Source: Bacteroidota bacterium (GTDB taxonomy: Bacteria > Bacteroidota > Bacteroidia > Chitinophagales > Chitinophagaceae). From it: a stretch of DNA of 32,283 nucleotides. The first letter of the stretch is position 1. Every line of letters starts with the position of its first letter. Made by a program: the position numbers and the translations under genes. Location: positions 1 through 32,283 of the forward strand of contig PSRA01000135.1 in NCBI GenBank assembly GCA_003175695.1, read 5' to 3'. The notes under the pieces were generated by a model. The model was not told the origin of the DNA. It ran no database searches and saw only the letters and a list, made by a program, of their open reading frames with translations. Of this stretch, positions 1 to 32,283 are shown in pieces.

Positions 1-1280
1 GTACCAATCCAGATATCACCTGCATCATCTTCCAGTAGAGAACGGACAGAATTGAAATATAAAACAGGTTTTTTTTGTTGTGCATTTTCAAAGAAGGTAA
101 AAGATTTTGCTGCGGGGTCATAGCGCACAAGACCCTGAAAAGTGCCCAACCACCAATTGCCTTGCCGGTCTTCACAGGCTGCTCGGCACCAGAGTTCCGG
201 TGTAGATTTGCTCTGTTGAAAAATCGGGTGAATATTGTAAAAGAGGTTCCTGTCAGGATGGAAATAACTGACTCCGTAACCTTCACTGCCCAGCCACATA
301 TTGCCGCTGGCATCCTGGAAAATGCAAAGAGCACTGCCACCTGGATTTCCTGTAGGAAATACCGGGTCATTCCGGTAATCAAGAAAATCGTTGTGCTCTT
401 CATCATACAACGACAGGCGAGTATTTGTTGACGTTATCCAAAGTCTGCCTCTTGCGTCTGAAAATACATTTCTGACAGTGTTATTTGACCAGCCTTTTTG
501 CGGGTCTATGAAATGATTATATACTGTGTTGCGGCGGTTTACCAAATCGATCTTATTCAGAATGGAGCCGGTAAACGTACACACGGCCCATAAAAAACCG
601 TGAGCGTCGAAAGTAAGATTGACGACCGCATCGCTGCTGAGAGAAATATCTTTTGTTGAATCATGCCTTATTTCATCATAACTATAGGTTAAGGGGTTAA
701 AAATCTTGATCCCCTTGCCAGTGGCGAGGTACCATTTATCAAAGTGCGGCACAATCTTGTCTATATTGGTTTGAAGAGAAATGGCGAGTAACGAATTGCC
801 ATTTCCGTTGAATTTGATAAGTGTATTGTGTTGCTGGTCTGCGATCCAAAGTCCATCGCCTGCAGCCACCCATACGTTTCCTTTTGGGTCCTGCTGAATA
901 TCATTTACTGAAATATTTTTACCAGCTTTAAAATTGATGAATTGCCCTGTACTGTAATCGTACCTGTACAGCTTTGTTAAGCCTCCGATCCAAAGCCTTC
1001 CTTTGTTATCGCAAAACAGTGACTGGATTAGATTATCCGCCAAGGCATTCGTATCTGTCTGTTTAGCGAAGAATGTTTTAATATTCACTCCGTCAAACCG
1101 GTTGAGGCCATAAGATGTGCCAATCCAGATAAAGCCAAATTTGTCCTGCGCTATGGCATGAACAGCGCCATCGCTCAAACCATCGCTGGTTGTTAGGTGA
1201 CGGAAATTATAGGCAGGCAGCTGCGCTTCTGCCAATTGGCAAAGAAATAAAAGAAAAATAACCAGCCTTAGGTTGGTCAT
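1..1280 (-). CDS. Reg_prop (two-component regulator propeller) sensor protein, N-terminal part
   Basis: The reading frame is open from an ATG at 1280 to the left edge of the window, so the C-terminus is missing and only about 426 residues are visible. The protein starts with a signal peptide (MTNLRLVIFLLFLCQLAEAQ). A series of beta-propeller blades follows, with the typical Reg_prop pattern of D..G..W.G, for example DKFGFIWIGTSYGLNRFDG, DNKGRLWIGG, DPKGNVWVAAGDGLW, DARGRLWIT, DASGNMWLGSEGYGV and DRQGNWWLGTFQGLVRYD. In Bacteroidota such periplasmic propellers usually precede a Y_Y_Y domain, one transmembrane segment and either a histidine kinase (often a hybrid two-component system) or a LuxR-type output. 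Which output this protein has cannot be seen. It lies 83 bases downstream of a globin gene on the same strand, separated by a strong hairpin, so it probably has its own transcript. Confidence 0.9.
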   Translation of the reverse strand, partial: MTNLRLVIFLLFLCQLAEAQLPAYNFRHLTTSDGLSDGAVHAIAQDKFGFIWIGTSYGLNRFDGVNIKTFFAKQTDTNALADNLIQSLFCDNKGRLWIGGLTKLYRYDYSTGQFINFKAGKNISVNDIQQDPKGNVWVAAGDGLWIADQQHNTLIKFNGNGNSLLAISLQTNIDKIVPHFDKWYLATGKGIKIFNPLTYSYDEIRHDSTKDISLSSDAVVNLTFDAHGFLWAVCTFTGSILNKIDLVNRRNTVYNHFIDPQKGWSNNTVRNVFSDARGRLWITSTNTRLSLYDEEHNDFLDYRNDPVFPTGNPGGSALCIFQDASGNMWLGSEGYGVSYFHPDRNLFYNIHPIFQQSKSTPELWCRAACEDRQGNWWLGTFQGLVRYDPAAKSFTFFENAQQKKPVLYFNSVRSLLEDDAGDIWIG

Positions 1281-1320
1281 GGGCAGTAAATAATAATGTT
1301 CGAGGTTATGGCAACTAAAG

Positions 1321-1360
1321 TGAGAATCAGAGTGGAGAGCGGTCTCCACTCTGATTTTCA
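1321..1360 (-). terminator. Strong hairpin after the globin gene, probable terminator
   Basis: A perfect 14-bp stem pairs 1325-1338 with 1343-1356 around a 4-base loop (gcgg). Four more pairs, one of them G-T, extend it to 1321-1360. It begins 3 bases after the globin stop codon on the minus strand. The tail on that strand has only a weak T-rich stretch, so termination is likely but not textbook. The purine-rich arm (AATCAGAGTGGAGA) resembles other intergenic inverted repeats in this window. Confidence 0.65.
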
Positions 1361-1363
1361 CTC

Positions 1364-1771
1364 TTAGTATGCGACCTCTATCATAGTTTCAGAGAGCATA
1401 GCATAGCAGGCTCTCCAGGCATTTTCTACTTCATCGGTCCAGTCTTTGCCCAGGCCTTGTTGCAATGTCCACATTAATGATTCTCCAAAAAATCTATAGT
1501 GCGAAGGTTTAGCACCATAGCCAACGTGCCTTATTGCGAGTTGTTTAATATCTTCTGTCAATTCGTCCTGTCTGTCCAGCCTGCTAATGATGATATTGAT
1601 CATTTCTATCAATTTCCTGGATTGTACCGCTGGAGCGGTATGGAACATCTGCTTTGTTTGGGGAAAGTCCAGGAAAAGTTTGCAGTAAAATACATCACCG
1701 ACAACTACAGGATCAACATCACGAAAGAGTTTCCATGTATTCTTTACCAAAGCAATCTGGGCTTGGGTCAT
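1364..1771 (-). CDS. Single-domain globin (flavohemoglobin-like globin domain)
   Basis: A 135-residue globin without a reductase domain. Counting from the ATG at 1771, the pocket residues match those of the globin domain of bacterial flavohemoglobin (Hmp): Tyr29 (B10, in VFYCKLF), Phe43 (CD1), Gln50 (E7), proximal His82 (F8, in RHVGYG) and Tyr92 (in KPSHY). It should therefore bind heme and could bind O2 or NO. The longer start at 1780 adds only three residues (MIV), and the 1771 start fits the family better. It lies about 100 bases downstream of a second globin on the same strand and may share its transcript. Lack of an FAD/NAD domain means any NO dioxygenase or oxygen-binding role would need a separate reductase. 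Substrate and partner are unknown. Confidence 0.88.
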   Translation of the reverse strand: MTQAQIALVKNTWKLFRDVDPVVVGDVFYCKLFLDFPQTKQMFHTAPAVQSRKLIEMINIIISRLDRQDELTEDIKQLAIRHVGYGAKPSHYRFFGESLMWTLQQGLGKDWTDEVENAWRACYAMLSETMIEVAY

Positions 1772-1872
1772 TACAATCATTTAAGCATCTTAGGTATAAT
1801 AAAATTGCAACAATTAAATCCAATCAGAGCAATTTTCCGCCCGAATTGTGGTAAAATTCAATTGAAGCGATA

Positions 1873-2301
1873 TCAGGCCACTTTCTGGCTTGCATATTCC
1901 GACGCCTCGATCATTGCCGAAAAGAGGGTGTTGTAACATAGTAGCCAGGCGTCCTGCAACTCTTCATTCCATTTTTCCGCTAATGCTCGCCGTAGTGTCC
2001 ATATTAATGCCAAACCTACTGCGGTATAATGTTCTTCTTTCAGACCATAATATACGTTGCGTTTTGCGAGCCTAACCACTTGCACAGCAATATCATCCAA
2101 CTTATCAAGCTTATTGATCATATAAGAAAGAATCGAGGTCAGCTTGACAGATTGTTCGGCAATGGTTGCATGACTGAACAACGGTTCAATTTCAGGGGCT
2201 ATTTTAAAAAGGCGTCCGTAAAATAGTCCACCAACTGCTACCGGATCGCCGGCAGCCATCTTCCACGAAGATTTGATCAGGTCGATTTGATGAGTTGTCA
2301 T
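1873..2301 (-). CDS. Globin-fold protein lacking the proximal heme histidine
   Basis: A 142-residue paralogue of the neighbouring globin. From the ATG at 2301 it keeps Tyr28 (B10, in LFYGRLF), Phe42 (CD1), Gln50 (E7) and Tyr92 (in KEEHY). However, the proximal F8 position is Asn82, in KRNVYYG where the neighbour has IRHVGYG. The codon at 2058-2056 is AAC, one base from CAC (His). In known globins this His is the essential axial iron ligand, so the protein may bind heme weakly, through another ligand, or not at all. It might act as a sensor or as a partner of the first globin; that is inference. The longer start at 2334 is less likely because a promoter-like CATATTTG lies between 2334 and 2301 and the family begins near MTTHQIDLIK. 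Confidence 0.85.
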   Translation of the reverse strand: MTTHQIDLIKSSWKMAAGDPVAVGGLFYGRLFKIAPEIEPLFSHATIAEQSVKLTSILSYMINKLDKLDDIAVQVVRLAKRNVYYGLKEEHYTAVGLALIWTLRRALAEKWNEELQDAWLLCYNTLFSAMIEASEYASQKVA

Positions 2302-2334
2302 GTTAAAGATTTTGTGCAAATATGATCTCACCAT

Positions 2335-2526
2335 AAAGCAAACGGAAATTTTACTCGTCGTGGTGCCTTAAAAACGCATTCAATGGTATCTATATACGAA
2401 TGAATGGTGGTTTGCGGCAGTGAGATCGCATTCAAATATGTTCACTTAGCCAGAGGTTCCCCCGTCGCTTCCATTTCGATTCTCTACGTTTCAATTCAAA
2501 ATTTATACTGACTGCACTGTTAAATT
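2335..2526. other. Intergenic stretch upstream of the globin pair
   Basis: No coding signal on either strand. It contains the upstream region of the globin pair, with a weak -7-like element on the minus strand near 2322-2315 (CATATTTG) and no well-placed TTTG upstream of it. I see no repeat or hairpin of note. Confidence 0.5.
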
Positions 2527-2556
2527 TTTGATGACTTATTTCCTTTTGCAATTTTG
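2527..2556 (+). promoter_or_regulatory. Bacteroidota-type promoter for a small transcript
   Basis: TTTG at 2527-2530, an 18-base spacer, then CAATTTTG at 2549-2556. This matches the Bacteroidota consensus (TTTG, about 19 bases, TAnnTTTG) at all positions but one. The predicted start of transcription is near 2563. There is no open reading frame between it and the terminator at 2610-2637. Confidence 0.5.
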
Positions 2557-2562
2557 AACAAC

Positions 2563-2637
2563 CAAACAAGAAATAGGGACGGTTCAAATAGGACAGATGG
2601 TTTATGGGTAGTCCCGCTCATTCGCGGGACTTTTTTA
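2563..2637 (+). ncRNA. Candidate small RNA, about 75 nt
   Basis: The stretch between a promoter-like sequence and a strong terminator has no reading frame of useful length, which is the usual layout of a small regulatory RNA. The 5' part is A-rich and single-stranded looking. The only stable structure I can see is the 3' terminator hairpin. I do not recognise a known RNA family. The call rests only on promoter plus terminator. Confidence 0.4.
2610..2637 (+). terminator. Rho-independent terminator
   Basis: The stem GTCCCGC (2611-2617) pairs with GCGGGAC (2624-2630) around a 6-base loop, extended by an A-T pair at 2610/2631, and is followed by TTTTTT. This is a textbook intrinsic terminator on the plus strand. 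No protein gene ends upstream of it. Confidence 0.85.
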
Positions 2638-2719
2638 TTTCAGCACAAGAATGGGAGAGTCTAACCGAAATTCAGATTAAATAATTCTTTTAGAAAAGAA
2701 GCTGATTGCTACGAGTTGA

Positions 2720-2917
2720 CAGCGCGTCAAGAGGTTAAGTCCATTCAGAAAGAATTATGATTCCGCACTCAAATGGTACCAGTTGTCTGCAGGTAACGGC
2801 TATGCATATGCTATGACAAACCTGGGCTCAATGTATGAGAAGGGTAATGGAGTTCCTGTCGATTACAACCAGGCAATGTATTGGTATAAAAAGGCGGCGG
2901 AAGGGGGATTGTTGTAA
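2720..2917 (+). pseudogene. SEL1-repeat protein fragment (remnant)
   Basis: The frame ending with TAA at 2915-2917 reads KNYDSALKWYQLSAGNGY, then AYAMTNLGSMYEKGNGVPVD and YNQAMYWYKKAAEGGLL. This is the last half of one SEL1 (TPR-like) repeat followed by one complete repeat with the usual LG..Y..G.GV..D...A..WY.KAA..G pattern. The frame is closed by a TGA at 2717-2719 and there is no start codon before the first repeat half, so the N-terminus is gone. SEL1 proteins normally have several repeats and act as protein-interaction scaffolds. I infer a degraded 3' end of a former gene. An internal ATG at 2813 is too late to give a folded protein. Confidence 0.65.
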
Positions 2918-2946
2918 CTTCAGGATATAATCATCAATTGGTTAAG

Positions 2947-3279
2947 ATGAGTGAAGTCTACAAAAACTATGTGGTAATCATTACTCCAAGTGGACCAAGG
3001 TATAGCGATTACTTTCGTGAAGGCTTTTACGAAAAAGAGGAACTAGTTCCCTCCACAGTCATTTCACAGATCAATGAATTTGCAGGAGAAGAATGGTATT
3101 TTATGTTCGTCGAATTTCCTACCAAGAAAAAGGCTTATATAGTAGAAATTGGCGTAAAAAATGAATCGAATTTGTCCAAAATAGCCGAAGTCATCACTAA
3201 GGCCTTTCCCGATCATTATCTACAATTTTATGCGGAAGACGCCAATTCGCCATTTTACATTTGGGGAACTATGTACTGA
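2947..3279 (+). CDS. Small protein of unknown function
   Basis: A 110-residue soluble protein beginning at an ATG (MSEVYKNYVVIITPSGPRY). I do not recognise a family. The composition is mixed alpha/beta, with several aromatic-rich strands (EEWYFMFVEF, KKAYIVEIGV) and no signal peptide or membrane segment. A TTG nine bases upstream would add three residues but the ATG is the simpler start. It begins 29 bases after the SEL1 remnant on the same strand, so the two may once have formed an operon, in which case this gene may be an orphan. It converges on the DUF5684 gene. Confidence 0.6.
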   Translation: MSEVYKNYVVIITPSGPRYSDYFREGFYEKEELVPSTVISQINEFAGEEWYFMFVEFPTKKKAYIVEIGVKNESNLSKIAEVITKAFPDHYLQFYAEDANSPFYIWGTMY

Positions 3280-3350
3280 AATTCTGTCGGGTTAGTTTAC
3301 TCTTATGTAGGCGTCCCTATTTTCTAAGCAGTTTAAAATTAGAATTTTTA

Positions 3351-3746
3351 CTAAGGGTTCTGAGCAGCCTTAAACTTACCTGGATCCCCATAAGGACCAA
3401 GATATTTTGCACTGCCGAAACCGAGGATGGGGTAGAAAATAATTCCTAATAACAACAACCCTACAGTGAAACCTACGCCTTTTCCAAAACTCTTGGACAA
3501 CATATTTATCGTCCAGACTGCGAAAATGACGTCGACAACCGGGATCAGAAATAGCAATAGCCACCACCAGGGTTTGCCCACTACTTTCAGCAAGACGAGT
3601 ACGTTGTAGATTGGAATGATCGCAGCCCATCCAGGTCTTCCTGCCTTGGCAAATATCCTCCAGTACGCAGCTATCATCACCACACCAATCAATAGCATCA
3701 TGAATAGGAAAGGGCCCGAATAAAACACGGTATAATTTTCTTCCAT
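3351..3746 (-). CDS. DUF5684-family membrane protein
   Basis: A 131-residue integral membrane protein. It begins with a transmembrane helix (FLFMMLLIGVVMIAAYW), followed by the conserved segment FAKAGRPGWAAIIPIYN, the VGKPWWWLLLFLIPVVD helix, SKSFGKGVGF, and the closing FYPILGFGSAKYLGPYG. This order is typical of DUF5684 proteins, often found beside signal peptidase I or alone in Bacteroidota. The function is unknown. The ATG at 3746 is preceded by an AT-rich region with TATATTTA (1 mismatch to the -7 consensus), but no clear upstream element. Confidence 0.85.
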   Translation of the reverse strand: MEENYTVFYSGPFLFMMLLIGVVMIAAYWRIFAKAGRPGWAAIIPIYNVLVLLKVVGKPWWWLLLFLIPVVDVIFAVWTINMLSKSFGKGVGFTVGLLLLGIIFYPILGFGSAKYLGPYGDPGKFKAAQNP

Positions 3747-3969
3747 GTTAAGGTGGTTTTAGTGGAATTAAATATAAAAAAAATATTGAAGAGGAATGCC
3801 ACTTTAATCTGTTTGATTCCGATAAAAGATATAATCCATAGCGATAGCATCGATAGCAGAAGTAAACTAACAAGAGGTTCATCCCGAAAGAACAAAGCTG
3901 ATCCCCAACCAGGGCTTCTAGTTAATGCACACTAAATATGATCAAGGGTTCTTTGAACTTCATTTTGCG

Positions 3970-4464
3970 TTAATCCCGATTGCGTTTTTTCAACACCAGG
4001 CTGTCAGGCGGAAATCTGGATTTTATGGTATCGATTGTTGCGCTGCACCATTCATGAAGTATTTGTTTATCCGCTTCACTTAATCTGGCATAAGTGTGGA
4101 TCAGCGTGTAAGAACCGAGGGGCATTTCGTCATGTTCGAGCTGTTCCATGCAGTCCTCCAGCCTCTTTTTTTGCATGGCAGCCGGATAACTTGCAAAGGT
4201 ATTTACGTTGAAATGTCTTTTGCCTTCTTCAATATGATTGTTCAGCCACCATCCCACAGGTTGAATGTGTGCGTACCATGGATATTGCGTCATGTTGGAA
4301 TGGCAATCGTTGCATGATCTTTTAAGGAGGGTGTTTACATTTTCCGGCACATGGTATAGTGTGGAGATATCGTAAGTAGTATCCCCTGATATGTTTTTCG
4401 CGGGCCTGAAGAATTGAATGATGATAAATAAAACAACAAATGCTAACAGAATTTTCTTGATCAT
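3970..4464 (-). CDS. Heme-binding domain protein (one CXXCH, Haem_bd family)
   Basis: A 164-residue protein with an N-terminal membrane anchor or uncleaved signal (residues 3-18, KILLAFVVLFIIIQFF). A single c-type heme motif CNDCH follows at residues 51-55, then YPWYAHIQPVGWW and the later HDEMPLGSY, whose Met is a possible distal ligand. This order is characteristic of the Haem_bd family of periplasmic cytochrome-like proteins in Bacteroidota. Heme would be attached covalently on the periplasmic side by the cytochrome c maturation system. A redox or sensing role is likely but the partner is unknown. It is divergent from the gene at 4679. Confidence 0.88.
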   Translation of the reverse strand: MIKKILLAFVVLFIIIQFFRPAKNISGDTTYDISTLYHVPENVNTLLKRSCNDCHSNMTQYPWYAHIQPVGWWLNNHIEEGKRHFNVNTFASYPAAMQKKRLEDCMEQLEHDEMPLGSYTLIHTYARLSEADKQILHEWCSATIDTIKSRFPPDSLVLKKRNRD

Positions 4465-4678
4465 TTTTACTTTTAATATTGGTTAATTGACCCAACGAAA
4501 CGCCTTTGACTGGAATACTTTTTCTTTTCAGTTCTTCACTGCGTAAACAATGCAGATCCACAATTAAAGATCGTAAATTTCGCAAAATTCCAACATCATA
4601 ATTTCTTTCAAAGATTAGGATTTATCCGCCATAAGAGATGAAACAATTATCTTTAAATAATTACGAAAATGCTTAGTC

Positions 4679-5176
4679 ATGAAACTACTCCTGGCGATAT
4701 TTCTATTGAGTCTATTCTGGTCTGTTACAGGTTCTGGACAGATTCGATTCGAAGACATTAAGATCGATACTACCATTACTGGTTTTCATTTTGCCGGCGA
4801 TTTAATGGGCGTTCGGGTGTACACACCCAATGGAGAAGCCGACTTAAGTGCTGAACATCCTTCCGCATTCTCTTTCACTTTGATTCCGGATGCTACTTTC
4901 GAATTAGCACTTGACCAGGTGAATCGTTTGATTGAAGCTTCAAAAACCAACGGATATTTGATTTCAGGCATGACGAAAAAGGACACGACTATTCAGGGGA
5001 ACAGGGTCAAGTTAATTTCTTACACAGAAACTAAAAAGGCTGAAGATTATAAAAACCTTGTTTTTAATGCCGTTGTAATGAAAGGCACGACTGCCCTGAT
5101 TTTCCTAAGCGGGGATTTGGATAGGGGAAAATATGCTGATAAATTCAGGAATACATTTTTCGCGATAAAATTATAG
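4679..5176 (+). CDS. Exported protein of unknown function
   Basis: A 165-residue protein with a signal peptide (MKLLLAIFLLSLFWSVTGSG, cleavage probably near GSGQ). The mature part has no motif I recognise. It is mainly predicted beta strands with one helical segment (LALDQVNRLIEA) and ends KFRNTFFAIKL. The layout resembles small periplasmic proteins that are often annotated only as hypothetical. It ends 10 bases before the MmcQ/YjbR gene on the same strand, so the two are probably co-transcribed. Confidence 0.75.
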   Translation: MKLLLAIFLLSLFWSVTGSGQIRFEDIKIDTTITGFHFAGDLMGVRVYTPNGEADLSAEHPSAFSFTLIPDATFELALDQVNRLIEASKTNGYLISGMTKKDTTIQGNRVKLISYTETKKAEDYKNLVFNAVVMKGTTALIFLSGDLDRGKYADKFRNTFFAIKL

Positions 5177-5186
5177 TACTTCGTAA

Positions 5187-5516
5187 ATGATCACTGGCAA
5201 ACAATTCTCCGAATTAGCTCTTTCATTTCCCGGCACCGAGACCGTGCCTCACTTTGAAAGAATTGGTTTCAAGATCTCAGGGAGGCGGATGTTTGCAACC
5301 TATTTGGAAAAGGACAATTCATGCAATATTTTTTTCACCCCGGCAGAACAAAGACTCTTCTGCAAAATGAGTAAATCAGGCATTTATCCGGTACCTAATA
5401 AATGGGGTGAAAAAGGAGCAACCACTTTTGATTTGAACACAGTAGACATGAGCCTGGTCCGCGAAGCGCTCTACTCTGCATACAATACTGTTTTAAATTC
5501 ATTTCCTAAGAAATAA
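5187..5516 (+). CDS. MmcQ/YjbR-family protein
   Basis: A 109-residue cytoplasmic protein with the conserved order of the MmcQ/YjbR family (CyaY-like fold): ALSFPGTETVPHFERIGFKI near the start, RRMFATYL, then FFTPAEQRLFC, PNKWGEKGATTFDL and a C-terminal helix (VREALYSAYNTV). Members are sometimes described as DNA-binding by structural analogy, but no reaction is established. It follows the exported protein by 10 bases. The length is normal for the family. Confidence 0.88.
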   Translation: MITGKQFSELALSFPGTETVPHFERIGFKISGRRMFATYLEKDNSCNIFFTPAEQRLFCKMSKSGIYPVPNKWGEKGATTFDLNTVDMSLVREALYSAYNTVLNSFPKK

Positions 5517-5612
5517 GTAAATTTTATAATTACCGATGGTGGCATCGTCCAATTCTCGCGCCATTTTCTTCAAGTCCTGGTTTTGTATCTTTAGTGAGCA
5601 AAACAATAGGCC

Positions 5613-6002
5613 ATGAACAAAGAAATCCAATCTTACAACAATGGTTTATCGAAGGCGGATAAAGCCATATGCGACTTATTGTCTAAAGAAATAGGTAAGA
5701 ATATTCCCGACGCAGAAGATAAAATCTATCATCGCCACCCCGTATGGTTTATTGATGAAAATCCAATTGTCGGCTATTGCAAACTGAAAGATTGTATCCG
5801 GCTATTATTCTGGAGTGGACAATCATTCGATGAACCGGGTCTTCAACCCGAGGGCAGTTTCAAGGCTGCTGAAGCTCGCTACAAGGATGTATTAGAAGTA
5901 AATGTGCAGGATCTAAAATCCTGGCTTGAAAAATCCAAAAAGATTCAATGGGATTACAAAAATATTGTTAAACGCAAGGGGGTATTGGAAAGATTGATGT
6001 AG
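5613..6002 (+). CDS. DUF1801-family protein
   Basis: A 129-residue cytoplasmic protein. The central segment EDKIYHRHPVWFIDENPIVGY followed by KDCIRLLFWSGQSFDEPGL is diagnostic of DUF1801 (YdhG-like). The C-terminal half ends with a helix containing LKSWLEKSKKIQWDYKNI. Biochemical function is not established; members share a fold with CyaY and YjbR, like its upstream neighbour. A TATCTTTAG just upstream of the ATG differs from the -7 consensus at one base. Confidence 0.85.
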   Translation: MNKEIQSYNNGLSKADKAICDLLSKEIGKNIPDAEDKIYHRHPVWFIDENPIVGYCKLKDCIRLLFWSGQSFDEPGLQPEGSFKAAEARYKDVLEVNVQDLKSWLEKSKKIQWDYKNIVKRKGVLERLM

Positions 6003-6034
6003 CTTTTTAGTGAAATACTCCGCCGTTTTCCATT

Positions 6035-6439
6035 ATGCGTAACCGTATCATAAAGACGGGCTTTAAAATCGCGATCGCTGTTTTACTTCTTATCGCTCTT
6101 GTATATACTACATACGGAATACTTGAATTATCGAAAAGTGGAGGTCCATGTAACGCAGGATTAGCCTTTATTGTTCTCATGCCTGGTTTGCTCATTTGCA
6201 CTATATTATTGTCTTCTTCTTTTATTCTGTACTTAAGAAAGGAAAGATCATCCCAGGATCGTTCATTACTCTTGGCAATTATTTCGCTTGTAGTTTGGGG
6301 TTTTTGGATTATGGCTTTTATGACTGGCGATGTCTCAAAAGAAGGCATTTATTTTTTGGGTCCCTTCTTACTGTTTCATATTCTGGGCATTGGAGTGCTT
6401 TGGAGTATTAGACCACAGAAACGTATGAAAAAAAGTTGA
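6035..6439 (+). CDS. Small four-helix membrane protein, unknown
   Basis: A 134-residue integral membrane protein with four hydrophobic segments near residues 9-29, 46-66, 77-96 and 104-122. The loops are short and the C-terminus is basic (RPQKRMKKS), which suggests it faces the cytoplasm. The cysteine in SGGPCNAG after the first helix is probably outside. I recognise no family. It starts 33 bases after the DUF1801 gene on the same strand and may be in the same transcript. Confidence 0.7.
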   Translation: MRNRIIKTGFKIAIAVLLLIALVYTTYGILELSKSGGPCNAGLAFIVLMPGLLICTILLSSSFILYLRKERSSQDRSLLLAIISLVVWGFWIMAFMTGDVSKEGIYFLGPFLLFHILGIGVLWSIRPQKRMKKS

Positions 6440-6503
6440 TCATGGCTGAAAAGATAACATTTGAGTCTTCGTGTGAAAGTTAACACTCAACAAACAGTGG
6501 AGT

Positions 6504-6878
6504 ATGAAAGAAAAAAAATTTATAAGAAGCAACCCTCATCTGCCTGTGATAAACCTCCAATCAACCATTGACTACTACCGTGATACTTTGGGATTTTATG
6601 ACGAATGGACCTTCGGAGACAAGGACGGTGGCATTCGTCGCCAGGAAATGAGATTATTGTTTGCAGAAGATCCAGAATTTGTCAGCCATATCAATAATGA
6701 TCAACACCACCTCCCATTGCTCTGGTTTGTTGATAACATTGAGGAAGTCCTTGCTGAATGGAAAACAAGGAAAATTGAAATTGTGGATGTATTAAGAACG
6801 CATCCTTATGGTGGTAAGGAGTTTGCGTTTATTGATGTAAATGGATACTATATTCGAGTGGCAGAATCAAAAGAATGA
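6504..6878 (+). CDS. VOC-superfamily (glyoxalase/bleomycin-resistance-like) protein
   Basis: A 124-residue single-module protein of the vicinal oxygen chelate superfamily. It has the usual opening (NPHLPVINLQSTIDYYRDTL followed by GF), the RRQEMRLLFAEDP strand pair, the LWFVDNIEEVLAEW segment and the closing EFAFIDVNGYYIRVAE, where a Glu or Asp usually completes the metal site. Such proteins act as dimers on diverse substrates, including resistance to bleomycin-like drugs and dioxygenase or isomerase chemistry. The substrate cannot be told from sequence alone. Confidence 0.85.
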   Translation: MKEKKFIRSNPHLPVINLQSTIDYYRDTLGFYDEWTFGDKDGGIRRQEMRLLFAEDPEFVSHINNDQHHLPLLWFVDNIEEVLAEWKTRKIEIVDVLRTHPYGGKEFAFIDVNGYYIRVAESKE

Positions 6879-6904
6879 ATATTTCTATAGAGCATCAGCT
6901 TTAG

Positions 6905-6933
6905 TTTGAAAAACGGGAGAATCTGTAATTTCG
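6905..6933 (+). promoter_or_regulatory. Candidate promoter of the GNAT gene
   Basis: TTTG at 6905-6908, a 17-base spacer, then TAATTTCG at 6926-6933, one base from the TAnnTTTG consensus. The ATG of the acetyltransferase is 20 bases further on. Confidence 0.4.
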
Positions 6934-6952
6934 AATCGCAAAAACCAGTATT

Positions 6953-7480
6953 ATGCCGCTCGATCTACAACCTACCCTGGAAAATGAGTTAGTCATCCTC
7001 CGCCCTTTGAAAGAATCTGATTATTCATCCTTGTATGCGGTTGCCTCTGACCCACTCATCTGGTCACAGCACCCAAGCCCGGACAGGTACAAAGAAGAAA
7101 ATTTCAAAGAATTTTTCCGGGATGCCATCCATTCTAAAGGTGCTTTTATTTCGATCGACAAAGCCACGAAGCAGGTAATTGGTAGTACAAGATTCAGAAT
7201 GTCGAATAGCGTTGGGAATGCTGTGGAAATAGGATGGACCTTTCTGTCGAGATCATATTGGGGTGGGCAATATAATGGATCCATTAAACGTCTGATGATT
7301 AGCCATGCATTTGAGTCGCTGGATGAAGTCGTTTTTCGAATTGGCAAAGACAATATCCGGTCACAGAAAGCGGTTGAGAAAATAGGAGGGAAAAGATTGG
7401 AAAATGATGAATTCCGGAAATATTATGAAGAAGATCCGGAACGAGTGGCATATATTATTCGGAAGGAGGAGTGGGTTTAA
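6953..7480 (+). CDS. GNAT-family N-acetyltransferase (RimJ/RimL type)
   Basis: A 175-residue cytoplasmic protein of the Gcn5-related acetyltransferase family. It begins LENELVILRPLKESDYSSLY, which is typical of the RimJ/RimL subgroup, and has QVIGSTRFRM, VEIGWTFLSRSYWGGQYN and the closing RIGKDNIRSQKAVEKIGGKR, where the N..S..A..K.G pattern forms part of the acetyl-CoA binding region. It would transfer acetyl from acetyl-CoA to an amine, on a protein N-terminus or a small molecule. The target is not predictable. Full family length. Confidence 0.88.
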   Translation: MPLDLQPTLENELVILRPLKESDYSSLYAVASDPLIWSQHPSPDRYKEENFKEFFRDAIHSKGAFISIDKATKQVIGSTRFRMSNSVGNAVEIGWTFLSRSYWGGQYNGSIKRLMISHAFESLDEVVFRIGKDNIRSQKAVEKIGGKRLENDEFRKYYEEDPERVAYIIRKEEWV

Positions 7481-7531
7481 CAACATACTTTATTGAGGGT
7501 TTAACCAGAGAATACACAGGCCACGGAGAAG

Positions 7532-7569
7532 GCATAGAGGCACGCTAATAAATCGGTGTGCCTCTTTGC
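7532..7569. terminator. Imperfect purine-rich hairpin after the GNAT gene
   Basis: GCATAGAGGCACGC at 7532-7545 pairs with GTGTGCCTCTTTGC at 7556-7569, with one T-T mismatch and one G-T pair, around a 10-base loop. It lies 52 bases after the stop codon and before the small minus-strand frame at 7648, so it could serve either strand. It belongs to the purine-arm repeat family described in the findings. Confidence 0.5.
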
Positions 7570-7647
7570 TTTGTATGTGACCTCAAATTCCACCTGCTTT
7601 CGTAACTTTATTGGCCGTTCCCCCCTAATATCCTCACCCGAAATATT

Positions 7648-7866
7648 TTACTGAATAACAACACGAACTCCCAACAGTAACGACCAACTGACAAAAACGG
7701 CTAACCAAATGAAAAAAAACCTGGGGACGATTTCAATTTTGACCTTGTTGCCACTGGAAGCATGAATGCGAATCAGCATGTCACGGAAGCTGTTGTGCCT
7801 GATAGTCCGATGGCAGAAATTAAAAAAGCCAAAACGATCCCCCAGCGAGATACTGGCTTCATTCAT
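7648..7866 (-). CDS. Possible small membrane protein
   Basis: A 72-residue frame from ATG to stop with one hydrophobic segment near the C-terminus (FFFIWLAVFVSWSLLLGV). It occupies the gap between two plus-strand genes and diverges from the lipoprotein gene at 7893. The rest is short and basic. I recognise no family and codon use gives no strong support, so it may be spurious. Confidence 0.3.
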   Translation of the reverse strand: MNEASISLGDRFGFFNFCHRTIRHNSFRDMLIRIHASSGNKVKIEIVPRFFFIWLAVFVSWSLLLGVRVVIQ

Positions 7867-7892
7867 TAATTCAAAACCTAAAATTGTGATAT

Positions 7893-8687
7893 ATGCGTAA
7901 GAAATTAATATTGATGGTCTTTCCGGTAATCATTACGGTTCTTTCCGCATGTCAATCGCCAAATTCGCAGGACACGTCTGTAACAACGCACCACAACAGT
8001 ATGCTCTCCCTTGATTGGGCAGGTGCCTATCATGGCGTTCTGCCCTGCGCGGACTGCGAAGGTTTGCAAACAATGATTCAATTGAATAAGGATTCTACAT
8101 TTAATATGGAGACTCAATATGTTGGTAGATCTCCTGATGTCACCAAAACACAAGGAACCTTCAGCTGGGATGAAACCGGGAACATTGTGGCTTTGCAGTC
8201 AAGTGATAAAAATTCCAGGCCAACTTTTTATCATGTAGGGGAGGGCAGGCTGATACAATTGGATGCAGACAAAAAATCCATCACCGGAAACCTTGCTGAT
8301 AAATATGTTCTAACAAAATTATCTGACATTGTAGAAAGATATTGGAAACTCGTTGAACTGAAGGGCAAACAAGTAACTACAACAGATAAATTCGACAATG
8401 AACCGCACATGATTTTCAAAGCCATCGATAGCAGGGTTTTTGGCAATGCCGGCTGCAATAATTTTACGGGGAAATACGAATTAAAGAGAGATAATCAGCT
8501 TACTTTTTCCGGAGTGGCTTCTACACGAATGTTATGCATTGATATGACTACGGAGGACCAGTTTTTAAAAATTTTCCAGATGACTTTAAATTATAGTTTA
8601 GCGGGAGGAAATTTGCTTTTGAAGGATTCGACCGGGACTATTTTGACAAAATTTGTTCCTGGTAAGCCTCCGACTATGCCTAAGTAA
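7893..8687 (+). CDS. NlpE-like / META-domain lipoprotein
   Basis: A 264-residue lipoprotein: lipobox VLSAC with the lipidated Cys at residue 20. Residues about 40-140 form an NlpE N-terminal-like domain with the typical GAYHGVLPCADCEG stretch (CXXC at 52-55). Residues about 148-255 form a META (HslJ-like) domain, recognisable by YWKLVEL, FGNAGCNNFTGKY, ASTRMLC and the closing segment. In E. coli NlpE senses envelope or copper stress and HslJ is linked to novobiocin resistance; here both folds are in one polypeptide, a combination seen repeatedly in Bacteroidota. It probably sits in the inner leaflet of the outer membrane. The exact role is unknown. Confidence 0.88.
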   Translation: MRKKLILMVFPVIITVLSACQSPNSQDTSVTTHHNSMLSLDWAGAYHGVLPCADCEGLQTMIQLNKDSTFNMETQYVGRSPDVTKTQGTFSWDETGNIVALQSSDKNSRPTFYHVGEGRLIQLDADKKSITGNLADKYVLTKLSDIVERYWKLVELKGKQVTTTDKFDNEPHMIFKAIDSRVFGNAGCNNFTGKYELKRDNQLTFSGVASTRMLCIDMTTEDQFLKIFQMTLNYSLAGGNLLLKDSTGTILTKFVPGKPPTMPK

Positions 8688-8721
8688 TTGCAGAATTATC
8701 CTGGTAACATAATTTGGGACA

Positions 8722-8812
8722 GTCAAAGAGACAGAGCGAGAAACAGAGCAAAGAGCGACGGGTTTGGCGCTGTCAGCTCTTTTTCTCGCTCTTTTTCTGT
8801 CTCCTCTTTGAT
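8722..8812. repeat. Long imperfect inverted repeat with purine-rich arms
   Basis: The left arm begins GTCAAAGAG (8722-8730) and continues with runs of GAGC/GAGA/CAGAG. The right arm is its approximate reverse complement, ending CTCTTTGA at 8804-8811. The two arms are each about 35-38 bases with several mismatches. It follows the lipoprotein gene and precedes the membrane protein gene, and probably folds into a long hairpin that ends transcription. Confidence 0.6.
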
Positions 8813-8866
8813 TAAAAAAGAATAATAGAATTTCTTACTATATTGGGTCAAATATAACGCCAACGT

Positions 8867-9313
8867 ATGGCCGTTATCAGACTTCGGACTTTCACCCCTA
8901 AATCACCTTACATGTTTACACCTAAAGCAGTTAGAATCTCATCAATTATTGCGATTATTCTGACATCATTAGGACTTTTATTAACCATCCTACTCATCGT
9001 CATTGCGAAAAAATCCGGATTGATATATATGGGCCTAGTCACATGGGCTGTCTTGATTTGGGCCAGTATTCTCGGATACCAGCTCAGCAATTACCATCTT
9101 TATGAAGACGAGTATAAGAAGGTCGGAATCAGAATTTACTTGATTATTGGCGCTTTTTTGCTTTATTTCTTCGCCGGACTCATTTTGGGGATTGTCATTT
9201 CCTTTGTTTTGCTGGGCTCTCTATGGAGTCTGAAGAAAAACTACGATGAATGGGATAATACGGATCAGCTTTTTGAGGATACAAATACAAGTGACCAAAT
9301 CTCACAACCATAA
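8867..9313 (+). CDS. Membrane protein of unknown function
   Basis: A 148-residue integral membrane protein with three or four hydrophobic segments, near residues 24-47, 54-71 and 88-117 (the last long enough for two). The C-terminal tail is acidic and polar (YDEWDNTDQLFEDTNTSDQ). The ATG at 8867 gives an N-terminus in which FTPK occurs twice, 14 residues apart. An ATG at 8912 (MFTPKAVRIS) would be an equally reasonable start and removes the duplicated part. No family is recognised. Confidence 0.65.
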   Translation: MAVIRLRTFTPKSPYMFTPKAVRISSIIAIILTSLGLLLTILLIVIAKKSGLIYMGLVTWAVLIWASILGYQLSNYHLYEDEYKKVGIRIYLIIGAFLLYFFAGLILGIVISFVLLGSLWSLKKNYDEWDNTDQLFEDTNTSDQISQP

Positions 9314-9397
9314 AGATTATTCCCGCGACAGGGCTATCGCGTGGAAATGCAGCCCTTAAGTTGCTGGTTTCTTACTGTACCAGAAATTGAAAAAAAA

Positions 9398-9429
9398 TTT
9401 GCGCAGTCAAATGGTTGCGCATATATTTG
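9398..9429 (+). promoter_or_regulatory. Promoter of the first ArsR cassette
   Basis: TTTG at 9398-9401, a 20-base spacer, then a perfect TATATTTG at 9422-9429. The predicted start of transcription is near 9436, leaving a leader of about 14 bases before the ATG at 9450. Both operators described next overlap this promoter. Confidence 0.75.
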
Positions 9430-9445
9430 CAGTCAAATGACTGCA
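9401..9445. promoter_or_regulatory. Tandem palindromic operators of the first ArsR regulator
   Basis: Site 1 is GCGCAGTCAAATGGTTGCGC (9401-9420), an imperfect palindrome. Site 2 is TGCAGTCAAATGACTGCA (9428-9445), a perfect one apart from the two central bases. Both share AGTCAAATG and their centres are 26 bases apart. One fills the promoter spacer and the other covers the -7 edge and transcription start. ArsR-family repressors bind such palindromes as dimers, so autorepression is likely. Confidence 0.7.
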
Positions 9446-9449
9446 TACT

Positions 9450-9782
9450 ATGAATCTACGCAGGGATGTTTTCCAGGCCATATCTGACCCCACGAGGAGG
9501 GCTATCCTCAGCCTGATAGCCATTCAGAGCATGACACCCAATGCTATCGCTGAACATTTCAACAGTTCCAGACAGACGATATCGAAGCATATTCAAATCC
9601 TCGCAGAATGCCAGTTACTGAAACAGGAACAGGCAGGACGAGAGATCTATTATTATATCAATGCCCATAAAGTGAAAGAAGTATCTGACTGGGCTGGACA
9701 ATTTCGGCAGTTATGGGAAGGAAGACTGAATAGGATGGAAACTGTTTTGAAAAATATAAAAAAACAAAAAGCAAAGAAATGA
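9450..9782 (+). CDS. ArsR/SdpR-type winged-helix repressor
   Basis: A 110-residue regulator beginning VFQAISDPTRRAILSLIA, the hallmark of the ArsR family, followed by the recognition helix region (NAIAEHFNSSRQTISKHIQI) and a wing (QEQAGREIYYYI). It has no CXC-type metal site in the positions used by ArsR/SmtB metal sensors, so it is not expected to respond to metals. Regulators of this subgroup commonly sit with AHSA1/SRPBCC genes, as here. It overlaps the next gene by four bases (ATGA), so the cassette is translated as a unit. The double operator over its promoter indicates autoregulation. Confidence 0.9.
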   Translation: MNLRRDVFQAISDPTRRAILSLIAIQSMTPNAIAEHFNSSRQTISKHIQILAECQLLKQEQAGREIYYYINAHKVKEVSDWAGQFRQLWEGRLNRMETVLKNIKKQKAKK

Positions 9783-10192
9783 AAAAGACAACACTCAAAA
9801 GCATTGGTGCCATTTTGGTCGGTATTGCAGTGGGTGCCATATTGTCTATTGTAACAGACCAGGTGTTTGAAAAAACAGGACTCATGATGAGAGAACCCTT
9901 TGATTCAAATCCTTCATGGGTGATCATCGTTATCATTGCCTACAGAACCATTTATAATATTGCAGGAGCATTCGTGACAGCGAAATTGGCGCCCGGCAAC
10001 CCGATGAAACTAGTGATTATTTTGGGCATTTTGGGACTTGTTGCCAGCCTCACCGGAACTATCGTGATGTGGCATATCCCTCCACACTGGTATCCCATTA
10101 CACTCGCCATACTTTCGTTCCCCAGTGCCATGTTTGGCGGGATTTTAGCAATGAAAAAAGATCCACAATCATCATTAAACCATCCACTATGA
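9779..10192 (+). CDS. Four-helix membrane protein in the ArsR cassette
   Basis: A 137-residue integral membrane protein with four hydrophobic segments, near residues 8-28, 46-68, 75-98 and 105-125. It lacks a cleavable signal peptide. Its start codon overlaps the ArsR stop, and its stop overlaps the next start, each as ATGA, so it is tightly coupled. I recognise no named family beyond small membrane proteins common beside ArsR/AHSA1 genes in Bacteroidota. A role in export or in sensing the same signal as the regulator is only inferred. Confidence 0.75.
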   Translation: MKKTTLKSIGAILVGIAVGAILSIVTDQVFEKTGLMMREPFDSNPSWVIIVIIAYRTIYNIAGAFVTAKLAPGNPMKLVIILGILGLVASLTGTIVMWHIPPHWYPITLAILSFPSAMFGGILAMKKDPQSSLNHPL

Positions 10193-10614
10193 CTAAGGAA
10201 ATTTATCCATGCTTCTGGTTTGAAAGCCAGGCGAAAGAAGCTGCAACTTTTTATTGCGGCATATTTCCAAATTCAAAGATTCTGAGTGAATCGCCGATCG
10301 TTGTAAATTTTCAATTGAATGGCAAACATTTCATGGCGCTAAATGATAAAAGGCCTCCACAGAATTTCAATGAATCGGTCTCATTTGTTATCACTTGTGA
10401 AGACCAGGACGAAATTGATTATTATTGGAACACGCTCACTGCAGAGGGTGCGGAAGGCATGTGTGGATGGTGCACGGATAAGTTCGGGGTATCATGGCAG
10501 GTAGTTCCCGGAATTTTGGAGGAGCTAATGAGCGACCCTGCCAGGGCAGGGCGTGTGGTCCAGGCATTTCTGAAAATGAAAAAATTTAACATTGAAAAAC
10601 TGAAAAAAGCTTAA
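10189..10614 (+). CDS. PhnB-type VOC protein (3-demethylubiquinone methyltransferase-like)
   Basis: A 141-residue protein of the vicinal oxygen chelate superfamily, PhnB subgroup. It opens with IYPCFWFESQAKEAATFYCG then IFPNSKI, has NGKHFMALND and the ITCEDQDEIDYYWNTL helix, and closes with the very typical WCTDKFGVSWQVVP and a DPARAGRVVQAFLKMKKFNI tail. This subgroup is often annotated as 3-demethylubiquinone-9 3-methyltransferase by old homology, but it has no SAM-binding fold, so I do not assign that activity. The start at 10189 overlaps the upstream stop (ATGA); a longer frame from 10069 lies inside the membrane protein gene and is not used. Confidence 0.88.
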   Translation: MTKEIYPCFWFESQAKEAATFYCGIFPNSKILSESPIVVNFQLNGKHFMALNDKRPPQNFNESVSFVITCEDQDEIDYYWNTLTAEGAEGMCGWCTDKFGVSWQVVPGILEELMSDPARAGRVVQAFLKMKKFNIEKLKKA

Positions 10615-10615
10615 C

Positions 10616-11098
10616 ATGGAAAAGCAGGTAAAAGTCAGCAGGATTTTTGATGCACCCGTGGAGGAGGTGTGGAAATTGTGGTCTGTTGCGGAATATGTCA
10701 AGCAATGGTGGGGGCCGGATAAGTTCACTTGTCCAACAGCTAAAATTCATTTCGGGGAAGGAGAAACATCTTTGGTAAGCATGCAGGCACCCAATGAATT
10801 TGGAGGGCAGACACACTATAATATCTGGACCTACAAGAAGATTGTTCCTTTGGAAAGCATCGAGTTTATTCAAAATTTGTCGGACGAAAAAGGAAATAAA
10901 GTCAAACCGACTGCCGTTGGCATGCCTCCCGATTTTCCTGAGGATGTTAGAACGTTGGTGACATTTAAAAATTTAGGAAATGAAAAGACAGAAATGACTG
11001 TGACTGAATTTGCAGACTTCGGGCAGATTTCTCATTTCGCGCAGATGGGCTTGGAGCAGAGTATCGGAAAGGCCGCGGCGTTGTTTGTTGCTCGTTGA
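10616..11098 (+). CDS. AHSA1/SRPBCC-domain protein
   Basis: A 160-residue START-like (SRPBCC) protein related to the C-terminal domain of the Hsp90 activator Aha1. It has the family opening (KVSRIFDAPVEEVWKLW), the conserved QWWGPDKFT, the ESIEFIQNLSDEKGN segment and a C-terminal helix (QISHFAQMGLEQSIGKAAAL). The fold encloses a hydrophobic pocket, and ligands are unknown. It begins one base after the stop of the VOC gene and is the last gene of the cassette. The hairpin at 11111-11154 follows. Confidence 0.88.
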   Translation: MEKQVKVSRIFDAPVEEVWKLWSVAEYVKQWWGPDKFTCPTAKIHFGEGETSLVSMQAPNEFGGQTHYNIWTYKKIVPLESIEFIQNLSDEKGNKVKPTAVGMPPDFPEDVRTLVTFKNLGNEKTEMTVTEFADFGQISHFAQMGLEQSIGKAAALFVAR

Positions 11099-11110
11099 AT
11101 TTTGTTTCAC

Positions 11111-11154
11111 GCAAAGAGGCAAAGTTAGAAGCCTGTTAACTTTTCGTTCTTTGC
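11111..11154. terminator. Hairpin between converging genes
   Basis: GCAAAGAGGCAAAGTTA (11111-11127) pairs imperfectly with TAACTTTTCGTTCTTTGC (11137-11154), with matching ends of 7 bases each and mismatches in the middle. It lies between the end of the ArsR cassette and the end of the minus-strand MORN-like gene, so it can end transcription from both sides. The arm sequence fits the purine-rich repeat family. Confidence 0.55.
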
Positions 11155-11165
11155 ATGAATCAAAA

Positions 11166-11390
11166 TCACTTTTTCATTTCCGTGACCTTATAAATTTTTC
11201 CCTTTTTATCATAGGTCGTCCACTTCCCAACTTGTTTTCCTTTGTCGAAATAACCAGATCTCATAATAACGCCATCCTTGCGAAACCATTCCCAGTAACC
11301 ATGCATTTGCTCATCAACTAATTGACCTTTTGCCCAAATTGAGCCATCCTTGTGGTAATGGACCACTTTCCTGGTGTTTTTTGTAGACAT
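11166..11390 (-). CDS. MORN-repeat-like small protein
   Basis: A 74-residue protein from the ATG at 11390. It consists of three repeats of about 20-24 residues with the MORN-like pattern of Y...G.W.. : VHYHKDGSIWAKGQLVDEQM, HGYWEWFRKDGVIMRSGYFD and KGKQVGKWTTYDKKG. Such repeats form a beta sheet and occur in YwqK-like proteins. There is no signal peptide from this start. The frame extends upstream to 11474, but the added part (rich in C, H and Q) does not look like the family. Function unknown. Confidence 0.75.
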   Translation of the reverse strand: MSTKNTRKVVHYHKDGSIWAKGQLVDEQMHGYWEWFRKDGVIMRSGYFDKGKQVGKWTTYDKKGKIYKVTEMKK

Positions 11391-11482
11391 CGCAAATAGT
11401 TTTGTGCAAAGATGCTGAGAAGTTCGCATTTGGTTTTTAGCCATACTTTGTTCGAAATATTGAGGCGATATCAAAGTATCGT

Positions 11483-13849
11483 CTATAGCTTCACACTAAT
11501 TTCAGAGCCCTTATAATTAACTACTCTATCTGGATGCGATTCAACGTCGGTGCTCACTCCATGACCCGGCTTCACCAGCACAATCTTGAATAACTTCTCA
11601 GCGTCCATCCCCGCGAAACTTCCTTTCCGGCCTGATATCGTTAACTCCTTTAGCTGATTATTCCATTTGACCTGAATGATTGCATACTTTCCTTTTTCAT
11701 AATTGTAATTGTCATTCTCATCCTCATACAATGTGAATTCGCCATCAGCACCCGGATAAATTCTTAATTCTGTTCCTTCAGATGATTTTTCAGTGGCATA
11801 TTCAACAACGGGCCCCATCGGAATAATTGATCCGGCCTTCACAAAAAGCGGAATTGTCTCGATGGGCGCAGCGGCATCAATTGTTTGACCGCCAGGTAGT
11901 TTTTCACCATTCCAGAAATTGATCCAGTTGGCTTTTTTAGGCAGATAAACTTTTCTGGTTTTGCTATCAGCATTTGCCAGTGATTGCGTTACGGGATTTA
12001 CAAGAAAAGCAGGGCCAAACATATATTGGTCAGGGATATTCTGTATGCCTGAATCGCCTCTGAAATCGAAAGCCAGACCACGCATTATCGTGTAGTCATC
12101 AAGGGTAGTCATTCCAGACAATGAATAGACATAAGGCAGCAGGCGATAGCGGAGCTTGTCATAATTCAGGAGGATGGATCGGGTATTCTCATCCCAGTTC
12201 TTCGAAAACAGCGCTCTTTCTCCCTTTCCATGAATGCGCATAATGGGGCAGAACGTGCCAAATTGAAACCACCGAGTAAACAACTCACGGTATTCCGGAA
12301 GTTTCCAGTCAGGAATTCCTTCCGGTGACACCCTGGATAAATAACCACCAATATCCGAAGTCCAATATGGGATGCCTGATATGCACGCATTAATTCCCTG
12401 GGGCACCTGATTGCGCAAGGATGCAAATGTGCAAGTGATATCGGATGACCAAAGCACAGCGGCATTTCTTTGCTCTCCCGCAAATGATTGCCTGATCAGG
12501 CAGAATACCCGCTTGTTGGGAATATCTTTTCTCCACCCTTCATATATGCCTTTAGAATGTTCGAGTGAGTAAGAATTGAAAAAATCGATGCCTTTGCCGA
12601 CGGAAAAATCCGCTCTCCTGCGTTCATCGAGAAGAGAGCCATTGTCAGGCTCGCATTGGTCAACCCACCAAGCGTCCCAGCCATATCGTTTGACAACACT
12701 ATCTCGTGCTTGTTCCCAATACCGTTGCCTTGCCTTTGGATTGTGTGCGTCGTAATAAGTGTCAAAAGTGTGCGTAACGAAATTGTCCCAGGTAATGCTG
12801 GTCAGAAGTCCTTTGCTTTTCAGGTCATCGAAGGTTGGCGTACCCGATCCGAAAACAGGCCAGATGGAGATCATGGCGTGCATGTTTGACTTATGCAATT
12901 CGTCAATCATGGATTTTGGATCCGGATACCGCTCATGGTTCATTACGTGTGAACCAATGGGCAAGGGAGACCACCAGTACCAATCCTGCACAATCACGTC
13001 TACCGGTATGTGATTACCACGATAAGCATTTTTTACCTGGATGATTTCATCTTGTGTTTTATACCTGTCTTGAGACTGGAATAAACCAAAGCTCCATTTG
13101 GGAAACATGGGAGCCTGGCCCGTTGCAATACGATAAAGATGAATGATCCGGTCAAAATCCGGCCCGTAGAAAAAATAATAGTCAACCATCTTGCCGCTCT
13201 CCGACACATATTCAAAACTGGTATTGTTTGATTCTGAGCCGTAAAATTTGGAAGCTGAATAATTATCCCACATCAATCCATACCCTTTTGTTGAGAGTAG
13301 AACGGGTATGGCTCCCGTCATATATTTTATTTCAAGGTTTTGGTCGCGACCTTTATAGTTAATGGACAGTGAATCCTCCGGATGGCAACCGAGCCCATAG
13401 AGCGCTTCATCTGCTGGTGATTCAAACTGGGTGTGGCAACTGAACGTCGCTATCCCTGCAACGTTTGCCGTATTCATTGATTTATTGCCTCCGGTTTCCG
13501 CTGTTATCAATTTTCCCTGAAGGTCACTATATCGTATGGAATTGGTTTGCTTGTCTATTGTGATTTGTAGCTTGGGCGTGGAAATAAGGATTTTTTCTTT
13601 GTCTTCTACCACTTTGAAATTTGTTTTCTCCCGCCAGGTATTGTTGACTACCAGGGAATTTTTTTGAGGAAATGCATCCAGGATGGTGTACTTCACTTCA
13701 ATGATATCTGGTCGGCAGATCCTGATGAACATAAAGCCCTTGTCTAACCGAAAACTGACTCCTTCGTCATTGGTTGAGAAGGAAATTACTTTGGCTTGGG
13801 ATGAGGCGAATGTCAATAGCATACAGGCAAAAAAGAAAGTTCTTGTCAT
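11483..13849 (-). CDS. Secreted glycoside hydrolase family 31 (alpha-glucosidase/alpha-xylosidase type)
   Basis: A 788-residue GH31 enzyme with a signal peptide (MTRTFFFACMLLTFASSQA). The order is an N-terminal beta-sandwich (about 20-235), the catalytic barrel (about 236-600) and C-terminal beta domains including a DUF5110-like part. The nucleophile is Asp397 in WWVDQCEPD (family pattern W.D..E) and the general acid/base is Asp470 in LWSSDITCTF. DVIVQDWYWW and MRIHGKGERALF are also typical. It would hydrolyse alpha-linked glucosides or xylosides in the periplasm or outside the cell; the exact substrate cannot be told. A strong promoter lies directly upstream, and no SusC/SusD pair is in view, so it is not part of a visible polysaccharide-utilisation locus. 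Confidence 0.92.
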   Translation of the reverse strand: MTRTFFFACMLLTFASSQAKVISFSTNDEGVSFRLDKGFMFIRICRPDIIEVKYTILDAFPQKNSLVVNNTWREKTNFKVVEDKEKILISTPKLQITIDKQTNSIRYSDLQGKLITAETGGNKSMNTANVAGIATFSCHTQFESPADEALYGLGCHPEDSLSINYKGRDQNLEIKYMTGAIPVLLSTKGYGLMWDNYSASKFYGSESNNTSFEYVSESGKMVDYYFFYGPDFDRIIHLYRIATGQAPMFPKWSFGLFQSQDRYKTQDEIIQVKNAYRGNHIPVDVIVQDWYWWSPLPIGSHVMNHERYPDPKSMIDELHKSNMHAMISIWPVFGSGTPTFDDLKSKGLLTSITWDNFVTHTFDTYYDAHNPKARQRYWEQARDSVVKRYGWDAWWVDQCEPDNGSLLDERRRADFSVGKGIDFFNSYSLEHSKGIYEGWRKDIPNKRVFCLIRQSFAGEQRNAAVLWSSDITCTFASLRNQVPQGINACISGIPYWTSDIGGYLSRVSPEGIPDWKLPEYRELFTRWFQFGTFCPIMRIHGKGERALFSKNWDENTRSILLNYDKLRYRLLPYVYSLSGMTTLDDYTIMRGLAFDFRGDSGIQNIPDQYMFGPAFLVNPVTQSLANADSKTRKVYLPKKANWINFWNGEKLPGGQTIDAAAPIETIPLFVKAGSIIPMGPVVEYATEKSSEGTELRIYPGADGEFTLYEDENDNYNYEKGKYAIIQVKWNNQLKELTISGRKGSFAGMDAEKLFKIVLVKPGHGVSTDVESHPDRVVNYKGSEISVKL

Positions 13850-13874
13850 GTTGTCGCTTTGGGATTATAAGCGT

Positions 13875-13904
13875 CAAATGTACATTTTTAAAATTTCTAG
13901 CAAA
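13875..13904 (-). promoter_or_regulatory. Promoter of the GH31 gene
   Basis: On the minus strand: TTTG (13904-13901), an 18-base spacer, then TACATTTG (13882-13875), a perfect match to TTTG and TAnnTTTG. The predicted transcription start near 13868 gives a leader of about 19 bases to the ATG at 13849. Confidence 0.75.
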
Positions 13905-13916
13905 GATGCGGGAAAA

Positions 13917-13957
13917 CAAAGGCACCAAGATAGCGGCGCGCCTCCGTTGTGCCTTTG
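13917..13957. terminator. Hairpin downstream of the S41 peptidase gene
   Basis: CAAAGGCAC (13917-13925) pairs with GTGCCTTTG (13949-13957), with partial pairing inside (AGCGG with CCTCCG). On the minus strand it lies just after the peptidase stop codon and just before the GH31 promoter, so it would insulate the two. Same purine-arm repeat family. Confidence 0.55.
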
Positions 13958-13967
13958 CGAGAAATAC

Positions 13968-15161
13968 TTATTGATTTATCAGACTGACTGCCTGTGCTAC
14001 CTGTAAGTCAATTCCCCTTTTTAAAGAATTTAAATTATCCGGCACGGCGACATCGGGGGGGATGCCCTTTCCTTCATAAATCTGGTCATTGATATACTTA
14101 AACATGGTCGAAGAGGTAAACACAGACAAAGTCAATATGGTTCCAGCTGTAAACTGTCCGCCGTTAAAATAAACATTAGGAGCCAGGGGCCCATTGGCAC
14201 CCCAGGTCGTTTCCCCTAAAAACTTTCCATTGGGAAGTGTTTTGATTGCCAGGGTGGTGATCTCAGACAAACTCGCCGAAAAATTATCGGCAATAACTAT
14301 GATGGGTATACTGATAGCTGAAGATCCGGGTTGTGGCGTGACAATCGCTGGAGCCCAGGGACTGTAATCTAGTCGCCCCTGCCCATTTTTAGCGCGTGTA
14401 TATCCAAACTTGAGAGGTTTGTCAATCATTCGACCTACCAAAAAATCAAGATCGTTCACATCGCCACCCCCATTACCTCGAAGATCCAATATGATTCCTT
14501 TGACGGAAGGTGAAATGGGCGAGATACTGCTGATGAAGTTTTTTATCACAGCTTGCACAGCGCTGCCAGGAGTCAGATACAATGCCTGTAACTCAAATGT
14601 GTTAAAATAGAAATACAAAATATTATGGTTGATAGTCCCTGACACAGCCACTGCTAATCGCGCCGTGTGGGTACTGTCTACTCCTTCTACGTAACCGCTA
14701 TCTAAAAAGATTTTTGGCAGATCAAAAAAGAAATAACCAAGAGGAATCGGATCATGGTAACCCGGTGTATTTCTTTTTCTGTCGAAGGCTGGATCAATGC
14801 TGGAATCACTTAAAAGTTGTGATTTGGGAAAGGTGATATTATAGTGGCCATCTATTAATCCGGCAACCATTTGCCTGAAATAATTTACAGAAGACCTTAC
14901 ATCATTGTCACTATATATGTTCAGGTTTGCAAAAATGGGTTTGTATTGATTATAAACACGGTCCCAGTTAGTCGTGTCAATATCCCAGAAGACATAATTG
15001 TTATTCATTCCATTCCAAAATGCATCGAACAGATCATTGAAATTTGATCCGGTATAGCTCGACGGAGGATTTGGAGTCGAAATCTCCTTTTTGCAGGCGC
15101 TGAAAAACAACATGGCGCTTGCACTGGTCAATAAGATAAATCTTTGAATTCGTTTTTTCAT
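13968..15161 (-). CDS. S41-family peptidase, lipoprotein
   Basis: A 397-residue lipoprotein (lipobox FFSAC, Cys23) of peptidase family S41 (tail-specific/tricorn-like). The core has KGIILDLRGNGGGDVND (residues 221-237) and ADNFSASLSEITTLAIKTLP, where Ser297 in the S.S..E pattern is the likely nucleophile. GKFLGETTWGANGP and the closing GKGIPPDVAVP are also typical. I see no clear PDZ domain before the core, as in the CtpA subgroup without PDZ. It would act in the periplasm on proteins with exposed C-termini. Its start codon overlaps the stop of the porin-family gene upstream (4 bases), so the two are translationally coupled. Confidence 0.88.
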   Translation of the reverse strand: MKKRIQRFILLTSASAMLFFSACKKEISTPNPPSSYTGSNFNDLFDAFWNGMNNNYVFWDIDTTNWDRVYNQYKPIFANLNIYSDNDVRSSVNYFRQMVAGLIDGHYNITFPKSQLLSDSSIDPAFDRKRNTPGYHDPIPLGYFFFDLPKIFLDSGYVEGVDSTHTARLAVAVSGTINHNILYFYFNTFELQALYLTPGSAVQAVIKNFISSISPISPSVKGIILDLRGNGGGDVNDLDFLVGRMIDKPLKFGYTRAKNGQGRLDYSPWAPAIVTPQPGSSAISIPIIVIADNFSASLSEITTLAIKTLPNGKFLGETTWGANGPLAPNVYFNGGQFTAGTILTLSVFTSSTMFKYINDQIYEGKGIPPDVAVPDNLNSLKRGIDLQVAQAVSLINQ

Positions 15162-15919
15162 TCCTTCTTTGCTTTCTTCTTACAAAAAATTTTAACTGGT
15201 ACCATCGCTCCCGCTAATACAGCATAGGTTTGATTATATCTTCCCACCTGGTTAATCATGTAATTTTTTTGTTGATCAGTCAGTGATTGAGTAAACCTGC
15301 CTTCTACATACATTACTACCGATTGGGAAAGTTGATAACTCAGCCCGACGCCGGCCAGCAATCCCCATTCCCATCGACAGTCCTTCCTCGAATCGAATGT
15401 GTATTTTTCATTGAAACTATAAGGTTTGCTGAGGGAAAAATCATTGACAGGTTGCTGGCTGGTGGTGAATGAAGAATCGACAGGATTAAGAATGTTCGGT
15501 TCTGTACCTTGAACTGTTGCTGAAACCCAATAAGCTCCATAGCCGCCAAGATTGAGAAATCCCCTCATTTTTTTTCCACCAAATGAGAAATGAGCCATCA
15601 ACGGGACTTGAATATAATTGTTCTTATTATTTTGATGGATGCCTTCAAAAAAACCTGTTCTTACGATGTTGTAATTTTTCTGTACATATGAGATGGAAGA
15701 TTGCACGGAAAGCCAATTTTTTAACCGATAAGAAACAGGAATGGCAACCTGCGCACCATAGGCGCCGGTATAGCTGGTAAAAGCCTGCTGAATACCCGAA
15801 GTGGAGAGATAATTTTTATTGACACCACCTTCTATTCCCAGTGATAATTGCGCATGTGACAACAGGGGAATAAAACAGGCTAAAATGATTAGATTCTTTG
15901 GAAATAGCATTCCTTTCAT
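15158..15919 (-). CDS. Porin-family (PorT-like) outer membrane barrel protein
   Basis: A 253-residue outer membrane protein from the ATG at 15919, with a signal peptide (MKGMLFPKNLIILACF then IPLLSHAQ). The mature part begins LSLGIEGGVNKNY and has alternating strand patterns such as KNWLSVQSSISYVQKNYN, YIQVPLMAHFSFGGKKMRG and WEWGLLAGVGLSYQL. This is the usual layout of the PorT/OMP_b-brl family of eight- to ten-stranded barrels. The longer frame to 15937 depends on a TTG start and adds only MHRKIN. It overlaps the S41 peptidase by 4 bases, which suggests the peptidase and barrel are made together. Confidence 0.85.
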   Translation of the reverse strand: MKGMLFPKNLIILACFIPLLSHAQLSLGIEGGVNKNYLSTSGIQQAFTSYTGAYGAQVAIPVSYRLKNWLSVQSSISYVQKNYNIVRTGFFEGIHQNNKNNYIQVPLMAHFSFGGKKMRGFLNLGGYGAYWVSATVQGTEPNILNPVDSSFTTSQQPVNDFSLSKPYSFNEKYTFDSRKDCRWEWGLLAGVGLSYQLSQSVVMYVEGRFTQSLTDQQKNYMINQVGRYNQTYAVLAGAMVPVKIFCKKKAKKE

Positions 15920-15937
15920 ATTGATTTTTCGATGCAA

Positions 15938-16405
15938 GTGTTATGCCCCTGCATTTTAAGTGAATCACGGTTGAAGTCAGTGGGTCAATCGTTCCACAGT
16001 AAGAACTATTAGGAGGTGGATTTCAAATCAGTAAGCAACATGGGCGAAGCAATTAGGCGTGGAGGTCCGTAAAATTTTTCGATAAGCTGATCAGATATGC
16101 AAGTAGAGAAGGATCATATGGTAGTTATACACCTCATTAAAATAAAAAGTTGCCTCGATTGAAAGATAATTTGGCTAATGGCTGGAAAAAAGATCTGGAA
16201 GAGGGTGGATTAAAACAACTTAAATGCTGTGCTTTTCAATAATATGGTGGCTAGCTCAATAACAATGGAAACAAAAAATTAATATTGATTTTTTATAAGA
16301 ATGATGCAACATTTTTCCGGCAAGCTCGTCCTATAGGTGGCCAGGGACAATATGACTTTTACGTTAGATGATCCTTTTTGACAATTTTTTAAGAAAGAGG
16401 ATAAT
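15938..16405. other. Intergenic stretch, no gene seen
   Basis: About 470 bases with no frame that looks coding on either strand. Short open stretches occur (for example one containing LPRLKDNLANGWKKDLEEGG near 16152), but they are broken by stops and match no family I know, so a decayed gene is possible but unproven. No terminator or operator-like palindrome is evident until the promoter at 16406. Confidence 0.5.
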
Positions 16406-16413
16406 TATATTTG
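16406..16413 (+). promoter_or_regulatory. -7 element upstream of the small unknown gene
   Basis: A perfect TATATTTG. The upstream TTTG at 16377-16380 is 25 bases away, longer than the usual spacer, and a T-run at 16385-16390 is a nearer alternative. Transcription would start near 16420. Confidence 0.5.
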
Positions 16414-16441
16414 AAAACATATGATCAATTCAGGAAACAAA

Positions 16442-16666
16442 ATGGAATTCGTTTACCAGGGTGACAGGGTGGAATGGATTTTCAAAGAAATGAATTTTGT
16501 GACCCAGCCTGATCTGAGGGCGCAGGTCATCTGTGATCATCCCGCATTCACTTCCACTTTTGGCAGTAGCTCCATGACCGGAGATTCGCTGCGTTCGATA
16601 GTTGCCAAGGGCAAATCGATTAATCCCTCCTTTTTTCAGGCGATGGTAGAATCGTATATCGCTTAG
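16442..16666 (+). CDS. Small protein of unknown function
   Basis: A 74-residue frame beginning MEFVYQGDRVEW and ending AMVESYIA. The ATG at 16442 is chosen because the predicted transcription start (near 16420) would fall on the earlier ATG at 16421; the longer version adds MINSGNK. I recognise no family. The sequence has no signal peptide or membrane segment. A promoter-like element upstream and two hairpins downstream support a real transcription unit, but the product itself has no independent support. Confidence 0.45.
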   Translation: MEFVYQGDRVEWIFKEMNFVTQPDLRAQVICDHPAFTSTFGSSSMTGDSLRSIVAKGKSINPSFFQAMVESYIA

Positions 16667-16693
16667 TTTTTGTTTCATCCCCGAAGGCGCATT

Positions 16694-16763
16694 GGGCAAG
16701 ACGCAAGGCTAGCGGCTTGCCCGTACCAGAAGGTGCGTTGTGGGTGCATACTCTTGCACCTTC
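16694..16763 (+). terminator. Two hairpins after the small unknown gene
   Basis: The first pairs GGGCAAG (16694-16700) with CTTGCCC (16716-16722). The second pairs GAAGGTGC (16729-16736) with GCACCTTC (16756-16763). Neither is followed directly by a long T-run, so termination is plausible rather than certain. They also separate the unknown gene from the second ArsR promoter. Confidence 0.45.
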
Positions 16764-16794
16764 GTCCATTTTGCGCCCCCTTTTTAGAAAAAAA

Positions 16795-16825
16795 TTTTAT
16801 GCAACCAAAAGGTTTCATATATTTG
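16795..16825 (+). promoter_or_regulatory. Promoter of the second ArsR cassette
   Basis: A perfect TATATTTG -7 element at 16818-16825, with TTTT at 16795-16798 in the place of the TTTG element about 20 bases upstream. The predicted start of transcription near 16832 gives a leader of about 16 bases to the ATG at 16848. Confidence 0.65.
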
Positions 16826-16840
16826 AAACCAAAAGGTTAC
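16801..16840. promoter_or_regulatory. Tandem operators of the second ArsR regulator
   Basis: Two copies of AACCAAAAGGTT, at 16803-16814 and 16827-16838, each a palindrome with arms AACC/GGTT around AAAA. Their centres are 24 bases apart, and they flank the -7 element. The arrangement mirrors the first ArsR cassette with a different sequence, so each regulator probably has its own operator. Confidence 0.75.
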
Positions 16841-16847
16841 ATTTTTT

Positions 16848-17186
16848 ATGAAAAGAGACGCATTTCAGGGTATTGCTGACCCCACCCGACGGGAAATATT
16901 GAATCTACTTGCACACCAAACCCTCAATGTTAATGCTGTAGCGGAAAATTTCCCCGTAAGCCGCACAGCTGTATATAAGCATGTTAAGATCCTGACAGAA
17001 TGTGGTTTGGTGACCATCAAACAATATGGTAGGGAACGGTTTTGTGAAGCCCGGTTAGAGAAATTAACTGAAGTGTCTGAATGGGTAGAACGCCACAAAA
17101 AGATATGGACTGCCCGATTAGATAATCTGGAAGAGTATTTGAATCATTTACAATCAAAAAATAAAAGACATGGGAAAAGAAAGTAA
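16848..17186 (+). CDS. ArsR/SdpR-type winged-helix repressor (second cassette)
   Basis: A 112-residue regulator paralogous to the one at 9450: KRDAFQGIADPTRREILNLL, NAVAENFPVSRTAVYKHVKI as the recognition region, and a wing with KQYGRERFCEA. There is no metal-binding cysteine pair in the usual place. The C-terminal part (WVERHKKIWTARLDNLEEYL) is the same type as in the other cassette and in many ArsR proteins that pair with AHSA1 genes. It overlaps the following AHSA1 pseudogene by 17 bases. The tandem operators over its promoter predict autorepression. Confidence 0.9.
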   Translation: MKRDAFQGIADPTRREILNLLAHQTLNVNAVAENFPVSRTAVYKHVKILTECGLVTIKQYGRERFCEARLEKLTEVSEWVERHKKIWTARLDNLEEYLNHLQSKNKRHGKRK

Positions 17187-17540
17187 CCTGCAGAACACAG
17201 CCGACAGAGAACTTGTAATTAGCCGGCTTCTACAGCCGCCGCGTGAACTGGTCTTCGAACCCTGGACTAATCCGAAATACCTCATCCACTGGTGAGGACC
17301 CAAAGGATTCACTAACACATTCCAGGAAATAGATATTCGCACTGGCGGGCATTGGAAGTTCATCAAGCATGGACCTAACGGTGTTGACTATCCCAAGTCG
17401 GAAACAAGACTATGCTCACCATGCACTCAGTCTTCAAATCAGCTGAATTTAAAGAATACGTCGTCAGGGAATTTGGCGCCATCGAAGGGGGCATGCAGAC
17501 GCTGGATCGCCTCGAGCAGGAATTACTAGCGATGGTCTGA
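17170..17540 (+). pseudogene. AHSA1/SRPBCC gene, inactivated by nonsense and deletion
   Basis: The frame from ATG 17170 reads as an AHSA1 protein (ADRELVISRLLQPPRELVFE, then PWTNPKYLIHW) but the second Trp of the family's HWWGPKGF is a TGA stop at 17293-17295. Beyond the stop the same frame continues GPKGFTNTFQEIDI to VDYP near 17395. The family's C-terminus then appears in another frame from about 17400: GNKTMLTMHSVFKSAEFKEY, VVREFGAIEGGMQTLDRL, ending at TGA 17538-17540. Roughly 30-40 codons expected between the two parts are missing. Two independent lesions make this a genuine pseudogene rather than a read error. The next gene is an intact AHSA1 copy. Confidence 0.88.
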
Positions 17541-17592
17541 TCACTCAGGCCTTTCAATATTTTCAAAACCTATTCTATTTTAAATTTATGTT

Positions 17593-18075
17593 ATGGTAAC
17601 TAATCTTGTAATACATGAATCCTCCAAAATAGAACTTGTACTGACAAGAATTTATCATGCACCCCGGGCACTCCTCTTTAAAGCCTGGACAGACTCAAGG
17701 CTGTTGTCGAAATGGTGGGGACCAAAAGATTTCACTAATCCCATTTGCATAATTGACCCTTACCGGGGTGGCTTGTTGTTTATTAATATGACAGCTCCTG
17801 ACGGTACCCAATACCCGACAAACGGAGTAATACATGAAATTTCGCCTCCGGACCGGCTGGTATTTGCCACAACCGGTTTTGAAGATGAAATAGGGAGACC
17901 CTTACTTCAAGTTTTGAATACAGTTTCATTTGCCGGCTTAAAGCGGAAAACAAAACTAACTTTACATGTCGTGGTAGTGAAGGCTGGCCCCGAAATAAAA
18001 TTTGCACTCGATGGCATGGATGAAGGATGGAATCAAAGCCTTGACCGGTTAGGGAACCAGGTCGAATCGAAATAG
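17593..18075 (+). CDS. AHSA1/SRPBCC-domain protein (second cassette)
   Basis: A 160-residue START-like protein. It has KIELVLTRIYHAPRALLFKA, then WTDSRLLSKWWGPKDFTNP (the WWGP motif intact), GGLLFINMTAPDGTQYP, the PPDRLVFATTG strand and a C-terminal helix with DGMDEGWNQSLDRLGNQV. The pocket ligand is unknown. It follows the pseudogene by 52 bases and lies in the same direction as the ArsR gene, so it may now supply the cassette's AHSA1 function. That is inference. Confidence 0.88.
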   Translation: MVTNLVIHESSKIELVLTRIYHAPRALLFKAWTDSRLLSKWWGPKDFTNPICIIDPYRGGLLFINMTAPDGTQYPTNGVIHEISPPDRLVFATTGFEDEIGRPLLQVLNTVSFAGLKRKTKLTLHVVVVKAGPEIKFALDGMDEGWNQSLDRLGNQVESK

Positions 18076-18163
18076 AATTTTCACGATCGCCATCTGTCAG
18101 TTGGATTTGGAGTGTTGATGCAAAATCTGAGTTTGACAATCTTATTCATAAAAAACAACAACA

Positions 18164-18538
18164 ATGAAAAACGCAAAGGTTTTCTACTGGATTTTTACGA
18201 TTTTGATAGCAGCTCTGATGCTGTTTTCAGCTATACCTAACATCCTGGTTACTGATCAGGCAGTTCAATTTCTTTCGACCCACCTGGGGTTTCCTAAATA
18301 TTTCATTTTTTTTATCGGGTTGGCAAAACTGCTTGGTGTCATTGTCATACTAATACCGGGTTTCCCCAGGTTAAAAGAATGGGCTTATGCTGGTCTATCG
18401 TATGATCTCATTGGCGCAATTTGGTCATCGAGGTCTGTTGGAGATCCTATTGGGGGGACAATGTTTATTGTAGTGGCATTGATTGTGCTTTTACTATCCT
18501 ACTACTTCTATCATAAGAAAAATCAGGTGAGAGCGTAA
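18164..18538 (+). CDS. DoxX-like membrane protein
   Basis: A 124-residue membrane protein of the DoxX-like family. It begins FYWIFTILIAALMLFSAIPN, followed by VQFLSTHLGFPKYFIFFIGL with AKLLGVIVILIPGFPRLKEW, then AYAGLSYDLIGAI and a last helix (FIVVALIVLLLSYYFYH). Four transmembrane helices are expected. DoxX relatives are often found with ArsR and AHSA1 genes; their role is not settled, with oxidative stress and quinone-linked functions suggested. It is the last gene of the second cassette, 88 bases after the AHSA1 gene. Confidence 0.85.
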   Translation: MKNAKVFYWIFTILIAALMLFSAIPNILVTDQAVQFLSTHLGFPKYFIFFIGLAKLLGVIVILIPGFPRLKEWAYAGLSYDLIGAIWSSRSVGDPIGGTMFIVVALIVLLLSYYFYHKKNQVRA

Positions 18539-18598
18539 TAGTTCAGGGTTTCGCAAATCTTGAATGAATATAACGCTGATCATTCTGATTTAATTACG

Positions 18599-18637
18599 GA
18601 GGGCGCAAAAAAGACGCGGAGGCTCGCTAGCGCCCTC
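18599..18637 (+). terminator. Hairpin after the DoxX gene
   Basis: GAGGGCGC (18599-18606) pairs with GCGCCCTC (18630-18637), followed by TTTGG. The core CGGAGGGCGC recurs in the hairpin region at 29269-29278. Purine-arm repeat family. Confidence 0.55.
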
Positions 18638-18753
18638 TTTGGTTAAAAATCTATGACCACAGCAGGCTGTAGTATCTCAAGGCGTCTGGTTTGAAGCATA
18701 ATATAGTTTCATTTTAATAAAATCCTCATAACAATCAGATAATACAAGCCGTT

Positions 18754-18761
18754 TATTTTTG
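18754..18761 (+). promoter_or_regulatory. -7 element for a small transcript
   Basis: A perfect TATTTTTG (TAnnTTTG). No TTTG element is visible 17-23 bases upstream, which weakens the call. Transcription would start near 18767. Confidence 0.4.
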
Positions 18762-18766
18762 GTACC

Positions 18767-18875
18767 AAGGGAATTTCATTGAATCAATACAACAGCCGAT
18801 TATTCTTAGTGGGCTGTTGTACATAGCCAACATAGGCTTTTCCCCAGGTATTTTTATACCCGGGGTTTTTTATTT
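18767..18875 (+). ncRNA. Candidate structured small RNA with three hairpins
   Basis: Three hairpins follow a -7 element with no reading frame. The first is a perfect 10-bp stem, TACAACAGCC (18788-18797) with GGCTGTTGTA (18812-18821) around a 14-base loop. The second is a short AGCC/GGCT stem (18825-18828 with 18835-18838). The third is the terminator at 18842-18871. The unit is about 105 nt. I do not recognise a known RNA family. Confidence 0.5.
18842..18871 (+). terminator. Rho-independent terminator
   Basis: CCCCAGGTAT (18842-18851) pairs with ATACCCGGGG (18856-18865) with one A-C mismatch and a TTTT loop, followed by TTTTTT. A clear intrinsic terminator on the plus strand that ends no protein gene. 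Confidence 0.85.
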
Positions 18876-18920
18876 TATTAAAACTGGCTTAATGATAAAG
18901 TAACATAAAGTCATTTACTT

Positions 18921-18987
18921 AGCATCAAGTAATCTTTGGCGACAAATTTGATGACGGCCTGCTATTCCTGGCAGGCTTCTTTTTTTA
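18921..18987 (+). ncRNA. Second candidate small transcript or tandem terminator unit
   Basis: A weak hairpin (CATCAA/TTGATG, about 18923-18953) is followed by a terminator: GCCTGC (18957-18962) with GCAGGC (18971-18976), then TTCTTTTTTT. I see no convincing promoter, so this may be a back-up terminator for the RNA just upstream, or an independent small RNA. It lies about 100 bases before the FG-GAP protein gene and might be part of its leader. Confidence 0.3.
18957..18987 (+). terminator. Rho-independent terminator upstream of the FG-GAP gene
   Basis: A 6-bp G+C-rich stem (GCCTGC/GCAGGC) with an 8-base loop, followed by a long T-run from 18977. If the FG-GAP transcript began upstream of it, this would act as an attenuator, but the nearest promoter-like sequence is downstream, around 19018-19026. 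Confidence 0.7.
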
Positions 18988-19083
18988 TTAGCGTGCCATT
19001 AACCACAATTTCTAAATTATCTTTTGGTAATTGGCAGATTCGATGTAGATTGTTTCTGGCCAATTCTAACAACCAAGATTACT

Positions 19084-22000
19084 ATGCTGAATCGACCCCT
19101 TGTCGAATGTCGGGCTTTAACCTCTTTGCTTCATTTCAAACTCTACTCGACATCGTTGATGTTCCTGATTAGCTGTTTATTCATTCCTTCAGTCATATTT
19201 TCCCAAAAAAAACTCTTTCAATTATTACCCTCCGGCGAAACAAATATTACATTCAGGAATAATATTAACGAAAACGAAAACCTGAATGTCCTGGCCTACG
19301 AATACTTCTACAATGGTGGGGGAGTGGCCGTCGGTGATATTAACAATGATGGTCTGCTGGACCTGTTTTTTACAGCCAACATGAAACCGAATAAACTTTA
19401 CCTGAATCTCGGTAACATGAAATTCAAAGATATTACTGCAGAAGCAGGGCAGGGATTGGAAGGAAGACCAGGTGGTTGGAAGACCGGAGTTACGATGGCT
19501 GATGTAAATGGTGATGGTCTCCTGGATATTTATGTGTGCTATTCCGGAAAGGGAAATGATGACATGAGACGAAATCAATTGTTCATTAATCAAGGCAATC
19601 TTCATTTTGCTGAAAAGGCAAAGGAATATGGCCTGGATGATCCAAGCTATAGCACACAAGCTGCATTCTTTGACTATGACAACGATGGAGACCTGGACCT
19701 CTTTCTGCTCAATCATAACGTCGAGAAGATCGACAATATGGAGTTAGCCAAACACCGGAATGAAACTGACGTTCATGCCGGAGATAAACTCTTCGAGAAC
19801 ATAAATGGACATTTTGTTGATGTTTCAAAGAAAGCAGGAATTCGTCAGAATCCTCTCACATTTGGCCTGGGTGTAGCCATCGCAGATGTTAACCAGGATG
19901 GTTGGCAGGATATTTACGTGACGAATGATTATAACGAACCCGATTATCTCTATATCAACAATCACGATGGCACATTTACGCCAGAAACAGAAAAGTGCTT
20001 TCGCCATCTATCACAATTTTCGATGGGGGTGGACATAGCAGATTTCAACAATGATGGACTGCCAGATATCGTGACGCTGGATATGCTTCCGCCCGATAAC
20101 AGGAGACAAAAATTATTGCAACTCCAGGAAAATTATGAGTCCTTTCAGTTGATGCTTTCCCAGGATCTATACCAGCAGTATATGCGCAATATGCTTCAGC
20201 TAAACAATGGTGACGGCAGTTTTAGTGAAATTGCGCAATTTTCGGGCGTGTCAAATACAGATTGGAGCTGGTGCCCATTGTTCGCAGATTTTGACAACGA
20301 TGGATTTAAAGACCTGTTTGTTACAAATGGCTACTTACGTGATTATACCAACAAGGATTTTCTTCGATATTGGGGTGATTACAAATTGCAAAAAACCATC
20401 AGCCACGAAGCGGTTCAGCTGATGGACCTCGTGCGGGCCATGCCCTCCACCAAAGTTCCCAACTATATTTTCAGGAATAATCATGACCTGAGTTTCACGA
20501 ACATGCAAATGGATTGGGGTTTTGATCGTACAAAAATTTCAAATGGTGCCGTTTATGCCGATTTAGATAACGATGGCGACCTCGACCTTGTTATCAACAA
20601 TATCAATGAAGAAGCTTTTGTATATAAGAACATGAGCCGGGAGGATTTTAAATCTTCTTACCTCACTGTCTCTTTGAAAGGAATGCCCGTGAATACGCAG
20701 GCGATAGGGGCTAAAGTGTATGTATATGCGAATGGCCATCTTCAATATGAGGAATTGAATCCGAACAGGGGATATCTCTCCTGTGTAACCACGGACCTGC
20801 ATTTCGGAATGGGAGAGGCAAAAAAAGCGGATTCAGTCTTAGTTATCTGGCCTGACGGAAAACGCCAGCGTTTATATGATGTTGCAATCAACCAAAGATT
20901 GCGAATTGATTACCCTTCAAGTACGCAGGCTGAACCAGCCTCCATTGCAGCTACCAAAATGAACACATTGTTTTCGCGGGTGGACCCCATCCTGGATTAT
21001 AAGCATGAAGATTTTAATGAGAACGATTTCAAGCGACAGTTGCTGATGTTATTCATGTACTCTAAAACAGAACCCGTAATTGCTCAGGGAGACGTAAACA
21101 AGGATGGCATGACAGACCTTTATATCAGCGGGGACAAGAATAAGCCCGGAAGAATTTATTATCAACAGAAAGCGGGTAATTTTCAGCCAGGAGGACAGGC
21201 GATTGGAGATGAAAATGTTTCCGCTGCTTCAGATGCCGCAATTTTTGATGCTAACGGCGATGGCTATCCTGATCTTTACCTGGCGAAGGGTGGTTATTCT
21301 TTGTTTGAACCCAATACCAATTCGCTTCGCGACGAACTGTATATCAATGATGGTACAGGGAACCTTCTATTGTCGCAAGGAACATTGCCGGATCTCAGCG
21401 CCAGCAGCAAATCATGTGTGAGACCGTGTGATTTTGACAATGATGGAGATGTAGACTTATTCGTCGGTGGCCGGGTTATCCCGGGAAAATATCCGCTGGC
21501 GCCCACCAGCTATTTGTTGGTAAACAATGGACATGGCCAATTTACAATAAGTCCTACTCCTTTTTCGCAAATTGGCATGGTGACGGATGCTCAATGGGTT
21601 GATCTCAATGGTGATGGTAGAAAAGACCTGGTCATTTGTGGAGAATTCATGCCCATTTCAGTGTTTATAAATACAACAGGCGGTTTCATTGACAAAACAA
21701 AAGAATATTTTGATCAGCCTGAAAATGGATTTTGGTTTTCGCTGGCAGTTGCCGACGTAGATGGTGATGGCAAACCAGATCTCATAGCTGGGAATCTTGG
21801 ATTGAATTCTCAGATACGTGTTTCGGAAAAACAACCTGCAGAATTGTATTTTTCGGATTTTGATGGCAATGGGTCCATCGATCCTTTCTTCAATTTCTAT
21901 ATTCAGGATACCAGCTATCCTTATGTGAGTCGTGACGAACTCAATGAACAAATCTATTCAATGCGAAGAAAGTTTGGTTCATACAAAGATTATTCCGTGG

Positions 22001-22431
22001 CGACAATGAAAGATATTTTTAGTCCGGAAGAATTGGGAAAAGCTGAAAAGCTAACGGCAACGGAGAGCCGGACAGTCTGCTTCCTGAACAGAAATGGCAA
22101 GTTTCTCAAGACCATTTTACCCGCGCAAGCCCAATTTTCCATTGTTACAAAAATCCTGGCTAAAGATTTTGATCATGACGGCAAAATCGATTTGCTGTTA
22201 TTCGGCAATCATTCAGATAATCGTCTAAAGATTGGGAGCATTGACGCGAATTATGGTTGTGTTTTGAAAGGGGACGGAATGGGTCATTTTGAATATGTGG
22301 AGCAATATAAATCCGGCTTCAATATAAAAGGTGATGTAAAGTCTGTCCAGGAAGTTGAAATCCATGGCGCAAAATATCTTTTGGTGGCCGTTAATAACGA
22401 TGGGATCGAATTTTACAAAGAGCAACGATGA
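19084..22431 (+). CDS. FG-GAP/VCBS and ASPIC-UnbV surface protein
   Basis: About 1,115 residues. The signal peptide is MLNRPLVEC... through FLISCLFIPSVIFSQ; the ATG at 19084 is chosen because it supplies basic residues before the hydrophobic core, whereas ATG 19159 would have none and TTG 19024 lies upstream of a plausible promoter. At least twelve calcium-binding FG-GAP/VCBS repeats are visible by the D.N.DG..D pattern (GDINNDGLLDLFF, ADVNGDGLLDIYV, DYDNDGDLDLFLL, ADFDNDGFKDLFV and others). They form two groups separated by an ASPIC/UnbV domain at about residues 524-610 (GAKVYVYANG, FGMGEAKKADSVLVIWPDGK). A third of the C-terminus has further repeats. Such proteins form beta-propellers that bind ligands or partners at the outer surface. 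It overlaps the next gene by 4 bases (ATGA). Confidence 0.9.
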   Translation: MLNRPLVECRALTSLLHFKLYSTSLMFLISCLFIPSVIFSQKKLFQLLPSGETNITFRNNINENENLNVLAYEYFYNGGGVAVGDINNDGLLDLFFTANMKPNKLYLNLGNMKFKDITAEAGQGLEGRPGGWKTGVTMADVNGDGLLDIYVCYSGKGNDDMRRNQLFINQGNLHFAEKAKEYGLDDPSYSTQAAFFDYDNDGDLDLFLLNHNVEKIDNMELAKHRNETDVHAGDKLFENINGHFVDVSKKAGIRQNPLTFGLGVAIADVNQDGWQDIYVTNDYNEPDYLYINNHDGTFTPETEKCFRHLSQFSMGVDIADFNNDGLPDIVTLDMLPPDNRRQKLLQLQENYESFQLMLSQDLYQQYMRNMLQLNNGDGSFSEIAQFSGVSNTDWSWCPLFADFDNDGFKDLFVTNGYLRDYTNKDFLRYWGDYKLQKTISHEAVQLMDLVRAMPSTKVPNYIFRNNHDLSFTNMQMDWGFDRTKISNGAVYADLDNDGDLDLVINNINEEAFVYKNMSREDFKSSYLTVSLKGMPVNTQAIGAKVYVYANGHLQYEELNPNRGYLSCVTTDLHFGMGEAKKADSVLVIWPDGKRQRLYDVAINQRLRIDYPSSTQAEPASIAATKMNTLFSRVDPILDYKHEDFNENDFKRQLLMLFMYSKTEPVIAQGDVNKDGMTDLYISGDKNKPGRIYYQQKAGNFQPGGQAIGDENVSAASDAAIFDANGDGYPDLYLAKGGYSLFEPNTNSLRDELYINDGTGNLLLSQGTLPDLSASSKSCVRPCDFDNDGDVDLFVGGRVIPGKYPLAPTSYLLVNNGHGQFTISPTPFSQIGMVTDAQWVDLNGDGRKDLVICGEFMPISVFINTTGGFIDKTKEYFDQPENGFWFSLAVADVDGDGKPDLIAGNLGLNSQIRVSEKQPAELYFSDFDGNGSIDPFFNFYIQDTSYPYVSRDELNEQIYSMRRKFGSYKDYSVATMKDIFSPEELGKAEKLTATESRTVCFLNRNGKFLKTILPAQAQFSIVTKILAKDFDHDGKIDLLLFGNHSDNRLKIGSIDANYGCVLKGDGMGHFEYVEQYKSGFNIKGDVKSVQEVEIHGAKYLLVAVNNDGIEFYKEQR

Positions 22432-23774
22432 AAATAAAAAATATCCTGCCATACATTTTACTTGTCAGCACTGCAGCTAAAGCACAAAATGCGCCTGCGT
22501 CATTTACAGGGGATATTCAACCAGCGGTTTTTTCTCTCACTATGGTCATGCTGCACGACGTAGTAAGTCCGCCGGCCGCCAGCCGCTATTACGCTTATAG
22601 CATGATTGGCGCCTATGAAATTGTCAGCAGGAGTAATTCTTCCATGGTGAAGGGATCCGCATTTATCAAGCGCTTTCCTTCGTTCGTAATATCACTCGAT
22701 AATAAATCATATGATTATCGCATTGCTGCCGTTTATTGCATATTGGAGACGGGCAAACTGATGCTTCCATCAGGATCGAGACTGCAGGAAAGAGAAGATA
22801 AATGGTTCGATTCATTGCGCCGGAAGGGATATTCTGAAAAAATTCTTAAGCAATCGATAGCAGTGGCTGCTGAAGTGGCTAACCACGTAGTTGCCTGGTC
22901 AAAATTGGATAACTATAATCGATTAAGTGCTCAAATCAGGTATACGCCACTGAAGGGAGATGCTTATTGGTATCCTACACCACCTGCTTATATGGAAGCA
23001 GTGGAGCCGCATTGGCGGATCATCAAACCTTTTGTCATTGACACCTGCAATCAATTCAAGCCGCTGCCTCCTGTCGCCTTTAGCAAAGACAGTGGAAGCA
23101 AATTTTACATCATGGCCCGTGAAGTATATGACGTCTCAAAAAAACCGTTGGAGGAGCAGGAAAACATCGCGGCATTTTGGGATTGCAATCCATTTGCAGT
23201 CAGTTCATCAGGACATATGATGATCGGGTTCAAAAAAATTACCCCCGGAGGCCATTGGATGAATATTGCAGCTATTGCTGCCAGGAAGTCAAACCTGGAT
23301 TTTGATCATACTATCATGGTCCATTTGGTGGTAGCAATTACACAATCTGATGCATTTGTCAGTTGCTGGGACGAGAAATACCGGAGCAATCGAATCCGCC
23401 CTGAAACATATATCAACCGTTACATAGATCTCGAATGGAAGCCATTATTACAAACGCCGCCTTTTCCTGAATATACAAGCGGCCATAGTGTTGTTTCAAC
23501 TGCGTCAGCGGAAGTATTGAGTTTTTTGTTCGGGGACCGGTTGGGATTTACAGATGATTCTGAAATTTTATTTGGCATTCCTCCCCGCCAATTTCGTTCA
23601 TTCAGACAAGCATCCGAAGAAGCAGCGATCTCCAGGCTATACGGTGGTATTCATTACCGTGATGCCATAGAAAATGGGCAAACCGAAGGTAAGAAATTGG
23701 GGGAATTTGTTGTATCCAGGTTGAAAGCGGCTGGAATGACTCCGGTTCCGTTGGCTAGGACTGCCAGCAAATAA
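22428..23774 (+). CDS. Vanadium-dependent haloperoxidase / PAP2-superfamily protein
   Basis: A 448-residue secreted protein (signal peptide MKIKNILPYILLVSTAAKAQ). The vanadate/phosphate site of the PAP2-haloperoxidase superfamily is complete: Lys317 and Arg324 in KYRSNRIRP, Ser351-Gly352-His353 in EYTSGHS, and Arg403 and His409 in SRLYGGIHYRD. The spacing resembles the bacterial vanadium-haloperoxidase-like group rather than the short lipid phosphatases. Sequence cannot say whether it oxidises halides or hydrolyses a phosphate ester; both fit the site. The start codon overlaps the stop of the FG-GAP gene, so the two are coupled, and they are likely to work together in the periplasm or at the cell surface. 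Confidence 0.88.
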   Translation: MKIKNILPYILLVSTAAKAQNAPASFTGDIQPAVFSLTMVMLHDVVSPPAASRYYAYSMIGAYEIVSRSNSSMVKGSAFIKRFPSFVISLDNKSYDYRIAAVYCILETGKLMLPSGSRLQEREDKWFDSLRRKGYSEKILKQSIAVAAEVANHVVAWSKLDNYNRLSAQIRYTPLKGDAYWYPTPPAYMEAVEPHWRIIKPFVIDTCNQFKPLPPVAFSKDSGSKFYIMAREVYDVSKKPLEEQENIAAFWDCNPFAVSSSGHMMIGFKKITPGGHWMNIAAIAARKSNLDFDHTIMVHLVVAITQSDAFVSCWDEKYRSNRIRPETYINRYIDLEWKPLLQTPPFPEYTSGHSVVSTASAEVLSFLFGDRLGFTDDSEILFGIPPRQFRSFRQASEEAAISRLYGGIHYRDAIENGQTEGKKLGEFVVSRLKAAGMTPVPLARTASK

Positions 23775-23776
23775 TT

Positions 23777-24058
23777 TTAGCGTTGCCCCAATCGGGATTC
23801 ATTTGATTTTTTTTGATTTTTCGCTCCAAAAAACTTTTTTCCAATTGCGATGATAGCGATTAATACCCAAATGATGTTTACCACAGCAGATGGAACGGCA
23901 TTGTGATAAAATGTATTGACAATGAGAAAGGCACTTCCAAGAATATTCAGCACATAATACAAGGTTGTATCAGCAGTGATCTTTCCATACATATTTAGCC
24001 CGTATGCAATGATTACCATGACGGAACCAAGCCAGCCAATGACGTCAATCCAATTCAT
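23777..24058 (-). CDS. CBU_0592-like small membrane protein
   Basis: A 93-residue membrane protein from the ATG at 24058. It has WIDVIGWLGSVMVIIAYGLN, then MYGKITADTTLYYVLNILGS, then AFLIVNTFYHNAVPSAVVNI followed by WVLIAIIAIGKK, an order that matches the CBU_0592 family of small membrane proteins. Three transmembrane helices are expected, with a basic C-terminal tail. The function is unknown. The frame extended to 24079 depends on a TTG start. It converges on the haloperoxidase gene with 2 bases between them. Confidence 0.82.
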   Translation of the reverse strand: MNWIDVIGWLGSVMVIIAYGLNMYGKITADTTLYYVLNILGSAFLIVNTFYHNAVPSAVVNIIWVLIAIIAIGKKFFGAKNQKKSNESRLGQR

Positions 24059-24242
24059 AGTGCGTAGTTTGTGGGGCAATTTCAGGTTTTATTGAGTAGA
24101 ATAGCAATATTTCTTAGTTGGATACGTAGCGTATGAATTAATTTTCGCGTGTGTTCCTATGTTTCTATGAATCTGTTTGGCGGAAAAAGACAGCAGCTTC
24201 AAGGCTTTACAACCTATAGACACAGAGTCACACATAGACTAA

Positions 24243-25145
24243 ATGAAACATCTTACCATCATAGAAGCTCCCAGCAACCTCGGACTAATGCAACTCGCGC
24301 CCGCAAGAGAGCCGGGGGTAAGAAGACTACCCGATTGGCTCAGGAGACATTCTTTTCAGGAACAACTTCGGCCGGAAAAAATATTTAAAGTCGAGCCGCC
24401 ACCTTACAGCATGGACTATGATGACGAAGCAGGTGTGAGAAATGCTGAGGCTATTGCAGCTTATTCACAGGATTTGTCGGGGACCCTGAAAACTACGCTT
24501 AGTAAAAAGTCATTTTCGCTTGCAATTGGTGGCGATTGCAGCATACTTATCGGTTGTGGATTGGCGTTAAAATCGACAGGCGATTACGGGCTAATTTTTC
24601 TGGATGGACATACAGACTTCATCATGCCCCACAATTCTTTCACCAAGGGTGCAGCCGGCATGGATCTGGCCATCGTGACGGGACATGGTCATGATAAACT
24701 TTCTAATATTTCGGGAATGCGACCTTATTTTAAAGAAGAACATGTATTCGCGTTGGGTAACCGTTATTATGATGAAAGTTTTGTAGCCCCAATCCGCAAG
24801 TCCGCCATTCGATATTTTGACCTTATGACGATACGTGCAAAGGGTATTGGCAATATTGCCGATGAATTTTTGGTAATGGTTGAAAGACTGCGTCTGGATG
24901 GATTTTGGATTCACTTTGATGTGGATGTGCTTGACAATTCAATTATGCCTGCCGTTGATTCTCCACAAGACGATGGCTTGAGTTATTTGGAATTGAAAGA
25001 GATTTTGCCCTTACTGATCCAATCGCCTCTTTCAGTTGGAATGGACTTGACTATCCTCGATCCGGATTTGGATGTAAGTGGCGAAGTGACAAAAACTTTT
25101 GTGAAAAATATGGTGGAGATTTTTTTTGAAATGTCTCGTACTTGA
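24243..25145 (+). CDS. Arginase/agmatinase-family protein with a cysteine in the metal site
   Basis: A 300-residue ureohydrolase-fold protein. The manganese motifs are present: GGDCS (residues 96-100), DGHTD (Asp121, His123, Asp125) and HFDVDVLD (Asp226, Asp228). In arginase the first motif is GGDHS, and its His is a metal ligand; here it is Cys99. Cys has also been reported in some bacterial arginase-family proteins, from memory, so this may mark a subgroup rather than damage. The usual reaction is removal of urea from arginine or agmatine, or formamide from formiminoglutamate; the true substrate is open. It converges on the ATP-grasp gene (31 bases between the ends), so it is probably a neighbour rather than part of that operon. 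Confidence 0.85.
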   Translation: MKHLTIIEAPSNLGLMQLAPAREPGVRRLPDWLRRHSFQEQLRPEKIFKVEPPPYSMDYDDEAGVRNAEAIAAYSQDLSGTLKTTLSKKSFSLAIGGDCSILIGCGLALKSTGDYGLIFLDGHTDFIMPHNSFTKGAAGMDLAIVTGHGHDKLSNISGMRPYFKEEHVFALGNRYYDESFVAPIRKSAIRYFDLMTIRAKGIGNIADEFLVMVERLRLDGFWIHFDVDVLDNSIMPAVDSPQDDGLSYLELKEILPLLIQSPLSVGMDLTILDPDLDVSGEVTKTFVKNMVEIFFEMSRT

Positions 25146-25175
25146 GCGCTGATAAGAGACTAATTTATTTGAAAA

Positions 25176-26465
25176 CTACGTCTCGAAATAGCCGACGCTC
25201 CCGCCCACCCATTGCTTATCTTTATTATACCTCACCCCAATCATCTTTCCCTTACTAAGTCTAGCTAAATTGATTGCAAGCCGCGGTCTGGAATCACCAT
25301 CCATCCACATATACATCATCCTTATTTCAACCTTCGCAGGATTATCGGGAGTTTTAATTACATCGGCATATTTCACTTTGCGTTGTAAGATCCAATTTTC
25401 AGGATCCCTGATTTGATTGATATCCGATGGTTGGATATCGATGACAACGCCCTGTCCCGCAAAGGAAAACAAAGGCTTTAATACATAATTTTCCAGGTCT
25501 GCAGGCAATAGTTTGATCTCATTCAGGAAATACGTTTGAGGAACATACGGATGGTGAATAAAAGGCAAAGTGAATTTGCTGATTCGATAAAACCAGTTGG
25601 GATGAGGGATCCATTCCACATCCAGGTTTTGCCGGATATCGACGAAATTTCCCAATTTATCTTTTTGCGATTGCAAGTCATCAAAGATCACCCGGTTATA
25701 GATTCTTTCAACTTTTGTTTTTCTTCCAGATATTGAATGAATATAAAAGAGTTCTTTACCTTCCTGTATCAAATCACTTATACATACAGGTTCGATACCA
25801 AGATAATCCTGTGTGCAATAAAAATCAATCCTTGTTTTTTGCTCATGTGGCTTAATTTCAAGCAGGATCGTGTTCTCAGGAGAAGAATTTCCTACAACAA
25901 TTTTTTTCAGGTCACGCAGGTAAGTATCACGGTTATATCCCTGGAGGTATTGGCTATAATTGGCAGGAATCTCAAAATATTTTCTCAGCAGATCGGGATA
26001 ATAAACCTGGAATGCGAACAGAGTGGGGAAGCCCTGCATTTCGATTAATTGAGGCTCCAGTTCATCCTCCGTATTCAGACAAACTCCAAAATCAAAAGCA
26101 ATAAAATGCGAATGTTTGTTTTCATTCGGAACACGGTCAGCTGCGGGAATTGCTCTCTCAGTCATCTGCCCGAATCGTTCATCGGTGATGATATCAATGA
26201 TCGACTCACAGGCGCTGATCATTTTTTCATTAAAATCCTTTGGAACGAACACTGGCGTTTCGGCTATTCGAAATTCAATGGCGCCCGGATGGAGGCTGTT
26301 TAATTCCTTAAGAAAAGATGCATATTTCTCATTTGTGAATGCTGCGTTGAAAGCATTTCGCAGTGCCGGTACCATATTTCCGATTGTTCCTGAAGATACG
26401 AAATTAGTCTGGAGTCGATAGTCACGGTCGGCAGCATAGCTTAAAGCGACATGATCAGACTTCAA
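25176..26465 (-). CDS. ATP-grasp ligase, partner of the amidotransferase
   Basis: A 429-residue protein with a C-terminal ATP-grasp site: ENYVLKPLFSFAGQGV (Lys330 and a Gly-rich loop at 333-340), WILQRKV (hinge, 359-365), then EIRMMYMW (Glu380, Arg382) and NLARLSKGKMIGVRYNK (Asn399, Arg402) as metal and phosphate ligands. The middle has LEPQLIEMQGFPTLFAFQVY, reminiscent of the acid/amine ligases of the glutathionylspermidine synthetase type. ATP-grasp enzymes activate a carboxylate as an acyl-phosphate and join it to an amine. It starts with TTG at 26465, 11 bases inside the amidotransferase gene, and no ATG occurs until residue 31; the coupling fits two subunits of one enzyme. Substrates unknown. 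Confidence 0.78.
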   Translation of the reverse strand: MKSDHVALSYAADRDYRLQTNFVSSGTIGNMVPALRNAFNAAFTNEKYASFLKELNSLHPGAIEFRIAETPVFVPKDFNEKMISACESIIDIITDERFGQMTERAIPAADRVPNENKHSHFIAFDFGVCLNTEDELEPQLIEMQGFPTLFAFQVYYPDLLRKYFEIPANYSQYLQGYNRDTYLRDLKKIVVGNSSPENTILLEIKPHEQKTRIDFYCTQDYLGIEPVCISDLIQEGKELFYIHSISGRKTKVERIYNRVIFDDLQSQKDKLGNFVDIRQNLDVEWIPHPNWFYRISKFTLPFIHHPYVPQTYFLNEIKLLPADLENYVLKPLFSFAGQGVVIDIQPSDINQIRDPENWILQRKVKYADVIKTPDNPAKVEIRMMYMWMDGDSRPRLAINLARLSKGKMIGVRYNKDKQWVGGSVGYFET

Positions 26466-27288
26466 CTTTGTGGAGATTCTCGACCGCCAAATTGATAAAG
26501 TTGGGAATTATATGTGCGTACGTGGAGCGGATTTTATCGGGATCATTTAAATGCTCAATCATGCTCCTCCATTTTTTTTCGCCATGTTCCGCAATAACAG
26601 TTTTCTTTTTGTCATCTCGCTGCAAATACATGCTCATGCCCGTTGGGTCCGCTTCAGGATGGAATTGCGTTCCCAATATGTATTTATTGAATCGTATGGC
26701 CATGATCGCTCTTTCTAATGGCACATGTGGACGCTCTTTTTCAATGGCAAGAACATGGGCACCCATTTTCCTGAGTCTTGTCTGATCGGGTTGAATAGCT
26801 TGATAATCGCGGCTGTCAACTGCGTAGAATGGATCTCGCAAACCAATGAAAACCGGCTCCTTCACACCTTGCGCCTGCAGGTGGACAGGGAAAATGCCGA
26901 ACGCTGTTGATTTTCTCTTTGTTACTGCAGCGACTTTATAATATCTGCATACTAGTTGGAATGAATGACAGATGAGGAATACATACTTTTTGTCGGAGTT
27001 ATGAATAGATCGATTATGTGCCTGCACTTCCTCCAACCACGTGAAATACAGTTTTTCCCACTCATTGCCTTCGCTTTCGAGAGGGCTGCCGGGACCTCCC
27101 GTTGAGATGAAAATATCAAATGAAAGATCGGGGATTTGCATTTTCCGCCTGACATCAAATTCCTCCCATTCGACCAGAAGCTGATTGTCGGCAGCATATT
27201 GCGTAAGGATTTCTCTAAGGCAACGCATGCCCTGATTGGATTGTCCTTCATAGAGATCAAGAATTGCTACACGAATTTTCCGTTCCAT
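26455..27288 (-). CDS. Class I glutamine amidotransferase
   Basis: A 277-residue protein of the class I (triad) glutamine amidotransferase family. The triad is Cys107 in LICHSFQL, and His210 and Glu212 in GTQFHPE (numbers from the ATG at 27288; two more from 27294). An oxyanion/GGPGSP loop lies near residue 62-69 (STGGPGSP). The nucleophile motif differs from the usual G.C.G.Q, having S at the second glycine. Such domains hydrolyse glutamine and hand the ammonia to a partner synthetase. The neighbouring ATP-grasp gene overlaps by 11 bases and is the natural partner. A TAAGTTTG -7-like element lies at 27303-27296, so close to the ATG at 27294 that the shorter start at 27288 is more likely. Confidence 0.82.
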   Translation of the reverse strand: MERKIRVAILDLYEGQSNQGMRCLREILTQYAADNQLLVEWEEFDVRRKMQIPDLSFDIFISTGGPGSPLESEGNEWEKLYFTWLEEVQAHNRSIHNSDKKYVFLICHSFQLVCRYYKVAAVTKRKSTAFGIFPVHLQAQGVKEPVFIGLRDPFYAVDSRDYQAIQPDQTRLRKMGAHVLAIEKERPHVPLERAIMAIRFNKYILGTQFHPEADPTGMSMYLQRDDKKKTVIAEHGEKKWRSMIEHLNDPDKIRSTYAHIIPNFINLAVENLHKVEV

Positions 27289-27294
27289 ACGCAT

Positions 27295-27649
27295 GCAAAC
27301 TTAAGTTGTTTCGCGGAAACCCTGAATAGTCGACGGTTGACAGTTGTCAGTCTTCGAATTCTGCAACTCGAGTCTATTTGCAGAGAATATATTGAAAGAC
27401 CGACAACCTTCAACTGTCAACACACCATGTAAAGGGAAACATCTATTGGCTGGCAAGCTTTCCACTAAAATAGTAAACCCGTTTATCAATAAGTTTCTAT
27501 CTTTATTCCAGGCCTTTTAACTTTCGTTGGTCTGGTGACCCCGCTCCCGTCCGCACTACTTACTTATCAGAATAATAAGAAAAGATTTATTGATACGCTT
27601 CGTGACTTAATGAGCTTTCATTCCTTTGTTCAATCTAAAATAATCTTGT
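27295..27649. other. Intergenic region with inverted repeat
   Basis: A 355-base region between the divergent amidotransferase and sedolisin genes. It has no coding signal on either strand. Its main feature is the inverted repeat at 27336-27421. On the plus strand, TTCCTTTG about 27630 differs from the -7 consensus at one base, with no good upstream element. Confidence 0.5.
27336..27421. repeat. Inverted repeat with GTTGACAGTTG arms
   Basis: GTTGACAGTTG (27336-27346) is mirrored by CAACTGTCAAC (27411-27421), and the next bases, GTTGTCAGTCTT (27343-27354), are mirrored with one mismatch by AAGACCGACAAC (27395-27406). The arms overlap by a few bases on the left, and the right arm has a short extra piece (CTT). 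The span is about 86 bases. It looks like a decayed dispersed repeat rather than a regulator site. Confidence 0.55.
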
Positions 27650-29242
27650 ATGGCAAAGACAAAAAAACCTTCATCTTCCCCGAAAAGAAAATCGAAAGAT
27701 CCGGTAGAATTAAAAGGAAGTGCCAGAACTGTTCCACCGGGAAAAAATCTGGGAGCCGTCAATTTGAACGAAGTGATTGAAGTGACCGTCCGGCTACGGA
27801 GAAAAAACTCATTGGAAGATTATGTAAAAAAAATGGGCAACGATAATTCGAAAGTGTTAAGTCCGCAGGAGTTTGATGAGAAGTTTGGCGCTTCTGAAAA
27901 CGATATTCATCGCGTGGAAGAATTTGCGCAGCAGCATGATCTTACTGTTGTCGAATCTTCAGTAGCAAGGAGGAGTGTAATTCTAAGAGGTACAGTGCAG
28001 AATTTCTCCAAAGCCTTTGGCGTGTACTTATCCAATTATCAGCACCAGGACGGAAAAGTATTCCGCGGGAGAATGGGAAAAATAAATATTCCATCTGGCC
28101 TGGATGGGATCGTTGAGGGAGTATTTGGTTTGGATAACCGTCCTCAGGCAAGACCCATGTTTCAGATGATAAAAAACAGCGGACATCATTTGAAACAACA
28201 GGCAATGACTATTTCATATAATCCTAACGATGTTGCGAAAGCCTATAATTATCCAAAGGATGTAACAGGTGCGGGCCAGTGCATTGCCTTAATTGAACTG
28301 GGTGGCGGTTTCAGGGCTGCTGATATGAAAAATTATTTTGCAAAACTTGGAATACCTCAACCGTCGATTAAGGCAGTATCCATTGATGGTGCATATAATA
28401 ATCCTTCCACTCCTGATAGCGCGGATGGAGAAGTTGCGCTCGATATTGAAGTAGCCGGTGCGGTAGCAACAGGAGCAAAGATTGTCGTTTATTTCGCGCC
28501 GAATACTGATAAAGGATTTTTGGATGCTATCACCAGTGCGTTGCATGACACGGCAAATAAACCTTCGGTTATATCTATTAGTTGGGGCTCTTCTGAATCT
28601 AACTGGAGCGAACAAGCGATGGAAAACTTCAATCAAAGCTTTATATCTGCCGCTGCTTTGGGTGTTACGGTTGCTGTAGCAGCGGGAGACAATGGTTCTT
28701 CGGACGGACAAACAGATGGTAACGCCCACTGCGACTTTCCAGCCAGCAGTCCATATGCACTGGCGTGTGGCGGCACGCGTTTGGCAAATGGCACAGAAAC
28801 GGTGTGGAATGATGGGGACGGCTGGGCGACAGGTGGAGGCATCAGTGATATTTTTCCGGTTCCCGATTATCAAAAGACGATCAGCCTCCCTGATTCTGTC
28901 AATTCAAAATCGCATAAAGGAAGAGGAATGCCAGATATTGCCGCCAATGCCGATTCTCAAACCGGTTATAATGTGTTGGTAGACGGACAATGGAGCGTGA
29001 TTGGTGGGACGAGCGCAGTGGCTCCCTTGATGGCGGGCCTCGTTGCACTGGCCAATCAAAAACTGAAAAGAAATGTAGGCTTTATTAATCCCAAACTGTA
29101 TGCAGCAAAACCGGCAGTCTTTAAAGACATCAAAGATGGAAATAATATCACGGCGAAGGCTGGGGGATATACGGCTAAAAAAGGATGGGATGCTTGTAGT
29201 GGATTAGGTGTTCCATTGGGATCCGTGGTGGGAGTGCTTTAG
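27650..29242 (+). CDS. Sedolisin (S53) protease, pro-kumamolisin type
   Basis: A 530-residue serine-carboxyl protease. A propeptide occupies about residues 30-180; the catalytic domain starts near residue 185 (QAMTISYNPNDVAKAYNYP). The catalytic Glu261 and Asp265 lie in DGEVALDIEVAG, Asp347 of the oxyanion hole in AAGDNGSSDG, and the nucleophile Ser455 in GGTSAVAPL. FKDIKDGNN and the closing GWDACSGLG are typical of the calcium site. Such enzymes cut proteins best at acid pH, after removal of the propeptide. The N-terminus is short and basic (MAKTKKPSSSPKRKSKDP) with no signal peptide, as in some other kumamolisins, so export is unclear. It is a single gene; a strong shadow frame on the opposite strand is ignored. 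Confidence 0.92.
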   Translation: MAKTKKPSSSPKRKSKDPVELKGSARTVPPGKNLGAVNLNEVIEVTVRLRRKNSLEDYVKKMGNDNSKVLSPQEFDEKFGASENDIHRVEEFAQQHDLTVVESSVARRSVILRGTVQNFSKAFGVYLSNYQHQDGKVFRGRMGKINIPSGLDGIVEGVFGLDNRPQARPMFQMIKNSGHHLKQQAMTISYNPNDVAKAYNYPKDVTGAGQCIALIELGGGFRAADMKNYFAKLGIPQPSIKAVSIDGAYNNPSTPDSADGEVALDIEVAGAVATGAKIVVYFAPNTDKGFLDAITSALHDTANKPSVISISWGSSESNWSEQAMENFNQSFISAAALGVTVAVAAGDNGSSDGQTDGNAHCDFPASSPYALACGGTRLANGTETVWNDGDGWATGGGISDIFPVPDYQKTISLPDSVNSKSHKGRGMPDIAANADSQTGYNVLVDGQWSVIGGTSAVAPLMAGLVALANQKLKRNVGFINPKLYAAKPAVFKDIKDGNNITAKAGGYTAKKGWDACSGLGVPLGSVVGVL

Positions 29243-29257
29243 AGAGTTGGGCTACTC

Positions 29258-29318
29258 AAAAGAAAAAGCGGAGGGCGCCTAACTTGCACTCTCCGCTCTG
29301 TTCCTCTGCTCTTTCTTT
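29258..29318. repeat. Purine-rich inverted repeat between converging genes
   Basis: AGCGGAG (29267-29273) pairs with CTCCGCT (29291-29297), and the flanking CAAAAGAAAA on the left mirrors CTTTCTTTGA on the right with gaps. It lies between the sedolisin gene and the outer-membrane gene, which converge, so it can terminate both. The CGGAGGGCGC core also occurs at 18598-18607. Confidence 0.55.
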
Positions 29319-29336
29319 GAATCTTTGCAAGAAGCT

Positions 29337-30590
29337 CTAGTCATATCGACGACCCCTGGTATTCCATAAGTCGCGATAAGAAAAGATGAAGGTCATATTG
29401 AAATAATTCTCTTTGATCAAATTTCGATCAGTGGTTCCTTTAACTCCATATTGCAAAATGATATTTGTGGAAAGCGAACTTCTTTTTGCGTTGATTCCGA
29501 TACCAAATGTGCCGCCGACATCATTGATCGATTGACCATACACGTTTAGATAGGACTTATTGTAGTACAATCCGAATTGAAAGAAACTCGTTTCATACAG
29601 ATTGTTATAATAATTCTTTTTATTTGAAATTTCAAAACCCACCGAAGCTCTTTCACTGTTTTGAAGTGCATAATTGAATCCGGAAACATTCAGGGCAGAC
29701 CAATTCTGGAATTTATAATCTGCCACAAAAGTGTATTTCTTGTCCTTCGTAAGAGAAATACCTACCCCATAACTTTTTGGCAGGCTGAAAACTGTTTCGT
29801 TGATAGTTTCATTCTTTAATTGCGAAGAATCGATAGCCAGGATTGTTACACTGTTCTCCGCATGCAAATCAGTTCTGTTGGCAAAAGTTGCACCAAGGGA
29901 AAAATCCCATTTCTTTCCAATCTTGGTGTAGTATTGCATCCCATAATCGAAGTACAGATTGTATATCCACAGATTCCGATTCGTTGACACGTATGTTGCA
30001 GGTAAATTGGGACTTCCCAGGATTGTTTTTTGCGACATGGAGCCGAACAAATAAGAAGAGTTAATCCCAAGTGACAAATGATGAAATAGTTCGTAGGAAT
30101 TAGCCCAGTAGACCCGGTTAACACCTCCAAATCCTTCGGAATAGGAATTCGTTGTTTCGCCATTTGTACCCAGTATGGGTTGTGGCGCATTGAATTCATA
30201 ATTCTGCGAGCTGAATGGAACGAGACCAATACTTGTTCCCCAATGACGGGTTAACTTAATGCCCAATGCAAATCTTCTGAATGCAATATCTGAGGAGTTA
30301 TTATTAGTGGGGTCTATTGGTTTCCCGGTATAGTTGACAAATTTTCCACGAACCCCAATTTCGCCTGCGAAAAATTGATTATCCATGGCAGAGAAAGAAG
30401 CCGGGTTATTGCTGATCAGGCTTCGGCTATTCCTGAAGGCAATACCTGTATTGCCCATTCCGGTAGTTCTGTTGAAATAGCTGTCTTCAATATCACCAAT
30501 AGCTAAAATAGAGTATGGTGAATTATTGGTTTGAGCCGCGAGCCGGCTGCAGGAAAAAAGCAAAACCAATATGCTCAGTATAATTCTCAT
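29337..30590 (-). CDS. Outer membrane beta-barrel protein (FadL/OmpP1-like)
   Basis: A 417-residue outer membrane protein with a signal peptide (MRIILSILVLLFSCSRLAAQ). The mature N-terminus NSPYSILAIGDIEDSYFNRT and MGNTGIAFRNSRSLISNNPA are characteristic of the Bacteroidota family of FadL-like barrels. Many amphipathic strands follow and the last strand ends near FNMTFIFSYRD with an aromatic residue. Ligand unknown. It lies 20 bases downstream of the DUF4270 lipoprotein gene on the same strand, so the two should be co-transcribed and may form an outer membrane lipoprotein/barrel pair. Confidence 0.82.
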   Translation of the reverse strand: MRIILSILVLLFSCSRLAAQTNNSPYSILAIGDIEDSYFNRTTGMGNTGIAFRNSRSLISNNPASFSAMDNQFFAGEIGVRGKFVNYTGKPIDPTNNNSSDIAFRRFALGIKLTRHWGTSIGLVPFSSQNYEFNAPQPILGTNGETTNSYSEGFGGVNRVYWANSYELFHHLSLGINSSYLFGSMSQKTILGSPNLPATYVSTNRNLWIYNLYFDYGMQYYTKIGKKWDFSLGATFANRTDLHAENSVTILAIDSSQLKNETINETVFSLPKSYGVGISLTKDKKYTFVADYKFQNWSALNVSGFNYALQNSERASVGFEISNKKNYYNNLYETSFFQFGLYYNKSYLNVYGQSINDVGGTFGIGINAKRSSLSTNIILQYGVKGTTDRNLIKENYFNMTFIFSYRDLWNTRGRRYD

Positions 30591-30610
30591 TGCGTTATTT
30601 AGTTGTTCAG

Positions 30611-31984
30611 CTAATTCTGAAAGAATGATGAATAGTAGATCTTCAATGAGATCCTGCTAGTATTATTCTTATTGAATTGATCTCCCAGCACTACCCTGTT
30701 AAAAGTTGTGTCACTGGCGGGTGCAGGCATTGTGATCATGATTCCATTCTTTTGGTTATTCTCTGCTCCCAGTTTAATTTGTGTTTTGATGTAGGCAGTA
30801 ATATCATAGGTATACATCGTACTGGCACCATAAGCATAATCCACGATCAAATTACCAAATCCATAAGGAAGTTGAGGTCCGACAGTATTACTGGGATCAG
30901 TAAGCGATAATGCTAATTGGGGCGGCAACATATAAACCGGAGAATAACTTCCTGCTGTTGGTTTCAAAGTAAGTTCAGCCTTCAGTACAGACAGGTAGTC
31001 CGGATAAAGCAACATGTCGGTAATGGTTGGAAATTTGATCTTGGTCATCAAACCTGTATTTCCCTGCACATAGGTGGCATTGCCGGTGAGCGTAGATGAT
31101 ACTTCAGTAGGGACACCCGAGGGTCCAGATGGCGTCAATGGCGCGGTTGGCGTACCCGTTCTGTCATAAGTAATTTGGTTAAACTGGTTCGCTCTGTTGT
31201 TCAATTTGAAATCTATGAATTGGGTAGTATATACCAGGCCCGGCTGGTGATAATATAAGCGCATAATCACGGTATCGCGGAAACCGTAGATTGCACCCAT
31301 GGTGTTGTTGTCGGGATAGATCGAGAAACCTTTGAAATAACCGAGGAATGTATTGGCCGTTTTTACCGTGTCCGATTGATTGAACAGCAGGGTAAATAAT
31401 TCTTTACCCATGTTGTCCGGCAATTTTATCTTCAGCGTGTCATTCAGCTTTTGAGATGTGTAGAAAGAGCGAGGGTGAATCTGTACATCGGAATAACCCA
31501 AAGGATTTGGATCAAATGGCGTAACAGAATTATTGTACCAGGTAGTCTGCACTCCGGGTAGCTGAATTCGCTGTGTTAGCTGGCTTACCACATAGCGTTG
31601 CACCTGCGTAGTATCGCCATAAAAGCTTTTGTTCATCCGAAGGATCAGGGATAATGAATCATAAATTGCCAGGTTACTGATCGTCGGAAGATTAATAGGT
31701 GGCGCAACTTCCAGGATAGTTCGGGATGAAACGGTTCCAAAGAACGGATCCTTGTATCTGCCAAGTAGGATAGAGCCTGTGCCTGCTGTAGGAAATGAGT
31801 CGACCTGAACAGTAGACATATCAACTCTGAAAGTATCTACGGCGACAACATTGGTGGGGTTATTATTGGAAAAAGTAGTCCCGAAATTGATTGAAGGTTT
31901 TTGACAACCCGTGACTATAATAATCACCAAAACGGGAAAGAAAATCCAGATGCTACTTTGCCTCAATGGCCATTTGCTTCTCAT
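30611..31984 (-). CDS. DUF4270-family lipoprotein
   Basis: A 457-residue lipoprotein (hydrophobic stretch IWIFFPVLVIIIVTGC, Cys27). DUF4270 proteins are large, beta-rich and almost confined to Bacteroidota. Recognisable segments include VVAVDTFRVDMSTVQVDSFP, GTGSILLGRYKDPFFGTVSS, DSLSLILRMNKSFYGDTTQV and the DLF-like LGYFKGFSIYPDNN. The protein probably sits in the outer membrane and its role is unknown. It lies 20 bases upstream of the FadL-like barrel gene and both are read leftward. A promoter with a long leader lies at 32169-32199. Confidence 0.85.
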   Translation of the reverse strand: MRSKWPLRQSSIWIFFPVLVIIIVTGCQKPSINFGTTFSNNNPTNVVAVDTFRVDMSTVQVDSFPTAGTGSILLGRYKDPFFGTVSSRTILEVAPPINLPTISNLAIYDSLSLILRMNKSFYGDTTQVQRYVVSQLTQRIQLPGVQTTWYNNSVTPFDPNPLGYSDVQIHPRSFYTSQKLNDTLKIKLPDNMGKELFTLLFNQSDTVKTANTFLGYFKGFSIYPDNNTMGAIYGFRDTVIMRLYYHQPGLVYTTQFIDFKLNNRANQFNQITYDRTGTPTAPLTPSGPSGVPTEVSSTLTGNATYVQGNTGLMTKIKFPTITDMLLYPDYLSVLKAELTLKPTAGSYSPVYMLPPQLALSLTDPSNTVGPQLPYGFGNLIVDYAYGASTMYTYDITAYIKTQIKLGAENNQKNGIMITMPAPASDTTFNRVVLGDQFNKNNTSRISLKIYYSSFFQN

Positions 31985-32283
31985 GCTGCGATTATCTGCT
32001 TATTGCTTTTAAGGAAAGAAATGAGAAATACTGAAGAAGATGAAATTCCTGGTTCGATTTGATTCCAGAATTTGTCCATAACCATAGTAAGTCAATTAGT
32101 CTCGGATCCAGTCGAAGGGTAGCTTTTCTCATCTTATAATGTTGTAAATACGTGTCTTTGATAAATAGCAAAAGTATGTTTTTTGCTCACCAATATCAAT
32201 TCAAAACGCTCGCCTTAATTGATAAATTTTTGTGAAATAACTTTATTTATCCGTATTTCGCGGTGCAAATAAAATACTTTTAT
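31985..32283. other. Leader and intergenic region
   Basis: About 300 bases with no protein gene on either strand. It holds the promoter at 32169-32199 and the long leader of the DUF4270 operon. I see no clear riboswitch-like structure. The right end is AT-rich and could carry the promoter of a gene reading right beyond the window. Confidence 0.5.
32169..32199 (-). promoter_or_regulatory. Candidate promoter of the DUF4270/barrel operon
   Basis: On the minus strand, TTG (32199-32197), a 20-base spacer, then TACTTTTG (32176-32169), a perfect TAnnTTTG. The predicted start near 32162 gives a leader of about 178 bases to the ATG at 31984, long for a Bacteroidota gene. Confidence 0.45.

Follow-up and report, generated by a model that had tools for sequence, protein, structure and literature searches.

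A stretch of 32,283 nucleotides from a Bacteroidota bacterium (hereafter the window) carries a gene for a class-I glutamine amidotransferase-like protein (GAT) beside a gene for a putative ATP-grasp ligase (LIG), which raises the question of whether the two proteins act together and, if so, in what kind of reaction. The initial annotation read them as overlapping genes for a two-subunit, ammonia-using enzyme. Both open reading frames are present on the minus strand (GAT, 279 amino acids, Table 1; LIG, 25176-26465, 429 amino acids when read from a TTG codon), but neither the TTG start nor the 11-base overlap stands. In database searches, alignments of relatives to the TTG open reading frame mostly start at residues 26-31, and the methionine encoded at ATG 26375 is invariant in all 18 diverse sequences of one alignment (A1) and in all 46 closer sequences of another (A2). 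Therefore, we take the LIG gene to begin at this ATG, 79 bases past the GAT stop codon, which rules out translationally coupled, overlapping genes. In 62 of 80 related loci, GAT directly precedes LIG on the same strand, with spacings of -53 to 414 bases when open reading frame starts are picked mechanically, and it is the nearest upstream open reading frame in 31 of 72 phylum-wide loci. The adjacency of the two genes exceeds chance.

Table 1. Coordinates of the GAT and LIG genes and of their putative functional residues in the window.
Feature	Coordinates	Strand	Basis
GAT, class-I glutamine-amidotransferase-like protein, 279 aa, Cys-His-Glu triad	26455..27294	-	Pfam PF00117, E 3.2e-7
GAT Cys109 codon, presumed nucleophile, motif ICHSFQ	26968..26970	-	Invariant in 11/11 and 39/39 sequences
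GAT His212-Pro-Glu214, triad codons	26653..26661	-	Invariant in 11/11 and 39/39 sequences
Gap, GAT stop to LIG start, 79 bases	26376..26454	-	Open reading frame positions and LIG start alignment
LIG, circularly permuted ATP-grasp ligase (predicted fold), 399 aa, start ATG 26375	25176..26375	-	Invariant start; AlphaFold; Foldseek
LIG E112-x-Q114, at the presumed place of the metal-binding E-x-N	26034..26042	-	Invariant in A1
LIG Lys300 of the KPLFSFAGxGV loop, putative ATP binding	25476..25478	-	Invariant; aligned to YgiC KPIFSREGANV (E 0.074)
LIG E350-x-R352 near the C-terminus, presumed functional	25320..25328	-	Invariant

GAT belongs to the class-I glutamine amidotransferases both by the Pfam GATase cut-off, which it clears (30.6 versus 22.8 bits), and by its catalytic triad. 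The triad had been annotated as intact, and we confirm this: C109, H212 and E214 do not vary in any of 11 diverse or 39 closer sequences, the window's own included. Cys109 is presumably the nucleophile, as in the rest of the family. The usual class-I nucleophile elbow is G-x-C-x-G-x-Q; that of GAT departs from it and reads [IV]-C-[HY]-S-[FY]-Q in all 11 diverse sequences. The AlphaFold model of GAT (pLDDT 90.2) was compared with known structures using Foldseek, and the nearest folds are a mixture of class-I amidotransferases, MetA enzymes and hydrolases. Among the closest are two hydrolases of the class-I fold, gamma-glutamyl hydrolase and Arabidopsis gamma-glutamyl peptidase 1 (GGP1), and the matches include 9k7i (E 1e-11), GGP1 chains (TM-score 0.65-0.69) and 4l7q (E 8.5e-9), at 13-16% identity. 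The neighbours also include the amidotransferases of aminodeoxychorismate, anthranilate and GMP synthases, which feed their synthases, and this counts against reading GAT as a hydrolase.

LIG is much harder to place. The initial annotation stated that the ligase matches no recognised enzyme, and indeed no family model names it: the window protein has no Pfam match, to CP_ATPgrasp_1, CP_ATPgrasp_2, GSP_synth or any other family, and passes no Pfam or NCBIfam cut-off. Among 18 aligned LIG members, each family with weak Pfam matches is hit in at most 3 (best E 0.007); these are ATP-grasp families, some of them permuted, and GSP_synth is matched in 1 of the 18, at E 0.026. By its predicted fold, LIG is a circularly permuted ATP-grasp enzyme, barely visible as such from sequence alone. 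Its AlphaFold model (pLDDT 91.5, pTM 0.90) gave 24 Foldseek matches at E ≤ 1e-3, namely 3n6x, glutathione and homoglutathione synthetases, glutathione-synthetase-like proteins, YgiC, YjfC and the E-64 ligase Cp1B. We take all 24 to be circularly permuted ATP-grasps; normalised by query length, their TM-scores lie in a moderate range of 0.44-0.60. The initial assignment of LIG to the ATP-grasp enzymes is confirmed, but the enzyme is of the permuted type, which is clear only from the fold. The order of the conserved residues is also the permuted one, with D95 and E112-x-Q114, presumably the acidic metal site, N-terminal to K300-P, presumably the ATP lysine; all are invariant or nearly so, and the presumed roles are those of the corresponding residues in relatives. 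When the LIG profile was compared with sequences of solved structures, YgiC alone was reached, and weakly (E 0.074); in that alignment the HPNWFYRISK...YVLKPLFSFAGQGV region of LIG faces the corresponding region of YgiC, with the PxW and KP loops in register. The YgiC/GspS family of circularly permuted ATP-grasps (GspS, glutathionylspermidine synthetase/amidase) carries E-x-N, unlike LIG, which has E-x-Q at what is presumably the same position.

The initial annotation suggested looking for a conserved third partner, and there are in fact two, GCS2 and ATPg. We clustered the open reading frames of at least 80 amino acids in the window and in 73 fetched regions from 72 other genomes (one genome, G066, contributed two). 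The LIG open reading frame was recognised in 72 of these 74 stretches, the exceptions being L103, where it is a fragment at a contig end, and L061, where it lies inside a longer open reading frame. An ATP-grasp protein (ATPg, cluster c2) recurs upstream of LIG and is on the same strand in 40 of the 40 loci that hold it together with a LIG open reading frame; likewise, a YbdK-type protein (GCS2, cluster c3) recurs upstream, on the same strand in 39 of 39. Alpha/beta hydrolases recur as well, as a looser cluster (c1, here called the esterase) in which 34 of the 48 members share the strand of LIG. The order of genes in shared loci is esterase-ATPg-GCS2-GAT-LIG. In 21 of 72 loci, all four companions are found within 6 kb of LIG on its strand, and in 26 none of the four is; where ATPg and GCS2 both are (37 loci), the esterase is too in 29. 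The open reading frame next upstream of LIG is GCS2 in 11 of the 72 loci and a predicted amidohydrolase in 10. Of the 80 closest named loci, in which open reading frames were picked mechanically and some contigs end early, 63 have GAT close to LIG (62 of them on the same strand), 13 have GCS2 there and 12 ATPg. The genome of the window, which is 78.8% complete, carries GCS2 and ATPg as direct neighbours on another contig (C136), and Longitalea luteola (L111) has ATPg, GCS2, GAT and LIG in a single stretch. The GCS2 of the window's genome is a full member of the YbdK family (NF010039, 1e-159, above the cut-off; PDB 1r8g, 2.9e-48), and weak matches (1.5e-4) place ATPg with the RimK-like proteins.

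Two further features of these neighbourhoods were recorded. The predicted amidohydrolase (PF07969; for example L118:7409-9040, and in loci of family f24 such as L085 and L093) often precedes LIG or GAT, and it is found near LIG in 9 of the 80 named loci. In L061 (7537-10137, genome G125), an apparent sodium/solute symporter open reading frame, as judged by eye, reads without a stop into LIG to give 867 amino acids, and in L068 a similar symporter-like gene stops 22 bases ahead of LIG; the G125 open reading frame is possibly a transporter-ligase fusion.

LIG, GCS2, ATPg and GAT were counted in 247 sampled genomes of the phylum. LIG is present in 73, GCS2 in 79, ATPg in 87 and GAT in 60, or 59 once a partial match (G215, E 2.7e-4) is dropped. 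Genomes with LIG nearly always have GCS2 (68 of 73) and ATPg (70 of 73), 46 have GAT, and ATPg is present in 58 of the 60 genomes with GAT. GCS2 was undetected in 4 genomes with LIG, ATPg and GAT and in 8 with ATPg, GAT and an alternative circularly permuted ATP-grasp ligase, k2, so it is not essential to every version of the set. We found k2 in genomes that have ATPg and GAT without LIG: in 13 of 13 it sits, by coordinates, between those two genes. The GAT of one such operon (L185) falls slightly under the GATase cut-off (21.2 versus 22.8 bits). We counted k2 at E ≤ 1e-158, a cut-off at which no genome has both k2 and LIG, leaving out a weaker relative (1e-83) in G137, which has LIG and no GAT, and remote matches (E > 1e-12) in 54 further genomes, some of them LIG-positive. 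By sequence, k2 matches 3n6x (E 2.7e-4). The profiles of LIG and k2 (the latter built from 3 sequences) align with an hhalign probability of about 1% and E 0.058, at which the LIG motif IYNRVIFD is nonetheless paired with the k2 motif LYRRLLMN. The two ligases are therefore considered kin by superfamily assignment and position, and not because their sequences match.

Several characterized systems resemble parts of this set. In carbamoyl-phosphate synthetase, as here, a class-I amidotransferase gene (CarA) accompanies an ATP-grasp gene (CarB); the ATP-grasp of CarB is unpermuted and duplicated, and unlike in CarA/CarB, GAT is not obligatory for LIG. GspS, YgiC and YjfC share the circularly permuted ATP-grasp fold with LIG, and in GspS, too, ligase and Cys amidase come as a pair. 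Its amidase domain differs from the class-I amidotransferase fold, whereas the partner of LIG has that fold and is encoded by a separate gene. The eukaryotic-type glutathione and homoglutathione synthetases have the LIG fold as well (1m0w, 1e-12; 3kal, 3e-10), at 10-14% identity over structural alignments, and glutathione synthetase, like LIG, has a gamma-glutamyl ligase as a pathway partner. The presence of a second, RimK-like ATP-grasp in the LIG pathway suggests that LIG probably does not catalyze the step straight after GCS2. YbdK itself is a carboxylate-amine ligase, and its full family member GCS2 is here accompanied by two ATP-grasps and GAT. YgiC and YjfC have been named peptidylpolyamine synthetases (PMC12568646), and a published table lists YgiC itself as lacking GspS activity (PMC12506659).

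Taken together, the conserved residues, the co-occurrence, the shared loci and the folds are consistent with GAT and LIG being two steps of a dedicated Bacteroidota pathway to a small peptide. GCS2 would couple an amine with a glutamate-like acid, giving a gamma-glutamyl-type amide, to which ATPg would add a second unit. LIG would then phosphorylate a carboxylate of the resulting molecule with ATP and join an amine there, while GAT, as a Cys-His-Glu amidase, would trim or recycle the same molecule by hydrolyzing one of its amide or gamma-glutamyl bonds. The amidase half of glutathionylspermidine synthetase/amidase, which trims or recycles its own product, offers a parallel for such a role. The end product may be a peptide of the gamma-glutamyl type or the corresponding amide. 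The sequence of the reactions, their substrates and the assignment of GAT as a hydrolase and not an ammonia donor are our proposals, and we regard this four-enzyme pathway, with GAT as its hydrolase, as about evenly balanced against everything else that the locus might encode.

The chief competing explanation is the two-subunit amidotransferase of the initial annotation, in which GAT would hydrolyze glutamine and channel the ammonia to LIG, and LIG would use it to convert the C-terminal carboxylate of what GCS2 and ATPg make into an amide, so that a peptide amide akin to glutathione amide results. The intact triad and the position of GAT just upstream of LIG fit this explanation, and so does the co-occurrence of GAT with a ligase: all 59 genomes with GAT have a permuted ATP-grasp (LIG in 46, k2 in 13), as against 27 of the 188 genomes without GAT. 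Since none of the genomes showed GAT in the absence of such a ligase, GAT may supply ammonia. Conversely, no GAT was detected in 27 of the 86 genomes with a permuted ATP-grasp ligase, all 27 being among the 73 with LIG, and 24 of these retain both GCS2 and ATPg. A remote GAT may have escaped the search, and on the tree of LIG (72 rows) the presence of GAT requires 3 changes, compared to a mean of 21.9 when shuffled, so its absence looks lineage-wide and not an accident of assembly. Moreover, GAT lies apart from LIG by coordinates in 8 of 8 LIG genomes of family f16, in 2 of 5 of family f34 and in 2 of 6 of the window's own family (G126 and G033), mostly without any other member of the gene set in the contexts fetched. 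This separation, like the presence of GGP1 among the closest folds, favours GAT as a hydrolase.

The slot of GAT can also be filled by a peptidase. In two operons, those of L050 and L080, the place exactly between GCS2 and LIG, where GAT would otherwise be, is taken by an M29 aminopeptidase (the L050 protein matches PF02073 at 2.4e-14). Close relatives of this M29 protein (at least 59% identity, the query's genome included) occur in 3 of the 247 genomes, all of them LIG-positive and GAT-negative; in the third, G208, the gene lies away from LIG. The chance of this pattern for three random genomes is 0.0012, a value uncorrected for kinship and for the fact that two of the three were noticed for sitting beside LIG, which weakens the argument. 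Another 72 genomes, GAT-positive ones included, have more distant M29 matches (at most 31% identity over the full length, or partial matches of no more than 40%), which were left uncounted. A peptidase in this slot is easier to square with GAT as an amidase than as an ammonia donor. Thus, a functional link between GAT and LIG is supported, but the feeding of ammonia by GAT, as originally proposed, is not, and we consider it a serious possibility that is nevertheless doubtful. On the strength of the LIG genomes without GAT and of M29 in three of them, we slightly favour GAT as a dedicated amidase or peptidase, a role to which we give not quite an even chance. In a more specific and more tentative form of the proposed pathway, a gamma-glutamyl tripeptide-like metabolite, widespread in Bacteroidota and new to science, would be made by GCS2 and ATPg and then receive an amide or amine-conjugate cap from the new LIG family, and a dedicated amidase, exchangeable between the class-I amidotransferase fold and M29, would reverse or edit the cap.

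It is improbable, in our judgment, that the set tags or caps peptides, the ligases decorating a protein or larger peptide with amino acids that GAT or M29 takes off. Iyer et al. 2009 reportedly proposed tagging systems that combine GCS2-like, RimK-like and circularly permuted ATP-grasp enzymes, which this set recalls, and a peptidase in the slot of GAT would suit such a scheme; however, no recurrent gene for a small protein stood out beside LIG among the 40 largest clusters of open reading frames of at least 80 amino acids. That GAT and LIG are mere neighbours without joint function is very unlikely, since their separation in some lineages, the window's own family included, is set against Fisher p values, uncorrected for relatedness, of 7e-19 for LIG with GAT and 3e-36 for GAT with either ligase, and against the few changes on the LIG tree.

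We rejected a mobile, viral or defence origin for the locus: pattern-based scans of viral contigs gave no confirmed relatives of LIG or GAT, plasmids gave none of LIG, and PADLOC gave no match. An arginase as a further partner was also rejected. The arginase-family gene at 24243-25145, convergent with LIG, is a singleton cluster in the 73 fetched neighbourhoods and is unmatched near LIG in the 80 named loci, so its place beside LIG is not conserved. Its best NCBIfam match, rocF_arginase, scores far under the cut-off (114.9 versus 227.6 bits), and it is therefore possibly another ureohydrolase. Upstream of GAT, at 27336-27421, lies an inverted repeat with perfect 11-base arms, GTTGACAGTTG, 64 bases apart. 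The motif GTTGACAGTTGTCAG of this repeat has 45 copies (at most 1 mismatch) in the window's genome, compared to 4 for the reversed control, and forms 8 opposed pairs whose starts lie within 100 bases of each other; these repeats are a REP-like family of intergenic elements. Farther upstream, a kumamolisin-like subtilase with an activation domain (27650-29242) lies between GAT and a BamG-like gene. Of the two genes at 29337-31984, one matches BamG above the cut-off and the other is a DUF4270 gene with a weak match to BamH, BamG and BamH being components of the beta-barrel assembly machinery. Homologs are found near LIG in 5 (BamG-like) and 6 (DUF4270) of the 80 related loci.

In the open-access full-text literature that we searched, the operon is undescribed, and the results likewise lack the four-gene set, the LIG family and the exchanges of LIG for k2 and of GAT for M29. 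The article of Iyer et al. 2009 on amidoligases, which lies outside that search, may already mention the neighbourhood and would be the likeliest prior description. Since every component falls within a known superfamily, the set is not categorically new. LIG homologs are nonetheless present in 73 of the 247 sampled genomes of the phylum, yet the window protein lies under all Pfam and NCBIfam cut-offs. The gene set outlines glutathione-type chemistry in a phylum, the Bacteroidota, for which we know of no glutathione-type product, and named cultured hosts such as Longitalea luteola make knock-out and metabolomics tests feasible.
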